DNA of 64,000 bases, from NCBI GenBank assembly GCA_937922785.1, contig CALAJQ010000025.1, forward strand, positions 1 to 64,000. The letters are read 5' to 3'. Position numbers and translations under genes: made by a program. Below are positions 1 through 64,000 of this stretch, piece after piece. Source of the stretch: an uncultured Acidimicrobiales bacterium. Its GTDB lineage: Bacteria; Actinomycetota; Acidimicrobiia; Acidimicrobiales; SZUA-35. Below the pieces are notes generated by a model. The model had not been told where the DNA came from. It ran no database searches and saw only the letters and a list, made by a program, of their open reading frames with translations. Within the stretch, counting starts at the first letter, position 1; each line of letters begins with the position of its first letter.

Positions 1-938
1 GGTGCGGCCTCAGCTGGTGCTTCTGCCGGCGCTTCGGCGGCGGGTGCCGCTTCTGCTGGTGCCGCCTCGGCCGGGGCGGCCTCAGCTGCGGCAGTTGCTT
101 CCTGCTGGGCTGCGGCGATGCGGGCTTCGCGAGCAGCAGCGTCAGCGGATGCCGCTTCGCGGGCGGCGGCCTGCTGGGCTGCGATTTCCGCTTCCTGCTC
201 GGGGCTGCGCTCTTCGGACGACGGTGCCGCCGGTGCGCCGGTCTTGCGGGCGTTGATGATCTTGCCTTCGGCGACGGCCTCGGCGATGACCCGGGTCATC
301 AGCTCGGCCGAGCGGATGGCGTCATCGTTGCCGGGGATCGGGAAGGTGATGAGGTCGGGGTCGCAGTTGGTGTCGACGACAGCGACGATCGGGATGCCGA
401 GCTTGCGAGCTTCGGTTACCGCAATGTGTTCGATGATGGTGTCGAGTACGAAGACGACGCTCGGCATCTTCGCCATGGTCTTGATACCGCCGATGTTGCG
501 GTCGAGCTTCTCAAGCTCACGGCCGTAGCGGAGGGCTTCCTTCTTCGGCATCTCTTCGAATTCACCGGCGGCACGCATGCGCTCGTACTCGAGCATCTTG
601 CCAACACGCTTTGAGATTGTGTTGTAGTTGGTGAGCATGCCGCCCAGCCAGCGCTGATCAACAAATGGCATTCCAACGCTTTGGGCATAGCGACGGATTG
701 GTTCCTGTGCCTGCTTCTTTGTTCCTACGAACAAAACCGAGCCACCGTCAGCAACAGTGTCTCGAACGTATGTGTAAGCCTTCTCGATGCGGTCAAGAGT
801 CTGGACCAAGTCGATGACGTAGATGCCACCGTGATCACCGTGAATGAATCGCTTCATCTTCGGGTTCCAGCGCCGTGTCTGGTGTCCGAAGTGAACTCCG
901 GCATCGAGCAATTGCTTCATTGAGACCACTGCGGTCAT
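1..938 (-). CDS. rpsB: 30S ribosomal protein S2 (partial, runs off left edge)
   Basis: Small-subunit protein S2, which sits on the back of the 30S body. The frame starts at ATG 938 behind a GAAGGA ribosome site and runs off the left edge, so only the first 312 residues are visible. The typical opening ([19 protein letters not shown]) and the core motifs FVGTKKQA and [11 protein letters not shown] are present. The conserved core ends near residue 230 ([15 protein letters not shown]) and is followed by more than 80 residues rich in Ala, Glu and Pro, a low-complexity tail that I take to be disordered. It lies downstream of the LytM-like gene and whiG, as in Streptomyces; tsf would be expected next, outside the window. 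A hairpin occupies its leader. Confidence 0.97.
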
Positions 939-959
939 GTTTGTGTCCTTCGGTTAATA

Positions 960-1002
960 CTCTCAACGCCGCACCCGGAGGTGACCTTGGAAGCGTTGAG
1001 AG
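960..1002 (-). promoter_or_regulatory. rpsB leader hairpin
   Basis: A perfect 10-bp inverted repeat (CTCTCAACGC / GCGTTGAGAG) encloses a 23-nt loop, 22 nt before the rpsB start. No U-tract follows, so it does not look like a terminator. Read on the minus strand, the loop contains TCACCTCC, the same sequence as the anti-Shine-Dalgarno end of 16S rRNA. Autogenous control by S2 is known for rpsB in other bacteria; a similar role here is only inferred. Confidence 0.5.
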
Positions 1003-1061
1003 AAACTACTAGTCGGTAACTCAATCAGGTTTGAAAGAGCAACCTATGAATGTATCGGCGG

Positions 1062-1628
1062 TTATGACCACTCACTCCCCCCGGATCTAATCCCCCGGCC
1101 GTCGAGCAAACCTCCGAAAAGGGCCCAATTGGCAACCAGCTGGCCCTCTTGGAGTCTGGGCCTAAGCCCAGAGGTGGCACGAGGCTGGCTAAGTTGAGGG
1201 CCATCAACGAGGTTCACCTCGATCTCAGCTCCACCAAACAAGATTTCGGGGTCAACGTATTCACCGAAAAGTCGCGCCGTTAAGTGAAAGCCGGGACCAG
1301 CCACGGCAACCTGCTGACCCTTCTTGACACGCTGACCGCGAACTACCACGGAGGACTCAATGTAGGCATAGGTTGACTTAAGGCCCTCCCCATGGTCGAT
1401 CGAGACAAACATCGAAGCGCCGATTCTGCCTACAAAGCTGACCCGGCCCGCATCCACTGCAATAACTGGAGTGCCAGACTCAATGTCATATTCGATGCCG
1501 CGGTTGCCAGGACCATATGGGCCAGAGGGCGGGCGAAACGGGTCGATGATTGGTCCATTAACGGGCTCAACCCAAACGGCTGCCCCCGCAGGGGCAGCCG
1601 ACACGGAGATTGATGTTGTGATGACCAA
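1062..1628 (-). CDS. LytM/M23-like secreted protein, probably catalytically inactive
   Basis: An exported LytM (peptidase M23) fold, normally a zinc endopeptidase acting on peptidoglycan. The fold signature is clear (GTPVIAVDAGRVSFVG, VSIDHGEGLKSTYA, RVKKGQQVA, then FGEYVDP), but most metal and catalytic residues are changed. The usual HxxxD reads NRGIE, the YAH catalytic His is Tyr (YAY), and only the second His of HLH survives (GFHLTAR). It may therefore be a non-catalytic LytM factor. A hydrophobic stretch ending SVSAAPAGA looks like a signal peptide, but its basic n-region (RLNAAQWLR) lies upstream of the best start, TTG 1628. No ATG or GTG exists between the whiG stop and that point, so the true start is unresolved. 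The gene keeps the whiG-M23-rpsB order known in Streptomyces. Confidence 0.75.
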   Translation of the reverse strand: MVITTSISVSAAPAGAAVWVEPVNGPIIDPFRPPSGPYGPGNRGIEYDIESGTPVIAVDAGRVSFVGRIGASMFVSIDHGEGLKSTYAYIESSVVVRGQRVKKGQQVAVAGPGFHLTARLFGEYVDPEILFGGAEIEVNLVDGPQLSQPRATSGLRPRLQEGQLVANWALFGGLLDGRGIRSGGSEWS

Positions 1629-1677
1629 AGCCGCAATGGCGACCCTTAGCCACTGGGCAGCATTAAGTCGGCAAGAC

Positions 1678-2676
1678 CTATACCGGTTCGCGATCGGCCG
1701 CAGTGAGGCGACTTCGCAGATGGAGAACAGCTTTGGTGTGAATCTGACAGACCCGACTCTCGGTGACGCCCAGGACTCGGCCAATTTCAGCCAACGTGAG
1801 GTTCTCGTAGTAATAGAGGGTGAGAACGATCTTCTCGCGCTCGCCCATCCGGTTGATTGCGTCGGCCAACATCTGTCGCAGTTCGATGCGCTCATAGACT
1901 CCGCCCGGACCGTCTTGACGGTCTGCGAGCGTGTCACCGAGGGTGAGGCTGTCGCCGCCGCCCCCAAATGAAAGCATCTCATCCAGCGCAACCATGCCCA
2001 AAGAAGAGATCTGGTTGTAGAGGTTGTGCAGTTGCAATGCACTGAGATTGAGTTCGTCGGCAATCTCTTCATCAGTTGGTGCCCGATGAAGCTTTGATTC
2101 GAGCTTGGCCATTGCCCGCTCTACCGATTTGGCCTTGGCTCGTACCGAGCGGGGAACCCAGTCGATACTGCGAAGCTCGTCCAAGATTGCGCCTTTGATC
2201 CGAGATATTGCATAGGTCTCGAATTTGAAGCCACGCTCGGGGTCGAATTTGGTGATCGCATCGATTAGGCCGAACATTCCATAAGAGGTGAGATCTGATT
2301 GATCCACATTTTGAGGTAGTCCGGCGCCAATCCTGCTGGCCACATACTTCACCAAGGGAGCGTAGAAAACGATCAATTGATCGCGGTCTGCCGCCACTGG
2401 TTCTGATTTGTACCGAGCCCATACGGCCTCGGCTTCTGTTGCATTGTCTATTTCCGCCACGTCCCCCGCCAAGGTGATCGAATCGCTGATGGTTAGATGA
2501 GACGAGCCGACAAGACGAATTGTCTTGGCTTCTCGTTCCCACTCTCCGTCGGCCGATGACCACCTCTTGTGAGGACTTGAGACTGTAACTTCTGACTTTT
2601 CTTCGGTTCTGCTCGGTTCTGGTACCGGTTTGAAGCCTAAAAGGTCTAAATAGCGGGCTCGCACTGCTGCAGTCAC
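1678..2676 (-). CDS. whiG: RNA polymerase sigma factor, WhiG/FliA family
   Basis: Alternative sigma factor of the sigma-28 (WhiG/FliA) type. Region 2 (LVKYVASRIGAGLPQNVD, then FGLIDAITKFDPERGFKFETYA and RIKGAILDELR), region 3 (VPRSVRAKAK) and the region 4 helix-turn-helix (LTLAEIGRVLGVTESRVCQIH) are all intact. WhiG controls sporulation genes in Streptomyces; in motile Actinobacteria the same family runs flagellar genes, and which applies here cannot be seen. The frame opens with GTG 2676, nine bases after the dprA stop, giving 332 residues and about 75 extra N-terminal residues without recognisable motifs. A second GTG at 2460 would give 260 residues, closer to the start of the conserved sigma core. 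No flagellar or anti-sigma gene lies nearby. Confidence 0.9.
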   Translation of the reverse strand: MTAAVRARYLDLLGFKPVPEPSRTEEKSEVTVSSPHKRWSSADGEWEREAKTIRLVGSSHLTISDSITLAGDVAEIDNATEAEAVWARYKSEPVAADRDQLIVFYAPLVKYVASRIGAGLPQNVDQSDLTSYGMFGLIDAITKFDPERGFKFETYAISRIKGAILDELRSIDWVPRSVRAKAKSVERAMAKLESKLHRAPTDEEIADELNLSALQLHNLYNQISSLGMVALDEMLSFGGGGDSLTLGDTLADRQDGPGGVYERIELRQMLADAINRMGEREKIVLTLYYYENLTLAEIGRVLGVTESRVCQIHTKAVLHLRSRLTAADREPV

Positions 2677-2685
2677 GGTGGGTCA

Positions 2686-3891
2686 TCATAGGCGCACCTG
2701 GGGCGCTGGTGGGGTTAGCGACTGGTCTGTGGCTATGACAGTGGATGCATCGATGGTCACTAAACCCTCGGTAGCCATCCTGGACAACAGGGCCATCAGC
2801 TTTCCGACGCTTAGCCCGGTGACAGCCAGCAAGGCGTCAATGTGGGCCGAACCGGCCTGCAGCTCGTCCATGATCGCCTGGGCCTCGGGACCTATTGCCC
2901 TGTGAGCCTTTTGGCCCACCAATGCTCCTGGCTGCATGCCAGGCAACTGGGGCTGGGATGGTTGATTGGGCGATAGGAAGAGTCCAATCGAGTCGAGTAC
3001 GTCTTGAGTGTGACGGATTGGTATGGCTCCATCGGCTAGTAAGGCGTTGGTGCCGACCGAGGCTGGCGACACAACCGACCCCGGCACAGCACCAACAGAT
3101 ATTCCTCGAAGCACTGCTTCTTCGGCTGTACTTAAAGCTCCACCTTTGACATGACTCTCTACTACTACGACGAAGTCACTTAGGCCGGCGATGATCCGGT
3201 TTCTGGCCGGAAAGCGCCAACGGTCGGGCTTAATTCCCAGCGGTGCCTCGCTTAGCAGCAAACCATCGCGACCGATTTGGTTCCAGAGGCCCTCATTGGA
3301 GCGGGGATATATGACGTCCAGACCGCTGGCCACAACGGCCACTGCTTGACCGTCTGATGCCAAAGTTCCTCTGTGGGCGGCGCCGTCGACACCTTTGGCC
3401 AGACCGCTCACCACCGTTACCCCAGCCTCTGCCAATTCGGCGCCAAGCTTTGCCGCAAAGCGGCGACCTACGCTTGTGCAGCGCCGAGTTCCCACGATGC
3501 CGACGCTCGGGCGACTACCTAGTAGAGCCGAGTTCCCAATTGCGTGAAGAAACAGCGGCGGCTCTGGATCATCATGGAAGCACCAGTTGTGGTTGTCCGG
3601 GCAGAGGATCTGACCGATACTCAGATGTTCGGCAAGCATTTCCTCAGCATCAAACATACGGGCTTGGGCTGACCACACATCCAACAACTCAGTTGTCAAT
3701 CCACGAGGCCGGTCTCCCACGATCGCCGAGACTTTGCCTTTTTGAAGATCGGCGAGGGCCCCAGGCAACCCGTCGTGGTGAGTTGACAACCACTTTGCCC
3801 GGGCGGGCCCGCAGTTGGTGAGCGAGTACATGACTAGCCAGGCGGCCATAGTTTCTGGGCTGACCGGAGTTGCCGGATTAGCGGGGCTCAT
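2686..3891 (-). CDS. dprA: DNA-processing protein DprA
   Basis: DprA/Smf protein, which loads RecA on incoming single-stranded DNA in transformable bacteria and is also widespread in species without known competence. The Rossmann core begins near residue 130 (VGIVGTRR, then AEAGVTVVSGLAKGVDGAAHRG) and includes the family motifs YPRSN, ARNRIIAGLSD and GALSTAEEA. A C-terminal winged-helix DprA_WH-like segment follows (SVGKLMALLSRMATEGLV). The length of 401 residues is normal. ATG 3891 overlaps the yifB stop by four bases (ATGA), so translation is probably coupled. It belongs to the yifB-dprA-whiG run. Confidence 0.95.
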   Translation of the reverse strand: MSPANPATPVSPETMAAWLVMYSLTNCGPARAKWLSTHHDGLPGALADLQKGKVSAIVGDRPRGLTTELLDVWSAQARMFDAEEMLAEHLSIGQILCPDNHNWCFHDDPEPPLFLHAIGNSALLGSRPSVGIVGTRRCTSVGRRFAAKLGAELAEAGVTVVSGLAKGVDGAAHRGTLASDGQAVAVVASGLDVIYPRSNEGLWNQIGRDGLLLSEAPLGIKPDRWRFPARNRIIAGLSDFVVVVESHVKGGALSTAEEAVLRGISVGAVPGSVVSPASVGTNALLADGAIPIRHTQDVLDSIGLFLSPNQPSQPQLPGMQPGALVGQKAHRAIGPEAQAIMDELQAGSAHIDALLAVTGLSVGKLMALLSRMATEGLVTIDASTVIATDQSLTPPAPQVRL

Positions 3892-5426
3892 GCGGCATCC
3901 CCCAAGACCGAGCTTGGGCGTGACCGCAGAAGCATCGCCGCGCAGATCGTGTCAGCCGAGATCGGCCCTTCTTCGCCTGCTAGGTCAGCGATCGTGCGAG
4001 CCACCACCCTGACCCGTCGAAGCCCACGTCCAGTCAGCTCGCCCGCCACCAGCGCTCGCTCCAGCTCCACGCGAGCCTCGGGCGTCATCTTGATGAGCCT
4101 GTCAACCGCCTTTGCGCTGAGCTGGGAGTTGCAGCGCACTCCCCTGGTTGCCGCAATCTCCCTGGCTTGTTTGACTCTTTTGGCCACCGTCGCTGTCGTT
4201 TCCTCGGGCGGACCACCGAGCAGCAGCAATGGTTCAGGAGGCCGCACCTCTATCCGCAGATCGAACCGATCCAGCAGCGGCGCTGAAAGTCGGCGGGCGT
4301 ACCGGGCCCGCGCGTGTTCGGAACATCGACAGTTGCCGTCGACGCCACCTTCACCACAAGGACATGGGTTCATGGCCCCGACTAGTAGGAATCGGGCCGG
4401 CATCTCAGCCGAGAGAGCGGCTCTTGATACTCGAATGACGCCTTCTTCCAGAGGTTGGCGCAAAGCTTCAAGAAGGCTCACGGGAAACTCTCCAAGCTCG
4501 TCGAGGAATAGCACTCCCGCGTGGGCGCAAGAGATTTCCCCGGGTCGCATGGTTGCTGAACCCCCGCCGACCAGAGCTACCGATGAAGCCCCGTGATGAG
4601 GGGCTCGCAGCGGCGGACGCAAAGCGAGTTGATCACTACTTGCTCGCAGACCAGCGCACGAATGAACCTTGGCCACCATCAACGCGTCCTCAGTATCAAG
4701 GTCTGGTAATAGACCACAAAGCCGGGAAGCCAACATTGTCTTGCCTGCACCTGGACTTCCGACCATCAGCAGGTGATGACCGCCAGCGGCTGCGACCTCG
4801 ATAGCCCATCGAGCCAAAGGTTGACCCCGAACATCAGCAAGCTCTGGCACAAAGTCGGGCCGGCTAGTGACTCCACCGATTGGCCTGACCGTATTCGCCG
4901 ACAGAGTTGCCGGATCGTTTAGACCTTCAACGATTGAGCGAAGATCAGGGGCGGCCAGTATCGCGTCGGGACGAACAAGCTCGGCCTCAGGTGCGGCAGT
5001 TAGAGGAACAACGATTCGGTCCGTGCCGATGGCGGCGACAATCGAGATCAATCCGATAACCGGCCGCAGCGAACCATCGAGGCCAAGCTCGCCAGTTGCG
5101 CCCAAACCGTCGAGACATTCCATTGGCATCTGCTCAGAGTCGGCCAGGATGCCGAGGGCGATTGGCAGATCGAACCCGGCACCCTTTTTGGCGAGCCCTG
5201 ACGGCGCAAGGTTCACAGTGATATGGGCATCTGGCCACTTGAACCCGCTAGCCGCCAGGGCAGAACGAACACGGTCTCGAGACTCACGACAAGACGCGTC
5301 AGGCATACCGATGATCGTGTAGCCCGGAAGCCGGTTTTTCCCGATCACCACCTCTACCGAGACGCGATGACCATGAACGCCAGAAACAACTGCGGACCTA
5401 ACTATGGCAACCAAGGCACTACCCAA
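3888..5426 (-). CDS. yifB: YifB/ComM family Mg-chelatase-like AAA+ ATPase
   Basis: AAA+ helicase-like ATPase related to ComM, which promotes branch migration during natural transformation in proteobacteria. The N-terminal ChlI-like domain (YTIIGMPDASCRESRDRVR) is followed by Walker A at residues 223-230 (GSPGAGKT), Walker B near residue 300 (LFLDELGEF), the MNPCPCG motif with a Cys cluster (CPCGEGGVDGNCRCS), and the C-terminal Mg-chelatase domain (GRGLRRVRVVARTIADL). Full length at 512 residues. It is the first gene of the minus-strand operon with dprA and whiG. In most relatives yraN lies directly upstream; here yraN is about 8 kb away. Confidence 0.95.
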   Translation of the reverse strand: MGSALVAIVRSAVVSGVHGHRVSVEVVIGKNRLPGYTIIGMPDASCRESRDRVRSALAASGFKWPDAHITVNLAPSGLAKKGAGFDLPIALGILADSEQMPMECLDGLGATGELGLDGSLRPVIGLISIVAAIGTDRIVVPLTAAPEAELVRPDAILAAPDLRSIVEGLNDPATLSANTVRPIGGVTSRPDFVPELADVRGQPLARWAIEVAAAGGHHLLMVGSPGAGKTMLASRLCGLLPDLDTEDALMVAKVHSCAGLRASSDQLALRPPLRAPHHGASSVALVGGGSATMRPGEISCAHAGVLFLDELGEFPVSLLEALRQPLEEGVIRVSRAALSAEMPARFLLVGAMNPCPCGEGGVDGNCRCSEHARARYARRLSAPLLDRFDLRIEVRPPEPLLLLGGPPEETTATVAKRVKQAREIAATRGVRCNSQLSAKAVDRLIKMTPEARVELERALVAGELTGRGLRRVRVVARTIADLAGEEGPISADTICAAMLLRSRPSSVLGDAA

Positions 5427-5562
5427 TTTCCCTTAGGAAATAGCCCACGCAGACAGACCGCTGCGGCGAACTTGGGGCTGCTGGTGCCCGATAAAAGCGA
5501 AGCTATCTGGCCAGACCCGACAGATCCAACACAAAATCCAACTTGCGCGAAAACCCGCGAAA

Positions 5563-8058
5563 CTAACTAGTGGTTACGTTCACCACGTTTGAACGCCAGC
5601 TGGTGTTGCCGGCAGCATCAACCGCCTTCACAAAGAAGGCGTAGCTCGTGCCCGAGTTCAGGCCGGTGACCGAGCCAGAGTTGGAACCAACAGTGGCAAC
5701 AGTCTGACCCGTTGCGTTGTCGATGATTAGGTAGCTGGTTACACCGACATTGTCAGTTGAAGCGTTCCAGACCAACGAGACTGAGCTCGCAGTTACGCCG
5801 TTGCTCATCAAGCCCGAAGGAGTCGATGGACGCTCGGTGTCAACGGGTGCTCCGCCGATTGTGACTGTACGAATAGCAGTACGCCAACCTTGGTTGCCAG
5901 CAGCATCTAAAGCACGGATGTAATAGGAGTAGTCGCCGGCGGCCAATCCAGAGTCAACATATGGTGAGGTGACCGTGGCGATTACTGAGTAACCACCACC
6001 GTTAGTTGATCGGTAGACGTTGTAGCCAGTTACCCCAACGTTGTCCGTTGCCGCACCCCAACTTAGGTTGGCGTTAGAACCGTTGGCAGTTGCAGCAAAG
6101 CCAGTGGCGGTAGATGGTCGCTCGGTGTCGGCCGCTGCGCCCACGGTTGCCGGCATATAGCCAGATCGCCATGACACATTGCCTGCCGCGTCCAAAGCAC
6201 GCACGTAATAGAAGTAGTTGCCTGCAGCAAGGCCTTGGTCAACAAATGACGTAGAAGCTGACGATCCAACCACAGTGGCTGGGCCGCCGTTGGTTGCCGA
6301 ACGGTAGACGTCATAGGAAGTAACACCGACATTGTCAGTAGATGCGTTCCATGAAACAGTCACACTGTTCGCTCCAGGTGCAGTCGAAACGCCGTTGGGT
6401 GTGCTTGGTCGCTCGGTGTCGGCTGGAGCGCCAACAGTTCCACCGACATAGCCCGAACGCCATGAGACGTTGCCTGCTGCGTCCAATGCCCGCACGTAGT
6501 AGAAGTAGTCACCAGCGGCAAGCCCTTGGTCCACGTACTGGGTGTTGTTGGAAGAACCAATTAGCGTCGCGGCTCCGCCGTTGGTTGCCGAACGGTAAAC
6601 GTCATAGGAAGTAACACCGACGTTGTCTGTAGATGCGTTCCAGTTGATCGTGATGCTGTTGACAGACGATGTCGTAGCGAGACCACCAGGTGTCGAGGGT
6701 CGCTGGGTGTCGGGGGTGAAGTTCTCGTCACAGTGGCGGGTGAATGCACCACGCGGCTGGTTGGTGCCATCTGCTCGAGTGGCCCGAGTGATGTCGCCAC
6801 CAAGCCACAGGCACCCATCGGGCGAACCGTGTACGGCCCACACTCCAGATGAAGCGCTGATGTCGAGGGTGAAAGACGGATCATAAGAGCCGGTCGTCGC
6901 AGAGTAGGCCGCAACAAACCTGATTGGATCCTGACGGCTGTAGGTTCCTCCGAGTCCACGAAGGATGTTGTAGATGTCGCCGTCAGCAAAGTGCTCGTTG
7001 CGACAATGACACGCCGCGTAGACGCGGTCGCCGACAACCTCAAGATCTTGGTAGTCACCACCCATCTGGAAACCAGCGTTGTTGGTGCCGCCAGTTGAAT
7101 GCCTAGTGCGAACCGAAAGATTGCTCTCGTTAAGTACGTAGGTGATGTGTTCCATTCCGGCAATGAACACGAGGTTGTCAGTAACAACTAGGTCTTGGTA
7201 CCACTTACGGTTCAGGTTGTTGTGAGGAAGTCGGCCTGGTCGAATCGTTTGGCCGTTGTTGTTGTCAACGCCAACAAAACCATCAGTTCCGTTTACGTTA
7301 TTGATGCGGCTGAAGTAGCCCGCTAGATAGACGAAGTCACCATCAGCCGCAGGGGCGATTCCCCACACTCCGCCTCCGGTAGCGATTGGCTTCCAGTTCA
7401 GGTCCGGAGCGCCGTTGGAGAGATTGAGCTTTGCGGCGTTTCCGAAGGTCGTCAGCGGCACGCCTTGAGCTCCACCGATTGCGTTGAATGAGCCACCGAC
7501 GTATAGCCAGTTGTTGTCAAAGGTCATGCTGTAGACAACTGCTCGGCCACTCTGCTTTAGCTGGGCCTTCCACGACGGATCGACAGATCCCGTGGCCGGG
7601 TTAAGCGCCACAAGCGCTTGGGTGTTCGGAACACCTTGAACATCGGCGAATTCGCCACCGACAAAGAGACGAGAACCATCTGGTGAGGCCTGGAGGGAGT
7701 AGACGGGTCCGCTTAGATCGGCGTCAAAGGTTGAAATCCAGTTACCAGTACTGGCTTCAAAAGCGGCCAGGTACGGGTGAGATGTGATTGGAGCGCTAGT
7801 TGAGAATCGGCGGACTTCGGTGAACTTGCCTCCAACGTAGATCGTGCCGCCAATCTGTTCGATGGCAAACACCTCGTTGTCGATTCGGTCGGTCTGAGTG
7901 CCGGAAAGAACGCTTTCATAGACACCCCAAGTGTTCTCCGCGTACGGAGCAATTTCTGCCTGGGCGGCCAAAGGCATGGCCGCCATGATGCCCGCAGCTG
8001 TCAGTAGCGCCGCGACGCAACACTTAATACTCTTCAACCGCTTAATACTCTTCGACAC
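5563..8058 (-). CDS. Secreted beta-propeller protein with four fibronectin type III domains
   Basis: Exported protein of 831 residues with no recognised enzymatic role. A signal peptide (basic KSIKRLKSIK, hydrophobic AALLTAAGIMAAMPLAAQA) precedes a region of about 400 residues with repeated motifs such as SPDGSRLFVGGEFADVQG and NPATGSVDPSWKA, typical of Delta-60/DUF5122-like beta-propellers. Four FN3 domains follow, starting near residues 447, 547, 644 and 741; each opens with DTERPST or DTQRPST and contains WNASTDNVGVTSY or a close variant. Domains 1 and 2 are almost identical, so recent duplication is likely. Six Cys occur in the propeller part. The start is GTG 8058, inside an 18-bp tandem duplication. 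A surface or adhesion role is inferred only from architecture. Confidence 0.85.
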   Translation of the reverse strand: MSKSIKRLKSIKCCVAALLTAAGIMAAMPLAAQAEIAPYAENTWGVYESVLSGTQTDRIDNEVFAIEQIGGTIYVGGKFTEVRRFSTSAPITSHPYLAAFEASTGNWISTFDADLSGPVYSLQASPDGSRLFVGGEFADVQGVPNTQALVALNPATGSVDPSWKAQLKQSGRAVVYSMTFDNNWLYVGGSFNAIGGAQGVPLTTFGNAAKLNLSNGAPDLNWKPIATGGGVWGIAPAADGDFVYLAGYFSRINNVNGTDGFVGVDNNNGQTIRPGRLPHNNLNRKWYQDLVVTDNLVFIAGMEHITYVLNESNLSVRTRHSTGGTNNAGFQMGGDYQDLEVVGDRVYAACHCRNEHFADGDIYNILRGLGGTYSRQDPIRFVAAYSATTGSYDPSFTLDISASSGVWAVHGSPDGCLWLGGDITRATRADGTNQPRGAFTRHCDENFTPDTQRPSTPGGLATTSSVNSITINWNASTDNVGVTSYDVYRSATNGGAATLIGSSNNTQYVDQGLAAGDYFYYVRALDAAGNVSWRSGYVGGTVGAPADTERPSTPNGVSTAPGANSVTVSWNASTDNVGVTSYDVYRSATNGGPATVVGSSASTSFVDQGLAAGNYFYYVRALDAAGNVSWRSGYMPATVGAAADTERPSTATGFAATANGSNANLSWGAATDNVGVTGYNVYRSTNGGGYSVIATVTSPYVDSGLAAGDYSYYIRALDAAGNQGWRTAIRTVTIGGAPVDTERPSTPSGLMSNGVTASSVSLVWNASTDNVGVTSYLIIDNATGQTVATVGSNSGSVTGLNSGTSYAFFVKAVDAAGNTSWRSNVVNVTTS
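8023..8058 (-). repeat. 18-bp tandem duplication at the start of the FN3 gene
   Basis: Two adjacent 18-bp copies sharing CTTAATACTCTTC. They encode the first twelve residues, VSKSIK and RLKSIK, and so duplicate the positively charged n-region of the signal peptide. The second copy ends exactly at the GTG start. Confidence 0.7.
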
Positions 8059-8127
8059 TGTGGATTCCGCCTAATTGATCTAACTCACCACCGAGGTTAG
8101 GATCACTAAGGGTGGTTTACAATGATT

Positions 8128-8169
8128 CCGCTGACGAACTTTATATACAAAAGTGCCTACTGCCAGCGG
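8128..8169. other. Hairpin with AT-rich core between the VWA and FN3 genes
   Basis: Outer arms CCGCTG / CAGCGG enclose an inner pair ACTTT / AAAGT around TATATA. It lies 42 bases past the VWA lipoprotein stop and about 70 bases before the FN3 start on the minus strand. It could be a weak terminator for the first gene; TATATA could be a -10 box for the second. No convincing -35 element or U-tract was seen. Confidence 0.35.
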
Positions 8170-8210
8170 CTTTCGACACTAGGTGATTGCGACTCACAGT
8201 GACGGATCGG

Positions 8211-9656
8211 CTAGGAACAAACGCCCGCTTCATATGTTCCCACGGTGCGTACGATTCGGTTGGCTGAAGCTTCGACTCTTTCCCCTGCCAGCTCGGTACC
8301 CAACACTCGTAGCAGCAAGTCATCGAGCTGGGTGACCACATAACACTGGGTCTTGGGTTCTTGATGGTCTCCTCCTATGCCAGAGTCGTTTGTTAGGAAG
8401 AGGTGCCGGCCTCCAGAGCTGACCGCCATGGCCCGCATGATGTACTCGGCAGTGTCATCCACTCCGCTTGCCGCAAGCGGGTAGATCCTGACGCCTTTTC
8501 GGGCCAGTGCTTTGGCCTCGTCAACGGTTGAGTTGAAGCGATCATCATGGGGCGGCGCGTCTGCGTTGAGAATCAGAACCCGAGCAACATTGCCGGTGCG
8601 CCAGCTCAGCTCATTGGCGTCTTCCAGCGCCGAGTCCATTGCCTCCGGGAAGTCGCCACCGCCGTCAGCACTTTGAGCTGAGAGATTTTCCCTGATTTCT
8701 TCAATGGAGCCGGTGAAGTCGAATGACCGAGTGACGAAGGCGTCTTCAACGTCGCGATAGACAACAAGGGCGAACCGCATGTCCACGTTGGGATAGTCCT
8801 CATCGAGACGAGCAATGATTGATTCAAACTCGACAGTCAGATAATTCAGTTCGTCGCTCATCGACCCGGTCACGTCAAGTACCAATGCGACGTCAAGAGC
8901 TTCAGGGACTGCTCCGCTCGCCGAACCCAGCGAAATTGTCTGGGTCGCACCCTGGTCAGAATCGGCCGCTGCAAGGTTGAACTGTTCAACTGATGATCCA
9001 TCAGCCGGTTGCACCGAAACGATGGTAGGGGCCGTTGGATCAAGCCCATGAAAGCCTGGAAAGATGTATGCGATTCCAGCGCTCGATGTGTGCACAACTG
9101 TTGACTGATCTCCGTTGGTCAGTTCGAGACGGGCGTTGCCGGCCATTGTTCCATCGGACCCAACAACCTCAAGACGGATGCGGTTAGTGAGATCAAACGA
9201 AGGGAGACGCTGGCCGTAGTCGGTTCGGATCCGTTCCATGTAGGTGCCAAAGAACTCAAAGTTGAGATTGTCATCGACGTCAGCGGCGGTCAGCGACCCC
9301 GGTTGGGGGGCGGGCTGAACGGAAGGAGCAACCTCGATGTCATCAGCACTTGGAGCCGTCGTAGTGGAAAGAGCCCCGGACTCAGCCTCAGAACCTGACG
9401 CCAGTTCCATAGCTTCGTCTCCTAAAGCTTCATCTCCCATTGCTTCGTCGGCAGCGCCTTCAACGACTGTGGGTTCAGCCAGCTCATCCAGGGAACCAGA
9501 ATCCTCTTCGGCCATTCGATCATCGGCGTCCCCATCGGTCACCGCACCACTTTTGGGGGCTCCGGTTGTAGCTGTGCTGCTTTCATCGGCATCGGGGCTT
9601 CCACACGAAGCCGCTGTTAGAGCCATCACAACAAGAGCAATCAGGTATTTACGCAT
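8211..9656 (-). CDS. VWA-domain lipoprotein
   Basis: Predicted outer-face lipoprotein with a von Willebrand factor A domain. ATG 9656 follows a GGAG site and gives MRKYLIALVVMALTAASC, a lipobox with Cys18 as the lipidated residue. A long acidic linker rich in Asp, Glu, Ser and Ala follows (to about residue 120), then a small domain with FDLTNRIRLEVVG. The VWA domain is C-terminal, with the metal-site motif DVTGSMSDE, the later Thr/Asp positions (SADGGGDFPEAMDSAL) and NADAPPHDDRF. Such proteins usually bind protein or matrix through a divalent cation. It is followed by the FN3 protein on the same strand, so the two may serve a common surface function; this is inference. Confidence 0.85.
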   Translation of the reverse strand: MRKYLIALVVMALTAASCGSPDADESSTATTGAPKSGAVTDGDADDRMAEEDSGSLDELAEPTVVEGAADEAMGDEALGDEAMELASGSEAESGALSTTTAPSADDIEVAPSVQPAPQPGSLTAADVDDNLNFEFFGTYMERIRTDYGQRLPSFDLTNRIRLEVVGSDGTMAGNARLELTNGDQSTVVHTSSAGIAYIFPGFHGLDPTAPTIVSVQPADGSSVEQFNLAAADSDQGATQTISLGSASGAVPEALDVALVLDVTGSMSDELNYLTVEFESIIARLDEDYPNVDMRFALVVYRDVEDAFVTRSFDFTGSIEEIRENLSAQSADGGGDFPEAMDSALEDANELSWRTGNVARVLILNADAPPHDDRFNSTVDEAKALARKGVRIYPLAASGVDDTAEYIMRAMAVSSGGRHLFLTNDSGIGGDHQEPKTQCYVVTQLDDLLLRVLGTELAGERVEASANRIVRTVGTYEAGVCS

Positions 9657-9767
9657 TGGCATTCTCCGTCTAGTTCTGGGCTTAAGACGGCTGACCACAA
9701 CCAAAAGTTCCCCCACGCGTCACTATCGACTTTCCCCAGTAACGGCCTGCCGTATAGCGTTGACACC

Positions 9768-10520
9768 ATGACCGCAGTCGAACAGACCTCAGAATCGCTT
9801 GAAGTAGAGCGCCAGCACCGCAAGGAACGACTTGCCGCGGGCCTACGAATAATGGGACGCCTGCACCTAGCAGAAGGTGTAGCGGGCCACGTCACAGTTA
9901 GGGATCCCGAGTTCCCAGATCGGTTTTGGGTTAACCCGTTCGGCCACAATTTTAAGCTGATGACCGTTTCTGACTTGATCTGCGTAGATCACAACGGTGA
10001 TGTCGTGGTTGGCGATCGCGACGTAAACAAAGCAGCGTTTGCCATCCATTCACAGCTGCACGCGGCCCGCCCTGATGTAATGGCTGCAGCCCATTCACAT
10101 TCGATGTACGGCAAGACGTTCTCCAGCCTCGGCAAGCCAATCAAGATGATCACCCAGGACGCAACGATGTTTTACAACGACGTCGCTATGACCTCTGAAG
10201 GCGGCGGAGCTGTCGTGTTGGATCTAGAGGTTGGGCGGGCCATGGCCGAGGCGCTCGGAAACAAGAAGGCGCTTATTCACCAGAACCATGGCCTGATCAC
10301 CACCGGTGGGACTGTGGACGCAGCCGTGTGGTGGTTCGTCGCGCTTGAGCGTTGCTGCCAAAGCCAGCTACTTGCTGAAGCCGCTGGCGATCCAATCGTG
10401 ATTCCTGACGAACTTTGTGAAGCCGGATACGCAGCACAGGGCGCCGACATTACCGGGTGGTTTCAGTTCCAGCCGTGGTGGGACGAGCTAAACCGGGATG
10501 AGCCCGATTTCCTGAATTAG
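9768..10520 (+). CDS. Class II aldolase/adducin family protein
   Basis: Zinc-dependent aldolase-fold protein of 250 residues (FucA/AraD/adducin superfamily). Zinc-ligand motifs are AHSHSMYGKTFSSLGKP and the later QNHGLITTGGTVDAAVWW; the family motif GHVTVRDPEFPDRFWVNPFG is also present. Relatives with this C-terminal part (WFQFQPWWDEL) are often annotated only as class II aldolases, and the substrate cannot be named. ATG 9768 lies seven bases after a TAGCGT hexamer, fitting a leaderless transcript. The gene is divergent from the VWA lipoprotein and convergent with the cytochrome gene, so it is probably monocistronic. Confidence 0.88.
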   Translation: MTAVEQTSESLEVERQHRKERLAAGLRIMGRLHLAEGVAGHVTVRDPEFPDRFWVNPFGHNFKLMTVSDLICVDHNGDVVVGDRDVNKAAFAIHSQLHAARPDVMAAAHSHSMYGKTFSSLGKPIKMITQDATMFYNDVAMTSEGGGAVVLDLEVGRAMAEALGNKKALIHQNHGLITTGGTVDAAVWWFVALERCCQSQLLAEAAGDPIVIPDELCEAGYAAQGADITGWFQFQPWWDELNRDEPDFLN

Positions 10521-10530
10521 CCGACGGCTC

Positions 10531-10863
10531 CTACAGGACCTGGCGTGTATAGGCAACAACTGCCTCGATCTGTTCAGGAGTCAACTTCGAGCTGAAGGCT
10601 GGCATGGCACCCTTGCCGTTGGCCACTAACTCGATTTGAGCTAAAGGATCGGAAAAACGTTGGATCACGCGACCTTCATTCAGTTGACCGCCTCTGCCCC
10701 CTTGGCCTTGGCGACCATGGCAAGCAACACAGCTTCCGGACCAGATCTGCTCTCCCAATACGAGCTGAGCATTGTCAACCGGGGCCGCCGGAACAGGCTG
10801 TGTGGAGCAAGATGTGCCAACCAATGCTGCCGTCATGATCAACAGAGGAACCCATGTTCGCAT
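10531..10863 (-). CDS. Lipoprotein mono-heme cytochrome c
   Basis: Small exported class I cytochrome c of 110 residues. ATG 10863 gives MRTWVPLLIMTAALVGTSC, a lipoprotein signal with the lipidated Cys at 19. The heme motif CVACH follows, and the Met ligand is probably in GAMPAF. The C-terminal helix (LTPEQIEAVVAYTRQVL) is typical. Longer upstream reading is possible but would destroy the signal peptide. TAAACT lies seven bases before the ATG, so the mRNA is probably leaderless. It would act as a membrane-anchored electron carrier outside the cell; no oxidase genes are nearby to identify its partner. Confidence 0.88.
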   Translation of the reverse strand: MRTWVPLLIMTAALVGTSCSTQPVPAAPVDNAQLVLGEQIWSGSCVACHGRQGQGGRGGQLNEGRVIQRFSDPLAQIELVANGKGAMPAFSSKLTPEQIEAVVAYTRQVL

Positions 10864-10905
10864 TGGGTCAAGTTTATCTAGCCAAAGCTGGCCATACTTA
10901 ACCCA
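10864..10905. promoter_or_regulatory. Divergent, mirror-image leaderless promoters
   Basis: The 42-bp gap between two divergent ATGs is an imperfect palindrome, TGGGTcAAGT at one end and ACTTaACCCA at the other. Each ATG is preceded by ACTTrACCCA, with -10-like hexamers TAAACT (minus) and CATACT (plus) seven bases before the start. No clear -35 element is visible. Confidence 0.5.
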
Positions 10906-11016
10906 ATGGGCTTTGATCCTCGACGCCAGCACAAACGATCGCCACTTGACTATTTGTACGTGGCGGCCGCAGTTGTCGTGTTCTTTGCCCTTCTTGCGTG
11001 GGCGGTATTCGGATAG
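10906..11016 (+). CDS. 36-residue single-pass membrane protein
   Basis: Short gene below usual size cut-offs. It encodes MGFDPRRQHKRSPLDYLYV followed by a hydrophobic helix of about 17 residues (AAAVVVFFALLAWAVFG) up to the stop. The basic N-terminus (RRQHKR) predicts an inside-N orientation. Support comes from the clean membrane-protein pattern, a -10-like CATACT exactly seven bases before the ATG, and a stop that overlaps the next gene's start (TAGTG), implying translational coupling. I do not recognise a family. Confidence 0.7.
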   Translation: MGFDPRRQHKRSPLDYLYVAAAVVVFFALLAWAVFG

Positions 11017-11327
11017 TGCCGGCCCAGAAAAAAGCAGGCCAGAAAAAGACAAGCCGGAAAACAACCAGCCGGAAAACAACAAGCAAGGCCTCGAAGAAGC
11101 CGCCCAAACGCAAAGGATCTCGCTCGCGGCCTGATCCGTCCGATACTCCGGACTCTGAGACGCGCTTCATTCAGCCCTACCAAGCCACCAAGCCCTACAT
11201 CTGCCCCGGCTGCAACCGAGACATTCCCGTGGGCATGGGCCACCTCGTGGCCGTGCCGCCAGATGATCCGGACCTAAGGCGGCACTGGCATCGCGGCTGC
11301 TGGAACAACCGCGCCAACCGTCGCTAG
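11016..11327 (+). CDS. Lysine-rich protein with a small Cys/His zinc-binding domain
   Basis: Protein of 103 residues starting at GTG 11016, which shares its G with the stop of the membrane mini-gene. The first 40 residues are extremely basic and repetitive (QKKTSRKTTSRKTTSKASKK, then PPKRKGSRSR), like a histone H1 tail. The C-terminal half has YICPGCNRDIPVGMGHLV and HWHRGCW, which supply two Cys, several His and a third Cys for a probable zinc site. Similar small actinobacterial proteins exist without a defined function, some annotated as ATP/GTP-binding on weak grounds. Nucleic-acid binding is a reasonable guess. Convergent with typA. Confidence 0.85.
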   Translation: MPAQKKAGQKKTSRKTTSRKTTSKASKKPPKRKGSRSRPDPSDTPDSETRFIQPYQATKPYICPGCNRDIPVGMGHLVAVPPDDPDLRRHWHRGCWNNRANRR

Positions 11328-11337
11328 CTTCTGACTC

Positions 11338-13188
11338 TTAAGAAGCGTTCTCCGCTTCTTTGCGAGCGTTCTTCAGAGCCTTCAAGCGACGAGCTCGAAC
11401 GTTTGGATCCAGCTCTGTCTTGCGCAGCCGAACATGATCAGGGGTCACTTCCACACACTCATCATCAGAGATGAACTCCAGCGCCTGCTCCAAAGAAAGA
11501 ACCTTGGCTGGTGTTAGCTTCACCGTCTGGTCAGAAGCAGAAGCACGATGGTTGGTCAGCTGCTTTTCCTTAACAACGTTCACTTCCATGTCTTCATTTC
11601 GGCTGTTTTCGCCAACGATCATGCCGTCATAGACCTGGGTGGTCGGCGCAACCAACATCTCTGCCCGCTCTTGAAGCGCGATCAGCGCATAGGCAGTTGC
11701 CTGACCTTGGCGGTCAGCGATCAGAGAGCCCTTTACCCGAGTTCTAAGTTCTCCAAACCACGGCTCCATCTGCTCAAAGGTGTGGTTTAGGACGCCGGCG
11801 CCGCGAGTTTCGGTGAGGAACATCGTTCTGAACCCGATGAGCCCACGAGCTGGAACCAGGTAGTCAAGGCGAACCCAGCCAGTGCCGTGGTTAATCATGT
11901 TTTCCATGCGGCCCTTTCGGGCGGCAAGAAGTTGGGTTACTGCACCTAAGAAGTCCTCTGGAACATCGATGGTCAGTCGCTCAACAGGCTCATGCAGCTT
12001 GCCGTCGATCTCGGCGGTAACTACTTGAGGCTTGCCGACTGTCAGCTCGAAACCTTCACGACGCATCTGCTCAACCAAAATGGCTAGCTGTAGCTCACCA
12101 CGAGCCTGCACTTCCCAGGTGTCAGGTCGTTCAGTGTTTAGGACACGAAGGCTCATGTTGCCGACTAGTTCTTTATCAAGGCGATCCTTAACCATTCGGG
12201 CAGTTAGCTTCGAGCCACTTTTGCCCGCCAAAGGCGACGTGTTAACGCCGATCGTCATAGATAGCGCTGGCTCATCAACCGAAATAACGGGCATTGGCTT
12301 GGGATCGTTCGGGTCAACGAGAGTCTCGCCGATCATGATGTCTTCAATGCCGGCAACAGCTACTAAGTCACCCGGCCCTGCCGAATCAGCAGGGACACGC
12401 TCGAGGTTCTTAGTTAGGTAGAGCTCGTTTAGCTTCACCTTTTGAACGGTGCCGTCCACCCGGCTGAGCGCAACTGACTCGCCCTTGCTGAGAGTGCCGT
12501 TCATCACCCGACAAAGAGCCAACCGTCCTACATAGGGAGACGCATCAAGGTTGGTTACCCATGCCTGAAGCGAATGGCCCTCTTCGTAAGTTGGGGCAGG
12601 AATGAACGAACCCAGCAGCCTAAATAGTGGCTGGAGGTCAGTGCCGCGAACGTCCTCTTCCTCTGATGCCCAGCCGTCTCGAGCTGCGCAGTAGATTATC
12701 GGAAATTCGATCTGATCATCCCGAGCATCAATGTCTAGGAACAGCTCATAGACCTCGTTCACCACCTCAGCGATTCGAGCGTCGGGCCGGTCGACCTTGT
12801 TGATGACCAAGATGACAGGCAGGTCTCGGGCAAGAGCTTTGCGGAGTACGAAGCGTGTTTGAGGCAGCGGACCCTCGGCCGCATCAACGAGAAGAACAAC
12901 GCCATCCACCATGGTGAGAGCGCGTTCAACCTCGCCACCAAAGTCAGCGTGGCCTGGGGTGTCCACAACGTTGATCGTGATTCCCTCCCAAGTGATGGAA
13001 GTGTTCTTGGCAAGGATCGTGATGCCCTTTTCCTTTTCAAGGTCGCCCGAATCCATTACTCGTTCGGTGACCTCTTGGTGGTCGCCAAAGGCTCCGGTCT
13101 GACGCAACATTGCGTCAACCAATGTGGTCTTACCGTGATCCACGTGGGCCACGATTGCCACGTTCCTGATGTCATCACGTTGAGCCAT
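11338..13188 (-). CDS. typA: Ribosome-associated translational GTPase TypA/BipA
   Basis: TypA/BipA GTPase, which binds the 70S ribosome and supports 50S assembly and stress adaptation. G1 is AHVDHGKT (residues 14-21), G3 is DTPGHADF and G4 is NKVD. EF-G-like domains follow, with the TypA-specific C-terminal part ([20 protein letters not shown]). ATG 13188 has a GAGG site eight bases upstream; a GTG three codons earlier is less well placed. Length of 616 residues is normal. It is part of the block lying between yraN and yifB. Confidence 0.97.
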
Positions 13189-13222
13189 AACAGGCACCTC
13201 AAACTCTTCTAAGCGCTAAACT

Positions 13223-13242
13223 GCCCCGGACAGTCCCGGGGC
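13223..13242 (-). terminator. Probable terminator after the rpsP-yraN operon
   Basis: A 7-bp GC stem (GCCCCGG / CCGGGGC) with a 6-nt loop lies 50 bases past the yraN stop and just before typA. The following T run is short (AGTTTAG), so termination may be partial. Confidence 0.5.
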
Positions 13243-13291
13243 CAACACTCCAGCGTACTCAGTAGACGGCGGTTCTCCGGCCATAGCCTTG

Positions 13292-13654
13292 CTAGAAACA
13301 ACCTCGGTAAAGCGTCACATTGCTCTGTCCATCCACAACTGCGACGTCAAACCGCAGTTCGGCGAACCTCATTCCTGAGCCCTGGAGCCATTGGGTTCCA
13401 AGCCGACGCAAGGTCTGTTGCTTGGTATATCCAACCGAGCTGGCGCCAGTACCAAAGCGAGTGGAAGTCCGAGTCTTGACCTCGCAAAACACAACGGTCC
13501 GACCTTTGGCGACAACTAGGTCCAATTCACCCCGAGGGTTGACGGTGCCGGGTCCAGGTCTCCAGTTTCGGTCCAGCACCTTGAAACCATGGTCGATGTA
13601 CCACTTCGCTGCGGCGTCCTCGCCACGAGCACCGACTCTTTGATTGTGAGACAA
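13292..13654 (-). CDS. yraN: YraN family (UPF0102) endonuclease-like protein
   Basis: Small protein of the restriction-endonuclease-like UPF0102 family. The core nuclease residues are visible: GARGEDAAAKWY, GELDLVV and FCEVKTR (the E and D-ExK pattern). Its role in cells is not established. The start is TTG 13654, directly after the DUF2469 stop. It is the last gene of the rpsP operon. In most relatives it is followed by yifB, which here is displaced by about 8 kb. Confidence 0.92.
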   Translation of the reverse strand: MSHNQRVGARGEDAAAKWYIDHGFKVLDRNWRPGPGTVNPRGELDLVVAKGRTVVFCEVKTRTSTRFGTGASSVGYTKQQTLRRLGTQWLQGSGMRFAELRFDVAVVDGQSNVTLYRGCF

Positions 13655-13942
13655 CTAGATCTCGCGTTCGGGTAGCTCCTCAACAGTGACGCCTCTGGTA
13701 CTTGAGACCCGAACCGAGCTAAGAAAGCGGCTTTGGCGATACATATCCCAAACCCACGCGTCCTTCAGTTCGTACTCAACCATGGCGTTACCCGGTGCGG
13801 ATGATCGCACGACCTCATTGGCGAGGTAGAAGCGGCGGTCGGTTTCGACCACGAACGTGAACATAGAGATGACATCTCGGTATTCGCGATATAGCGCCAG
13901 CTCAATCTCGGCTTCATATTGCTCGAGATCTTCGCTGGACAT
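13655..13942 (-). CDS. DUF2469 domain-containing protein
   Basis: Conserved actinobacterial protein of 95 residues and unknown function. It opens with SSEDLEQYEAEIELALYREY and contains the family motif FTFVVETDRRFYLANEV. Three bases separate it from rplS. In many Actinobacteria lepB and rnhB lie between rplS and this gene; they are absent here. A link to ribosome or RNA processing is suggested only by context. Confidence 0.9.
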   Translation of the reverse strand: MSSEDLEQYEAEIELALYREYRDVISMFTFVVETDRRFYLANEVVRSSAPGNAMVEYELKDAWVWDMYRQSRFLSSVRVSSTRGVTVEELPEREI

Positions 13943-13945
13943 GAA

Positions 13946-14293
13946 CTAGCGGTCGCGCTTTTCTTTGACCTTGGCGGCCTTGCCGACGCGGTCACGCAGG
14001 TAGTAGAGCTTTGCTCGGCGAACATCACCACGAGTCACTGGCTCGATCTTGTCAATGATTGGCGAGTGAAGCGGGAAACTACGCTCGACGCCGACACCGA
14101 AGCTCAGCTTGCGGACGGTGAAGCTCTCGCGGATTCCATCACCACGGCGGGCAATTACCACACCCTGAAAGACCTGAACTCGTTCGCGGTTACCCTCGGT
14201 CACCTTGACGTGAACCCTGACAGTGTCTCCAGGGGAGAACTGCGGGATGTCGTCACGCATCTGGGCTTTTTCAACAATGTCGGTGAGGTTCAT
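13946..14293 (-). CDS. rplS: 50S ribosomal protein L19
   Basis: Large-subunit protein L19, located at the 30S-50S interface. Key motifs are [30 protein letters not shown] and [19 protein letters not shown], with the basic C-terminus [20 protein letters not shown]. Length of 115 residues is normal. It follows trmD after a 70-base gap, with an AGAGAG ribosome site. The rpsP-rimM-trmD-rplS order is strongly conserved in bacteria. Confidence 0.98.
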
Positions 14294-14363
14294 GGCTCAA
14301 TCTCTCTAGACGGACAGCCCATAATGTTACGCCGTCCTTGCCTAGTTCCACACAGAATGTGGC

Positions 14364-15086
14364 TCAGCGCAAGCCGAACTTAACTAAAAGCTGCTCCTCG
14401 GCCTCGGTAATGCCGCCTCGGGCGGCTATCAGATCGGGGCGACGAGCCAAGGTCCGGGCCAAAGACTGGGCGAAGCGCCATTGTGCGATCAGTCCATGAT
14501 TGCCTGACATCAGCTCGGGGGGAACGATGCTGCCTTCGTAGTCCGCAGGTCTCGTGTACTGGGGATACTCAAGCAAGCCGTCGCTGAAACTCTCTTCGGT
14601 TGTGGAGTCTGCATTACCCACAACACCTGGAACCAGGCGACCCACCGCCTCAATAATTGCTGCGGCGGCCACTTCTCCCCCAGCAAGAACAAAGTCCCCG
14701 ATGGAAATTTCACGATCGACGACAAGATCGATGGCTCGTTGGTCAAGGCCTTCGTAACGCCCGCAAATAAGCGAGAATCCCTCGGTCCCTGCAAGTTCGG
14801 CCGCGACGGCCTGGTTAAACGGTTGGCCGCTGGGTCCAAGGAAGACAATTGGACGAGGTGGTTGCACTAGCTCAATCATTTCAATGATCGGACCAGGTTT
14901 GATCACCATGCCAGCACCGCCCCCGAAGGGTGAATCATCCACGGTTCGGTGAACATCGGTGGTGGCGTCGCGAAAGTTGTGGGCGTTTATCGCCAGGAGC
15001 CCTTTACTTTGACCCCGGCCAATAACGCCTATCTCGGCAAAGGACCTAATGACTTCGGGAAACAGCGTGAAGACGTCGATTTGCAT
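14364..15086 (-). CDS. trmD: tRNA (guanine-37-N1)-methyltransferase
   Basis: TrmD methylates G37 of tRNAs with S-adenosylmethionine and prevents frameshifting. The SPOUT trefoil-knot motifs are intact: DVFTLFPE, DDSPFGGGAGMV, LICGRYEGLDQR and GDFVLAGGE. Substrate motifs LEYPQYTRP and SGNHGLIAQWR are also present. Length of 240 residues is normal. It starts three bases after the rimM stop, so it is part of the same transcript. Confidence 0.98.
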   Translation of the reverse strand: MQIDVFTLFPEVIRSFAEIGVIGRGQSKGLLAINAHNFRDATTDVHRTVDDSPFGGGAGMVIKPGPIIEMIELVQPPRPIVFLGPSGQPFNQAVAAELAGTEGFSLICGRYEGLDQRAIDLVVDREISIGDFVLAGGEVAAAAIIEAVGRLVPGVVGNADSTTEESFSDGLLEYPQYTRPADYEGSIVPPELMSGNHGLIAQWRFAQSLARTLARRPDLIAARGGITEAEEQLLVKFGLR

Positions 15087-15089
15087 GAG

Positions 15090-15572
15090 TTAGAGATCCC
15101 AGAGGCCGTCCGGAACCTCGACTGTTACCGTCTCGTCGTCGTGGCTCACATAGAACGCCATAGGCACCAAGTGGCCGCTGTCTAGCTCAAGCAAGTCAGA
15201 GGCCGGGTTGGAGATCAACGAGAGCACCTCTCCCCTGCTAGCACCGTCAGCCTCGACGACGTTCTTGCCGACTAGTTCATGGACAAAGACGTCTTCGGTG
15301 TCTGAGATTGACTCAGCGGACAGGTCCAGGTTACGAAGACGATCCGCTGCGTTGCGATCGTCGACGCCCTCGAACTTGATTCTCCACTTATCTTGCTGCT
15401 GTGGATGGGCCTTGGCGACAACAAGTGTTTCGGGCAGGTCTGATCGTTCACCAGACAGCAGAAACACCGCCCCAGGGGCGGTGCGTTCAGCAGTTAGGTC
15501 TGTGGTGAGAGTGACCAGCACCTCACCTTTTAGTCCATGAGCTCGGCCAATTCGACCGACTCTCAGAATCAC
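15090..15572 (-). CDS. rimM: Ribosome maturation factor RimM
   Basis: RimM binds S19 and assists maturation of the 30S head. The N-terminal domain begins LRVGRIGRAHGLKGEVLV and the PRC-barrel domain contains VFVHELVGKNVVEADG and LLELDSGHLVPMAFY. Length of 160 residues fits the family. Its start overlaps the khpA stop by four bases (ATGA). Confidence 0.95.
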   Translation of the reverse strand: MILRVGRIGRAHGLKGEVLVTLTTDLTAERTAPGAVFLLSGERSDLPETLVVAKAHPQQQDKWRIKFEGVDDRNAADRLRNLDLSAESISDTEDVFVHELVGKNVVEADGASRGEVLSLISNPASDLLELDSGHLVPMAFYVSHDDETVTVEVPDGLWDL

Positions 15573-15820
15573 TCTACGAACTCAACCTCGGTTGAGACTG
15601 AGTCCTTGGAACCCGCAGCGGCAACCACCGTGCGAATGGCGGATGCCACTCGGCCGCGACGGCCGATAACGCGTCCCATGTCGTCCTTGTTGACCGATAC
15701 ATCAAAGCGGACAACGCCTTCAGATACTTCAGAAGCCTCAACGGAGACTTCTTCTGGCATCGACACAACGGACTTGCACAGGTGCTCAAGCACAGACTGG
15801 GCAGTTGGAGCCAGGCTCAC
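15569..15820 (-). CDS. khpA: KH-domain RNA-binding protein KhpA
   Basis: Small single-KH protein of 83 residues between rpsP and rimM, the standard place for khpA in Gram-positive bacteria. The GxxG loop sits in [18 protein letters not shown]. In other species KhpA pairs with KhpB (Jag) and affects cell division and RNA stability. The start is GTG 15820, overlapping the rpsP stop (GTGA). Confidence 0.93.
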
Positions 15821-16152
15821 GCGTCGCTCATTTCAGCGGCTGCAGCAGCGGCCTTTTCGGCGTCCTGAGCAGCTTGTAGTTCTTCTACTGACTTGCCTGA
15901 AGTGAAAGCGTCCCAAGCGCCAGAAACCTCAAGAAGCTTCTTCACACGATCTGAAGGCTGAGCGCCATTGCGGAGCCATCCAACAGCCTTTGCGTTGTCA
16001 ATAAGGATCACTGACGGCTCCATGCGAGGTTGGTAGGTGCCAACGATCTCGATGAACCGACCGTCGCGAGGTGAGCGACTATCAGCGGCAACTACTCGGT
16101 ATGTAGGTTGCTTCTTCTTTCCCATGCGCATCAGGCGCAATCGAACTGCCAC
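15817..16152 (-). CDS. rpsP: 30S ribosomal protein S16
   Basis: Small-subunit assembly protein S16. It opens [20 protein letters not shown] and contains [19 protein letters not shown]. The C-terminal 25 residues are Ala/Glu-rich and variable, as often seen in Actinobacteria. The start is GTG 16152 with an AGAGA site upstream. It is the first gene of the rpsP-khpA-rimM-trmD-rplS-DUF2469-yraN operon, and its long upstream region contains strong RNA structure. Confidence 0.97.
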
Positions 16153-16189
16153 GGTGTCTCTACTTTGTTTTCGAGGAATTGATCAAATC

Positions 16190-16204
16190 TCGCCCGAGGG
16201 GCGA
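16190..16204 (-). other. Small hairpin in the rpsP leader
   Basis: A 6-bp stem TCGCCC / GGGCGA with a 3-nt loop, about 40 bases before the rpsP start. It could be part of a leader switch with the larger fold upstream. No U-tract follows. Confidence 0.35.
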
Positions 16205-16236
16205 CAGATGAGGTTACCCGGATCAGATTAAATGTC

Positions 16237-16298
16237 CTCCGGGCAGCGCAACTGGATGTTACCGGTCCAGAATATGCGCCGCGCATCGCTGCCCGGAG
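16237..16298. ncRNA. Predicted structured RNA (three-way junction)
   Basis: A perfect 12-bp outer stem (CTCCGGGCAGCG / CGCTGCCCGGAG) encloses two further perfect hairpins: CTGGA / TCCAG with a 9-nt loop and ATGCG / CGCAT with a 3-nt loop. This arrangement is unlikely by chance in a non-coding gap. On the minus strand it would lie 85-146 bases before rpsP and could be an S16 leader element; on the plus strand it would precede the padR-like gene. Strand and function are unknown. It does not match SRP RNA, tmRNA or a riboswitch I recognise. Confidence 0.5.
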
Positions 16299-16424
16299 AA
16301 ACATGGCCAACTGCGTCAAATGACCACGAGATCACTTTTGCGAGTTACGTCGTCCACTCGCGACTGTAAACGCACCTAGTAGCTTTTGTAAAGGCTGTGT
16401 TCTGGGTTCGGCTCTGCTTTAAAG

Positions 16425-16449
16425 AGATACTGCTTTAGATAGATACTGC
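16425..16449 (+). promoter_or_regulatory. Direct repeats upstream of the padR-like gene
   Basis: AGATACTGC occurs at 16425-16433 and again at 16441-16449, 16 bases apart start to start, about 65 bases before the padR-like ATG. The spacing of about 1.5 helical turns is not typical for a dimer on one face. It may be an operator for the adjacent regulator. Confidence 0.35.
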
Positions 16450-16512
16450 CTATGGCCAACTACGACAACACTTGGTATACACATCTGCGGAACGACAGAA
16501 AGTAATTTGGCA

Positions 16513-16848
16513 ATGAAGCGCAAGCACGGGACTGGCCTAGTTAAAAGCGAAGAGCGGATTCTCATTGCTGCGTTAGCCCTCAACACCAGTGACACTCCTG
16601 CATTCCATGGCTACCTGCTAAACCAGCACCTCGAGGCCACCCAATCAAAGGGCCTTGTAATGTCCACGCTTTATCGAAGCCTAGGTCGCTTGGCCGAACG
16701 CGGTTTGCTGGATTCAGATTGGGAACTCGCTCCTAATTCCGAGCAGTGGCGCAGGGTATATAGGTTGACTGGGCAGGGAGTCAATGTGGCCACGTTGTTG
16801 TCAGCTGGGGAGACTAATCCGCAAAGGCTAGGTCTGGTCACCGGCTAA
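16513..16848 (+). CDS. PadR-like winged-helix regulator
   Basis: Transcription regulator of 111 residues with a PadR-type winged helix: a helix pair (FHGYLLNQHLEA), the recognition segment VMSTLYRSLGRLAERGLLDS and the wing (WRRVYRLTGQG). No ligand domain is present. ATG 16513 is taken as the start; an in-frame TTG lies two codons earlier and AGAAAG is the only ribosome-site-like sequence. The membrane-protein gene starts four bases after its stop, a common arrangement in which PadR represses a neighbouring membrane or transport gene. Confidence 0.8.
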   Translation: MKRKHGTGLVKSEERILIAALALNTSDTPAFHGYLLNQHLEATQSKGLVMSTLYRSLGRLAERGLLDSDWELAPNSEQWRRVYRLTGQGVNVATLLSAGETNPQRLGLVTG

Positions 16849-16852
16849 GGAA

Positions 16853-17677
16853 ATGGCTGACCTCCCAAGCTCTACACAAGGTGCCCGAGAGTCCACACTT
16901 CCCCTGTGGGTCGACTCTCTTCACCGCTTCGCCTTACACGGCACACCAGACCCCTCCATTGCCCAAGAATCGTTAGACACATGGAATTCTCACGCAGCTG
17001 AGCTGTTCGGCGATCCATCCGCAAGGCCAATTCTGCGCGCTCTCAAGATTGTTGGCTCGGCTCTCGCACACGCACTATGGCGCCTAACTCAGGGCCCAGC
17101 GACAACTGTGAGCACCGGCTTTCTTGTAGGCCTTGTCGGGTTTGCATCAGCGGCCTTTTTTGCCAAAGACCTTGGAGCACTCGTGGAAAGCAAGAACGGA
17201 TTGATCTTCCTCGGTCTGTTGTTGTTTGGCTACGTCCTCGCCAGGAATCCCGGCGCTCCTTCACCTCGGCTAACAGTCTTCGCGTTCATCCTGCTTGTAC
17301 CCTCAGCTTTGTGGACCGCCTGGCAGTATTGGACTGAGCCTGAGATACCGACCGAGCGAATTGCGGGGTTCGGGGCGATTCTGTGCATTTTCGGAGCCTT
17401 TGAATTCTCACGGTCCGCTGTTGACCAAGACCACGTGACAAGAGCTAGGGCCTGGCGCATTTTTGCACTGGGAATCGGGACGTTCGCCCTCGCCAATCTG
17501 ATTGGGGCTACTCAATATGACTCAGCAGAGGTACGAACGACGGCCGCAATAGCAAGCTGGATCGAGGCCCTGCTTGCGGCATCGCTATTGAGGAATGCAC
17601 GCTCGGAACTTAAGCGAGCTGAGTCTGCGGTAGCTGTGCCCGACAGACCTGTGCCCGATGTGGAGATCTATTCCTGA
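16853..17677 (+). CDS. Polytopic membrane protein of unknown function
   Basis: Protein of 274 residues with a soluble N-terminal part of about 75 residues and then about seven hydrophobic segments (for example STGFLVGLVGFASAAFFA, GLIFLGLLLFGYVLA, LTVFAFILLVPSALWTAW, AGFGAILCIFGAFEF, IFALGIGTFALANLIGAT). No transporter or enzyme motif was recognised. It is coupled to the padR-like gene upstream, so it is likely the regulated target. Its stop overlaps the convergent ffh stop by ten bases. Confidence 0.75.
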   Translation: MADLPSSTQGARESTLPLWVDSLHRFALHGTPDPSIAQESLDTWNSHAAELFGDPSARPILRALKIVGSALAHALWRLTQGPATTVSTGFLVGLVGFASAAFFAKDLGALVESKNGLIFLGLLLFGYVLARNPGAPSPRLTVFAFILLVPSALWTAWQYWTEPEIPTERIAGFGAILCIFGAFEFSRSAVDQDHVTRARAWRIFALGIGTFALANLIGATQYDSAEVRTTAAIASWIEALLAASLLRNARSELKRAESAVAVPDRPVPDVEIYS

Positions 17678-19191
17678 AGACCTTCAAGCTCATCAGCAAG
17701 CTGCTCCAGGTCCTTGGCCCCCATTTTGTCCAGGCCGGGCAGCATTAGTCCGGCATTGGCTGGCTTAGTTGACACAGCCCCCTTCGGGGTAACGCGGCCA
17801 CCGCCCTTAGGGGTCACACGACCTCCGCCACCTTTCTTGCCTTTGCCCTTGCCCTTTTTCTTGTTTTTCTTCTTTATGGCTTTGGTGCCCATACCACCAA
17901 AGCGCTTCATCATTGTTTGCATCTGACCGAACTGGGACACCAGCATGTCGATCTGACTAGGGCTTGTACCGGAACCTGCGGCAATTCGGGCCCGGCGAGA
18001 CGCGTCGATCATTGATGGTTCGGATCGTTCGGCAACTGTCATCGACTTGATCATGCCTTCGACCCGAGCGAGTTCTCGATCGTCGATATCAACATCGCGC
18101 ATTTCTTTCGGAAGACCAGGCAACATGCCAACAAGTCCACTGAGAGGACCCATCTTCTTCAGTTGCTGCATTTGCTCCAGGAAATCGTCGAGGGTGAAAC
18201 GCCCCTCCATCATTGCCTTAGCTGCAGCCTCAGATTCGTCCTTATCGAAGGTCTGTTCGGCCTTCTCGATGAGAGTGAGCACGTCGCCCATGCCGAGAAT
18301 TCGGCTGGCCATCCGGTCAGGGTGGAACAGTTCGAACTCATCCAGCTTCTCACCGGTAGCGGCGAAAGCAATGGGCCGGCCAACGACCTCTTTGACCGAC
18401 AGGGCCGCGCCACCTCGGGCATCGCCGTCAAGCTTTGTGAGAATTACCCCAGACAGTTCAAGTTTTTCGTGGAAGGCCTCGGCCACGTTGACCGCGTCCT
18501 GGCCAGTCATCGCGTCCACAACCAAGAACGTGTAGTGCGGTTCTACCGCGTCAGAAATCTGACGCACCTCTTCCATCAGCTCTTCGTCGATGGCTAGGCG
18601 GCCGGCAGTATCAACGATGATGACGTCTCGGCCACCGGCCTTTGCCTCTGCTAGCGACCGTCGAGCGACCTCGACAGGATTCGAAGCTTCGCTGAAGACT
18701 GGAACGTCAACTTGGCGACCCAGTGTGCGAAGTTGCTCCACAGCTGCGGGACGCTGCAAGTCGGCTCCGACCAGAATAGGGTTCCGGCCTTGGCTTTTGA
18801 ACCACTTAGCTAGCTTGCCTGAGGTGGTGGTCTTACCAGAGCCCTGAAGACCAGCCATCATTACGACGGTCGGACCCTTCTTGGCGTAGACCATCTCAAA
18901 GGTTTCACCACCGAGAGACTCAGTGAGCTCTTCGTTGACGATTTTGATGACTTGCTGGGCCGGGTTCAGGGCCTTGTGAACCTCGCCACCGACTGCGCGC
19001 TCGCGGATGCGCCCACGCAAGCTCTTGACGACCGTCATGTTGACGTCTGCTTCGAGTAACGCAAGACGGATTTCTCTTAGCGCCTCATCGACATCTTTTT
19101 CGTCAAGCACTCCCTTCTTGGTGAGCTTGGCGAAAATGCCTTCAAACTTGTCTGTCAGTGACTGAAACACGTCTTCGAGCTTAGCTGCCAT
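17668..19191 (-). CDS. ffh: Signal recognition particle protein Ffh
   Basis: SRP GTPase that binds signal sequences and 4.5S RNA and targets ribosomes to the membrane with FtsY. The N domain is followed by G1 at 114-122 (GLQGSGKTT), DTAGR and TKLDGDARGGA. The M domain carries the RNA-binding SRRARIAAGSGTS and a Met-rich segment (MQTMMKRFGGMG). After the M domain there is an unusual tail: a Lys/Gly run (KKKNKKKGKGKGKKGGGG), two copies of GGRVTPKG, and an acidic end. Total length of 507 residues is longer than the usual 430-460. The ATG at 19191 is divergent from the rhodanese gene. Confidence 0.97.
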   Translation of the reverse strand: MAAKLEDVFQSLTDKFEGIFAKLTKKGVLDEKDVDEALREIRLALLEADVNMTVVKSLRGRIRERAVGGEVHKALNPAQQVIKIVNEELTESLGGETFEMVYAKKGPTVVMMAGLQGSGKTTTSGKLAKWFKSQGRNPILVGADLQRPAAVEQLRTLGRQVDVPVFSEASNPVEVARRSLAEAKAGGRDVIIVDTAGRLAIDEELMEEVRQISDAVEPHYTFLVVDAMTGQDAVNVAEAFHEKLELSGVILTKLDGDARGGAALSVKEVVGRPIAFAATGEKLDEFELFHPDRMASRILGMGDVLTLIEKAEQTFDKDESEAAAKAMMEGRFTLDDFLEQMQQLKKMGPLSGLVGMLPGLPKEMRDVDIDDRELARVEGMIKSMTVAERSEPSMIDASRRARIAAGSGTSPSQIDMLVSQFGQMQTMMKRFGGMGTKAIKKKNKKKGKGKGKKGGGGRVTPKGGGRVTPKGAVSTKPANAGLMLPGLDKMGAKDLEQLADELEGLQE

Positions 19192-19258
19192 GAAATCGCA
19201 AACGAGTCGGCCCTAAATGGCAAACGAGTCAGCTCTGCCTACCTCTAGCCTTGGGAAC

Positions 19259-19657
19259 ATGGGAATTCCAGACATTACTCAAGCTGAAACCTGGGAATTG
19301 TTGAAGAACGAGCCGAATGCGGTTCTCATCGACGTTCGAACTCAGGGGGAATGGCAAAACGTCGGTATCGCCGATATTTCTGAGCTTGGACGTGAAATGC
19401 GGCTTGTCGAGTGGGTTGTCGCTCCGGCCGGGACGCCAAACGAGAACTTCCTGGCCGATGCCACAAAGGACCTCGATCCCGATACGCCGGTAGTCCTACT
19501 GTGCCGAAGTGGCGTGCGATCTCAAGCTGCGGGTTCAGCGATGGCCGAAGCTGGCTTTACCCGCGCCTACAACATTTTGGGCGGCTTCGAAGGCAGCGCT
19601 CAAGCCACCGGCTGGAGGGACAATCTTCCCTCTGCCAACACCCCTGACCAAGGCTGA
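19259..19657 (+). CDS. Rhodanese-like sulfurtransferase
   Basis: Single-domain rhodanese of 132 residues. The active loop is CRSGVRS, with the fold motifs NAVLIDVRTQGEW and NILGGFEG. ATG 19259 is chosen because it matches the family start (MGIPDITQAETWELL) and lies seven bases after TAGCCT, a leaderless-type -10; an in-frame ATG at 19217 would add 14 unsupported residues. The metZ gene begins three bases after its stop. The rhodanese-metZ pair is also found in mycobacteria and suggests sulfur handling for methionine synthesis. Confidence 0.9.
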   Translation: MGIPDITQAETWELLKNEPNAVLIDVRTQGEWQNVGIADISELGREMRLVEWVVAPAGTPNENFLADATKDLDPDTPVVLLCRSGVRSQAAGSAMAEAGFTRAYNILGGFEGSAQATGWRDNLPSANTPDQG

Positions 19658-19660
19658 TCC

Positions 19661-20836
19661 GTGAACCCCGCTGATTGGTCCCCAGACACGGTGGCCATCC
19701 GTGGCGGCCTCGCTCGGTCGGGCTTCGACGAAACCGCCGAAGCGATATATGCAACTTCGGGGTACGTCTATGGATCGGCATCAGAGGCAGAGGCAGCGTT
19801 CGCCGGTGATACCGAGCGATTCATCTACTCTCGCTATGGCAACCCAACGGTCAAGATGTTCGAAGAGCGACTACGCCTGCTTGAGGGTGCTGAAGCTTGC
19901 ATGGCTGCCGCAAGTGGAATGGCAGCCATTTACGCGGCCCTCGCCAGCTATGTAAGTGCTGGCGACACCGTTGTTGGTTCTCGGGCTCTGTTTGGGTCAT
20001 GCCATGTGATCCTCAGCGAGATCCTTCCGAGGTTTGGAGTGAACACAATTCAGGTCGATGGCTCAGATCTGACCCAGTGGGAACAGGCCTTGGCTGGGGG
20101 CGCAAAGGCCGTGTTCTTAGAAACGCCATCGAACCCAGGCCTAGACATCATCGACGTCGCCGCGGTGGCCGAACTGGCCCACGCTGCTGGCGCCCTGGTG
20201 ATGGTCGACAACGTGTTTGCCAGCCCCGTGTTGCAAAAGCCGCTGCAACTTGGCGCCGACGTTGTTCTGTACTCGGCAACCAAGCACATCGACGGACAGG
20301 GCCGAACCCTTGGCGGCGCTGTGCTTGGAACTGAAGAGTTCATCTCCAAATCGCTTATGCCGTTCACTCGCCACACCGGCCCAAGCCTGAGTCCGTTTAA
20401 CGCGTGGGTACTGCTTAAGGGTTTGGAAACCATGCAGCTGCGGGTTTCGGCATCTTGTGACAGCGCCGAATTCTTGGCGTCGGAACTCAAAGATCATAAG
20501 GGTTTAGTCAAAGTCAGCTATCCGTTCGCCGACAGCCACCCCCAGCAAGCAATTGCCAAACGCCAGATGACAAGGGGCGGAACGATCCTGACCTTTGACG
20601 TTGGAGGCGGCAAAGAGGGGGCGTTTAAGTTCCTTGATGGGCTGAAGTTGTGCGACATCTCCAACAACGTTGGAGACTCCAAATCGCTAGTCACTCACCC
20701 CGCAACCACGACTCATCGTCGACTCGGGCCCGCGGGGCGCGCCGCAGTAGGCATCGGGGATGGATTGGTTCGGCTTTCTGTTGGCCTCGAGGACCGGAAC
20801 GACCTGCTTGAAGATGTGCTTCAGGCGCTCGGCTAG
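19661..20836 (+). CDS. metZ: O-succinylhomoserine sulfhydrylase
   Basis: PLP enzyme of the Cys/Met-metabolism family that makes homocysteine from an activated homoserine and sulfide. The PLP lysine is Lys208 in YSATKHIDGQGR; other motifs are YSRYGNPTVKMFEERL, SGMAAI and ETPSNP. The HIDGQGR context and the length of 391 residues fit MetZ rather than MetB or MetC. The start is GTG 19661. It is translated after the rhodanese gene and converges with ftsY. Confidence 0.92.
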   Translation: MNPADWSPDTVAIRGGLARSGFDETAEAIYATSGYVYGSASEAEAAFAGDTERFIYSRYGNPTVKMFEERLRLLEGAEACMAAASGMAAIYAALASYVSAGDTVVGSRALFGSCHVILSEILPRFGVNTIQVDGSDLTQWEQALAGGAKAVFLETPSNPGLDIIDVAAVAELAHAAGALVMVDNVFASPVLQKPLQLGADVVLYSATKHIDGQGRTLGGAVLGTEEFISKSLMPFTRHTGPSLSPFNAWVLLKGLETMQLRVSASCDSAEFLASELKDHKGLVKVSYPFADSHPQQAIAKRQMTRGGTILTFDVGGGKEGAFKFLDGLKLCDISNNVGDSKSLVTHPATTTHRRLGPAGRAAVGIGDGLVRLSVGLEDRNDLLEDVLQALG

Positions 20837-20845
20837 CGCCCTAAA

Positions 20846-20890
20846 CCTGTTCTATTCAAACCTGTTCTATTCAAATCTGTTCTATTCAAA
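20846..20890. repeat. Three 15-bp tandem repeats spanning the ftsY stop
   Basis: Three head-to-tail copies of a 15-bp unit (CCTGTTCTATTCAAA; one mismatch in the third). Read on the minus strand the unit is TTTGAATAGAACAGR and contains the last two ftsY codons plus its TAG stop. The unit is a multiple of three, so each copy restores an in-frame stop. Confidence 0.85.
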
Positions 20891-22075
20891 TAGAGCGTTG
20901 ATGAACTCGTCAGGATCAAAGTCGATAAGGTCAGCAACGCCCTCACCCAGCCCCACCAGCTTCACTGGAATTCCTAGCTCGGTCTCGATTGCGAAGACGA
21001 TGCCACCTTTGGCTGATCCGTCCAGCTTGGTGAGCACAACACCAGTCACTTCTACTGCTTCGGTGAAGACCTTTGCCTGACTCATGCCGTTTTGGCCCGT
21101 AGTTGCGTCGATAACTAGCAGCACCTCTGAAACGTGTCCGGGCTCACGATCGGCGACACGCCTAACTTTAGAAAGCTCGTCCATGAGGTTCGACTTGTTC
21201 TGCAGGCGCCCTGCGGTGTCAGCAAGAACGACGTCACAGTTGCGAGCAGCGGCGGCCTGGACGCCGTCGAAGATCACTGAAGAAGGATCGCCTCCTTCGT
21301 TGCCGCGCACGATTTCTGCGTTTGCTCGTTCGGCCCACATTGTTAGCTGTTCCGCAGCAGCGGCTCGGAACGTATCACCAGCAGCCATGAGAGGCTTGTA
21401 GCCAGCGTCAGACAGCCGGCGACCGAGTTTGCCAATGGTTGTTGTCTTTCCGACGCCGTTGACGCCCACAAACAACCAAACGTTGGTCTCACCGTCATCA
21501 ATGGTTAGGTCTCGTTGCTTGTCTGCAAGTTCAGCTCGCATTCGCTTCTTGAGCAGTTCGAGAATTGCAGCGCCGTCGTCAACGCCGGCTTCTTTGGCTT
21601 CGTTGCGGACGTCTGAGATCAGTGCAAGGGAGGTTGAAACGCCGACGTCAGCCCTGATGAGGGCTTCTTCTAGTTCTTCCCAAGTCTCTTCGTCGACCTT
21701 GCCGATGCCAACGAGATCTCCGAGGTAGCCAGTGAAGGCCGACCGAGCCTTAGAGAATCGCTCGAAGAACGAAGGTCGCCCGAGCGGAACGCGTTCGGGC
21801 TCTGGTTCTGGTTCGGCCGGAATCTCAAGCTCTGGCTCGAGGTCAACACCCTCTTGGTCGACACCCTCTCGGTCAACAACAATGACCGAACCGCTGCCAT
21901 CAAGACCTTCGTCAACGTCTCCATCAACTCGATCCAGAACATCTACCGACCCCGAGGAGCGTCCGCTCTCAGGCTCTGGGGCCTGGGAGCTTCGGCCCCG
22001 CAGGGTCAGGAAACCAAGGCCACCCGCTCCGACAACACCGGCGACGGCGACCGCAACAATTTCAAACCATTCCAT
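20882..22075 (-). CDS. ftsY: Signal recognition particle receptor FtsY
   Basis: SRP receptor GTPase. An N-terminal membrane helix (residues 5-25) is followed by an acidic low-complexity A domain (to about residue 95, with EIPAEPEPEPERV). The NG domain has G1 at 204-212 (GVNGVGKTT), DTAGRLQNKSNLMDEL and TKLDGSAKGG. The end FDPDEFINALFE is typical. ATG 22075 lies six bases after TAGGCT, so the mRNA is predicted leaderless. In many Actinobacteria ftsY directly follows smc; here it is separate. Confidence 0.97.
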   Translation of the reverse strand: MEWFEIVAVAVAGVVGAGGLGFLTLRGRSSQAPEPESGRSSGSVDVLDRVDGDVDEGLDGSGSVIVVDREGVDQEGVDLEPELEIPAEPEPEPERVPLGRPSFFERFSKARSAFTGYLGDLVGIGKVDEETWEELEEALIRADVGVSTSLALISDVRNEAKEAGVDDGAAILELLKKRMRAELADKQRDLTIDDGETNVWLFVGVNGVGKTTTIGKLGRRLSDAGYKPLMAAGDTFRAAAAEQLTMWAERANAEIVRGNEGGDPSSVIFDGVQAAAARNCDVVLADTAGRLQNKSNLMDELSKVRRVADREPGHVSEVLLVIDATTGQNGMSQAKVFTEAVEVTGVVLTKLDGSAKGGIVFAIETELGIPVKLVGLGEGVADLIDFDPDEFINALFE

Positions 22076-22098
22076 AGGACAAGCCTAGGACCTGTCAG

Positions 22099-23649
22099 TT
22101 AACGCTCCCCGAGGGTGGCCACAATTACCAGTTCCTGGGTGCCGCGGACAAGACCGATTTCGATGTCTTCGCCAGGGAAACGAGTGCTTACGATTCCGGC
22201 CAGCTGTTCGAGATTCACTACTGGTGCTCCATCAATCGAGATGATCCGATCGCCTTCGCGAATTCCAGCTAGATCGGCACCGGAGTCAGGGGTGAGGCTG
22301 GTGACTTCAACACCGGATGAACCATCAGCGCTGGCTCCACCGCCAACTCCGAGGAAACCGCCAACAAGCTCTTCGCCAGACAAGATCCGCTGAGCGACGT
22401 TGTAAGCGGTGTCAATTGGCACTGCAAACCCGACTCCAGCGTTCGATGAGTCTCCCGCAGTTTGGATTGATGTGTTGATACCAATTAGCTCACCCTCTCG
22501 GTTCGCCAGCGCACCGCCAGAGTTTCCCGGGTTAATTGGCGCATCGGTTTGAATCATCGCTGTGAAACCGAGTCCGTTCTGAACTGGACGGTTCAAGGCT
22601 GAGATGATCCCGGCTGTCACGGTTTGCTGGAGCTGGAAGGGGCTGCCGATGGCAATTGCCAATTCGCCAACTTCCAACTCTTGCCCCAGCGCTAGGTCAG
22701 CAATTGGCAAATTGCGGCCCTCGCCTACGCTCACAACAGCGATATCAGTTCGAGGGTCCGAGCCAACTAGCTCAGCTGGAAGAAGTCCACCGTTGGCCAG
22801 GCGAACCTGGATTTGAGCGGCGCCTTCGATCACATGGTTGTTTGTGAGAATCAAGCCGTCGTCAAATATCACACCGCTACCTAAGCCACGGTCTGTCTCA
22901 ACCGTGACCACCGATGGTCCGAGCTTCCCCGCAACAAATGCAGCTGGCTCTTCTCCGGTGTTTCCGGGGGCGGGCGCCTGGACGGGCGGGATTACGTTAG
23001 TAGTCACAGTTGTGGGGGCAACCGTCTCATCAGTGCCCTCGATGGTCTGGGAACCTATGCGGAACCCGAGTCCGGTCAGTAAACCGCCCAGCACAAAAGC
23101 CGCGATTGCCGGCCACAGCCAGCCAACCTTGCGCGGTGACTCAGATGGCGGCGCAGCCTGAGCCCTAAGCGGTGGCGGTGATGACGCTCCGAAGGATCTG
23201 ACAGCGGGTGCTGTTTGAGGAGCAGTGGTGGCTGAGGTCTCGGTGCCAAGCCACTCAGTTCGCGGCGGGAGTTGCGATTTGGGCTGAGCCGACGTGGCCG
23301 GCGGCATCTTCGATGTATGTGACGGCATCTTTGATGTATGTGACGGCATCTGAGGGGCCGCTGGAGGCATCTGAGAAATGGTCGGCGGCATTTGAGAAGT
23401 AGTGGGCGTGGCCGTCGGACGCTGGGCAGGAATCGGGATGGTCCGATCTGTGCTTACAGATGAGGTCGGAGCCACTGGAGCGGGACTTGCCTGCCTAGCA
23501 ATAACCGAGGGCCTTGGCCGAGCAGGTGGTTCGAGTGAAGCGTCGCTTTCAACCGCATCGCTCTGAGGCACTACCTCATCTGTTCGATCTGGATCCCAGT
23601 TGGTCATGTCGTTCGGTGTGTTACCTATCTCGCTTGTGTTGATCGCCAT
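22099..23649 (-). CDS. HtrA/DegP-type serine protease, PepD-like
   Basis: Membrane-anchored trypsin-like protease with a C-terminal PDZ domain, probably acting on misfolded envelope proteins. A Pro/Thr/Ser-rich cytoplasmic part of about 170 residues precedes one membrane helix (about 176-197). The catalytic triad is His272 (LTNNHVIEG), Asp302 (DPRTDIAVV) and Ser377 (NPGNSGGAL). The PDZ segment contains LAGIREGDRIISIDG. ATG 23649 lies six bases after TATTGT, a leaderless-type -10. The upstream response regulator and kinase give the order regulator-kinase-protease, as in mycobacterial mprA-mprB-pepD. Confidence 0.93.
   Translation of the reverse strand: MAINTSEIGNTPNDMTNWDPDRTDEVVPQSDAVESDASLEPPARPRPSVIARQASPAPVAPTSSVSTDRTIPIPAQRPTATPTTSQMPPTISQMPPAAPQMPSHTSKMPSHTSKMPPATSAQPKSQLPPRTEWLGTETSATTAPQTAPAVRSFGASSPPPLRAQAAPPSESPRKVGWLWPAIAAFVLGGLLTGLGFRIGSQTIEGTDETVAPTTVTTNVIPPVQAPAPGNTGEEPAAFVAGKLGPSVVTVETDRGLGSGVIFDDGLILTNNHVIEGAAQIQVRLANGGLLPAELVGSDPRTDIAVVSVGEGRNLPIADLALGQELEVGELAIAIGSPFQLQQTVTAGIISALNRPVQNGLGFTAMIQTDAPINPGNSGGALANREGELIGINTSIQTAGDSSNAGVGFAVPIDTAYNVAQRILSGEELVGGFLGVGGGASADGSSGVEVTSLTPDSGADLAGIREGDRIISIDGAPVVNLEQLAGIVSTRFPGEDIEIGLVRGTQELVIVATLGER
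23303..23344 (-). repeat. 21-bp in-frame tandem duplication in the protease gene
   Basis: Two adjacent 21-bp copies, one mismatch apart, encode the heptad repeat MPSHTSK twice in the Pro-rich cytoplasmic segment. Flanking residues (MPPTISQ, MPPAAPQ, MPPATSA) look like older, diverged copies of the same heptad. Confidence 0.7.
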
Positions 23650-23718
23650 GTAGTCACAATAAAGATCGTGTGTGAAGGCGGTGTAAAGGGTTTGTTGTGT
23701 CTGTGTTTAGCCCTTGCT

Positions 23719-24906
23719 TTAGCTAAACGCTCTGTCGGCGGCAGTTGTTCCAACCAATGGTAAGCGAACTACAAATTCAGAGCCCGTGCCTAGCTGAGAG
23801 GAAACACCAACTGTTCCACCCAGTCTTTCGACAAGCTGTCGCACAATATTTAGGCCTAAACCTGCACCTGGCACATCTCGGTTTGCCTGCCAGAAAGGTT
23901 CGAACACCGCACTTTGGTGCTCGGGGTCAATCCCAGGGCCCTCGTCAGCTACTGAAATCGCAACGGACTGGCTGTCTGGAGACGGTTTTGTGGTCAGTTT
24001 GATCGTGCCGCCTCGAGGAGAAAACTTCACAGCATTGGCAACAAGGTTGGCCACAATTTGACGCAGGATTGACGGATCACCCAACACAACCATCGGTGTG
24101 GCGAAAGATTCGGTAGTTATCAGTATTTGCCGCTCAGCGGCCGAAGCGGCGAAATCAGACGAGACTTCTTCTACCAGGACAGCTGCATCAAATCGTTCAA
24201 CCCTCTGTGGTTCGTTGCCTTGGCGAGCCTGAGTCAACAAGCCGTCAACTAACTTGCTCATTCGACCGGTGGCCCGGTGAGCAATCTCGGCGCCTTTGCG
24301 CACTTCTGAGTCCGGCCCGCTGATCGCCAGCTCCAAGTTGGCTTGGGCAACTGCCAGCGGGTTTCTCAGCTCGTGAGACGCTTCAGACACAAAACGTCGC
24401 TGGTCATCAAAGGCTTTCTGAAGCCGATCGAGCATTTGGTCAAAGGTGTCGGCCACACCCTTCAGTTCATCCTCTGGCCCGGTTAGGCCGATGCGTTGAG
24501 AAAGGTCCGACGCAGAGATTTCGTTCGCTACCGCTGTGATTCGTTTCACCGGGCGAAGCGTCCAGCCAGAAATCAAGTAACCGGCGCCAAAGCTTAGAAA
24601 GAACAATGCTCCCACCGCCGCAAAAGATGCTTGGCGCAGTGTCTCCAAAGCGTCTCGGTAGGCGCGCACCTCAACCAATTCGCGCGCCACTCGCTCGATT
24701 TCGGCCTGAGATGTAACCGAAAATTCGAATTCAGCTCCCGAGCCATCAACGATTCTGAAGTCTTGGGCCTGAAGTGTTGGTGTTGGAAGGTTGTTTAACT
24801 GCCACACGTAAAGACCGCCGACCAACAGGGTCCCCAGGGAGAACACGACGATTGCTATCGCCAGCGACAACCGGAACCTGATCGATTGAAACTTGTTAGG
24901 AATCAT
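23719..24906 (-). CDS. Sensor histidine kinase, MprB-like
   Basis: Membrane kinase of 395 residues. Two membrane helices flank an extracellular domain of about 60 residues, followed by HAMP, the phospho-acceptor box (SEASHELRNPLAVAQ, His178 by my count) and the ATPase domain with N box (NLVANAVKFSP), DEGPGIDPEHQ and GAGLGLNIV. ATG 24906 is chosen because GGTGG sits five bases upstream; it overlaps the regulator gene by 11 bases. Longer reading is possible but would run through the regulator gene. Context with an OmpR regulator and HtrA suggests envelope-stress sensing. Confidence 0.92.
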   Translation of the reverse strand: MIPNKFQSIRFRLSLAIAIVVFSLGTLLVGGLYVWQLNNLPTPTLQAQDFRIVDGSGAEFEFSVTSQAEIERVARELVEVRAYRDALETLRQASFAAVGALFFLSFGAGYLISGWTLRPVKRITAVANEISASDLSQRIGLTGPEDELKGVADTFDQMLDRLQKAFDDQRRFVSEASHELRNPLAVAQANLELAISGPDSEVRKGAEIAHRATGRMSKLVDGLLTQARQGNEPQRVERFDAAVLVEEVSSDFAASAAERQILITTESFATPMVVLGDPSILRQIVANLVANAVKFSPRGGTIKLTTKPSPDSQSVAISVADEGPGIDPEHQSAVFEPFWQANRDVPGAGLGLNIVRQLVERLGGTVGVSSQLGTGSEFVVRLPLVGTTAADRAFS

Positions 24907-25591
24907 CATTGCCACCGACACCAAGCCGATAGCCAGCCCCGATGATTGTTTCGATCGGAGATTCCTCCAGAGCCGAAGTGAGCTTGCGGCGCAGGGTTCC
25001 AACCGTCACCCGAACGGTAGAGGTAAAGGGATCTGCCATTTCATCCCAAACGTGTTCCAGTAGATGCTCTTGGCTCAACACAGCACCAGCGTTAGACATG
25101 AAGTAACGCAACAGAGCAAATTCTTTTGCCGACAGTGACAGCAATGTCCCTGCGGCGGTAACTGTGTGGTTGGCGGCATGCAACTCGATCTGCCCTACTC
25201 GTAACACCGCATCGGTTGATGAGGCTTGACGTCTCATCAAGCTACGAACACGGGCCGAAAGCTCGGGTAAAGCGAACGGCTTTACCAGATAATCATCAGC
25301 CCCGTGGTCCAACCCGGCCACACGATCGGCGATGGTGTCACGCGCTGTGACCATCAGAACCCTTGTGCTGGAATCGAAGCGCTCGTCAGTACGAATCAGG
25401 CGACAGATCTCTGCACCGTCGGTGTCACCTAAAGTCAGATCCAGCGTTATCAAATCGTAGGAAGTGTGGCCAAGCCGTTCGAGCGCATCTGAGCCGTTGT
25501 TGACTACATCGACGGCGTATCCGTCGCGCCGAAGCGATGTAGCAATGGCTTCGGCCAGGTCGACTTCGTCGTCAACCACAAGGATGCGCAT
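24896..25591 (-). CDS. OmpR-family response regulator, MprA-like
   Basis: Two-domain regulator of 231 residues. The receiver domain has the acidic pocket (VVDDE), phospho-acceptor Asp51 (ITLDLTLGD), Thr in VTARD and Lys in DYLVKPFALPEL. The C-terminal winged helix contains LSAKEFALLRYFM and DPFTSTVRVTVGTLRRKL. ATG 25591 lies six bases after TAGCGT, so the operon mRNA is predicted to be leaderless. It is first in the regulator-kinase-htrA run. Confidence 0.95.
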   Translation of the reverse strand: MRILVVDDEVDLAEAIATSLRRDGYAVDVVNNGSDALERLGHTSYDLITLDLTLGDTDGAEICRLIRTDERFDSSTRVLMVTARDTIADRVAGLDHGADDYLVKPFALPELSARVRSLMRRQASSTDAVLRVGQIELHAANHTVTAAGTLLSLSAKEFALLRYFMSNAGAVLSQEHLLEHVWDEMADPFTSTVRVTVGTLRRKLTSALEESPIETIIGAGYRLGVGGNDDS

Positions 25592-25682
25592 ACCCGAACG
25601 CTATCCCAACAACTAGTCTGTGTTAGTCCGTGCCCGTTCTCAATTTGAAGCTGGGCTGCCAAGAAGTGAGAGTGATTTAGTA

Positions 25683-26885
25683 ATGGAGCTGGAAAGCCCG
25701 AGCCGTCAAGCGGCGGCTGAACTTGAACAAGTTCTGTTTGAGATCAAAAAGGTAATCGTTGGCCAGGAACACATGGTCGAACGTCTTTTGGTGGCGTTGC
25801 TAGCACGCGGCCACATTCTGCTTGAGGGCGTACCCGGCTTGGCCAAGACCCTTGCGGTCTCAACACTGGCCAAGGCAATTGGCGGCAGCTTTGTTCGTCT
25901 GCAGTTCACCCCTGACCTTCTTCCTTCTGACCTAGTTGGCACTCGCATTTGGAAAGCCTCCGAGGAGCGATTCGACACCGAATGGGGTCCGGTTTTTGCG
26001 AACCTCGTTCTTACCGACGAGATCAATCGCGCCCCGGCCAAGGTTCAAAGTGCGCTTCTGGAAGTAATGGCTGAGCGTCAGGTTTCCATTGGAGGCGTGA
26101 CCAAGAGGCTGCCTACCCCGTTCTTGGTCTTGGCCACACAGAACCCGGTTGAGTCCGAAGGCGTGTACACCTTGCCTGAAGCCCAGCGAGACCGCTTCCT
26201 GATGAAAGTGACGGTTAGCTATCCGTCACCGGGGGAAGAACTTGAAATCGTCAGACGAATGGGCGTGAATCCTCCCGAAGCCTCAGAGGTGATGTCCATC
26301 GAAGACCTCGAGCGCTATCAGAGAGCTGCCGATGAAGTCTATGTAGACGCAGCCGTTGCCCAGTATGCAGTCGACTTGGTGATGGCCACTCGCGAGCCGG
26401 CCCGTCGGTCTTTGGCAGAGCTTGAACCTCTGATTGAGTTTGGCGTAAGCCCGCGCGCAACGTTGGGTCTGATCGCGGCAGGCAAAGCACTTGCGCTGCT
26501 GCGAGGCCGAACCTATGTGACCCCCCAGGACGTGTTCGACGTGGGCCGCGACGTTCTACGTCACCGAATCATGATCTCCTATGAAGCCTTGGCGAAAGGG
26601 CTTTCGGCCGATGACATTCTGAACAGGATTCTGTCGGTGGTTCCCGCAGCTGAGGTGAGCCCTCGGGAACCAGCTTTCACTGGCTCTGCCCAGAACGGCT
26701 TGCCCCAGCCCCAACAACAGCCCCAACAAGAGACTCAAGTCTCATCGCTAGGGCTCCCTCAACCCCAAGCCCAGCCGCTCCCCCGGTTTGACTCATCACA
26801 ATCACCATCACCATCACCGTCACAAGCGCCAGCGCCCGGCTCGTCCATCTTGCCGCCTCCCCCACAGCAGCCAAATGCTCAATGA
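25683..26885 (+). CDS. MoxR-family AAA+ ATPase
   Basis: MoxR ATPase of 400 residues, a chaperone-like partner of VWA proteins. Walker A is GVPGLAKT (residues 49-56), Walker B is LTDEINRAPAKVQSALLE and sensor 1 is VLATQNPVE. The last 60 residues are a Pro/Gln/Ser-rich tail (QPQQQPQQETQ, SQSPSPSPSQ). ATG 25683 is taken as the start because the conserved region begins soon after; an in-frame GTG at 25620 would add 21 residues. Its last 11 bases overlap the DUF58 gene. MoxR-DUF58-VWA is a standard trio. Confidence 0.92.
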   Translation: MELESPSRQAAAELEQVLFEIKKVIVGQEHMVERLLVALLARGHILLEGVPGLAKTLAVSTLAKAIGGSFVRLQFTPDLLPSDLVGTRIWKASEERFDTEWGPVFANLVLTDEINRAPAKVQSALLEVMAERQVSIGGVTKRLPTPFLVLATQNPVESEGVYTLPEAQRDRFLMKVTVSYPSPGEELEIVRRMGVNPPEASEVMSIEDLERYQRAADEVYVDAAVAQYAVDLVMATREPARRSLAELEPLIEFGVSPRATLGLIAAGKALALLRGRTYVTPQDVFDVGRDVLRHRIMISYEALAKGLSADDILNRILSVVPAAEVSPREPAFTGSAQNGLPQPQQQPQQETQVSSLGLPQPQAQPLPRFDSSQSPSPSPSQAPAPGSSILPPPPQQPNAQ

Positions 26886-27795
26886 AGTCGTTGACGGCTC
26901 AACTCGGGAGATACTTCGCCGGCTAGAACTGGACGTAACACGTCGCCTCGATGGCCTACTTCACGGCGACCACCGAGGACTTGTGCCCGGTCACGGCGCC
27001 GAGCTTGGCGAGACCCGCCAGTACGCCCACGGCGACGATGTTCGCAGAATCGACTGGAACGTTACGGCGCGCCTGCAGGAGCCTCACATCCGTCAGACAA
27101 TTGCTGAACGCGAGCTTGAAAGCTGGCTAATTGTTGACAGATCTGCTCGACTCGACTTTGGAACCACAAGTGTTGAAAAGCGAGATCTCGTGCTGGCCGC
27201 CGCCGGAGCGATGGGCTTCTTGACCAGCGGGGACGGCAACAGAATTGGCGCAATTCTGGCTGGCCGGGGTGAGACTCGGACCATTCCCGCGAAGGGCTCC
27301 AAGAAACACCTACTTCGAATTTTGCATGACATCGCCGACACACCTCGAGGTGACGGTGGAGGTGCTACCGACCTCGGTGAGGCGATACGTCGGTTGCAGG
27401 CAATCAGCAAACGTCGTGGCCTAGTGGTTGTAATTAGCGATTTCCGTGTGGTGCCGGGCTGGGAAGAGGCCATGGGCCAATTGCAAACAAGCCACGACGT
27501 CTTAGCCATCGAGGTAACTGATCCACGAGAGATGGAACTGCCCGACGTAGGGCTGTTGTCTATTGTCGACCCCGCTACAGGACGTGAACGAGAAATCGCC
27601 ACAAACAAGAAAAGCGTTCGTGACGCTTACGCCCAGGCCGCTAGCGAGCGCAAAGAGAAACTGGCCCTTCAGATGCGATCGCTACGTGTTGATCATCTCG
27701 AACTATCGACCGACCGCCCCTGGCTCGATGACATGGTTAACTTTGTTGGTTCGAGGCGAAGTCGCCTTCGAAATCTCAGTGACGGTGCAAGATGA
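26875..27795 (+). CDS. DUF58 domain-containing protein
   Basis: Cytoplasmic DUF58 protein of 306 residues with the family motifs GHGAELGETRQYAHGDDVRR, IDWNVTAR and ERELESWLIVDRSARLDFG; the latter is a VWA-like fold with a partial metal site. ATG 26875 overlaps the moxR stop region. Reading upstream in this frame passes through a His-rich segment that is an artefact of the moxR tail codons. Proteins of this family work with MoxR and BatA-type VWA proteins; the exact reaction is unknown. Confidence 0.92.
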   Translation: MLNEVVDGSTREILRRLELDVTRRLDGLLHGDHRGLVPGHGAELGETRQYAHGDDVRRIDWNVTARLQEPHIRQTIAERELESWLIVDRSARLDFGTTSVEKRDLVLAAAGAMGFLTSGDGNRIGAILAGRGETRTIPAKGSKKHLLRILHDIADTPRGDGGGATDLGEAIRRLQAISKRRGLVVVISDFRVVPGWEEAMGQLQTSHDVLAIEVTDPREMELPDVGLLSIVDPATGREREIATNKKSVRDAYAQAASERKEKLALQMRSLRVDHLELSTDRPWLDDMVNFVGSRRSRLRNLSDGAR

Positions 27796-28766
27796 CGTTC
27801 CTATCCCCAAATCGACTCTGGTTTCTAGCGATCGTCGTACTTTTCGCCGCGGCGTATTTGTTTATGCAAGGGCGACGCAAGTCATACGCGGCCCGGTTGG
27901 CTTCTGCGGAAATGTTCGACTCTGTAATGCCATCACGTCCCGGGTGGCGAAGGCATGCAACCGCGGTGATGTTCCTGACGTCGATGGGTGTTCTCACCAC
28001 CGGCTTTGCCCAACCGGCTCGACAGGTAACGGTTCCTCGGGAACGAGCAACGGTCATCATTGCCATCGACACCAGCCTTTCGATGGAGGCTGCCGACGTA
28101 GACCCCACGCGTTTGATGGGGGCACAAGCTGCTGCTCACACCTTCGTTGACGAGCTGCCGCCCAAGTTGAACCTTGGCGTGGTTGGCTTTGCCGGCAGTG
28201 CGTCTGTATTGGTTCCCCCTACACAAGAACGACTTGGAGCCCATCTAGCGATCGACAATCTCCAACTGGCCGAGAGCACTGCTATCGGCGAAGCAATCTT
28301 CACATCGCTAGACGCAATCCGAAACTCACCAATTATCGGCGACGATGGTGAACCAGCCCCAGCAGCCATCGTGGTTCTTAGCGACGGCGAGACTACTGCT
28401 GGTCGGTCAGATGAAAGCGCCATTAGCGCAGCCCAACTTGCGGGCATTCCAGTTAGCACGATCGCGTTCGGCACTCCGAATGGGACGATCATTTACGACG
28501 ACCCAACAACTCCTCAGGTCGAGCAGCTTGAGGTTCAGGTAGCTGTTGCGGAGGACAACCTCCGCAAAATTGCCGATCAGACAGGCGGCTCATTCTTCCA
28601 GGCTGCATCAATCGTGGAGCTGGAAGAGGTCTATGACAACATCGGCTCCGCCATAGGCTCAGAACAGGTTGACCGAGAAATCACTGACTGGTTCCTTGGT
28701 ATTGGGCTTCTCGCCATGATGGCCTCAGCCATAGCCTCTCTAGCGTGGTTCCAGCGCCTGCCCTAG
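27792..28766 (+). CDS. BatA-like VWA-domain membrane protein
   Basis: Membrane protein of 324 residues. Two N-terminal hydrophobic segments (about 9-25 and 57-75) precede a VWA domain with the metal-site motif DTSLSM at 93-98, GFAGSASVLVPPT and VLSDGETTAGR. A C-terminal helix (FLGIGLLAMMASAIASLAWF) re-enters the membrane. This matches BatA/BatB-type proteins. ATGA overlap with the DUF58 gene indicates coupling. The third gene of the MoxR-DUF58-VWA operon, which ends convergent with smc. Confidence 0.92.
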   Translation: MTFLSPNRLWFLAIVVLFAAAYLFMQGRRKSYAARLASAEMFDSVMPSRPGWRRHATAVMFLTSMGVLTTGFAQPARQVTVPRERATVIIAIDTSLSMEAADVDPTRLMGAQAAAHTFVDELPPKLNLGVVGFAGSASVLVPPTQERLGAHLAIDNLQLAESTAIGEAIFTSLDAIRNSPIIGDDGEPAPAAIVVLSDGETTAGRSDESAISAAQLAGIPVSTIAFGTPNGTIIYDDPTTPQVEQLEVQVAVAEDNLRKIADQTGGSFFQAASIVELEEVYDNIGSAIGSEQVDREITDWFLGIGLLAMMASAIASLAWFQRLP

Positions 28767-28796
28767 AGCGGCGGCCTGCCTAAAGTGGGAAGCGTT

Positions 28797-31700
28797 TCAG
28801 GCGATTGCGGCAGAGTCTGGTGTTGGCTCTCGTAGATCGATAGTTTCAGCAACGGCTTTGTCGACCTTCTCCGAAACAACCTTGGAAGAGCCGCCTGGCT
28901 TCATTGAAACTCCATAAAGAACATCGGCAGCTTCCATGGTGCGCTTCTGGTGGCTCACGATAATTAGTTGAGCCTCGTTGCGGAACTCTCGAACTAGCTG
29001 CAAGAACCGATGCAGGTTCATATCGTCAAGAGCAGCCTCGACCTCATCCATTACGTAGAACGGTGAAGGGCGGCTACGGAACACCGCAAACAGGAATCCA
29101 AGGGCCGTCAGCGACCGCTCGCCACCGCTAAGCAGTGACAGCTTCTTCACGTTCTTGCCTGATGGCTTGGCCTCGATCTCCACACCGCAGTTCAGAGGAT
29201 CCTCGACGTTGGTCAGCTTTAGTTCGCCCTTACCTCCTGGGAAGAGGGTGGAGAACAACGAGGTGAAGTTCTTGGCCACATCGGCATAGGCCTCATCGAA
29301 TACCCGAACAATTTCGTCGTCGATATCGCGAATGAGTTTCTGCAGATCTCTTCGTGTCGACTTCACATCGTCAACCTGGCCGGTTAGGAACTCATGGCGC
29401 TCGCTTAGTTCGGTGAATTCGTCCAATGCAAGCGGGTTGATGGGACCCATTAGGCGCAGTTCTTGCTCGAGGTCTGTGGCCCTGGACTCTGGCGTTGACC
29501 CTTCTGGAACTTCGGGACGGCCCGTGGTGGCGGCCACTTCGGGTTCGCTGTTCAGGTCCGTCCGGATGGACTTAACCAAAGTCTCTAGGCGAACTTTGTT
29601 CTCCGCGTCGGTTAACTCAAGGCGGTTGCTGCGCTCGTTAACTTGGGTCAAGTCTCGGGCCGCGACTTCACGTTGTCGACGCAACCCAGTGAGCGACTCG
29701 CTAACCGTTCTGGATGCGGTCGATTGGACATCTTGTTCCGCTGTGAGAAGTCCGAGCCAACCTTCGGCCTTGATAAGACTGTTGGACAACTTGGCTTTTA
29801 GATCTCTTACTACGCCTAGTTTGTTCTCGAGGCGCTCTCGCCTGCCTCGGGCCTCGGCTCGTTCAGCGGTGAGGCGTTCCAGCCGGCTTTCAATCTCTTC
29901 ACCTCGGCGTCGCAACACCTCAGTACGTTCGGTGTAACCGGCAGCGATGGCCTTCAGGTCAGCTTGACGGCTGGCCAGATCCTGTTGACGGGCCTCAATG
30001 CCGTTACGGCCTTCGGCCATTGCCTGAACAACTCGATTGTGATCAAGCTCCAGCTCTTCAAGTTCTGGAAGCTGCGCCTGAAGCACTGACAACTCTGCTT
30101 CCTCGCTTTCGCGGCGAGTGTCGAGCTCTCCAACCTGCGCGTTCAGATTGGCAACTTCAGTTTCGAGTTCACCTATCTCAGAGCCTGTCCGCTCAAGAGT
30201 TGACTCGGCCGACTTGACCTGAGCTTGACCGTCACGCAGTTCGCTTTGCAGCAGATCTCGGCTAGCGACCGCGGCAATCAGGTCCTCTTGGGCTTGAGTG
30301 GCTTGACCAATCGCCGTTGCCGCAGCTTCGGTTGCATGAGCTGCGTTGGCTGTGGCCTCTTCCATTGCAACTCGAGTTGCGCCGGCTCCCGGTTTCCCGA
30401 TTCGCCAGCCCGTGGGTGCAAACCTGTCTCCAGACTTTGTCACCACTACTGAGCCGGGATTTCCAACGGCTAGGTCGATCGCTTCTCGCCAATCGCCTTC
30501 GACTGCGACGGCGTGACCCAACAGGGCATCTAGCAACGGGTTCAGCTCATCATTGAGGGCGCTGACTTTGTCACGGACTGCGATGCCAAAGCCCAGAGAT
30601 GGGCGGGGCACAACACCCGCTAGAAGCGTCAAGACTCCGCCGGTCAGATCAGCCTCGGACAAGGCCTCGAGTGCGCTGCGGCCGTGACCGACTCCTTTAA
30701 CAACAACAGCAGAGAGCGCATCGCCAAAGGCGGCCTCCACTGCGCTTTCCCAGCCTTCATCAATCTGGACCAGGTCCAGTAGCGTTCCGAGCACACCGTC
30801 GGCTGCGGCCAGTGCGTCAACCCCGGCAAGGCTTCTGGCGTCTTCCAACGCCTGGGCGAGGGCATCGGCTCGGGCCTGCCAACGCGAAACCTCTGCGTCA
30901 GCCGCCCGTCGTTCCTCGGCAGCGCGCTCAACCGCTGCCTCAGCGTCAGCAACCGCAGCCAAGGCTGTTTCGATCTGTGGTTCAAGCTCTTTCAGCCGCG
31001 GTTGGGTGGTTTCGAGCGCGGCGGCTGCATCGGCTTGATCTGCGGTCAGCCGAGTGATCTTGGCCTTAAGGCTCTCGATCCGAGAACCCAGAGCAGCACT
31101 GGCCTGGCCGTCTCGAGCAGCGGCCGAAATGAGTCCGGCAACCTGTGTGCGAACCTCGCCGGCCTGGAGTGGTGCCGGGCCGATTCCGTCACCCCAGCGA
31201 GCTTCAAACTCGGCTGCGTCACGCTCGATCTGAGCGGCCTCGGCGGCAAATGCCTCGCGTTGAGGAGCAAGTTCCTTAATCTGAACCTCGGCCGCTTGCA
31301 GATCTAGGTTGATCTTGGCTGCTTCTGCTTCAAGGGAAGCAACAACTCCATCATCTACTGCGCTCTGAAGCTCGCCTTCAAGTCTCTGATTTCGCTCGTC
31401 AATTACGTTTGCCTGGCCTCTGATGCGCTCACGCAGACTTGACGCCTTGGAAAGCACCTCTGCAATGTCAGAGCCTCCAAGGCTGAGGAGTTCTTGTTCG
31501 TGGTTGCCAATTTCGTGCTCTAGACGAGCCACGGTCTGGGTTAGTTCTGCCGCAGATTGGCTATATGCATTCCGGTTGCGATCAGAACTGTCTAATTCTG
31601 CCTTGAGGGCCGAATACTCTTTGCCAGCAAGGTGCAGCCTTAACTCCCCCAGCTCTGTTTGAAGCTCATCGTGTCGGCGTGCAGCTTCGGCTTGACGCTC

Positions 31701-32315
31701 CAAAGGGCGCAGCTGTCTGCGGACTTCGCGTACCAGATCGCCAAGACGATTCAGGTTGTCCTCGGTGCTTCGCAGTCGGCGCTCAGCCCGTTCTTTGCGC
31801 TTACGGTACTTGAGGACGCCTGCGGCCTCTTCGATAATGGCTCGTCGTTCTTCGGGACGCGCATTAAGGACAGCGTCGATCTGACCCTGACTGACAATGA
31901 TGTGCTGCTGACGGCCAACGCCAGAATCACTAAGGAGTTCTTGGATGTCGAGCAGACGACACGGTGTGCCGTTGATCGCGTACTCGCTTTCACCAGTTCG
32001 GAACAGAGTCCGGGTGATTTTCACCTCGGTGAATTCAATTGGAAGAACGCCGCTGGCATTGTCGATAGTTAGCGACACTTCGGCCCGACCAAGCGCTGCT
32101 CGGCTTTGGGTTCCGGCAAAGATCACGTCGTCCATCTTTTGGGACCGCACAGCTGACGGCGCTTGGGCGCCCAGCACCCATGCGATCGCGTCAACCACGT
32201 TTGATTTACCGCTGCCGTTCGGCCCGACAACGACAGTTATTCCGCCCTCAAGTTCAAGGGTCGCAGGATCAGCAAAGCTCTTAAAACCTTTGATCTGCAA
32301 TGACTTTAGATACAC
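28797..32315 (-). CDS. smc: Chromosome partition protein SMC
   Basis: Condensin ATPase of 1172 residues that organises and segregates chromosomes. Walker A is GPNGSGKSN (31-39), the ABC signature LSGGERSLTALGF starts near 1062 and Walker B is FYVMDEVEAALDD near 1086. Long coiled coils flank a hinge (about 500-640, with GVLGTLLDLV). GTG 32315 follows a GGAGG ribosome site six bases upstream. It is preceded by the Fpg-like gene and rnc, the conserved rnc-mutM-smc order. Confidence 0.98.
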   Translation of the reverse strand: MYLKSLQIKGFKSFADPATLELEGGITVVVGPNGSGKSNVVDAIAWVLGAQAPSAVRSQKMDDVIFAGTQSRAALGRAEVSLTIDNASGVLPIEFTEVKITRTLFRTGESEYAINGTPCRLLDIQELLSDSGVGRQQHIIVSQGQIDAVLNARPEERRAIIEEAAGVLKYRKRKERAERRLRSTEDNLNRLGDLVREVRRQLRPLERQAEAARRHDELQTELGELRLHLAGKEYSALKAELDSSDRNRNAYSQSAAELTQTVARLEHEIGNHEQELLSLGGSDIAEVLSKASSLRERIRGQANVIDERNQRLEGELQSAVDDGVVASLEAEAAKINLDLQAAEVQIKELAPQREAFAAEAAQIERDAAEFEARWGDGIGPAPLQAGEVRTQVAGLISAAARDGQASAALGSRIESLKAKITRLTADQADAAAALETTQPRLKELEPQIETALAAVADAEAAVERAAEERRAADAEVSRWQARADALAQALEDARSLAGVDALAAADGVLGTLLDLVQIDEGWESAVEAAFGDALSAVVVKGVGHGRSALEALSEADLTGGVLTLLAGVVPRPSLGFGIAVRDKVSALNDELNPLLDALLGHAVAVEGDWREAIDLAVGNPGSVVVTKSGDRFAPTGWRIGKPGAGATRVAMEEATANAAHATEAAATAIGQATQAQEDLIAAVASRDLLQSELRDGQAQVKSAESTLERTGSEIGELETEVANLNAQVGELDTRRESEEAELSVLQAQLPELEELELDHNRVVQAMAEGRNGIEARQQDLASRQADLKAIAAGYTERTEVLRRRGEEIESRLERLTAERAEARGRRERLENKLGVVRDLKAKLSNSLIKAEGWLGLLTAEQDVQSTASRTVSESLTGLRRQREVAARDLTQVNERSNRLELTDAENKVRLETLVKSIRTDLNSEPEVAATTGRPEVPEGSTPESRATDLEQELRLMGPINPLALDEFTELSERHEFLTGQVDDVKSTRRDLQKLIRDIDDEIVRVFDEAYADVAKNFTSLFSTLFPGGKGELKLTNVEDPLNCGVEIEAKPSGKNVKKLSLLSGGERSLTALGFLFAVFRSRPSPFYVMDEVEAALDDMNLHRFLQLVREFRNEAQLIIVSHQKRTMEAADVLYGVSMKPGGSSKVVSEKVDKAVAETIDLREPTPDSAAIA

Positions 32316-32379
32316 GTCTGCCTCCGAAAAACTCCCGCCTGGAGCCTAGATGGAATGGCTGGTCTAAATGGGGATCAAC

Positions 32380-33219
32380 CTAGACCTGAGTGGTGCAGAA
32401 ATAGACAGGCTTACCCTTGAACTGTGCCTTCTTGATTGGCAGGCGAGACCGCTGCGAGAGTTCGCCCTGTTTTTGGTACACGGCCAGGTGTTCAGAATAA
32501 AGACCGACGTTCCCGTTTAGGTCAGCGAACGGGCGATCCTCGAGGTTTGTGCCGCCGTACTTGATGGCGTCGTGCAATATGCCCACTAACGAACGGTTCA
32601 ACCGACGAAGCTCTTGGGTGGAAAGCTCACTCGACTTGCGGTCATACATAAGACCAGCATCAAACAAGATCTCATCGGAGTAAACGGCGCCGATGCCCAC
32701 AAAGACCGATTCGTCAGTCAATAGAACCTTCAAAGGGTCGTTGCGACGCAGCACATGCCGGCCAAAGTCAATCCAAGAAACCGGGCTGGCAAGCAGGTCT
32801 AGGCCTTGGGAAGCAGGGTCAGGCAACACTGAAGCGAGTTCTTCGGTTAGAACCAAAGCAATGTTGCAGGTGCCGTCAGGATCGGCCACACGAAGATCGC
32901 CGCCCTGAGTGAAGGTAATTGTTACCTCGGTGTCGCCGGTCGTCTTGGTTCGAGACGTGCACCTAATCATCGAGCTGTTCTCGCCCAGTTCGATCACCAA
33001 AGAGTGCTCGTTGTTCATATGAGCAATCAGGTGAAGACCTAACCGGTCGACAGTGACAAATTTGGCCCCAATCAGATTCTCTGTGAAGTCTTTCTTGGTT
33101 TTGACTCCGTTTAAGGACTTAAGCGACTTCAGCTCAACCGACTTAACCTTGCGGTTAGCGATTTCGCGCTCAAGATCGCGCCTAAGTACTTCAATTTCGG
33201 GCAGCTCAAGTTTGGCCAT
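32380..33219 (-). CDS. Fpg/MutM-like protein lacking the catalytic proline and zinc finger
   Basis: Member of the formamidopyrimidine-DNA glycosylase (Fpg/Nei) fold in the gene position of mutM. ATG 33219 has an ideal AGGAAG ribosome site and overlaps the rnc end by 14 bases. The start reads MAKLELPEIEVLRRDLE, whereas active Fpg reads MPELPEVE; the N-terminal proline that forms the Schiff base is missing. The His-Met-Lys region is also changed (AHMNNEHSL). The helix-two-turn-helix region (LTDESVFVGIGAVYSDEILFDA) and LHDAIKYGGT remain. In the C-terminal zinc finger the usual CxxC pair is SQRS and only one Cys is left (YFCTTQV). It probably binds DNA or keeps another role without glycosylase/lyase activity. 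Confidence 0.85.
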   Translation of the reverse strand: MAKLELPEIEVLRRDLEREIANRKVKSVELKSLKSLNGVKTKKDFTENLIGAKFVTVDRLGLHLIAHMNNEHSLVIELGENSSMIRCTSRTKTTGDTEVTITFTQGGDLRVADPDGTCNIALVLTEELASVLPDPASQGLDLLASPVSWIDFGRHVLRRNDPLKVLLTDESVFVGIGAVYSDEILFDAGLMYDRKSSELSTQELRRLNRSLVGILHDAIKYGGTNLEDRPFADLNGNVGLYSEHLAVYQKQGELSQRSRLPIKKAQFKGKPVYFCTTQV

Positions 33220-33973
33220 TGCCCACTTCCTCTGATTGTTGGGAATCACCGTTAGACGAGTTTGTCTGGACCGGTGAAATTGCTAGTTCGGACAGAGCAT
33301 GCCACGCCGTAGCCGCCGCACCTTGCTCTGCCCTCTTTTTGGATGTGCCAAGGCCTCCTCCGAAGCCCTTGCCATCCACTACTGCTACTGCGCTGAACTC
33401 CCTGTCATGATCAGGGCCGCTGGCGCTGATCTCATAAGAGGGTGGTCCAAGGCCAAGTTCGGCCGTTAGCTCCTGAAGCCTGGTCTTGTAGTCCTGGCCC
33501 CCAGGGCGTTCTGATCCAGCTGAAATCTCTTCGATTAACAGATCCAAGACGACAGCCCGAGAGACTTCCCATCCCGCATCTTGATGGACCGCACCAATCA
33601 CTGCCTCAAAACCATCGGCGAGGATCGACTCTTTCTGCCGTCCACCAGAGGAATCTTCGCCTTTACCCAGGCGCAGAATGTCTCCGAGCCCTAGCTCAAG
33701 GGCTCTTTCGGCAAGGGCTGCAGTGTTGACCACCGACGCCCGCAGTTTGGCCAATTCGCCTTCGGCCAGCTTGGGGTATTTGGTGTAGATGTGGTCAGTC
33801 ACAGCCAGTCCGAGTACTGCATCGCCAAGAAATTCCAACCTTTCGTTGGACTCGGTATTGGCGTTTTCAGCACAGAAGCTGCGATGGGTTAAGGACAACT
33901 CAAGCAAGGCCGGGTCCTTGAACTGATACCCAAGCCTTACACAAAATTCTTCGACGTTGACTAGCCCCGTCAG
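33206..33973 (-). CDS. rnc: Ribonuclease III
   Basis: Double-strand-specific endoribonuclease for rRNA and mRNA processing. The signature NERLEFLGDAVLG and the second catalytic region (ADGFEAVIGAVHQDAG) are intact, followed by a dsRNA-binding domain (DYKTRLQELTAELG, GTSKKRAEQGAAATAW). The conserved opening (VEEFCVRLGYQFKDPALLE) has no ATG, GTG or TTG before it in frame. I choose CTG 33973, which overlaps the acpP stop (CTGA) and has GGAG seven bases upstream; it gives 255 residues. TTG 33907 is the first common start codon but would cut off the first conserved helix. The C-terminus is Ser/Gln-rich. Confidence 0.9.
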   Translation of the reverse strand: MTGLVNVEEFCVRLGYQFKDPALLELSLTHRSFCAENANTESNERLEFLGDAVLGLAVTDHIYTKYPKLAEGELAKLRASVVNTAALAERALELGLGDILRLGKGEDSSGGRQKESILADGFEAVIGAVHQDAGWEVSRAVVLDLLIEEISAGSERPGGQDYKTRLQELTAELGLGPPSYEISASGPDHDREFSAVAVVDGKGFGGGLGTSKKRAEQGAAATAWHALSELAISPVQTNSSNGDSQQSEEVGNGQT

Positions 33974-34269
33974 GACTGGTCTCCGGCCTTGCCATGGACA
34001 TAATCCACAGCGTCGCGAACACTCTTGAGGTCCTGCAGATCTTCATCTTCGATCCGGAAACCAACGGTTCGCTCTGCGAGCTCCTCTTCAAGTGCCTCAA
34101 CCAGCTCGATTAGGGCCAGCGAGTCAGCGTCGAGGTCATCTGCGAAGGAATCGCCTTCGTTGATTTGGTCGGGTTCAATTTCAAGAATGTCAGCTAGGCG
34201 GTCACGAACAAGATCAAGCACCTCTGCTCGACTCATTGGAGACTGTGACATGTGTGTCTCTGCGGGCAT
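33970..34269 (-). CDS. acpP: Acyl carrier protein
   Basis: Carrier protein for fatty-acid synthesis. The phosphopantetheine serine is in DDLDADSLALIELVEALEE (DSL motif). ATG 34269 follows an excellent GGAGGT ribosome site; two further ATGs lie inside the first 12 codons. The protein has 99 residues, somewhat longer than the usual 75-85 because of the N-terminal extension. It sits with plsX, rpmF and rnc, though a kinase gene separates it from plsX here. Confidence 0.95.
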   Translation of the reverse strand: MPAETHMSQSPMSRAEVLDLVRDRLADILEIEPDQINEGDSFADDLDADSLALIELVEALEEELAERTVGFRIEDEDLQDLKSVRDAVDYVHGKAGDQS

Positions 34270-34331
34270 GCGGGTTACCTCCAGGCCTCAGATCGGCCGA
34301 AATTGTACCCGTTTTATGTGTTAATCAGGCG

Positions 34332-36434
34332 CTATGGCTCGGTCAACAACTCGATCGCCGCCGCCATTTTGTCATCGACCTCACCCTTGAATTCCTCTGA
34401 GCCAGACGAGGTTGGCAGTTCTTCAGCAAATTCAACCGGGCGACCAGACGGCGTCGGCGGCGCAATTGCAACAGCTTCGTAACCAAATTTGAGTGGTTCA
34501 GCGTCTTCTGCAAGTCCAGATGCGTCATCTGGGGCCTGGCTGAGCGCCCCAGGTGGCATCGTGTCGCTGGTTATTTCCGGAAGCTGCGCTTCCTCACGCT
34601 GGGTACGAGGCCTAGGGGCGCCAGCAAGACTCTTAGGGACGTGGACCTCTTCAGTCTTGGTTAAAAGATTCGGTGGCAGCGTGACCACTGCGTTTACTCC
34701 GTGGTCCTTGGGCGTTAGCGAAACTTCGATGCCGTGTCTGGCCGCCAAAAGGCCGACGACACTCAAGCCCATCTTGATAATTGGGGCTTCGTCGAGTCTT
34801 GGCACGGTGGCCAACAGGCGATTGTTCACCGAAATCTCGGCAGAACTCATGCCAGAACCGTCGTCTGAAACGATTAGTACGTAGCGTTCGCCGCTCCAGA
34901 AGCCCTCCACAACGACACGTGTTCGCTCTCCCGAGAACTTCAACGAGTTCTCAATTAGCTCGGCAAGGATGTGCTGAACATCTGATGCTGCGACGCCATG
35001 AATGAATCCTGGAACCAAGTCGCTCAGAGTTACCCGGTCATAGGCTTCGACGTTTGCTACTGATGCTCGAGCGACCTTCTCTAGGCCAACTGGCCTCGAC
35101 CAAGGTCGTTCGGTGTAGTCGCCACCCAGCACAATCAGTGACTGCGCGTTTCTGCGAATAGTTGAAGCCAGGTGGTCAAGCTCGCCAAGCCGGGCCAAAA
35201 GCGCAATATTTCGCTCGTCAATTTCGAGACTGTTCAACCCGAGAAGCAAGCGGTCTAGCTGTCGAGCCTGCCGTTCGCCCAGTGCAAACAGCGTTTCCGC
35301 AGCGTTTTCTTGAATCGCCAGTTGTTTTGTGGCCAGGCGGTGGGTCAGGCGGCCAATGTCGTTAAACGAATTGACCAGATCACCAATTTCATCAGCCGAG
35401 CGCCGTTCAAGCTCTGGAGGAGCCGGTAGTGAGTCCTCAGAGTCCGCTGTTCGCATCTGGGCCATCATGGCTGGCAGAGTTTCGCCTGTTAGCCGGTCAG
35501 TCCCGTCTAGCAAGGCCTGCATTGGGCTTGTTATCGAGCGGTGAACAATCAGACCAAGCGAGCCGATCAAAGCCAGGGCAAGAATCCCGCCCAGCCCTGA
35601 GAGAATCTGATTGCGCCGTGCCTGGGATTGCTCTTGGTCAATCTGGAAGCTAAGGCTGCTGGCAGTTCGTTCATAGGCGGCGATCCAACGTTCGCGATAG
35701 TCGGCCGCAGCGGCCAAGCCCTCTTCGGGTGTGACCAGTCGAAGGTTCACCGAGTACAGCGACTCAAGTGCTGTCCGCTTGAAACCCGTCATCGACTCCG
35801 TAAGCCGAAGCGTGGTCTGAATTGTGTCGCTGGTTTCTCCGGATCCAAGCCGGCGAACTTGAGATCGGGCGTCCTCTGAAGAGGCAAATAGTGCGGCAAC
35901 TTCGGTGAGCTGCTGAGGAGGAACAGCGCCGCCACCCAGTTGCGCGAACTGAACCCAGGCATGGTCTGAGGTTGCGATGAGGTTGGCCACAGCATCAACG
36001 GCGTTGGCGTTGTCGGCAACCTCAAAGCTACCGAAGGTGGTCTCGTTTGCTGCTGCTGCATCAGTCAGGTCCGCAATAGCGGCTTCATAGCTGCGCCAAG
36101 CCTCTTCTGGAGCCAATAGCCGAGCCTTGGAAACCAGAACTGCAGCACGATTCATCGAGGACTTCACCTCAAGCGAGAAGTCAGCTTCGGCCACCAGCGA
36201 CCGATCCACGGCATTTTCGGCATCGGGTTGACGAGCGCCCCGTGCTGCATCCATCAGCTCACCGCCGATGGCCACTGAGGCTTCAGTCAAGGCACGTCGC
36301 TGACGGAACTGATCCAGGGTGCTGGACGCTTCGCTGGCAACCACAGATTGGGCACTGAAGACTGTTATAGCTAGAACAACTGTCGCCAGAAGAGGCAGCA
36401 ACGCTATGGCCAGCAGTTTTGTGCGAATGCTCAC
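34332..36434 (-). CDS. CvnA-type sensor histidine kinase (orphan)
   Basis: Membrane kinase of 700 residues like the CvnA proteins of actinobacterial conservons. Two membrane helices (8-28 and 277-297) flank a helical nitrate/nitrite-sensor-like extracellular domain. HAMP and a long helix follow, then the atypical phospho-acceptor region LDHLASTIRRNAQSLIVLGG with His421, and an ATPase domain (LIENSLKFSGE, SDDGSGMS). The last 110 residues are acidic and Pro-rich. GTG 36434 has AGGA five bases upstream. Conservons normally add roadblock, DUF742 and GTPase genes (cvnB-D) next to cvnA; none is here. It lies between plsX and acpP, an unusual place. Confidence 0.85.
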   Translation of the reverse strand: MSIRTKLLAIALLPLLATVVLAITVFSAQSVVASEASSTLDQFRQRRALTEASVAIGGELMDAARGARQPDAENAVDRSLVAEADFSLEVKSSMNRAAVLVSKARLLAPEEAWRSYEAAIADLTDAAAANETTFGSFEVADNANAVDAVANLIATSDHAWVQFAQLGGGAVPPQQLTEVAALFASSEDARSQVRRLGSGETSDTIQTTLRLTESMTGFKRTALESLYSVNLRLVTPEEGLAAAADYRERWIAAYERTASSLSFQIDQEQSQARRNQILSGLGGILALALIGSLGLIVHRSITSPMQALLDGTDRLTGETLPAMMAQMRTADSEDSLPAPPELERRSADEIGDLVNSFNDIGRLTHRLATKQLAIQENAAETLFALGERQARQLDRLLLGLNSLEIDERNIALLARLGELDHLASTIRRNAQSLIVLGGDYTERPWSRPVGLEKVARASVANVEAYDRVTLSDLVPGFIHGVAASDVQHILAELIENSLKFSGERTRVVVEGFWSGERYVLIVSDDGSGMSSAEISVNNRLLATVPRLDEAPIIKMGLSVVGLLAARHGIEVSLTPKDHGVNAVVTLPPNLLTKTEEVHVPKSLAGAPRPRTQREEAQLPEITSDTMPPGALSQAPDDASGLAEDAEPLKFGYEAVAIAPPTPSGRPVEFAEELPTSSGSEEFKGEVDDKMAAAIELLTEP

Positions 36435-36498
36435 GGCGGTCCTGTCTCTATCGGCTACTCGTATTGCTACTCACCAATCGGTCAGAACGTCGTCCGAA

Positions 36499-37488
36499 TT
36501 AAGCCATTAGGGCCCGTAGCTCAGGAACAATTCCAGAGTTCGCCATCTCTGATGCGGTTCGGATTGCGTTGGAGATGGTGTACGGAGAAGAGGATCCGTG
36601 GGAGATCATGGATACCCCTTTCACACCCAGCAACATGGCTGAACCAGTGTGTTGGGGTTCTAGTTGCCGGATGACCGGCTCGATGATTTCTGACGCTTCG
36701 GAGAACTCAGAATCAGCAATCGTGGTGCGGATGGCGTCAAACGCAAGTGCAGTTGTGCCTTCAAGAGCCTTAAGCACCACATTCCCGGTGAACCCGTCAC
36801 ACACGACAACATCAGCAAAGCCGCTCATGAGGTCACCACCTTCTACGTTGCCAACAAATTCGGCGCCACATTTGTGGGCCCACTCGCCGGCTTCCATCAA
36901 CGCCACAGTCTCTTTGACCAGCGTGTTGCCCTTGCCTGCCTCCTCTCCGATCGTCAAAACGCCAACTCTGGGCCTTTCAACGCCGAAGCGGGTCCGGTTG
37001 TAAATGGCGCCCATCTGGGCGAACTGAACCAACCACTCGGGCTGAGCCTCGGCGTTGGCGCCACAATCCATCAGGGTCGTAGGCGTCGAGCCCAGAACTG
37101 GCAGCGGAACCGCTATTGCAGGGCGCGAAACACCTCTAATACGGCCAATACGCAACAAGCTGGCTGCCATTGCCGCTCCGGTGTTACCGGCACTTAGCAG
37201 TGCCGATGCCTCGCCATCCTTGACCGCTTTGGCCCCAACAACAATCGATGAGTCCTTCTTTGTTCGAACACTGGCGGCCGGCTCGTCGCCCATGCCGATT
37301 ACTTCAGACGCAGCGACGATGGTGATTCCATCGATTCCTTCTGCTTGTTCAAGCTCCTGGGGTCTTCCTACCAGCAGAATCGGAACTCCAAAGTCGGTCG
37401 CAGCGATCCTCGCTCCTTCGACCATCACACCTGGGGCGCCATCGCCACCCATGGCGTCTACTGCAACAATTGGAAGTTCACTACCCAT
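36499..37488 (-). CDS. plsX: Phosphate acyltransferase PlsX
   Basis: PlsX converts acyl-ACP to acyl-phosphate for phospholipid synthesis. Motifs include AVDAMGGDGAPGVMVEGA, SALLSAGNTGAAMA, DCGANAEAQPEWLVQFAQMG, GNVEGGDLMSG and CDGFTGNVVLKALEG. Length of 329 residues is normal. It follows rpmF by 14 bases, the common rpmF-plsX pair. Confidence 0.96.
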   Translation of the reverse strand: MGSELPIVAVDAMGGDGAPGVMVEGARIAATDFGVPILLVGRPQELEQAEGIDGITIVAASEVIGMGDEPAASVRTKKDSSIVVGAKAVKDGEASALLSAGNTGAAMAASLLRIGRIRGVSRPAIAVPLPVLGSTPTTLMDCGANAEAQPEWLVQFAQMGAIYNRTRFGVERPRVGVLTIGEEAGKGNTLVKETVALMEAGEWAHKCGAEFVGNVEGGDLMSGFADVVVCDGFTGNVVLKALEGTTALAFDAIRTTIADSEFSEASEIIEPVIRQLEPQHTGSAMLLGVKGVSMISHGSSSPYTISNAIRTASEMANSGIVPELRALMA

Positions 37489-37502
37489 AACTCGGGTAGA
37501 CG

Positions 37503-37682
37503 CTAGTCGACTTCGATTGCCTGTCGGCCGTTATACCAGCCGCAAGAACCGCAAACCCGGTGCGGCAGACGAGCAGTCCCGCAGCGATCACATACGCTCA
37601 TCGCCGGAGCATCAAGCTTCCAGCTAGAGGCACGACGGCTTCGTGTCTTAGACTTGGAGGTTTTTTTCTTAGGTACAGCCAT
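37503..37682 (-). CDS. rpmF: 50S ribosomal protein L32
   Basis: Large-subunit protein L32 of 59 residues, short enough to be missed by length cut-offs. It opens MAVPKKKTSKSKTRSRRAS, the standard L32 start, and has a zinc ribbon CDRCG (Cys31, Cys34) with CGSCG (Cys44, Cys47). This is the zinc-binding form of L32. Located between the DUF177 gene and plsX, as in most bacteria. Confidence 0.97.
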   Translation of the reverse strand: MAVPKKKTSKSKTRSRRASSWKLDAPAMSVCDRCGTARLPHRVCGSCGWYNGRQAIEVD

Positions 37683-37705
37683 CGGATTACGCTCTCACTT
37701 CGTCA

Positions 37706-37756
37706 CCGCAGCTACTGCGGGGACAACAAAGGGGACCGCTAAAGGCTAGCTAGCCT
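37706..37756 (-). other. Two inverted repeats in the rpmF leader
   Basis: A perfect 14-bp palindrome (AGGCTAGCTAGCCT, 37743-37756) reaches the DUF177 stop codon, and a hairpin CCGCAG / CTGCGG with a 3-nt loop sits at 37706-37720. Both lie before rpmF on the minus strand and could tune its expression or mark a processing site. No U-tract follows. Confidence 0.35.
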
Positions 37757-38277
37757 TAGTCCAGGTTCAACCCTTCGAGGGCAGCCCATCTTGGATCCGG
37801 TCCGGCTTCGGCCGCCGCCTTGGCCTCGGCCTCTTCTGTGGTGAGCGCCGGAAAGCGCTCGGGATCGGGACCTTGACAGGTTTCAGAGCACAACGGCGAC
37901 AATGGCAGCGATGCCATTACTGCGTCTCTGACTACGGGCAATAGATCCAAGTGTTCGCCATCAAAGCTGTTGATCTCAGAGTCTTCGGGGGCATTGACCT
38001 GGAAAATCTCATCAACAACGGCATCAATTGACCCGCTCATGACTTTCAGGCAGCGCCGGCACTCGCTTTCCCAGCCGAAGTTGACTGAACCCAGAACTGA
38101 GACGCCCCGCTCAATGGATTCAAGCACCACCATTCCCACCACCGGGTCAGCAGTTGTCCGCGAAGAAATTACCGACAGAGGCTCAAGATCAATGTCGATT
38201 GAGAAGTCTCGTCGTTGTCCGAGCCTGTTTCGGAGGTCCGAAACGTTTGCTAACAATGGCCTTCGGCCCATATTCAA
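37756..38277 (-). CDS. DUF177 (YceD-like) protein
   Basis: Conserved protein of 173 residues encoded next to rpmF in most bacteria; YceD/DUF177 proteins are linked to 23S rRNA accumulation. Cys pairs suggest metal binding: CRRCLKVMSG in the middle and CSETCQGPDPERFP near the end. It begins MNMGRRPLLANVSDLRNRLG. Starts 11 bases after the DivIVA-like gene. Confidence 0.9.
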   Translation of the reverse strand: MNMGRRPLLANVSDLRNRLGQRRDFSIDIDLEPLSVISSRTTADPVVGMVVLESIERGVSVLGSVNFGWESECRRCLKVMSGSIDAVVDEIFQVNAPEDSEINSFDGEHLDLLPVVRDAVMASLPLSPLCSETCQGPDPERFPALTTEEAEAKAAAEAGPDPRWAALEGLNLD

Positions 38278-38288
38278 ATACCCGTGAT

Positions 38289-38867
38289 CTAGCTGTCGTA
38301 CTCGTAGTAAGGCGCTGCCGCCGGTTCATGACCATTACGAAGATCAATGTCTTGAGCGTTCGGAGGAGGCGGTTCTTCGCCTCGAGCTGACTCATCCGGG
38401 GCTGCAGATCCAAGAAGCTTTTCTCGACCCTGTTGCAAAGTTCGCGACGTCCGGTCAAGAACCGCTTCGAAGCTGGCCAGCTTATGGTCGCAGTAGTCTT
38501 CGACTCGACGCTGCAAAGTGCGAGCGTCAGCCCGAGCCTCAGCAACAATTTGCCTTGCCCTGGCCTCGGCGGCCCGAATTATTTCTTGGCGCTCAATCAT
38601 CCGGGCGACCTGGGCACGGCCCTGTTCGATAATTTCGTGCCGTTCAGCTCGAGCAACGTCTAGGAACTCTTCTTTTTCTTTCAAAAGCCAGCGCGCTCGC
38701 TGAAGCTCTTGGGGAAGTGTGGCCTTCAGCTCTTCAAGAATGTCTAGGAGCTCATCCCGGTTGACCTTGACCGTTGAAGACATCGGAAGAGGCCGCCCAG
38801 CAGAAACATGGCTGATCGCAGCGTCGATGAGTTCTTCAGTTTGGGGATTCACATATTGATCAGTCAC
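38289..38867 (-). CDS. DivIVA/SepIVA-like coiled-coil protein
   Basis: Protein of 192 residues, mostly helical, with a long coiled coil (RARWLLKEKEEFLDVARAER, then ARARQIVAEARADARTLQRR). The N-terminus contains VKVNRDELLDILEELKATLP and the C-terminus is acidic, Pro- and Tyr-rich (PYYEYDS). Position between coaD and DUF177 matches mycobacterial Rv2927c (SepIVA), a DivIVA-like septum and polar-growth protein. A role in organising the cell envelope is inferred from that. ATG 38867 overlaps the coaD stop by eight bases. Confidence 0.8.
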   Translation of the reverse strand: MTDQYVNPQTEELIDAAISHVSAGRPLPMSSTVKVNRDELLDILEELKATLPQELQRARWLLKEKEEFLDVARAERHEIIEQGRAQVARMIERQEIIRAAEARARQIVAEARADARTLQRRVEDYCDHKLASFEAVLDRTSRTLQQGREKLLGSAAPDESARGEEPPPPNAQDIDLRNGHEPAAAPYYEYDS

Positions 38868-39345
38868 TGCCAGACCTCATATCTCTCAAACGCGCAGCCA
38901 CAGTACTGGGAACAACATCGTGGACGTTTCCGCCCATTGCTGCAACCTCTCTGACATATCTTCCTGCAACAAGAGACGCCGCACCGGTGGCTGGAACGAA
39001 CAATGTGGGCACAGAGCCACTGGAATGGTTCATGAATGCCTGTTGCATTTCCTGGTCGAGGTCGGTGGCACCCCTGATGCCTTTGATCAGGCAATCTGCA
39101 CCAAATCTTTGGGCCGCATCGGTGACCAAACCAGTAAAGGTCTCCACCGAAATGTTCGGGTAAACGTCAACTGCTTCGTTGATTAATTCGACTCGTTGGT
39201 CGGGAGAAAAAAGTCCGGACTTTTTTTCGGGATTGTAACCCACGCCCACAATTAGCCGATCAAACAACGGGGCGGCCGTAGCTATGACCGACAGATGACC
39301 ATTGTGGACTGGATCAAACGAGCCTGGAAAGAGCGCGATTGTCAT
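38860..39345 (-). CDS. coaD: Phosphopantetheine adenylyltransferase
   Basis: CoaD makes dephospho-CoA from phosphopantetheine and ATP. The nucleotidyltransferase motif is FPGSFDPVHNGHLSVI, with KGIRGATDLDQEMQQAFMN later. ATG 39345 is the family start (MTIALFPG); an upstream in-frame start would overlap rsmD. 161 residues, normal. Starts four bases after rsmD, the common rsmD-coaD pair. Confidence 0.96.
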   Translation of the reverse strand: MTIALFPGSFDPVHNGHLSVIATAAPLFDRLIVGVGYNPEKKSGLFSPDQRVELINEAVDVYPNISVETFTGLVTDAAQRFGADCLIKGIRGATDLDQEMQQAFMNHSSGSVPTLFVPATGAASLVAGRYVREVAAMGGNVHDVVPSTVAARLRDMRSGSD

Positions 39346-39349
39346 TTTC

Positions 39350-39871
39350 CTAGGATACCCGCTCCGCAATAACGATCTTGGCTCTGCCGTAGCGGCGCCG
39401 CTTCAGCTCATCCCACTCTTGTGTCAGCTGAATCTCGTTCTCGGCGTGACCAACGAGGATGTCGGCGGCGATGTTAGGCAAGAGTTGGAGCCAGGGGTCA
39501 TCGGCATATGGCGGGTCACAGAAGGCCAGATCTACCCGGTCCATGTTGGCAACGGCGGTTTCGGCCAGCGTTGTTAGAACCGTTGTTCGATCTGCGAAAC
39601 CCAACGCTTCGATGTTCTTCCTAATCACTGCCGCTGCACCAGGAGCTCGTTCCACAAACGTGACGTGGGCAGCACCCCGGCTTAGTGCTTCGAGGCCGAA
39701 GGCGCCTGAGCCAGCGAAGATGTCATAGACGGCCAAGTCGTGGAACTCGCCGTTTAGTGAGAGCAACATGTTGAAGATGCCCTCTTTGGCCCGGTCGTGA
39801 ATGGGCCGGGTGCCACCATCTTGTGGGGCTTCGATTCTTCGCCCTCGGGCCGTTCCCGCAATGATGCGCAC
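39350..39871 (-). CDS. rsmD: 16S rRNA (guanine-966-N2)-methyltransferase
   Basis: RsmD methylates G966 of 16S rRNA. It opens MRIIAGTARGRRIEAP, with the SAM-binding VYDIFAGSGAFGLEALSRG and the catalytic DPPY. Length of 173 residues is normal. The start is GTG 39871, six bases after TATCTT, so its mRNA is probably leaderless. It heads the rsmD-coaD-DivIVA-DUF177-rpmF run. Confidence 0.95.
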   Translation of the reverse strand: MRIIAGTARGRRIEAPQDGGTRPIHDRAKEGIFNMLLSLNGEFHDLAVYDIFAGSGAFGLEALSRGAAHVTFVERAPGAAAVIRKNIEALGFADRTTVLTTLAETAVANMDRVDLAFCDPPYADDPWLQLLPNIAADILVGHAENEIQLTQEWDELKRRRYGRAKIVIAERVS

Positions 39872-39920
39872 CCAATGAAGATAACGCTCGGCTGGATCTT
39901 TGGAGCGTTAGGTTGTTGTC

Positions 39921-40100
39921 ATGCCGATTCCCGACCATGAAATTGTCTGCGTCGATTGCGGCGGCATGTGTTACCCGCTGGGCTGGTTCCCAGGTGACGG
40001 CGAGCTAGATGAAGGCACTGTCCTGCCCTACCGCTGCCGAGACTGTCTAGACCGTTGGGACATCGTTATCGAGTCCGACCGAGATGGTCGAGGCGACTGA
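39921..40100 (+). CDS. Small Cys-rich (zinc ribbon-like) protein
   Basis: 59-residue protein below usual size cut-offs. It carries CVDCGGMCY and YRCRDCLDRWDIVI, two CxxC-type knuckles that fit a zinc ribbon; the C-terminus is charged. ATG 39921 lies six bases after TAGGTT, again leaderless-type. I recall similar short actinobacterial proteins without known function. It is divergent from rsmD and convergent with recG; the repeat A1 lies just after it. Confidence 0.8.
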   Translation: MPIPDHEIVCVDCGGMCYPLGWFPGDGELDEGTVLPYRCRDCLDRWDIVIESDRDGRGD

Positions 40101-40109
40101 CCAGCCACT

Positions 40110-40215
40110 AATTTCTGCTGTAGGTGACAAAACCCCCAAATTTCTGCTGGGGGTGACACATATTGTCACCTGGGGCTGACATTTGGGAAAATTGTCACCT
40201 GGGGCTGACATTTGG
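40110..40215. repeat. Dispersed repeat family A, copy 1
   Basis: 106-bp non-coding element made of four similar units. Two point forward (AAATTTCTGCT followed by GGTGACA) and two point backward (TGTCACC followed by GCTGACATTT). Spacing between units is regular. The same arrangement, inverted, occurs at 51494-51601. This copy fills the gap between two convergent genes (zinc protein and recG). Confidence 0.85.
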
Positions 40216-40224
40216 CTTGGGCGT

Positions 40225-42384
40225 TTAGCCTTTCATGAGGAAGGCTTCGTCTTCTTCGGCAAAGAACAGTTGGAGTTCGGCGGCTAGTTCGGGTTGATTG
40301 GCTAGGCCGGGGTCCGCATCCAAAACTTCAATTGCTGACTGTCGGGCTTGGACTACCACTTCGCCGTCTCTGCGAAGAGACGCAAGCTGTAGGTCGTTGC
40401 GACCTTTCTGACGCTCGCCCAAGATCGTTCCTTCGCCTCTTAGCTCCAGGTCGATCTCAGCGAGAATAAAGCCGTCGGTCTCAGCAACTAGTGCCTCAAG
40501 TCGAGACTCGCCGTCGGGAGTTGTAGCTTCGCCCACTAGCCAACAGCTCGACTCATGTGCGCCACGACCGACTCGGCCACGGAGCTGATGGAGCTGAGCG
40601 ATACCAAAGCGGTCGGCGTCGAGGATCACCATCACGGTTGCGTTTGGAACGTCCACTCCGACTTCGATAACCGTGGTTGCCACCAACACATCCATTCGCC
40701 CCGACCTGAACTCTTCCATCGTCTCTTCCTTTTCTGCGGAAGAGAGCCGGCCGTGTAACAGGCCGACGTTCAGACCCTCTAGCTCCAAGTTAGACAGCCT
40801 CTCATGAGTGACTTCTGCCGAAGCAACTTCGAGCTTTTCTGACTCGTCAATAAGAGGACACACAACATAAACCTGGCGACCTTCGCCAACCTGTTCTCGG
40901 ACTTCTTGCCACATCAGTTCGAGATCAAGCGGCGGCTCGCCTTCCAAAGAGCCCGGCGCCTCTACCCACTTGGTAACAATCGGGGTTCGACCAGGAGGCA
41001 TCTCGTCCAGGACGCTCACATCGAGATCGCCATAAACGGTCATGGCCGCGGTTCTTGGAATCGGTGTTGCCGTCATAACCAACACATCAGGCACCAGTTC
41101 GCCTGGACCTTTGTCTCGCAGGGCGGCCCGCTGCTCAACACCAAAACGATGTTGCTCGTCAACCACGACCATCGTCAGAGAATCAAACATGACCCGGTCC
41201 TGAATCAGAGAGTGAGTGCCCACGACAATGTCGATGTTGCCCAACATGAGATCACCCAAGATCCGCTTTGTGTCGGCGGTGCCCATTCGTGAGACCAGCA
41301 GGGCCACCTTCAATGGCCGCTCCCCCATCAACGTTGAGGGGTCGGGCACGGTTAGCTCGCCAAGCATCTTTCGGATACCGACGTAGTGCTGCTCGGCCAG
41401 GACCTCGGTTGGGGCCATCAGGGCTGCCTGATGACCGCCATCGACCGCCGCCAACATCGACGCCACCGCCACCAAAGTTTTGCCAGCGCCGACGTCGCCC
41501 TGAAGAAGCCGGTGCATTGGAACGGGCGTGGCTAAGTCAGCCGAGATCTCTGCGATCGTTCGTTTCTGAGCCAATGTCAGGTCGAATGGAACAGACTCGG
41601 CGAACTTCTGCACGAGCGGTCCATTTATGACGTGCTCCACACCGACCTGAGTCGACTCCAGCAGGCGCTTGCGCTGGACCAAGGCCAGCTGCATCCGAAA
41701 CAGTTCATCAAACACGAGCCGTCGCCGCGCTTGGCTCATGTCCTGCATTTCTTCTGGCTGATGAATCGACTTGAGCGCCATGTTCCGATCAACAAAGCCG
41801 AACTCGCGGATGATTGCATCGGGAATCGGATCGAGCACACCCCGACCTTTGGGTGGGAGCGATCGACGAAGTGTTTCGGCAATCCAACCAGCCAAGTCCC
41901 AGCTACTCAGCCCTGCTTTTTCGCTTTGCGGGTAGACCGGGATGATGCGGCCAGTTTTGTCGCCGACGAGATCGACAATTGGGTTTGTCATTTGCAGTTG
42001 CCCGCGAAACGAACCGACCTTGCCGAACACCATGGCCTGCATACCGACCACCAGCTGTTTCTCCCGCCAAGCCTGGTTGAAGAACGTCAAGGCCATCGAA
42101 GACTGCCCGTCGGTCACTGTCGAATTGACCATGGCGCGTCCCCGCACACGACGCATCGATGTGCTCTTGATTGTCACCAAGACACTGGCCTCGTCACCTT
42201 CAACCAAGTCGCCGATCCGGGCCTCTTTGGTTCGGTCTAGGTATCGGCGCGGATAGTAGGTTAGGAGGTCAAGCAGATTCTCGATCCCGACAGCTGATAG
42301 TGCCTTCTCTCGCTTCGGCCCAACCCCTTTGAGCGCGCTAACCGGACGCTCGGCAAAGTCGGCCATCGAAAGCGGGGCGGTCAC
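40225..42384 (-). CDS. recG: ATP-dependent DNA helicase RecG
   Basis: RecG remodels stalled replication forks and branched recombination intermediates. The wedge/OB domain is followed by Walker A (LLQGDVGAGKTLVAVASML), the DExH box as VVDEQHRFG, and C-terminal motifs (GRMDVLVATTVIEVGVDVPN, QLHQLRGRVGRG). Length of 719 residues is normal. The start is GTG 42384, six bases after TAATCT, indicating a leaderless mRNA; an ATG six codons in is an alternative. Confidence 0.96.
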   Translation of the reverse strand: MTAPLSMADFAERPVSALKGVGPKREKALSAVGIENLLDLLTYYPRRYLDRTKEARIGDLVEGDEASVLVTIKSTSMRRVRGRAMVNSTVTDGQSSMALTFFNQAWREKQLVVGMQAMVFGKVGSFRGQLQMTNPIVDLVGDKTGRIIPVYPQSEKAGLSSWDLAGWIAETLRRSLPPKGRGVLDPIPDAIIREFGFVDRNMALKSIHQPEEMQDMSQARRRLVFDELFRMQLALVQRKRLLESTQVGVEHVINGPLVQKFAESVPFDLTLAQKRTIAEISADLATPVPMHRLLQGDVGAGKTLVAVASMLAAVDGGHQAALMAPTEVLAEQHYVGIRKMLGELTVPDPSTLMGERPLKVALLVSRMGTADTKRILGDLMLGNIDIVVGTHSLIQDRVMFDSLTMVVVDEQHRFGVEQRAALRDKGPGELVPDVLVMTATPIPRTAAMTVYGDLDVSVLDEMPPGRTPIVTKWVEAPGSLEGEPPLDLELMWQEVREQVGEGRQVYVVCPLIDESEKLEVASAEVTHERLSNLELEGLNVGLLHGRLSSAEKEETMEEFRSGRMDVLVATTVIEVGVDVPNATVMVILDADRFGIAQLHQLRGRVGRGAHESSCWLVGEATTPDGESRLEALVAETDGFILAEIDLELRGEGTILGERQKGRNDLQLASLRRDGEVVVQARQSAIEVLDADPGLANQPELAAELQLFFAEEDEAFLMKG

Positions 42385-42435
42385 GCTCTGAGATTATCCG
42401 ACATCTATGACAGCGCGAGATAAGCGGTTCGGCCT

Positions 42436-43656
42436 TTAAACAACGCCGAAGGTCAGCCCTGCCTTGTCCTCGAGAGCAGCGATGTAATTGTCGCCAAGGG
42501 CAGTAGCTGGAGTCCAGAAGCCGCCAGCGACTTCAGCTCGGTCGCGGAATAACAGGGTCACCGCCGCCTCACCCAACATCTTCGCTGTAGAGCCGTATCC
42601 GGGGTCTCGGTCGCCGGTGACCTTTGTGACAATGTCTGCGCCTGAAGCTGTGGTGCCATAGAAGCGGATGTCGAAGAATCCTGCCTCTTGGGCTTCGGGA
42701 GTTGGACCCTCGCCCGGTTCTGGCAAAAACTTGCCAAGCACCTTGCGCAACGGGCCGACGGTCGATGCGCCCATAAATCCGCCTAGCGCGCCACTCATTG
42801 ACAGTGCCTTTGCCCGGCCGGCCAGTCCATCGCCCATCATGGTGGCTTCACCGTAGGTGAAGTTCTCGCCCCAAGGTTTGCCCAGCAAAGAGTGGGTCCT
42901 AAAGACAACACGGCTGTTGGTTGCGGCCATCACAAACGGGGCCATCCAAGTGTTGTGGCCGTTGTCGTAAACCGGCATCGTTACGTTGGGCTGCCGAGGC
43001 CCGCTTCTGTCACCATCGACTGCGAGAGCATAAGGATTGGTAAGCACCTTGCGGATTGAAGGGTCGTCGGACATTTCTTCCATGATGTTCATCATCGAAG
43101 CGACCGTGCCCCCGCTCACCCCTCCGGACATTGCTTTCACGCCCATGCTTATCGATACACACGGCTCGCCGAATTGTTCCTGGGCTTGTGTTTGGGTGAA
43201 CCAAACCCCCAGATCTGAAGGAACAGAGTCGAAGCCGCAGGCGTGGACGATTCGGGCACCGGTCTCGGTTGCCGTTGCGTGATTGGCGTCGATCATTCGT
43301 TGCATCCACTGCGGTTCGCCCGTGAGGTCACAGTAATCGGTACCTGCTCGGGCAGCTGCGGCTACCAGCTTTGAACCAAACAGAGAGTATGGACCAACGG
43401 TTGATACGACCACGCTGGTCGATTCACACAGCTCAGCCATTGCTGACTCGTCATCCGCATCGGCCACGATCAACTCAACATCGGCCCCAGTGGCCTGGGC
43501 AACTGTCTCGAGCTTGGCTTTGTTCCGGCCAGCCATCGCCCACCTGAAATCTCCGCCAGAGCTGTACTGGTCAACCAGGTATTGACAAAGGATTTGCCCG
43601 ACGAAGCTGGTGGCTCCGAAAATTACGATGTCTCGCGGTTTCACTGTGTTGGGCAT
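42436..43656 (-). CDS. Saccharopine dehydrogenase-like / trans-acting enoyl reductase family protein
   Basis: NAD(P)-binding protein of 406 residues. The Rossmann motif is VIFGATSFVGQILCQYL and the family motif is STVGPYSLFGSKLVAAAARA, then GTDYCDLTGEP and HACGFDSVPSDLG. This matches the actinobacterial saccharopine-dehydrogenase-like group that includes mycobacterial trans-acting enoyl reductases for lipid synthesis. No lipid-synthesis cluster is adjacent, so the substrate is unknown. Monocistronic and divergent from the small CSD-like gene. Confidence 0.88.
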   Translation of the reverse strand: MPNTVKPRDIVIFGATSFVGQILCQYLVDQYSSGGDFRWAMAGRNKAKLETVAQATGADVELIVADADDESAMAELCESTSVVVSTVGPYSLFGSKLVAAAARAGTDYCDLTGEPQWMQRMIDANHATATETGARIVHACGFDSVPSDLGVWFTQTQAQEQFGEPCVSISMGVKAMSGGVSGGTVASMMNIMEEMSDDPSIRKVLTNPYALAVDGDRSGPRQPNVTMPVYDNGHNTWMAPFVMAATNSRVVFRTHSLLGKPWGENFTYGEATMMGDGLAGRAKALSMSGALGGFMGASTVGPLRKVLGKFLPEPGEGPTPEAQEAGFFDIRFYGTTASGADIVTKVTGDRDPGYGSTAKMLGEAAVTLLFRDRAEVAGGFWTPATALGDNYIAALEDKAGLTFGVV

Positions 43657-43759
43657 GGGGCCAAACTAACCGGCGGTGCCAGATTCACTACCAACCGGGC
43701 CAGATACAGGCAATTTCTGGGTCAGATCACTTGCCAATGGGCGGCTGTATGATGTTTGG

Positions 43760-43996
43760 ATGCAGGGTGTTGTGAAGTCTTATGACCCGGTGACTCGCGA
43801 AGGCTTGGTCATCACTGATACCGACCTTTCCGAGTACGAGATTGCACCGGGGGCCCTTGAGGGTTCGGTCTTTCGAATGCTGCGACCTGGCCAGCGAGTT
43901 GTGTTCAACCTCGATGACGCAGGTATGGCTCAGCAGCTTTCACTGGGCTCGGAAGTAGACATGGCAACACCCGCCTGGATCACCGAAGGCCACTAG
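43760..43996 (+). CDS. Small cold-shock-domain-like protein
   Basis: Protein of 78 residues with an OB-fold start similar to cold-shock proteins (GVVKSYDPVTREGLVITDT; RPGQRVVFNL later), but the classical RNP aromatic residues are largely absent. ATG 43760 is preferred over upstream starts because TATGAT lies six bases before it, the clearest leaderless -10 in the window. The stop shares its G with the next gene's GTG start. Confidence 0.75.
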   Translation: MQGVVKSYDPVTREGLVITDTDLSEYEIAPGALEGSVFRMLRPGQRVVFNLDDAGMAQQLSLGSEVDMATPAWITEGH

Positions 43997-44355
43997 TGAG
44001 CGCATTTCACGCCTACTGGGCGTGGGTGGTGGTGCTAAGCAACGGGATCGCGGGAGTCTGGGGCCTGGCCGCGCATTGGATCGAACCGTTGCGGCTGAAA
44101 CAACTGTGGTGGTTCGCATACGGTGCTCAAGCTTCGATCGCCGTTCAGGCAACCACGGGCGCGATCCGGTTCCAAGCTGACGGCGTTGAGATCCCCGAGA
44201 TCCACTTGTTCTACGGATTCGTTGCGCTGGCCGCGGTCGCGGTGATCTACAGCTACCGGGCCCAGACCGACCATTTCCGCTACTTGTTCTACGGGTTCGG
44301 GTCACTCTTCTTGATGGGACTCGGCATACGAACCATGACTCTGGTGGCTGGCTAG
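43996..44355 (+). CDS. Small four-helix membrane protein
   Basis: Protein of 119 residues with about four membrane segments (WAWVVVLSNGIAGVWGLA, FAYGAQASIAVQATTG, FYGFVALAAVAVIYSY, YGFGSLFLMGLGIRTMTLVA). Start GTG 43996 overlaps the stop of the CSD-like gene, so the two are coupled. No family recognised. The end overlaps the convergent lipoprotein gene by four bases. Confidence 0.75.
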   Translation: MSAFHAYWAWVVVLSNGIAGVWGLAAHWIEPLRLKQLWWFAYGAQASIAVQATTGAIRFQADGVEIPEIHLFYGFVALAAVAVIYSYRAQTDHFRYLFYGFGSLFLMGLGIRTMTLVAG

Positions 44356-45215
44356 CTGCCGATCCGTTCCCCAGCTGCGGAAACAAAATCCTGAAGTGTT
44401 TCCAGGTTCATGGCAGAGTCCGAAGCCTCGTGGGCTGATCCGACGACTACGAACACGTTGCCAAACCGGGCTCCAACCAACCGGACGAACTCGCTTGGTT
44501 CTTCGCCAGTCACCATTTCGAGACCGAACGCGCTGTCTGCTCCAGCAATCTCGACCGCCACCAAAGTTCCTTCAATCGACTCAGAAGCTTCCGAACCGTC
44601 ACAAGCCGCCAACCCTGCGAAGGCGTCAACCCAGCCTTGGGCTTGATCCTCTGTTCCTTGGCCCACCATCTGAACAAACTCTTGACCCCCGGGCCCAGAC
44701 GATTCAACCTCTAGGCCATCCAACTCATCAGGTGCCGCTACTCCACAGACGAGGTTGTCTGCGTCGGCCTCCTCGTACTCGGTTATATCGACGTACCCAG
44801 AAGACCATCCCTCGCCCAGATCTTGCGGTTCCAGAACCATCCCGGCAAGTGGATGTAGGCGCCATTCCTCTTCGTCTTCATCCAGCGGCACAGGCTCAGT
44901 GCCAGGCGAATCGCCATCATCTACGGGTTCGGTGTCGTCGACTGGTTCGGTGTGATCTGAAGGCTCGGTCGTGTCGCCGGTTTCATCGGTGGGCGAAACG
45001 GTCTCTGGAACTATCTCTCTGCTTGCAGTCGTGGTGCTTTCTTCGCCTGTCTCGCCGTATTCGCCAGGCACGGGAGCGTCCGGAGCTCCGGTCGTCTCGG
45101 TTGTGGTGGATTCGGAGGTCTCAACACCAGCAACGACCTCTACCGGATCAGATCCACAGGATCCAAGCAACAGGGTAAGCGACGCTGCTACGACAACAAG
45201 GGTCGAGTTCTTCAT
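44352..45215 (-). CDS. Acidic lipoprotein of unknown function
   Basis: Predicted lipoprotein (lipobox LLLGSC, Cys20) of 287 residues. Residues 25-115 are a Thr/Glu/Asp/Pro-rich linker with short repeats (TEPVDD). A folded domain follows (DLGEGWSSGYVDITEYEEA to the end) with two Cys that could form a disulfide (LVCGVAAP and LAACDGSE). No enzyme motif was seen. It resembles in layout extracellular sensor-type lipoproteins. Confidence 0.8.
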   Translation of the reverse strand: MKNSTLVVVAASLTLLLGSCGSDPVEVVAGVETSESTTTETTGAPDAPVPGEYGETGEESTTTASREIVPETVSPTDETGDTTEPSDHTEPVDDTEPVDDGDSPGTEPVPLDEDEEEWRLHPLAGMVLEPQDLGEGWSSGYVDITEYEEADADNLVCGVAAPDELDGLEVESSGPGGQEFVQMVGQGTEDQAQGWVDAFAGLAACDGSEASESIEGTLVAVEIAGADSAFGLEMVTGEEPSEFVRLVGARFGNVFVVVGSAHEASDSAMNLETLQDFVSAAGERIGS

Positions 45216-45248
45216 AGATAGATCAACGGCAGGTTAGCTTCTGCACTT

Positions 45249-45304
45249 GAACAGCGCAGTGCGAACAGCGCAGTGCTAACAGCGCAGTGCTAACAGCGCA
45301 GTGG
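45249..45304. repeat. Four 14-bp tandem repeats upstream of the acidic lipoprotein gene
   Basis: Four head-to-tail units of KAACAGCGCAGTGC (K is G or T; last base of the fourth unit differs). They begin 34 bases upstream of the lipoprotein start and lie between it and pckA. They may be in the promoter region of the lipoprotein gene. Confidence 0.85.
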
Positions 45305-45324
45305 CTTTATCGTCGTGACACGAA

Positions 45325-45353
45325 ACGACCTGCGGTTTGAAGCCGCAGGTCGT
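45325..45353 (-). terminator. Probable pckA terminator
   Basis: A perfect 11-bp stem (ACGACCTGCGG / CCGCAGGTCGT) with a 7-nt loop, 25 bases past the pckA stop. The T run after it is short (TTTCG). It is the strongest terminator-like hairpin in the window. Confidence 0.65.
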
Positions 45354-45377
45354 CATTCGAATTTCCTTGGATTTCGA

Positions 45378-47045
45378 TTACATCGCTGGCGCTATACCCA
45401 AGTCTGCAAAGCCCTTAGCTTCATAGTTAGCGCGGAACATGGCTTGCAGCTTTAGAGCACCTTCGTCATATGCCTCAGGGTCATCCCACGTGTCTCGAGG
45501 GTTGAGCACTGCATCGTCCACGCCGGGGCACGAGGTTGGCATGCGAAGGCCAAGTGTTGGTTCGATTGTGGTCTCAACATTGTCAAGGTCGCCGTTAAGG
45601 GCGGCGTCTAGCAACGCTCGAGTGACACCCAAAGACATGCGCTCGCCCTTACCGTATGGTCCGCCCGACCAGCCTGTGTTCAGCAGGATGCAGCGAGTCT
45701 TGTGCTTCTCCATACGGTCAGCCAGAAGCTGAGCGTAAACCGAAGGCTTGTGAGCCATGAACGGGCCGCCGAAACACGCACTGAAGGTTGCTTCAGGCTC
45801 GGTTATACCAACCTCGGTGCCAGCAAGCTTGGAGGTGAAGCCAGTTACGAAGTGATACATGACTTCTTCCGGAGTCAGAATCGAAACTGGAGGGAGCACA
45901 CCGAAGGCATCTGCGGTGAGCAGAACAATGGTCTCTGGGTGAGGGCCTTTGGCTCCTTCAGCAACACCTGGGTTGCAATCAAGCGGGTAAGCGAAGCGTG
46001 TGTTTTCAGTTACTGAACCGTCGGTGAGGTCGAACTCCTGAGGGTCGGTGTCCTCGATTGCCTTGCCAGGAAGCGCAGGCACGTTCTCAATAAGAGTGCC
46101 CTTCATTGACATTGCGGCTGCGATGACTGGCTCGTTCTTCTTGTTGAGATCGATCAGCTTCGCATAGCAACCGTCTTCGAAGTTGGAGACTCCGGTGTCG
46201 GTCCAAACGTGCTCGTCGTCGCCGATGAGCAAACGGTTGGGATCAGCAGAAAGAGTGGTCTTGCCGGTGCCTGAAAGGCCAAACAAGATTGCTGAGTCAT
46301 TGTCCTTGCCGACGTTGGCCGAGCAATGCATTGAGAGCTGACCCTTGGAAGGAAGCACGAAGTTCATCAAAGTGAACATGGTCTTCTTGTTGACGCCGCA
46401 ATAGTCAGCCTTACCAATTACCAAAGCGACACGGTTCTTGATGTCGATTATCACGCCACGCTTTGACTTAGTGCCATCGCGGTCTGGATCGGCTTCGAAT
46501 GATGGAACGTTGATGAGCGTCCAGCCAGCGGTTGGACGATCTGAATCGTCCCGAACCTGCTTGGGGAACATGATGTTGCAGAAGTAGGCGTGGGTGGCGT
46601 ACTCGCCGACGAAGCGGTACGGCTCTGCGAACTCTGGGTCCCAGCCACAGAAAACGTCTGTTGAGTACATGGTTGACTGACGCTCGTTGAGGTGAGCAAT
46701 GACTCGTGGCAAAAGAGCATCGAATTTGTCAGCGTCGAACTTGCCGAAGTCGGGCTTCCACCAGACCTCATCGGAGATTTCTGGACGATCAACAGCGAAA
46801 GTGTCCTTGGTGGGACGGCCGGTACAAGTTGGGTCGGTGTAATAGACCAACGGGCCATCTAGACCGAGAGCAGTTTGGTATGCCTTTTGGGCATCCTCAG
46901 GACCATCCGGGGAGATTCGGCCCTTGTCGTTTTCGATAGCCGCCGTGAAGAGTTCGTCTTGCGATAGCCCGTGTCTTAGATCGGGTATATCTAGTCCGAA
47001 TGCTTCCTTTAGCTCTGCCGCTACTTGCTCACTTGTTCGCATCAT
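45378..47045 (-). CDS. pckA: Phosphoenolpyruvate carboxykinase (ATP)
   Basis: Converts oxaloacetate to phosphoenolpyruvate for gluconeogenesis. The kinase P-loop GLSGTGKTTLS (about 256-266) and the metal/substrate regions (IGDDEHVW, RFAYPLDCNPG, NTGWSGGPYGKGERM) identify the ATP-using class. Many Actinobacteria instead use the GTP type (pckG). ATG 47045 is chosen (AGG five bases upstream); GTG 47048 and ATG 47042 are also possible. A terminator follows. The upstream gap contains repeat B1. Confidence 0.95.
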   Translation of the reverse strand: MMRTSEQVAAELKEAFGLDIPDLRHGLSQDELFTAAIENDKGRISPDGPEDAQKAYQTALGLDGPLVYYTDPTCTGRPTKDTFAVDRPEISDEVWWKPDFGKFDADKFDALLPRVIAHLNERQSTMYSTDVFCGWDPEFAEPYRFVGEYATHAYFCNIMFPKQVRDDSDRPTAGWTLINVPSFEADPDRDGTKSKRGVIIDIKNRVALVIGKADYCGVNKKTMFTLMNFVLPSKGQLSMHCSANVGKDNDSAILFGLSGTGKTTLSADPNRLLIGDDEHVWTDTGVSNFEDGCYAKLIDLNKKNEPVIAAAMSMKGTLIENVPALPGKAIEDTDPQEFDLTDGSVTENTRFAYPLDCNPGVAEGAKGPHPETIVLLTADAFGVLPPVSILTPEEVMYHFVTGFTSKLAGTEVGITEPEATFSACFGGPFMAHKPSVYAQLLADRMEKHKTRCILLNTGWSGGPYGKGERMSLGVTRALLDAALNGDLDNVETTIEPTLGLRMPTSCPGVDDAVLNPRDTWDDPEAYDEGALKLQAMFRANYEAKGFADLGIAPAM

Positions 47046-47356
47046 CACTGCCTACATCGTCGGGTCGAAGGTGTTTCTTAATAAACAACCTATGCCACCA
47101 TGGTTTGCAGCGATAGTGAGTCGAGTAAGTATCTGTATGGGAAATCGCACCCATCGGCCCTAGATATGACGACCTACTAAAAATCCGAACCGACCTGGCT
47201 ACCAGTCACAAAATCTGAACTGACCTGGCTACCAGCCGGTTTTGGCTAGCTACACCGCCAGAACCGAAGTGGTGACTGTTTCCCAGGTCAGTTCGATTTA
47301 GCCCGGCACATTTTTGAGCTGCGGAATTACTTCCGGAGGGCGGTTGTTCCAAGTCC
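47046..47356. other. 311-bp divergent gap between pckA and the flavoprotein gene
   Basis: No gene was seen. It contains leader sequence for pckA, with a small ATGGG / CCCAT hairpin on that strand, and the dispersed repeat B1. A GGAGGG at 47334-47339 lies 17 bases before the flavoprotein ATG, too far for an ordinary ribosome site. Confidence 0.6.
47180..47295. repeat. Dispersed repeat family B, copy 1
   Basis: 116-bp non-coding element. Two direct units of GAACYGACCTGGCTACCAG are followed by a distinct tail with CTACACCGCCAG and a terminal CCAGGTCAGTTCG, the inverse of the unit start. The same structure, inverted and with three direct units, is at 54356-54498. Confidence 0.85.
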
Positions 47357-48718
47357 ATGGAATCAGCCCAAGACGTAGATGTTGTAGTAATCGGCCTCGG
47401 CCCGGCGGGAGAAACCGTCGGTGGGCAGCTGGCAGAGGCGGGCCTAAAGGTTGTCGGAATTGAAGCTTCGCTGGTTGGCGGCGAGTGCCCGTACTGGGGT
47501 TGTGTACCCAGCAAGATGATGATCAGGGCATCAAACCTGCTTGCTGAAAGCCGTCGAGTAGCCGACCTGGCCGGCGAGTCCACCACAACTCCAGACTGGG
47601 CTCCAGTTGCAGCTCGAATTCGCGACCAAGCCACCGACAACTGGGACGACACCGTCGCTGTTGATCGCTTTGTTGGCAAGGGTGGCCACTTCATTCGCGG
47701 CCGTGGCGTCATCACTGCCCCAAACACCGTTGAAGTAAACGGTGAGATCTTCAAAGCCAGCAAGGGCATTGTCGTTGCGACCGGAACTCTGGCCGCGGTG
47801 CCACCAATACCCGGGCTGGCCGACACTCCCTTTTGGACGAACCACCAGATCGTTGAGACGAAAGAACTTCCCGAGTCGTTGATTGTCCTAGGCGGAGGCG
47901 CAATCGGTGCTGAGCTAGCCCAGGTCATGTCTCGATTTGGCGTGAAGGTAGCTGTCATCGAAGGCGAAGGACGACTGCTCCCCCGCAACGAACCTGAAGC
48001 TGGCGAGGTGCTTGCCGAGGTGTTCGAAGCTGAAGGTATCGCCGTTCACACTGGCCAGTTCGCTTCGTCGGTTTCATTCGAGGATGAAACATTCACTGTC
48101 TCGATGCCTGACGGAACAGAGATCACCGGCGAGAAGCTATTGGTTGCTGCTGGGCGTCGTACATTCCTAAAGGAATTGGGAGTTGGGAACCTGGGTCTTG
48201 ACGAGAACATGCGCTACTTCGAAGTTGACGGCACCCAGAAAGTCACCGACGGCCTTTGGGCGGTTGGAGACATCGCTGGCGATGGCCTCTTCACTCACCT
48301 CGCAACTCGCCAAGCCGCAGTTGCTGCTCAGGACATCCTGGGCAACAAGACCGAGCCACTCAACCTTGATGCGCTGTCGGCGGTCACCTTCACTGACCCT
48401 GAGGTCGGAGCGGTAGGCCTAACCGAAGCCGAGGCGCGAGACAAAGGCATCAATGTTGCCGTTGCTTTCAAGCAGGTTGGTCACACAGCTAGAGGTTGGC
48501 TGCATTCAACTGGCAACGAGGGCTTCATCAAGATTGTGGTTGACGCCGACGCTGTAGTAGTCGTCGGGGCAACCTCAGTTGGCCCTCATGGCGGCGAAGT
48601 TCTCGGATTGTTGTCGTTAGCGGTTCATGCGAAGATTCCGGTGTCAACGCTGAAGTCGATGATCTATGCCTACCCAACATTCCACAAGGGCATTGAGGAT
48701 GCCCTCGGCGAACTCTGA
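47357..48718 (+). CDS. Pyridine nucleotide-disulfide oxidoreductase (Lpd/MerA-like)
   Basis: FAD-dependent dithiol oxidoreductase of 453 residues. FAD motif VVVIGLGPAGETVGGQLA, redox-active Cys pair in GGECPYWGCVPSK, NAD(P) motif VLGGGAIGAELAQVMSRFG and ATGTL/WAVGDIAGDG are all present. In true dihydrolipoamide dehydrogenase the C-terminal catalytic motif is HPTxxE; here it is YPTFHK, so the His-Glu pair is lost. It is therefore probably a different reductase, not the pyruvate dehydrogenase E3. The gene stands alone with a convergent small gene downstream. Confidence 0.88.
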   Translation: MESAQDVDVVVIGLGPAGETVGGQLAEAGLKVVGIEASLVGGECPYWGCVPSKMMIRASNLLAESRRVADLAGESTTTPDWAPVAARIRDQATDNWDDTVAVDRFVGKGGHFIRGRGVITAPNTVEVNGEIFKASKGIVVATGTLAAVPPIPGLADTPFWTNHQIVETKELPESLIVLGGGAIGAELAQVMSRFGVKVAVIEGEGRLLPRNEPEAGEVLAEVFEAEGIAVHTGQFASSVSFEDETFTVSMPDGTEITGEKLLVAAGRRTFLKELGVGNLGLDENMRYFEVDGTQKVTDGLWAVGDIAGDGLFTHLATRQAAVAAQDILGNKTEPLNLDALSAVTFTDPEVGAVGLTEAEARDKGINVAVAFKQVGHTARGWLHSTGNEGFIKIVVDADAVVVVGATSVGPHGGEVLGLLSLAVHAKIPVSTLKSMIYAYPTFHKGIEDALGEL

Positions 48719-48719
48719 G

Positions 48720-49025
48720 CTAGAAGTCAGGTAGCCATCTTTCGAAGGAGCCGAAACCTTCCAAGGTGCCAGCTCCCCGAAACACATGGCTCCGACCATC
48801 GGTACGGACGAGCACCGCAGGGCCGCTTAATGCACCCTCGGGGCCGTCCATCTCCAGCTCATACGGCGCTTGAACCAGCGTCACGATCTCACTGGTTTGG
48901 TGGACCAGTTCCCAATCAAGCGAGTCAGAGTTGTCGCGTTGAGCAACCATAAGGTCACCACCGCGTGAAGGAATTCGACGGCCCGAAGCGATGAGTGTCT
49001 CAATGACAAACCGATAGTGCTGCAC
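48720..49025 (-). CDS. Hypothetical protein
   Basis: 101-residue protein with no recognised domain. It contains WELVHQTSEIVTLVQAPYEL and ends FGSFERWLPDF, looking like a compact beta-rich domain. Start GTG 49025 overlaps the stop of the deacetylase gene (TAGTG), so the two are probably translated together. Confidence 0.6.
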   Translation of the reverse strand: MQHYRFVIETLIASGRRIPSRGGDLMVAQRDNSDSLDWELVHQTSEIVTLVQAPYELEMDGPEGALSGPAVLVRTDGRSHVFRGAGTLEGFGSFERWLPDF

Positions 49026-49819
49026 TAGAGGCCCGGCAGCATGTCAGTTGGGACAGCTCCCCCGGTGTCAAAGAGACCCGGAATGGCAAACCATTCGGTT
49101 CCAAACATTTGCCCAAAGACTTCGTCAGGCACGCTTAAGAACATGTCGTCGGGAGACACTTGACTGGCATGACAACGCAAAGACTCACGCTTTGCTCCGA
49201 TGTAGCCGGTGACATCCATCGAGAACGCCAAGTCCTTTTCTGAGACGCCAAAGTCCTGCATCTCTTCTGGGTCTGGCGTGCCCTCTTGACCTTCTTCAGC
49301 CATTTGGGTCATGCCCTCGATAGCGCGTTCGCGGTTCACGGTTGACTCATAAACCTTGAGAGAGGGCCCCACGAGTTCTGCGGCTGCAAGCCCGACCCGG
49401 TGGACCTGAATGTGATCAGGGTGGCCGTAAAGTCCGTGCGGGTCATAGATCGTCATGACCGAGGCGTCGACCTCAACCAGGATCGCAGCCAACTTCTGGG
49501 CTGCTTCAGCCACGTCTGCCTGCCAGAAACACGTGGGATCGTCGTTACTGGGCTCATCCATCATTCCCGAATCCCGATAGCCGAGCAGCCGCGGAGCCTC
49601 GGCGCCAAGGACTTTGCAGGACTCGGCCAATTCGATCGCACGACGATCTTCCAGAGCTTCGCCTTCTTTAAGTACTCCGGGTTTCGGTTCGCCTAGCTCG
49701 CCACCGGTAGCGGTCACAAGCACTACTCGATGGCCCTGCGCAGCTGCCTTGGCCATGAGACCACCGGTGCTTATGGCCTCGTCGTCGGGGTGGGCGTGGA
49801 AACAAACAAGTGTTGACAT
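49025..49819 (-). CDS. PIG-L/LmbE-family deacetylase, mycothiol MshB/Mca-type
   Basis: Zinc-dependent N-acetyl-sugar deacetylase or amidase of 264 residues. The metal and catalytic motifs are HAHPDDE (residues 8-14) and GHPDH (with His later). GYRDSGM is the family motif. In Actinobacteria such enzymes make mycothiol (MshB) or cleave mycothiol conjugates (Mca); which one cannot be decided from this sequence. Divergent from clgR. Confidence 0.85.
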   Translation of the reverse strand: MSTLVCFHAHPDDEAISTGGLMAKAAAQGHRVVLVTATGGELGEPKPGVLKEGEALEDRRAIELAESCKVLGAEAPRLLGYRDSGMMDEPSNDDPTCFWQADVAEAAQKLAAILVEVDASVMTIYDPHGLYGHPDHIQVHRVGLAAAELVGPSLKVYESTVNRERAIEGMTQMAEEGQEGTPDPEEMQDFGVSEKDLAFSMDVTGYIGAKRESLRCHASQVSPDDMFLSVPDEVFGQMFGTEWFAIPGLFDTGGAVPTDMLPGL

Positions 49820-49901
49820 GTGCGCCTAAGCCTAGGAGCCGTGACGCAACTCGACATCGGCCTGTTCCGAACCCGCCGGATCACTCCGCTACCATCGGAC
49901 C

Positions 49902-50213
49902 ATGGCCTCAAACCCGAACGACCCTGCGCCCGAGTCCGACACGCCCAAAGTTCGGGACGTCATCGGGGATGTCTTGCGGGAAGAGCGCTGTTCTCAAGAC
50001 CGCACGTTGGCCGATGTAGCGGGCGAAGCGGCCGTCTCACTTCAGTACCTCAGCGAGATCGAACGCGGTCGTAAAGAGGTGTCGTCCGATCTGCTTGAGG
50101 CGGTCTGTGATTCGCTTGAACTAGAGGTAGCCGAGGTTTTGGAGCGGGCCGCTCGACAGCTACGCGTCGGGTCTGATCGCAGAAGCCGCCAAGCTTTTAT
50201 GCTGGCTGCCTGA
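49902..50213 (+). CDS. clgR: ClgR-like XRE-family regulator
   Basis: Helix-turn-helix regulator of 103 residues. The HTH reads [20 protein letters not shown] and is followed by [20 protein letters not shown], which is the ClgR signature; ClgR activates clp protease genes in Actinobacteria. ATG 49902 lies six bases after TACCAT, a leaderless-type -10. Its last 54 bases overlap the 3' end of the convergent clpP2 gene. No perfect ClgR box was found upstream of the clp genes; a degenerate GTTCGC stretch occurs near 51472. Confidence 0.88.
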
Positions 50214-50798
50214 CTCCACAAGAACCTGATCAATTACGCCATACGCTACGGCTTCGTCTGCTCGAAGCACCAAGGCCCGGTCCGTGTCTGCCCTCACTTC
50301 GGAGCTGTCGCGCCCAAGATGTAGCGCCAGGATTTCCTCAACCTCTACTCTGACGCGGGCAAGCTCGGCGGCCTCCAGAGCCAGATCACTGATTGAACCT
50401 TGAGACACACCGGTGTGAGGCTGATGCAGCAGCACGCGTGAATGCGGGAGCGCGGCTCGCTTGCCGGGCGTGCCGGCGGCCAGAAGCATCGCCGCGGTAG
50501 ACGCAGCCTGACCAACACAAAGCGTGGCCACGTCGGCCGGGATGAAACGCATGGTGTCATAGATAGCCAGGGTGGCGGTGAACGATCCGCCCGGCGAATT
50601 GATGTAAAGCGAGATATCACGGTCGGGCACTTCAGCGGCCAGATGAAGAAGCTGAGCAACCACAACATTGGCAACGCCGTCATCGATTGGAGTGCCCACA
50701 AAGACAATCCGTTCTGATAGCAGCCGGCTGAAGATGTCTGAAACCCGTTCGCCTCGATCTGTCTTTTCGATGACGGTAGGGATGGTGTAGCTACTCAT
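50160..50798 (-). CDS. clpP2: ATP-dependent Clp protease proteolytic subunit (ClpP2)
   Basis: Serine protease subunit of the Clp complex. Catalytic Ser100 ([11 protein letters not shown]) and His125 (VLLHQPHTG) are present, with an Asp in RADTDR as the likely third residue; [16 protein letters not shown] is the core. ATG 50798 overlaps the clpP1 stop (ATGA). 212 residues. Paired clpP genes forming a mixed ring are typical of Actinobacteria. Its 3' end overlaps clgR. Confidence 0.93.
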
Positions 50799-51409
50799 GA
50801 TGACACCTCTGCAAATGACCTGGCCAGGCCGACTTGGCGGGTTGGCGGCTTGGGTAGAATCTCTTCGATGGCGGTGACAACATGATCGACGAAGCCATAG
50901 TCGAGGGCCTCTTCGGCGTTGAACCAACGGTCACGGCCAACGTCACGCTCGACGTCTTCAATGCTGTTACCAGTGTGGCGGGCGATGATCGACCGGAGTT
51001 GGTCGAGTGTTGCAATCAAGTTCGCCGCCTGGATCTCAACGTCTGCGGCCGAGCCTCCTAGGCCAGCCGATCCTTCGTGCATAACAATCTGGGCGTGGGG
51101 CAAGGCAAAGCGTTTGCCCGGCGCTCCCCCGCACAACAGGAGCTGTCCCATGCTTGCGGCAAATCCGACCGCCACTGTGGCGACGTCGTTTGGGATCAGT
51201 TGCATCGTGTCGTATACCGCCAGGCCCGCCATTACCGAACCACCGGGCGAGTTGATGAAAAGGCAGATGTCGCTGTCTGGATCTTCTGCCGAAAGCATCA
51301 GCAATTGACCAACTAGACGGTTGGCACTTTCGTCATTTACTTCGGAGCCAAGGAGGAGAACCCTCCGATCCAGAAGTCGGTCAAGAGGATTCGTAGCCAT
51401 CATGTTCAT
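50795..51409 (-). CDS. clpP1: ATP-dependent Clp protease proteolytic subunit (ClpP1)
   Basis: First ClpP of the pair. Catalytic Ser86 (VGFAASMGQ), His111 (IVMHEGSAG) and an Asp in [28 protein letters not shown] is the core. Length of 204 residues is normal. ATG 51409 is used; ATGs follow two and three codons later. No strong ribosome site is present. The upstream gap holds repeat A2 and a tandem repeat. clpX is not in the window. Confidence 0.93.
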
Positions 51410-51493
51410 GGCCCGAGTGTGACACCGGCTGGGCCCTCATCTACCCGATTCTGCTAAGGGCAGAAGCTGTCGTTCGCAGCGGTTCGTTCGATT

Positions 51494-51601
51494 GAAATGT
51501 CAGCTGTAGGTGACAAAACCCCGAAATGTCAGCTGTGGGTGACACTGGTTGTCACCCCCAGCAGAAATTTGGGCAGATTGTCACCTGGGGCAGAAATTTG
51601 G
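51494..51601. repeat. Dispersed repeat family A, copy 2
   Basis: 108-bp element like that at 40110-40215 but in opposite orientation. Here the left units are AAATGTCAGC-type and the right units AAATTTCTGC-type; after inversion the order matches copy 1 exactly. This shows a fixed left and right end. It lies between the clpP1 start and the end of the DUF6918-like gene. Confidence 0.85.
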
Positions 51602-51604
51602 CCA

Positions 51605-51652
51605 GAGGGCACGATGGCGAGAGGGCACGATGGCGAGAGGGCACGATGGCGA
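51605..51652. repeat. Three perfect 16-bp tandem repeats
   Basis: Three identical copies of GAGGGCACGATGGCGA directly next to repeat A2, followed by a partial copy (GAGGG). The perfect identity implies a recent expansion. Confidence 0.9.
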
Positions 51653-51699
51653 GAGGGAGCGAGGACGTCGCTAGTCGGCGCTGGCCGGAGTGGTTGGCA

Positions 51700-52131
51700 C
51701 TAGCCGTGTTTGTTTGCCAGCGTTCCTAGCCGTGGGACGGCATTGGCTACGTACTTGGCGGCCATGCCCCGCATCTTTGAGTAGATGCCCTTCGCTACTG
51801 CGTTGTTGGCGCGCTCGGCGCGCGCATCGGTAACCCCTAGAAGATCTTCGGCGATGGTGTCGGCCGAGTCGGTGAAGTACTTGTTGAGGTCCGGGGTCTG
51901 GCGGGCCGCGGCCAGGTGTGGATCGATGACCTCAGCAAAACTCGGCAACATCACCTCGACGTTAGAGCGAATGAAACCAGGACGAAGCTTCACTACCGCG
52001 TCATAGCCAGTCTCGATGATCTTGCCTTTGATGCCGCCCAGCTCGTCAACTTCTGCATCGAGGGCCGCCAGGCCAGCAACGATCAAGGCCTCTTTGCGAA
52101 CGGGGTCGGCAAGTGCTTCAGTCAAACTCAT
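51700..52131 (-). CDS. DUF6918-like conserved actinobacterial protein
   Basis: Protein of 143 residues, apparently all-helical. It opens MSLTEALADPVRKEALIVAG, with KGKIIETGYDAVVKLRPGF in the middle and VTDARAERANNAVAKGIY near the end. I recall this family as DUF6918, of unknown function; family assignment is from memory. Divergent from cobQ. Confidence 0.75.
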   Translation of the reverse strand: MSLTEALADPVRKEALIVAGLAALDAEVDELGGIKGKIIETGYDAVVKLRPGFIRSNVEVMLPSFAEVIDPHLAAARQTPDLNKYFTDSADTIAEDLLGVTDARAERANNAVAKGIYSKMRGMAAKYVANAVPRLGTLANKHG

Positions 52132-52192
52132 TCACGGTTTGTATCCGAATCAGGCGTCAACTCCGCCTGATCAAGCGCCGTACACTCGCCTC

Positions 52193-53644
52193 GTGCCGGC
52201 TGACGCTTTAATGATCCAGGGAACAAACTCCAATGCCGGCAAGTCAGTCTTGGTTGCTGGGTTGTGCCGTGTATTCGCCCGCCGAGGCATCGCGGTTGAA
52301 CCCTTCAAACCACAGAACATGTCTAACAACGCCGCCGTGGCCGATGATGGCGGCGAGATCGGCAGGGCCCAAGCGCTTCAGGCCCAAGCGGCCAACGTAG
52401 CCCCTTCGATCCACCACAACCCTGTGTTACTGAAGCCTGAAAGTGACATCGGTTCCCAAGTGATTGTTCAGGGCAGGCCGGCCGGGCATCTGGGTTCTGG
52501 TCGTTTCGGCCACCGCCGCGACGAGTTGCTGCCCAAGGTGCTTGAGAGTTTCGAGATCCTTCGAAACCGGGCCGGTCTTGTAATTGTCGAAGGTGCTGGC
52601 AGCCCCGCCGAGACCAACTTGCGTCAAGGTGACATAGCCAACATGGGATTCGCTGAAGCAGCGGGCGTGCCAGTAATCCTGGCTGGCGACATCGACAGAG
52701 GTGGCGTCATCGCCAGCCTTGTCGGCACGCACCAAGTTCTCAACTCCACGGACCGATCGCTCGTTGCCGGGTTCCTGATCAATAAGTTCAGAGGCAATGT
52801 CGAGTTGTTCGACAGCGGCCTGGACACCATTAGAAATCACACAGGCTGGCCGTCGCTTGGAGTAGTCACCTGGGCTCATTCTCTCGCCTCGCTTCCTGCC
52901 GAAGACGCTGTCGAGTTGTCGGGCAAAGTGGGCGGTGGTTCGCTGACAATTGCTGTGCCGATGCTTAGCCGGATCGCCAACTTCGATGACCTTGACCCGC
53001 TCAGTCTTGAGCCCGATGTCGACGTTGTGATGGTCCCGCCCGGTCAACCAATCCCCGCAGTCGACGTGATCATCTTGCCTGGCACAAAGTCGACCATCGC
53101 CGACCTTGCGTTCATGCGAAACCAGGGCTGGCACGTTGACATCGAAGCTCATGTTCGCCGCGGTGGCCGCCTGATCGGTTTGTGTGGCGGATACCAAATG
53201 CTGGGTCGAACGATCGCCGACCCGGCCGGAGTTGAAGGTCCTCCAAGCGAAGTGACTGGTTTGGGATACCTAGAGGTCGACACTGTGCTGCATGAGGCCA
53301 AGGTGACACGGCAGGTTCAGGGCATACACGTCGGCTCAGGCCTTCCGGTTACCGGCTATGAGATCCATGTCGGGGAAACGGCCGGGCCAGCTGCGGCGAG
53401 ACCATTCCTTGAGATCGGTGGGGACGCTGAGGGGGCCGTCTCAGAGTCAGAAAGGGTCATGGGCGCTTATGTTCACGGCCTGTTTGGTAGCGACGAGTTT
53501 CGCAGCCACTTCCTGTCTGACCTGGGAGCCACGTCGATCGGTTCCTACGACGCGACCGTCGATACCGCCCTCAACGCTTGGGCCGATCAGCTAGAAGAAC
53601 AACTTGACATTGACGCGCTTGTCGAGATCTCAAAACGCAACTGA
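52193..53644 (+). CDS. cobQ: Cobyric acid synthase
   Basis: CobQ amidates four side chains of adenosyl-cobyrinate a,c-diamide in cobalamin synthesis. The BioD-like P-loop is GTNSNAGKS (residues 10-18), with FKPQNMSNNAAV and GEIGRAQALQA. The glutaminase domain has the catalytic Cys in IGLCGGYQMLG and His in GAYVHGLFG. GTG 52193 lies six bases after TACACT, a leaderless-type -10, and fits the family start; ATG 52211 is an alternative. Longer upstream reading overlaps the divergent gene. 483 residues. No other cobalamin genes are in the window, so it is isolated here. Confidence 0.94.
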   Translation: MPADALMIQGTNSNAGKSVLVAGLCRVFARRGIAVEPFKPQNMSNNAAVADDGGEIGRAQALQAQAANVAPSIHHNPVLLKPESDIGSQVIVQGRPAGHLGSGRFGHRRDELLPKVLESFEILRNRAGLVIVEGAGSPAETNLRQGDIANMGFAEAAGVPVILAGDIDRGGVIASLVGTHQVLNSTDRSLVAGFLINKFRGNVELFDSGLDTIRNHTGWPSLGVVTWAHSLASLPAEDAVELSGKVGGGSLTIAVPMLSRIANFDDLDPLSLEPDVDVVMVPPGQPIPAVDVIILPGTKSTIADLAFMRNQGWHVDIEAHVRRGGRLIGLCGGYQMLGRTIADPAGVEGPPSEVTGLGYLEVDTVLHEAKVTRQVQGIHVGSGLPVTGYEIHVGETAGPAAARPFLEIGGDAEGAVSESERVMGAYVHGLFGSDEFRSHFLSDLGATSIGSYDATVDTALNAWADQLEEQLDIDALVEISKRN

Positions 53645-53694
53645 AGGGTAGGAAGATTCGGACCCAGTTCATACCCCGTCTAGTCTTGGAGTTC

Positions 53695-54330
53695 ATGGGA
53701 CTCACAGTTGATCCGGCCTGGCTTGAACCTACCTGGTTCATAGATTCCGACAGCGCTGAGGTTGGCGAGTTTGTAAACCAGGCGCTAGCCGACGCCAGTC
53801 CGGAAGCTACCGAATCCGACAAGGCCGTGGCTTTGTTTCACGCGGTTAGAGATGGACTGCGCTATGACCCTTACGAGATCTCGACAGAGCCCGAAGTTTA
53901 CAAAGCCAGCTCAGTGGCAAAGTCCTCATCAAACTGGTGCACGCCCAAATCAGTGCTACTAACCGCAGCTGCTCGACGCGCCGGAATCCCAGCGAGACTG
54001 GGCTTCGCCGACGTTCGTAACCACCTCACCACAGAGAAGCTCTCGGCCAAGATGGGAACTGATCTGTTCTCCTGGCATGGCTACTCCGAGCTTCTTCTGG
54101 ACGACCGCTGGTTCAAGGTGAGCTCTGCATTCAACATCGAGCTTTGTGATCGATTCGGAGTGAAAGTCTTGGAGTTCGACGGCACCGAAGACGCCCTTAT
54201 GCACGCCTATGACCAGAGCGGTCAACGTCACATGGAATATGTGAAACAGCACGGCAGCTTCAATGACCTTCCGCTGGAGGAAATCCTCGCCGACTTCACC
54301 AAGACCTATGGCGCCGAGTTCATGGGCTAG
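53695..54330 (+). CDS. Transglutaminase-like (papain-fold) protein
   Basis: Protein of 211 residues with a transglutaminase-like core. Catalytic Cys82 is in NWCTPKSVLL, the His in SWHGYSELLLDD and the Asp in DDRWFKVSSAFN. Such bacterial proteins are usually peptidases; the substrate is unknown. ATG 53695 follows TAGTCT by eight bases; TTG 53686 would add three residues. Repeat B2 follows its end. Confidence 0.85.
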   Translation: MGLTVDPAWLEPTWFIDSDSAEVGEFVNQALADASPEATESDKAVALFHAVRDGLRYDPYEISTEPEVYKASSVAKSSSNWCTPKSVLLTAAARRAGIPARLGFADVRNHLTTEKLSAKMGTDLFSWHGYSELLLDDRWFKVSSAFNIELCDRFGVKVLEFDGTEDALMHAYDQSGQRHMEYVKQHGSFNDLPLEEILADFTKTYGAEFMG

Positions 54331-54355
54331 ATTTTCTCGCCGTACTGATCTTTCA

Positions 54356-54498
54356 CCGGTACTGACCTGAGAAACCGCCACAAAATCCGTACTGGCGGTG
54401 TAGCCAGTCAAACCCGGCTGGTAGCCAGGTCAGTTCGGGATTGGTGGCTGGTAGCCAGGTCGGTTCGGGATTGGTGGCTGGTAGCCAGGTCAGTTCGG
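54356..54498. repeat. Dispersed repeat family B, copy 2
   Basis: 143-bp element, inverted relative to B1. On the minus strand it has three 30-bp direct units (GAACYGACCTGGCTACCAGC plus a spacer CACCAATCCC) and then the same tail (CTACACCGCCAG, ending CTCAGGTCAGTACC). The three units are nearly identical. A G-rich stretch (eight consecutive G) lies at 54500-54507, just beyond. It sits between convergent genes. Confidence 0.85.
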
Positions 54499-54532
54499 AG
54501 GGGGGGGTGTTCGGAGGAGGTGTGTTTGGGTG

Positions 54533-55672
54533 TTAGGCGACTACGCCGGACGATCGGAGCTGGGCAATCGCCGCATCATCCATGCCTAGCGACGCTAGGA
54601 CGCCGTCGGTTCCGGAACCGGGCACAGCGGGTGGGCCCTGAATCTCGGCTTCGGTTCTGCTGAACCTAGGGGCGGGGCCGGCTTGGGTTTGGCCGTCGAT
54701 CTCCACAAACGTTCCCCTGGCCACCATATGCGGATGCTGGGTTGCGTCTTCCATCGACAAAACTGGAGCGAAGCAGACATCGGTATGTTCCATTAGCTCA
54801 CACCACTCGTCGCGAGTCTTGGTCTTGAACAAAGCCTTCAGCCGACCCTTCATGGCGGGCCATTGAGCCCGGTCGTGTTGCTTGGCGAACTGTTCGTCAC
54901 CTTCAAGTTCGGTTAGGCGCATCAGCTCTGCATAGAACTGCGGTTCGATCGAACCGATGCTGATGTAGTCTCCCCCAGAACACTCATAGACGTCATAGAA
55001 ATGGGCGCCGCTGTCAAGCATGTTGGTGCCTCGTTCTGGCTTCCACACACCCATCGATTTCAAGCTCCAGAACATGTTCATCAAGTTCGCCGCGCCATCA
55101 ACCATTGCCGCATCAACAACTTGACCCTTGCCTGACCCCTTGGCTTCCAACAACGCACACACCATGCCAAAGGCCAGGTACATGCCGCCGCCACCAAAGT
55201 CGCCGACCAAGTTCAACGGCGGAACCGGGGCTTCGCCGGAGCGACCAATCGGCTCAAGCGCCCCAGCCAAGGCGATGTAGTTGATGTCGTGCCCGGCAGC
55301 GTGAGAGTACGGACCGTCTTGACCCCAACCGGTCATGCGGCCGTACACCAACGCCGGGTTGCGAGCCAGGCAATCATCGGGGCCAACACCAAGTCGCTCG
55401 GTTACTCCTGGCCGGAATCCTTCCATAAGCGCGTCGGCCGACTCGATCAGCTTCATCAACAGCTCGATGCCATCGGGACTTTTCATGTCGATGGCGATTG
55501 ACTCGCGACCCCTAGTAAGCACGTCTAATTGGGGCCCGGCGTCGGGCCGCACCGAGCCTGGACGCTCGACACGAATCACACGCGCCCCCGTGTCGCTAAG
55601 CAACGTGGCACAAAATGGACCTGGACCGATGCCGGCAAGTTCGATAACTGTTATTCCCTGAAGTGGACCCAT
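54533..55672 (-). CDS. CaiB/BaiF CoA-transferase family, alpha-methylacyl-CoA racemase-like
   Basis: Class III CoA-transferase-fold enzyme of 379 residues. It opens MGPLQGITVIELAGIGPGPF. The residues of alpha-methylacyl-CoA racemase are visible: His in AGHDINY and Asp in NLVGDFGGGGM, with no transferase Asp in the usual place that I could identify. It probably epimerises 2-methyl-branched acyl-CoAs for beta-oxidation. Four bases separate it from the upstream hydrolase gene, so they form an operon. Confidence 0.88.
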   Translation of the reverse strand: MGPLQGITVIELAGIGPGPFCATLLSDTGARVIRVERPGSVRPDAGPQLDVLTRGRESIAIDMKSPDGIELLMKLIESADALMEGFRPGVTERLGVGPDDCLARNPALVYGRMTGWGQDGPYSHAAGHDINYIALAGALEPIGRSGEAPVPPLNLVGDFGGGGMYLAFGMVCALLEAKGSGKGQVVDAAMVDGAANLMNMFWSLKSMGVWKPERGTNMLDSGAHFYDVYECSGGDYISIGSIEPQFYAELMRLTELEGDEQFAKQHDRAQWPAMKGRLKALFKTKTRDEWCELMEHTDVCFAPVLSMEDATQHPHMVARGTFVEIDGQTQAGPAPRFSRTEAEIQGPPAVPGSGTDGVLASLGMDDAAIAQLRSSGVVA

Positions 55673-55676
55673 GAGC

Positions 55677-56537
55677 TTAACTTTGGCCGAATCCGGCTTC
55701 AGCTACCAAGCTGGCGACAGCGTCGGCAATTTGTGACCAGTAGAACTCGGGCAAATCGTGGCCCATGCCTTCCAACAAAACGAACTTGGCATTCGGTATC
55801 ACCTCGGCGGTGTGCATACCGCCTTCGGGCGTGATGAGCGTGTCGGCACTGCCGTGCATCACCAGTGTTGGAACCTGAACCTGAGACAGCGCCTCGTCTC
55901 GGCGGCCCGAGGCAACGATTGCCTTGTATTGGTGCACAACGCCGGCCGCATTCATGCCGTAGTCGAACAAGGTCTCACCCTTGGCCCGAGCCAGTTCAGC
56001 ATTCGACGCTTCGGGCGAACCCCAGATCGACTCTGTAAACACGCGCTGATCGAGCCAGGCCTCGCGCCCTTCAGGCGCAGGCATCATTAGGGCCTCCATG
56101 GCTTCGGGTGTCGCCGCGCCATAGTCAGGGTTTCCGGTGCGAGACATTAATGATGTCATCGTCCGCAGGCGCTCCGGGAACTGAATGCCCAGTTGCTGCA
56201 CAATCATTCCGCCCATGCTCATGCCGAAGATGTGGCAAGTGCCCCAACCGACTGCATCCATCACCGCAACCGCATCAGCAGCCATGTCGCCTAGCCCGTA
56301 GCCGCCGTTTGTACTAGTGGATTTGCCGGCATCGCGGTTATCGAAACGGACCACGTCAAAGCCCCGGTGAGCCATCTCAAGAATGAATCCAAGGTCATAG
56401 GCAACTCGTGGCGATGACAGGCCGTTAATAAGTAGCAACGGCTCTCCGCCAGTTGGGAAATGCTCCCATTGCAGCTCTATTTCGCCGTTTATTGCTGTTC
56501 CAGTAGAAGATTCGGGCAGTTGGGATCCTGTGAACAT
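55677..56537 (-). CDS. Alpha/beta-fold hydrolase
   Basis: Hydrolase of 286 residues. The nucleophile is Ser in FGMSMGGMI, the acid is probably Asp in HGSADTLI and the His is in EGMGHDLP. The oxyanion region is LLINGLSSP. Substrate unknown; esterase or thioesterase roles fit its pairing with the CoA-racemase gene. ATG 56537 lies seven bases after TAGTGT, a leaderless-type -10. Confidence 0.9.
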   Translation of the reverse strand: MFTGSQLPESSTGTAINGEIELQWEHFPTGGEPLLLINGLSSPRVAYDLGFILEMAHRGFDVVRFDNRDAGKSTSTNGGYGLGDMAADAVAVMDAVGWGTCHIFGMSMGGMIVQQLGIQFPERLRTMTSLMSRTGNPDYGAATPEAMEALMMPAPEGREAWLDQRVFTESIWGSPEASNAELARAKGETLFDYGMNAAGVVHQYKAIVASGRRDEALSQVQVPTLVMHGSADTLITPEGGMHTAEVIPNAKFVLLEGMGHDLPEFYWSQIADAVASLVAEAGFGQS

Positions 56538-56653
56538 GTGGCGAACACTAGCCGTGGCGACTGCGTCGGTTCCAAAGCCGAAGGTACGTTGATGAGGTCA
56601 AGTAATCTCAGTGCCTATTTGGGGCCGGACGCGGACGAATCGAGAAGATCACA

Positions 56654-57307
56654 ATGAGCAGAGCAACCTTCATCGCCCTAGCCCTGGCAGTCGTGGCTGG
56701 TGCCGCCCTGATCGCAGTAAACGTTGGCGGCTCGGACGAGGCAGGGGTCGTTAGCGCAAACAATGGAGACACCACTGGGGCTGATTCGGCAAGCGGTGCC
56801 GACACTGAAGCCGAAGCCCCGGCCACCACAACAACCCTGAGTGACGCACCCGAAGTGATTAGAGATGCTCCCGGGATTGAGAAGCTTGACGGTTGGCTCA
56901 ACACCGACGCCACCGAGTTCAGCCAATTCGATGGCCAAATTCGAGTCGTTCAGTTCTGGACATTCGGCTGTATCAACTGTAAACGCACCCTCGACAACAT
57001 GGCCCAGCTGTATGAAAAGCACGGGGACAACCCAAACTTCGAAGTGATCGGAGTACACGCTCCAGAGTTCAATCACGAGAAGGACGTGGACAACATCATT
57101 GCTGCCTCGGCCGATCTCGGAGTTGTCTGGCCGATCGCTCTTGATACGAACAAGTTCAACTTTCGATTCTGGCAAGAAGACCGCCGTTTCTGGCCCCGCA
57201 CCTACGTGCTTGACACTCAAGGCCGGATCCGGTTTGACCACATCGGCGAAGGAAAGTACGACGAGCTAAACGCAACCGTCGATTGGCTGATCGCCAACGA
57301 GACTTAG
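56654..57307 (+). CDS. Exported thioredoxin-like protein (TlpA/DipZ-C type)
   Basis: Membrane-anchored redoxin of 217 residues. An N-terminal helix (FIALALAVVAGAALIAV) and a Thr/Ala/Asp-rich linker are followed by a thioredoxin fold with the Cys pair CINC (Cys106, Cys109) in QFWTFGCINCKRTL, and RFWPRTYVLDTQGRI. The NCKRTL context is typical of DipZ/TlpA-like thiol oxidoreductases. GAGAAG before ATG 56654 is the ribosome site. A CcdA-like gene follows, a likely electron donor. Confidence 0.9.
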   Translation: MSRATFIALALAVVAGAALIAVNVGGSDEAGVVSANNGDTTGADSASGADTEAEAPATTTTLSDAPEVIRDAPGIEKLDGWLNTDATEFSQFDGQIRVVQFWTFGCINCKRTLDNMAQLYEKHGDNPNFEVIGVHAPEFNHEKDVDNIIAASADLGVVWPIALDTNKFNFRFWQEDRRFWPRTYVLDTQGRIRFDHIGEGKYDELNATVDWLIANET

Positions 57308-57320
57308 CAGAGCTGCTTTG

Positions 57321-57384
57321 ATTGAACTGCTGTGCTGATTGAATTGCTGTGCTGATTGAACTGCTGTGCTGATTGAACTGCTGA
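57321..57384 (+). repeat. 17-bp tandem repeats before and into the CcdA-like gene
   Basis: Three copies of ATTGAAYTGCTGTGCTG followed by a partial fourth that becomes the first codons of the CcdA-like gene. Several GTG codons result, so the start position of the gene depends on repeat number and frame. Confidence 0.8.
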
Positions 57385-57959
57385 GAGAAGGGCTGGAGTC
57401 GGCGTTTTTGCCGTGTTCGTTCATCCTTCTCATTCCCGGGCTTGCCACCGGTTTGGCTGCCAGACCCAAAGAATCAAGCTGGGCGTTAGCCGGGTTCATT
57501 GTTGGTGCAATTGGTTCGGCCTGGCTCCGCTACTCAGATCGCATTTCCGATGTAGGCACAAGTCTTCCCGCCATTGCCCTCGCAGTTGCACTTGCATTCT
57601 TGGCGGTGCCGATGGTCCGCAGACTCGACCCAGTCGCCGCAACCGGCGGATTGCTGGCCGGCAGCGCAGCGGCTTTCCTCTGGGAGCCCTGTGTCGGCGA
57701 ACAATTTGGGACCCTACTTGGTGAGCTGCCTGGAGCAGGGCCAGGATCGCTTTTCAAACTTGGGCTTTATGTAATCGGAGTGCTGGCTCCGTTGGTTGTG
57801 ATAGGTGGAGTAATAGCGGCCATTCCTAGCCCAGTGCTGTTGCCGGCGCGACCGTTTTTGCTTGGTGGATCGGTTCTAGTTTTAGCCAGTTTGGCCTTGG
57901 CCACCGCCTTGGGTTACCACGACGATCTCGTGGGGCAACTAGTCCAATGGAGCCTTTGA
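57366..57959 (+). CDS. CcdA/DsbD-like membrane protein
   Basis: Polytopic membrane protein of 197 residues with about six helices. Cys17 in FLPCSFILLIPG and Cys109 in WEPCVGEQFGTLL are placed like the redox Cys pair of CcdA, which carries electrons from cytoplasmic thioredoxin across the membrane. Sequence similarity to CcdA is otherwise weak. GTG 57366 is the start, within the last tandem repeat. It follows the redoxin gene, so both probably form one thiol-redox system. Confidence 0.75.
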   Translation: MLIELLREGLESAFLPCSFILLIPGLATGLAARPKESSWALAGFIVGAIGSAWLRYSDRISDVGTSLPAIALAVALAFLAVPMVRRLDPVAATGGLLAGSAAAFLWEPCVGEQFGTLLGELPGAGPGSLFKLGLYVIGVLAPLVVIGGVIAAIPSPVLLPARPFLLGGSVLVLASLALATALGYHDDLVGQLVQWSL

Positions 57960-57963
57960 GTCG

Positions 57964-59355
57964 CTAGCAGTTGACACAGGCGTCATGCACCGCTGCTGCC
58001 ACTCGCCTAGACACCTCTTTGTCGAACACCGACGGCACGATGTTGGTAGCCGAGAGGTCGTCGTCAGAAACTGAAGACGCAATGGCGTGGGCCGCAGCCA
58101 GCTTCATTGCTTCTGAAATGTCAGTTGCTCGAGCATCTAGGGCTCCTCGGAAGATTCCCGGGAAGGCCAACACGTTGTTGATCTGATTCGGATAATCCGA
58201 GCGGCCGGTTGCCATCACGGCGACTAGGCCTTCCACCTCTTCAGGTCTGATCTCTGGATCCGGGTTGGCCATTGCGAACACGATTGGATCCTTAGCCATC
58301 GACTTCACGTCTTCGACGGAGATAATCCCGGGTCCGCTGACTCCGATGAAAACGTCAGCTCCTGCCATGGCGTCGCCCACAGTTCCCTGGAAGTTGTTGG
58401 CGTTTGTGTTTTCAGCTAGCCACTGCTTGGCCGAGTTCAAGCCATCACGGCCATCGTAAATTGTGCCCTGACGGTCCGTGCCGATGAGGTCACCAATGCC
58501 AGCGCCAAGCAGAATCTTGGCGATGGCAATTCCTGCGGCTCCAGTGCCCGCAATGACCGCTCTGACCTCACTCATCTCTTTGCCGACAACTCGCAACGCG
58601 TTCTCAAGGGCTGCCAAGGCAACAACGGCTGTTCCGTGCTGGTCATCATGGAAGACCGGTATGTCTAGAAGTTCCTTCAAAGCTTCTTCAACTTGAAAGG
58701 CGCCCGGTGCGGCGATGTCCTCAAGATTGATGCCGCCAAATGTCGGCGCCAGCCTCACCACGGTTTCGATCAGCTCTTCTGGTGAGTTAACGTCCAGGCA
58801 GATCGGGAAGGCATCCACTCCACCGAATTCCTTGAACAACAGCGCCTTGCCCTCCATCACTGGCATAGCAGCTTTGGGGCCGATGTCACCCAAGCCCAGC
58901 ACCGCAGTGCCGTCGCTAACGATTGCCACCGTGTTCTTGCGAATCGTTAGCTCATCAGCCAGCGACTCGTCCTCTGCGATAGCTCGGCACACGCGAGCAA
59001 CGCCCGGTGTGTAGGCCATCGAGAGATCATCAGCGTCTGAGACCGCTTCTAGGGCCAGAACTTCGATCTTGCCGCCCGAGTGCATCTGGAATGTTCGATC
59101 GTGCCAGCCATTCAGCTGGGCACCGTCGACCGCTTCAACCGCAGCCACGATTTCGGCCTGATGGTCAACGCTGTAGCAGTTGACGGTTATCTCACGAGAT
59201 AGCAGCGGGCCCTTTGCTACGAATCCGTCGATTGCATATATCGAGCCACCGGCGGTGCCGATTGCGGTGGCCACTTTGCCCAGCACGCCGGGCTTGTTGT
59301 CCAAGGTGAGATTGAGGCAGATCGAGAATTGTGTGGCGGGAGTTTTGGGATTCAC
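57964..59355 (-). CDS. NAD-dependent malic enzyme with N-terminal ACT domain
   Basis: Oxidative decarboxylation of malate to pyruvate. An ACT domain (residues 10-85, LDNKPGVLGKVATAIGTAGG) precedes the catalytic part: YTPGVARVC, the lysine/metal region (GDIGPKAAMPVMEGK), NLEDIAAP, FHDDQHGTA and the Rossmann motif GTGAAGIAIAKILLGAG. 463 residues. The start is GTG 59355. Ends HDACVNC. Together with pckA it serves the pyruvate-PEP-oxaloacetate node. Confidence 0.93.
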   Translation of the reverse strand: MNPKTPATQFSICLNLTLDNKPGVLGKVATAIGTAGGSIYAIDGFVAKGPLLSREITVNCYSVDHQAEIVAAVEAVDGAQLNGWHDRTFQMHSGGKIEVLALEAVSDADDLSMAYTPGVARVCRAIAEDESLADELTIRKNTVAIVSDGTAVLGLGDIGPKAAMPVMEGKALLFKEFGGVDAFPICLDVNSPEELIETVVRLAPTFGGINLEDIAAPGAFQVEEALKELLDIPVFHDDQHGTAVVALAALENALRVVGKEMSEVRAVIAGTGAAGIAIAKILLGAGIGDLIGTDRQGTIYDGRDGLNSAKQWLAENTNANNFQGTVGDAMAGADVFIGVSGPGIISVEDVKSMAKDPIVFAMANPDPEIRPEEVEGLVAVMATGRSDYPNQINNVLAFPGIFRGALDARATDISEAMKLAAAHAIASSVSDDDLSATNIVPSVFDKEVSRRVAAAVHDACVNC

Positions 59356-59364
59356 ACACTGAGG

Positions 59365-60033
59365 CTATAGCCGCTTCAACAGCTCCGATTTCTTGTCTTG
59401 GAACTCTGCCTCAGTTAGCACGCCTTTGCGGCGAAGATTGTCGAGCTGCTCGATCTTTTCCGGTATGGAATGGCCTGTACCAGAGCCTGCTGTGCCGCCA
59501 CCTTGCATGGCCTCAGACATGCGCTCACCAACCCGATCGAACTTTCGATTCTCGTTGTTTTCCATCTGGTAATAAATCTCGTTCTGCACATTTAGAGGGC
59601 GGCGAATGTCGGAAAACTCTGAACTGCCTTCTTGAGATGCAGATTCGATCTCGAGATCACCAGTGCGTATCAACCGCTCAAAGAATGTTTGACGAAAGAA
59701 GACTGTGTTTATTCGCTCAAGAGGAATCTCGGTGCCTTGCCGGGTGAACACACCGGTTCGAGAGATCAGCCGGTCGGTCGTAAGAATGAATTGGGTGGTG
59801 CTCCACTGAACATAAGCAATGCCAAACCAGCCGACCGCGCCTAACAACAAAAGCCCGGCAACGATATTGGCTGCCCCCGAAGCGCCACCGTCGTTGCCCA
59901 TTGCCAAAACGATTATGCCTACAGCGATCGCACCGATTAGGGCGGCGAAGGGCTTTACGAAAAACCACCAGTGAGGCCGCAGATCCAAAACGACATCTTC
60001 GTTTTGATTGAGGAACTCTGGGACCTTGGCCAT
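59365..60033 (-). CDS. PH-domain membrane protein with C-terminal SHOCT motif
   Basis: Protein of 222 residues. Two membrane helices (about 26-44 and 54-75) precede a bacterial PH (YdbS/DUF304-like) domain (FILTTDRLISRTGVFTRQG, IPLERINTVFFRQTFFERL). The C-terminus carries a SHOCT motif (IEQLDNLRRKGVLTEAEFQ), a short helical module often seen in such proteins. Function unknown. Next to the aminotransferase gene (nine bases). Confidence 0.88.
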   Translation of the reverse strand: MAKVPEFLNQNEDVVLDLRPHWWFFVKPFAALIGAIAVGIIVLAMGNDGGASGAANIVAGLLLLGAVGWFGIAYVQWSTTQFILTTDRLISRTGVFTRQGTEIPLERINTVFFRQTFFERLIRTGDLEIESASQEGSSEFSDIRRPLNVQNEIYYQMENNENRKFDRVGERMSEAMQGGGTAGSGTGHSIPEKIEQLDNLRRKGVLTEAEFQDKKSELLKRL

Positions 60034-60042
60034 GAATAAATA

Positions 60043-61227
60043 CTACAGCGACTTTCCGATTACCTCTGCGGCAGCGGCGACGCCAGATCCGCCAGTCGGG
60101 CAGCCGATCGTCTGAAGCGCCGCTTCAATTGTGCCCAGGGTTCCCAGGATCGACGGCGGGTTCAGGTGCCCCATATGACCAATCCGGAAGCTGTGTTCGG
60201 CCTTGGCGCCAACTCCTATACCAATGGTCAGTCCGGCTCCGCCTTCGCAACAGTCACGAAGCTCATCTGCTGAGGCCTTGCCAGTTAGAACTGTTGTGAC
60301 GGCGTTGGAGCGGTGGGCTGGATCGGTGATGTTGAATTCAATTGCCCCTGGAGATGACCAAGCTTCAACCGCGGCCCGGACCGCGTCAGCCAGAACCGTG
60401 TGCCGAGCCCAAACTGCTTCCATTCCGCCTTCTTCGTTGATCATTCTCATCGATTCGCGGATGCCATACATGTGGGCGATCGGGGGTGTGCCGCTGTATT
60501 GGCTATAGATCGCCTGAGGATTCATTCGGGGCTCCCAGTCAAAGATGGCAACCCGAAGACCAGCCGTTTCATAGGCCTTTAGTGCTCTAGGACCGGCCCA
60601 ACAAAACCCCAAGCCAGGCGGAACCATCAGCCCTTTTTGAGAGCCGGCAACTGCGATGTCGACTCCCCAAGCATCCATCTCAAATTGCTCGCACCCCATC
60701 GAGGCTATGCAGTCGACCATAAGTAAGGCCCGGTGATCGGCATCGCGAACAACGTGGCCGATAGCCTCGATGTCGTTCTTCACCGAAGATCCCGTGTCAG
60801 TCTGGGCGATCAGTATGGCGGCTATTTCTTGGTCTGGATCATTGGCCAAGCGCTCAGCCAATGCTGTTGGGTCCACTGGATCGCGGTCAGTTCCGCCAAG
60901 GACTTCGACCTGTAGGCCCGAAAGTGCTGCCATGTCGCCCCAGATCATCGCAAAACGACCCGACTCACAAACCAGCACCTTGTCTCCGGCCGACAGAGTG
61001 TTACACAACGCCATCTGCCAACCGCCATGGCCATTGGAGATGGTCACGAAACTCTCGTGCTTGGTTCGTGCGATGGCGCCCAACCCGGCAAAAATTTCCT
61101 CGTTGACCTCGATCAGTTCGCCAGCGTAGATGTTGGGCATTGGGCGACGCATGGCGTCTAGAACCCGGTCAGGCACGATGGACGGGCCTGGAATAGCTAC
61201 AACTGGCGGTCCGAAGCGCAAGGTCAT
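60043..61227 (-). CDS. Class V aminotransferase (alanine-glyoxylate / serine-pyruvate type)
   Basis: PLP-dependent transaminase of 394 residues. The PLP lysine is in VAGSQKGLMVPPGLGF; other motifs are PGPSIVPDRVLDAM, SNGHGGWQMALCN, TDTGSS and MVDCIASMG. The RIGHMGHLNPP end is typical for serine-pyruvate / alanine-glyoxylate aminotransferase. Glyoxylate detoxification or serine use is likely. ATG 61227 lies six bases after TAGGCT. It shares its promoter region with the divergent helicase gene. Confidence 0.93.
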   Translation of the reverse strand: MTLRFGPPVVAIPGPSIVPDRVLDAMRRPMPNIYAGELIEVNEEIFAGLGAIARTKHESFVTISNGHGGWQMALCNTLSAGDKVLVCESGRFAMIWGDMAALSGLQVEVLGGTDRDPVDPTALAERLANDPDQEIAAILIAQTDTGSSVKNDIEAIGHVVRDADHRALLMVDCIASMGCEQFEMDAWGVDIAVAGSQKGLMVPPGLGFCWAGPRALKAYETAGLRVAIFDWEPRMNPQAIYSQYSGTPPIAHMYGIRESMRMINEEGGMEAVWARHTVLADAVRAAVEAWSSPGAIEFNITDPAHRSNAVTTVLTGKASADELRDCCEGGAGLTIGIGVGAKAEHSFRIGHMGHLNPPSILGTLGTIEAALQTIGCPTGGSGVAAAAEVIGKSL

Positions 61228-61244
61228 CGCCTTAGCCTAAACCT
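61228..61244. promoter_or_regulatory. 17-bp bidirectional leaderless promoter with overlapping -10 boxes
   Basis: The whole gap between two divergent ATGs is 17 bases. Plus strand: TAGCCT, six bases, ATG 61245. Minus strand: TAGGCT, six bases, ATG 61227. The two hexamers overlap by five bases in the near-palindrome TTAGCCTAA, and the two first codon bases are 18 bp apart. -35 elements, if any, lie inside the opposite gene. Confidence 0.6.
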
Positions 61245-63323
61245 ATGGATCCGGCCCGGTTGCTTGACAGCTTGAATTCTGAGCAGCTCGATGCCGTCAC
61301 CGCTTCAGGTGGCCCAATTGTGGTCCACGCGGGAGCAGGATCGGGCAAGACAAGGGTCCTGACAAGGCGAATTGCATGGCGAATCGCTTCGGGAGAAACC
61401 GACCCGCAGCGAGTTCTTGCCCTCACGTTTACCCGCAAGGCTTCAGTGGAGCTCAAGAAACGTCTCCGCCAAGTCGGTCTTCGCGACGACGTGCTAGCAG
61501 GCACATTTCACTCGATTGCTTTGCTTCAGCTACGGATGCGCTGGGAAGAGCGCAACATCAAGCCGCCGTCAATTATCGATCGCAAATACAGGATCATCGC
61601 TCAGCTTCTCAAGCAGGGCGGAATCCCAGCTCCGCAGGGTTCGTCGGTGGTGTTTGATGTTGTCAACGAGCTTGAGTGGACTCGAGCCCGCATGATCGGC
61701 CCTGAGGGGTATGAGGCCGCAGCGGCCAAGCAGAACCGCAGCAGCCCAATACCGGCTTCGAAGATGGCCGACCTCATGGTCAGCTACGCACAACACAAAC
61801 GCCGAAACCGCATTGTCGACTTTGATGATCTGCTAGCCCTGGCCGCCAGGGACCTTAAGGCTGACCCGTCCTATGCAGCGGCGGTGCGCTGGCGGCACCG
61901 GCACTTGTCGGTTGATGAGTTCCAAGACGTCAACCCGCTCCAATATGACCTTCTGATGCAATGGCGGGGCGAGAGCGCAGATCTTTTTGTGGTTGGCGAC
62001 CCCAACCAGGCCATTTACGGTTGGAACGGGGCCGACCCGAACTTGCTGAACGACTTCGAGAACCGCGAACCCCAGACCAAGACCTTCCGGCTGCGCCAGA
62101 ACTATCGGTCGAGCCCCCAGATTCTTCGACTGGCCGACGTCACCTTGGGCGGCCGAGCATCGGCTCTGGTTACCGACGCCGACGATGGGCCCTTGCCGCT
62201 GATAAGCGCCTATGCCACTGATGCTGAAGAGGCCGCTGGCATCGGTGACCGGATCCGAGCGTCGCGTTCGGTTGGCAGCCGCTGGTCAGACCAGGCAGTT
62301 CTGGTTCGCACCAACGCTCAGTTGGTTGTGATCGAGGCAACCCTGGCCAGCATGGGAATCCCGGGCCGCATAGCTGGGGGAAGCGGGCCGTTAAACACAC
62401 CGGAGGTCCTGAAGGCCATCCGCTTACTGTCTCGACCGGGCATCAACTTCCACGCTGCGGTTGACGAACTAGATGCAGAAGTCGAAGGAGACTCTGCGGA
62501 CGACTCCGCCGAAGGCTTTGGTAGCAATCTAGGATCGAACACCGAATCCAGCAGCCAGAAACAGCCACTCACAACCCCAGGCATAGACCCGCTCAACAAG
62601 GCCGAACATGAGCGTAGAGCGAATCTGGCAGCATTGAGCCGCCTCGCCCATGACTACATCGGCACCGACGTTCATCCAACTGGCCCCGGATTTGGCGATT
62701 GGCTTGTGGCTACCCGGGCTCATGCTGAACAGAGCGACGGTGACGCCGTAGCGTTAGCGACCTTCCACGCCGCTAAAGGTCTTGAGTGGGACATCGTTCA
62801 CATATCTGGACTCGAAGAGGGTCTTGTGCCAATTACTTACGCCGAGACGGGCGCCCAGTTGGCCGAGGAAGACCGGCTCCTGTATGTGGGGATCACCCGG
62901 GCCCGGAAGCAGCTGTTCTTGAGCTGGGCGCAGAATCGAAACTTCGGCGCACGTAGCCACAGCCGCAAGCCGTCGCCTCACCTTCCGGTTCTCGAACGGG
63001 CCATTGTTCGATTGGGGCAAAACCACCGGCCCATCGACCTGCGCGAGCAAGTAGCAAATGCCCGTCATCAGATACGAACCTCCGTTGCCACCACAGTGGA
63101 TCCCCTTCTTGATGATCTCAATGTGTGGAGGTCTCGCCGAGCCAGGGCGGCCACGGTGGCGCCGTTTGTGATCTTTAATGATCAGGTCTTGAAGGCAATT
63201 GCGGTCACAAGACCAGCCACGCTGGGTCAGCTAGGGGCCGTGCCCGGAGTTAGCGCGGCCAAGCTGTCCCGATTCGGCCCTGAGATCTTGGACTTAGTAG
63301 CCCTTCACCGCACCCGAGTTTAG
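61245..63323 (+). CDS. UvrD/PcrA-family DNA helicase, UvrD2-like
   Basis: SF1A 3'-5' helicase of 692 residues. Walker A is AGAGSGKT (29-36); further motifs are ALTFTRKASVELKKRL, VDEFQDVNPLQYDLL, GDPNQAIYGWNGAD, FRLRQNYRS, TFHAAKGLEWDIVHISGLEE and YVGITRARKQLFLSWA. A C-terminal HRDC-like segment (LKAIAVTRPATLGQLGAVPG) matches mycobacterial UvrD2. The tetracysteine motif of UvrD2 is absent. An acidic insertion (about 405-450) is low complexity. Leaderless-type promoter. Confidence 0.93.
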   Translation: MDPARLLDSLNSEQLDAVTASGGPIVVHAGAGSGKTRVLTRRIAWRIASGETDPQRVLALTFTRKASVELKKRLRQVGLRDDVLAGTFHSIALLQLRMRWEERNIKPPSIIDRKYRIIAQLLKQGGIPAPQGSSVVFDVVNELEWTRARMIGPEGYEAAAAKQNRSSPIPASKMADLMVSYAQHKRRNRIVDFDDLLALAARDLKADPSYAAAVRWRHRHLSVDEFQDVNPLQYDLLMQWRGESADLFVVGDPNQAIYGWNGADPNLLNDFENREPQTKTFRLRQNYRSSPQILRLADVTLGGRASALVTDADDGPLPLISAYATDAEEAAGIGDRIRASRSVGSRWSDQAVLVRTNAQLVVIEATLASMGIPGRIAGGSGPLNTPEVLKAIRLLSRPGINFHAAVDELDAEVEGDSADDSAEGFGSNLGSNTESSSQKQPLTTPGIDPLNKAEHERRANLAALSRLAHDYIGTDVHPTGPGFGDWLVATRAHAEQSDGDAVALATFHAAKGLEWDIVHISGLEEGLVPITYAETGAQLAEEDRLLYVGITRARKQLFLSWAQNRNFGARSHSRKPSPHLPVLERAIVRLGQNHRPIDLREQVANARHQIRTSVATTVDPLLDDLNVWRSRRARAATVAPFVIFNDQVLKAIAVTRPATLGQLGAVPGVSAAKLSRFGPEILDLVALHRTRV

Positions 63324-64000
63324 GCGGCCGCAAATCCTGCCAATACCGGGCAGTGGTCTGACGGCTTGGTGCCTTTTCGGCCGTTACGGTCGATTACGTC
63401 GAAGGCGGACCGTGCTGCAAGCGATTCTGATGCTGCAACCAGGTCAATTCGGATTCCCTCACGTTTATGGAACCGGCCAGCCTGATAGTCGTAGTAGCTG
63501 AAAATGCCAGCACCGTCATAACGCGCCCTCATGGTGTCAATCAAACCCCAGTCAAGAACAGCGGTCAGTGCGTTCCGCTCGAGGTCAGTCACATGGGTGG
63601 CTCCCTCAAAGGCTGCGGTGTCCCAAACATCACGATCGTCAGGAGCGATGTTCCAGTCGCCGAGAACGGCTACTTCGGCATCAGGAGAAGTGGTCGCGCT
63701 GAGGTGTTCAACCAACCGGCCCAGCCAGCTGAGCTTGTAGTGGTAGTGATCGTGATCAACCTCTCGGCCGTTGGGTACATAGACACTATGGATGCGGACG
63801 CCTCCGCAAGTGGCCGACACCAAGCGGGCGTCAGTGTCAGGCTCAATCGAGTCGGCGAAGCCCATTATTGGATTCTCGATGCCCACCTTCGACAATATTG
63901 CCACCCCGTTCCAGCGACCTTCACCGTGGTGCACGCTCTCGTATCCCAGCTTGGAAAATTCCTCCGCCGGAAACGCCTCATCAGCCAGTTTGGTCTCTTG
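63320..64000 (-). CDS. xth: Exodeoxyribonuclease III (partial, runs off right edge)
   Basis: AP endonuclease/3'-exonuclease. The visible 226 residues start in the frame QETKLADEAFP, the first metal-binding region with QETK, and continue with GVAILSKVG, VPNGREVDHDHYHYKLSWL, GDWNIAPDDRDVW and a C-terminal SDHCPV. The N-terminus lies outside the window. The stop overlaps that of the convergent helicase gene by four bases. Confidence 0.95.
   Translation of the reverse strand, partial: QETKLADEAFPAEEFSKLGYESVHHGEGRWNGVAILSKVGIENPIMGFADSIEPDTDARLVSATCGGVRIHSVYVPNGREVDHDHYHYKLSWLGRLVEHLSATTSPDAEVAVLGDWNIAPDDRDVWDTAAFEGATHVTDLERNALTAVLDWGLIDTMRARYDGAGIFSYYDYQAGRFHKREGIRIDLVAASESLAARSAFDVIDRNGRKGTKPSDHCPVLAGFAAA

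Follow-up and report, generated by a model that had tools for sequence, protein, structure and literature searches.

The 64,000-nt stretch of DNA analysed here (the window) belongs to a genome of 4.9 Mb in 45 contigs and contains an aminotransferase gene and a uvrD2-like helicase gene that diverge from a gap of 17 bp. This gap is probably a single bidirectional promoter of the housekeeping type, with one -10 palindrome between two start codons. The palindromic TAGCCTA would be read by a sigma-A-like RNA polymerase in either orientation, with the first RNA base in each orientation being the A of an ATG. Both mRNAs would then be leaderless, with their start codons serving as transcription start sites (TSSs), and each start codon would supply the -18T of the opposite promoter. 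We infer that both directions are used, with initiation exactly on the ATGs, and the two orientations of the polymerase at the gap would be mutually exclusive. The expectation that TAGCCTA is read both ways, and leaderless each way, comes from combining the published geometry of bidirectional promoters with the mycobacterial data on leaderless genes.

The support in the sequence consists of the geometry of the gap, the genome-wide spacing of -10 boxes from start codons, the presence of leaderless boxes before the orthologues of each gene, and the recurrence of the arrangement between other coding pairs. Counting against a shared promoter are the cheapness of the second hexamer, a competing TAGGTT, the non-conservation of the pair, the failure of most matches to the pattern in a strict gene test (below) and the weak -35 matches, the last of these being tempered by the fact that the leaderless promoters of this genome, and the shared sites as a group, are without a clear -35 too. 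If the proposal is true, the gap would be close to the smallest intergenic control region for two genes, with the promoter and both translation starts accommodated in 17 bp and no space left between them for a conventional regulator. The choice of orientation by polymerase at a symmetric -10 could also be tested cleanly in this natural setting, because a transcript in either direction would be an mRNA assayable as protein.

The two genes and the geometry of the gap

The gene on the minus strand (60043-61227) encodes a class-V aminotransferase of 394 aa, with a Pfam match to Aminotran_5 above the cut-off; the nearest NCBIfam model was BhcA, with a score under its cut-off. The gene on the plus strand (61245-63323) encodes a UvrD2-like superfamily 1 helicase of 692 aa with a C-terminal HRDC domain, and it matches the Pfam families UvrD-helicase, UvrD_C and HRDC above their cut-offs. 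The start codons of both genes are supported by alignment with relatives, the same codon being used in many homologues. Behind the aminotransferase gene, and separated by it from uvrD2, lies a minus-strand membrane protein gene (59365-60033) with an end that we take to be SHOCT-like.

The whole intergenic region, 61228-61244 (CGCCTTAGCCTAAACCT), is flanked by CAT at 61225-61227 and ATG at 61245-61247. The -10 hexamer for uvrD2, TAGCCT (61233-61238, plus strand), and that for the aminotransferase gene, TAGGCT (61234-61239, minus strand), each lie 6 nt before the respective ATG and overlap by 5 bp. The first-pass annotation had described two ATGs 17 bases apart, a TANNNT exactly six bases before each and a 5-base overlap, and this description is exact in the window sequence. 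In the shared TANNNTA core, TAGCCTA at 61233-61239, A-11 and T-7 of both promoters coincide on opposite strands, the reciprocal geometry reported in PMC10268837 (cited, like every article below, for the portion of its text that was accessible). The putative TSSs are the A of the uvrD2 ATG at 61245 (plus strand) and the A of the aminotransferase ATG at 61227 (minus strand), a predicted A(+1) to A(+1) distance of 18 bp, and as both start codons are ATG, the complement of each A is a T at -18 of the opposite promoter.

The reciprocal A-11/T-7 and the -18T correspond, as the predicted start distance would, to what has been reported for bidirectional promoters, in which two divergent TSSs lie 7-25 bp apart, most often 18 (PMC10268837), and in which the prevalence of 18 bp is explained by reciprocal A-11/T-7 together with the A(+1) of one promoter giving the -18T of the other (PMC12825309, PMC10268837). 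Opposing polymerases are reported to be unable to bind such promoters together (PMC12825309, PMC10268837). The earlier proposal that both mRNAs are leaderless from a shared -10 thus keeps its basis in sequence geometry at both genes, and its predicted starts fall at the commonest published TSS distance, while initiation at the two ATGs stays a prediction.

With regard to translation, both genes fit the actinobacterial leaderless pattern of a TANNNT 6-7 nt before an RTG start with no Shine-Dalgarno sequence upstream; GGAG, GAGG and AGGA were found on neither strand of the 17-bp gap. For the -35 element, neither direction at the gap has more than a weak match. Once TAGCCT is present, the second hexamer, TAGGCT, needs only one further base, the A at 61239, so that the two boxes do not count as independent evidence.

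Leaderless promoter geometry across the source genome

A sample of the source genome comprising 852,989 bases (40 stretches and the window) yielded 755 genes with a simple codon-based caller, and 733 of the called starts had 60 nt upstream and were usable for counting box offsets. TANNNT stands at a gap of 6 nt before 79 of the 733 starts and at a gap of 7 nt before 29, against a mean background of 3.5 per offset (offsets 11-44). From this enrichment, gap 6 is the leaderless-promoter geometry of the organism, and very few of the boxes at this gap would be expected to be spurious. A search for a TTGACA-like -35 at the leaderless genes of this genome found nothing clear. Among 116 divergent pairs in the sample, 8 have a box at gap 6 or 7 before both genes, and the window pair is the only one of these with a 17-bp gap.

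The offset counts bear on the possibility that uvrD2 alone uses TAGCCT and that the aminotransferase gene starts from TAGGTT, 6 bp farther up, so that the promoters would overlap and the -10 would not be common. This hexamer is indeed present at gap 12 on the minus strand (61240-61245); its use would leave the mRNA with a leader of some 6 nt, which is nearly leaderless in the terms of one survey that counted 5'-UTRs of 0-5 nt as leaderless (PMC5784534). In this genome, however, gap 12 is not enriched (2/733, versus the 79/733 at gap 6), and 10 of the 11 aminotransferase homologues of the family with an exactly aligned start have, as judged by eye, a TANNNT 6-8 nt upstream, L135 being the one without. 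We therefore consider a separate start from TAGGTT unlikely.

The base that makes the -10 symmetric is uncommon at other leaderless starts. An A directly follows the hexamer at 6 of the 79 gap-6 starts and at none of the 29 gap-7 starts, compared with 21.5% by composition (approximately the A content), and this scarcity (6/108 leaderless starts) looks as if one-way promoters avoid the bidirectional TANNNTA form. A second alternative places two leadered promoters inside the opposite coding sequences and attributes the symmetric hexamers of the gap to chance. Coding sequences can hold promoters, and the second hexamer requires just the one extra base; even so, the 200 nt before uvrD2 contain no TANNNT other than TAGCCT, the aminotransferase gene has only TAGGTT besides the shared box, the gap-6 spacing is exact on both sides, and the A after the hexamer is as rare as stated. 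Internal promoters are, on these grounds, quite improbable, and a shared -10 remains our preferred reading.

Conservation and history of the gene pair

The aminotransferase gene was found next to uvrD2 in none of 109 uvrD2 loci of relatives (tblastn, E 1e-8), 96 of which extend upstream of uvrD2 by 1300 nt or more. The first-pass annotation had looked to close relatives for conservation of the gap, and in this respect it was disappointed. Since the exact gap was not found in relatives, orthologues of the pair form no part of the argument. In the same 109 loci, the SHOCT-like gene lies upstream of and divergent from uvrD2 in 58 and upstream and codirectional in 6, and it was not found in 45. 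A homologue of the aminotransferase with at least 53% identity occurs in 29 of the 38 other genomes of the family (the G016 copy being in two fragments), and in the 28 genomes in which it and uvrD2 could both be placed, the two are on different contigs or, in G002 and G018, about 100 kb apart. With the pair absent from the loci of relatives and the homologue located elsewhere in their genomes, the aminotransferase gene seems to be an insertion between the SHOCT-like gene and uvrD2 that came to lie directly against the -10 box of the helicase gene.

The uvrD2 box itself is widespread: among the sequences upstream of uvrD2 in relatives with 39% protein identity or more (82 distinct regions, window excluded), 73 have a TANNNT 6-8 nt before a start codon, with start candidates taken from -35 to +5 codons of the aligned start. 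One could picture uvrD2 transcription as dominant, with an aminotransferase promoter that is weak or absent and minus-strand transcripts that are low-level noise of the -10 symmetry, and divergent transcripts arising from inherent -10 symmetry are reported at many promoters (PMC10268837, PMC12825309). What such noise would produce here, however, is the message of an intact gene at exact leaderless spacing, and of a gene with the above homologues in 29 of 38 family genomes, which makes this a very improbable account. Use of the shared -10 in both directions is what we continue to favour.

A DNA-damage promoter motif at uvrD2 of relatives

In mycobacteria, the RecA-NDp consensus is tTGTCRgtg followed by 8 nt and TannnT (PMC5656591), the motif is the target of PafBC (PMC6789036), and the motif engaged by PafBC is reported to sit at -26 (PMC11804915). 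At uvrD2 of relatives, TGTC[AG] stands exactly 11 nt upstream of the -10 in 36 of the 82 regions, a placement equal to that in the mycobacterial consensus, and 46 are without this strict form; spacings of 10, 11 and 12 nt between TGTCR and the hexamer were allowed, and all 36 matches are at 11. The regions examined (L085-L113 and L004-L070) belong to uvrD2 orthologues of Acidimicrobiia and related MAGs, which thus often carry the motif. At the window uvrD2, there is no TGTCR 10-12 nt upstream of TAGCCT, and the candidate identity of the gap as a RecA-NDp/PafBC promoter was rejected with the motif absent.

The frequency of the motif at uvrD2 suggests a DNA-damage regulon in Acidimicrobiia, and the rearrangement may have replaced a DNA-damage-type uvrD2 promoter by the shared minimal one. 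It is from the motif that we infer DNA-damage control of uvrD2 in the relatives, and a literature search did not find such control in these relatives in titles or abstract openings.

Within the sample of the source genome, the RecA-NDp motif is present in 4 of the 108 leaderless genes. One of them is recG in the window (40225-42384, minus strand), which has a GTG start, TAATCT 6 nt upstream and then CTGTCATAG-N8 farther up, a RecA-NDp-like arrangement at 42384-42412. The source genome (G000) also contains, at C23:215920-217064 (L341, L343), two adjacent overlapping WYL-domain genes of 334 and 314 aa that are PafB/PafC-like by arrangement, and the gene beside them is presumably signal-peptidase-like.

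Recurrence of the shared box between other divergent genes

The gap had initially been treated as a one-off, and that view has to be given up: further gene pairs with this architecture occur in the order and in the phylum. We searched with the signature CAY N(k) TANNNTA N(k) RTG, in which k=5 gives a start-to-start distance of 18 bp, k=4 one of 16 bp and k=6 one of 20 bp. At least one match is present in 121 (k=5), 63 (k=4) and 106 (k=6) of 297 genomes of the order, and in 18, 7 and 11, respectively, of the 39 genomes of the family. All family sites were classified (32 for k=5, 11 for k=4 and 24 for k=6), along with 30 order loci per k, these being one site from each of 30 among the 121, 63 and 106 matching genomes. 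Under a strict test, in which both ORFs had to be at least 50 aa long with the proposed frame the best of six by codon model, two coding divergent genes flank 12/62 sites for k=5 and 11/54 for k=6, versus 0/41 for k=4. Baselines from CAY...RTG pairs with any centre in the same loci were 0/299 (gap 17), 1/286 (gap 15) and 5/380 (gap 19). By Fisher's test, k=5 differs from k=4 with p=0.003 and from its own baseline with 3e-10 (0.005 and 9e-9 with orthologous sites collapsed), and k=6 differs from k=4 with p=0.002 and from its own baseline with 1e-7 (0.004 and 3e-6 collapsed). The spacings that occur are the ones to be expected if leaderless genes have their box 6 or 7 nt before the start, and the shorter one is without a strict case. 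In a phylum-wide set, used for breadth and without a baseline, the 26 new k=5 loci include 7 that pass the strict test, three of these 7 being the same gene pair.

Most matches to the pattern fail the strict test (50/62 in the k=5 class), and the test is conservative in that it misses pairs with Pfam support on both sides (L175, L165). In the source genome, the k=5 pattern occurs just twice, in the window and at C7:130699-130721, each time between divergent genes with Pfam hits; the second site is flanked by DUF5522 and MDMPI_N genes and fails the strict codon test. If the proposal is right, CAY N5-6 TANNNTA N5-6 RTG would serve to find candidate promoters of this kind in genomes that lack RNA data, with a minority of the matches passing the strict gene test. 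No clear TTGACA-like -35 was found at the 54 oriented promoters of 27 shared sites, a set from which orthologue copies had been removed and to which pairs outside the strict set had been added by hand.

A laxer test requiring both ORFs to be at least 60 aa gave 20/62 for k=5, 18/54 for k=6 and 2/41 for k=4; since high-GC genomes hold many chance ORFs, these figures were not kept as a statistic. Of random 17-bp CAY...RTG pairs, 141 of 836 in the loci of other genomes and 25 of 702 in the source genome satisfy the 60-aa requirement. A reversed-pattern control was discarded as well, as it often exceeds the pattern (3 versus 2 in G000) and scores different dinucleotides, and the 16-bp motif was used in its place.

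According to Pfam, the k=5 pairs include CysS with a class-I tRNA synthetase (L251), a radical-SAM/Mob_synth_C protein with a MobA-like NTP transferase (L256), biotin carboxylase with a BPL_LplA_LipB ligase (L175, which fails the strict test), a UvrD-type helicase with a polyketide-cyclase-type protein (L203), DUF2277 with a lipoprotein-like protein without a Pfam hit (L167), an esterase with an acyl-CoA-dehydrogenase-type protein (L211), AidB with BrkB (L365) and ATP-grasp with NifU (L352). For k=6 they include a pterin-binding enzyme with a PP-loop ATPase (L229), a sulfotransferase with a short-chain dehydrogenase (L328) and enoyl-CoA hydratase with acyl-CoA dehydrogenase (L325). At L178, L202 and L270, one partner only has a Pfam hit.

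Several of these pairs retain the pattern within a genus: the DUF2277 pair in 4 of 5 genomes of g11, the CysS pair in 3 of 3 of g39, the k=6 sulfotransferase pair in 4 of 5 of g44, and the AidB/BrkB pair, with its 17-bp TANNNTA gap, in 4 of 11 of g209 (L365, L366, L369 and L371, in large genomes). Identity in the AidB/BrkB set is 0.68 in the flanks and 0.61 in the centre, and in the DUF2277 set 0.55 and 0.83; the TA...TA letters are identical within the sets, as the sets were selected by them, and so give no independent test of selection. The TANNNTA pattern persists between species while adjoining bases change.

In genus g118 (L261, L263 and L264), a leaderless-looking ORF of 16-18 codons (MGRECNVNSLRFCAGQ in L263) lies across a 17-bp TANNNTA gap from a gene that we take to be methyltransferase-like, and the DNA is strongly conserved also in L372. 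The short ORF possibly encodes a leader peptide.

We would tentatively extend these observations to a module of the Actinomycetota, a reading that is quite possible without being the likelier one. Two divergent leaderless genes would share one TANNNTA and nothing else in a gap of 17 or 19 bp, with start codons as TSSs; in the 18-bp class, the ATG of each would supply the -18T of its partner, and expression of the two would be mutually exclusive event by event. Such a module may link functionally related pairs in some lineages, as in the biotin carboxylase/biotin ligase-type, radical-SAM molybdenum-cofactor protein/MobA-like and CysS/class-I tRNA synthetase pairs, and it might arise by insertion of a gene that changes the regulation of an old one, here a helicase whose orthologues often carry the DNA-damage promoter motif.

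Comparison with known systems

The founding study of bidirectional promoters with a symmetric -10 element is reportedly that of Warman et al. in 2021. Two leaderless genes with a common -10 were not found in open-access titles or abstract openings, and that founding paper may mention cases. PMC12825309 does not contain the word "leaderless", nor does the accessible portion of PMC10268837 mention it, and PMC6640164, in which both "leaderless" and "bidirectional promoters" occur, concerns an archaeon. The gap resembles the symmetric -10 promoters described in PMC10268837 and PMC12825309 in its 18-bp predicted start distance, its A-11/T-7 and -18T, and the exclusive binding expected of it. It differs from them in that both RNAs would be leaderless mRNAs, with the start codons as TSSs, and in that the whole intergenic region is 17 bp.

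The other half of the comparison is with actinobacterial leaderless genes. In M. tuberculosis, about a quarter of mRNAs begin at or close to the start codon, a TANNNT accompanies three quarters of TSSs, and no -35 consensus was found (PMC3898074); leaderless RTG starts are described in M. tuberculosis and also in M. smegmatis (PMC4633059). A legend in PMC3898074 describes divergent promoters in close juxtaposition as frequent in that species and shows one divergent pair with both mRNAs leaderless. The window genes are like those described in these two articles and in C. diphtheriae (PMC5784534) in having a -10, a weak or absent -35 and a TSS predicted on or beside the start codon. Whereas the accessible text of those articles treats such genes singly, one box would here serve two.

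Two divergent systems come close in part. The lysG/lysE genes of M. tuberculosis (Rv1985c/Rv1986) have overlapping -10/-35 motifs and one leaderless transcript, but their intergenic region is 108 bp, a LysR-type regulator is involved, and a second, separate promoter gives rise to the leaderless transcript (PMC5648196). The divergent promoters of the EcoRV restriction-modification system likewise have overlapping polymerase sites that cannot be jointly occupied; the leaderless feature is reported to be absent from EcoRV, and a C protein regulates (PMC5333194). Bidirectional promoters with a symmetric -10 are known, whereas both genes being leaderless on one -10 may be new; the wider class is the more interesting result.
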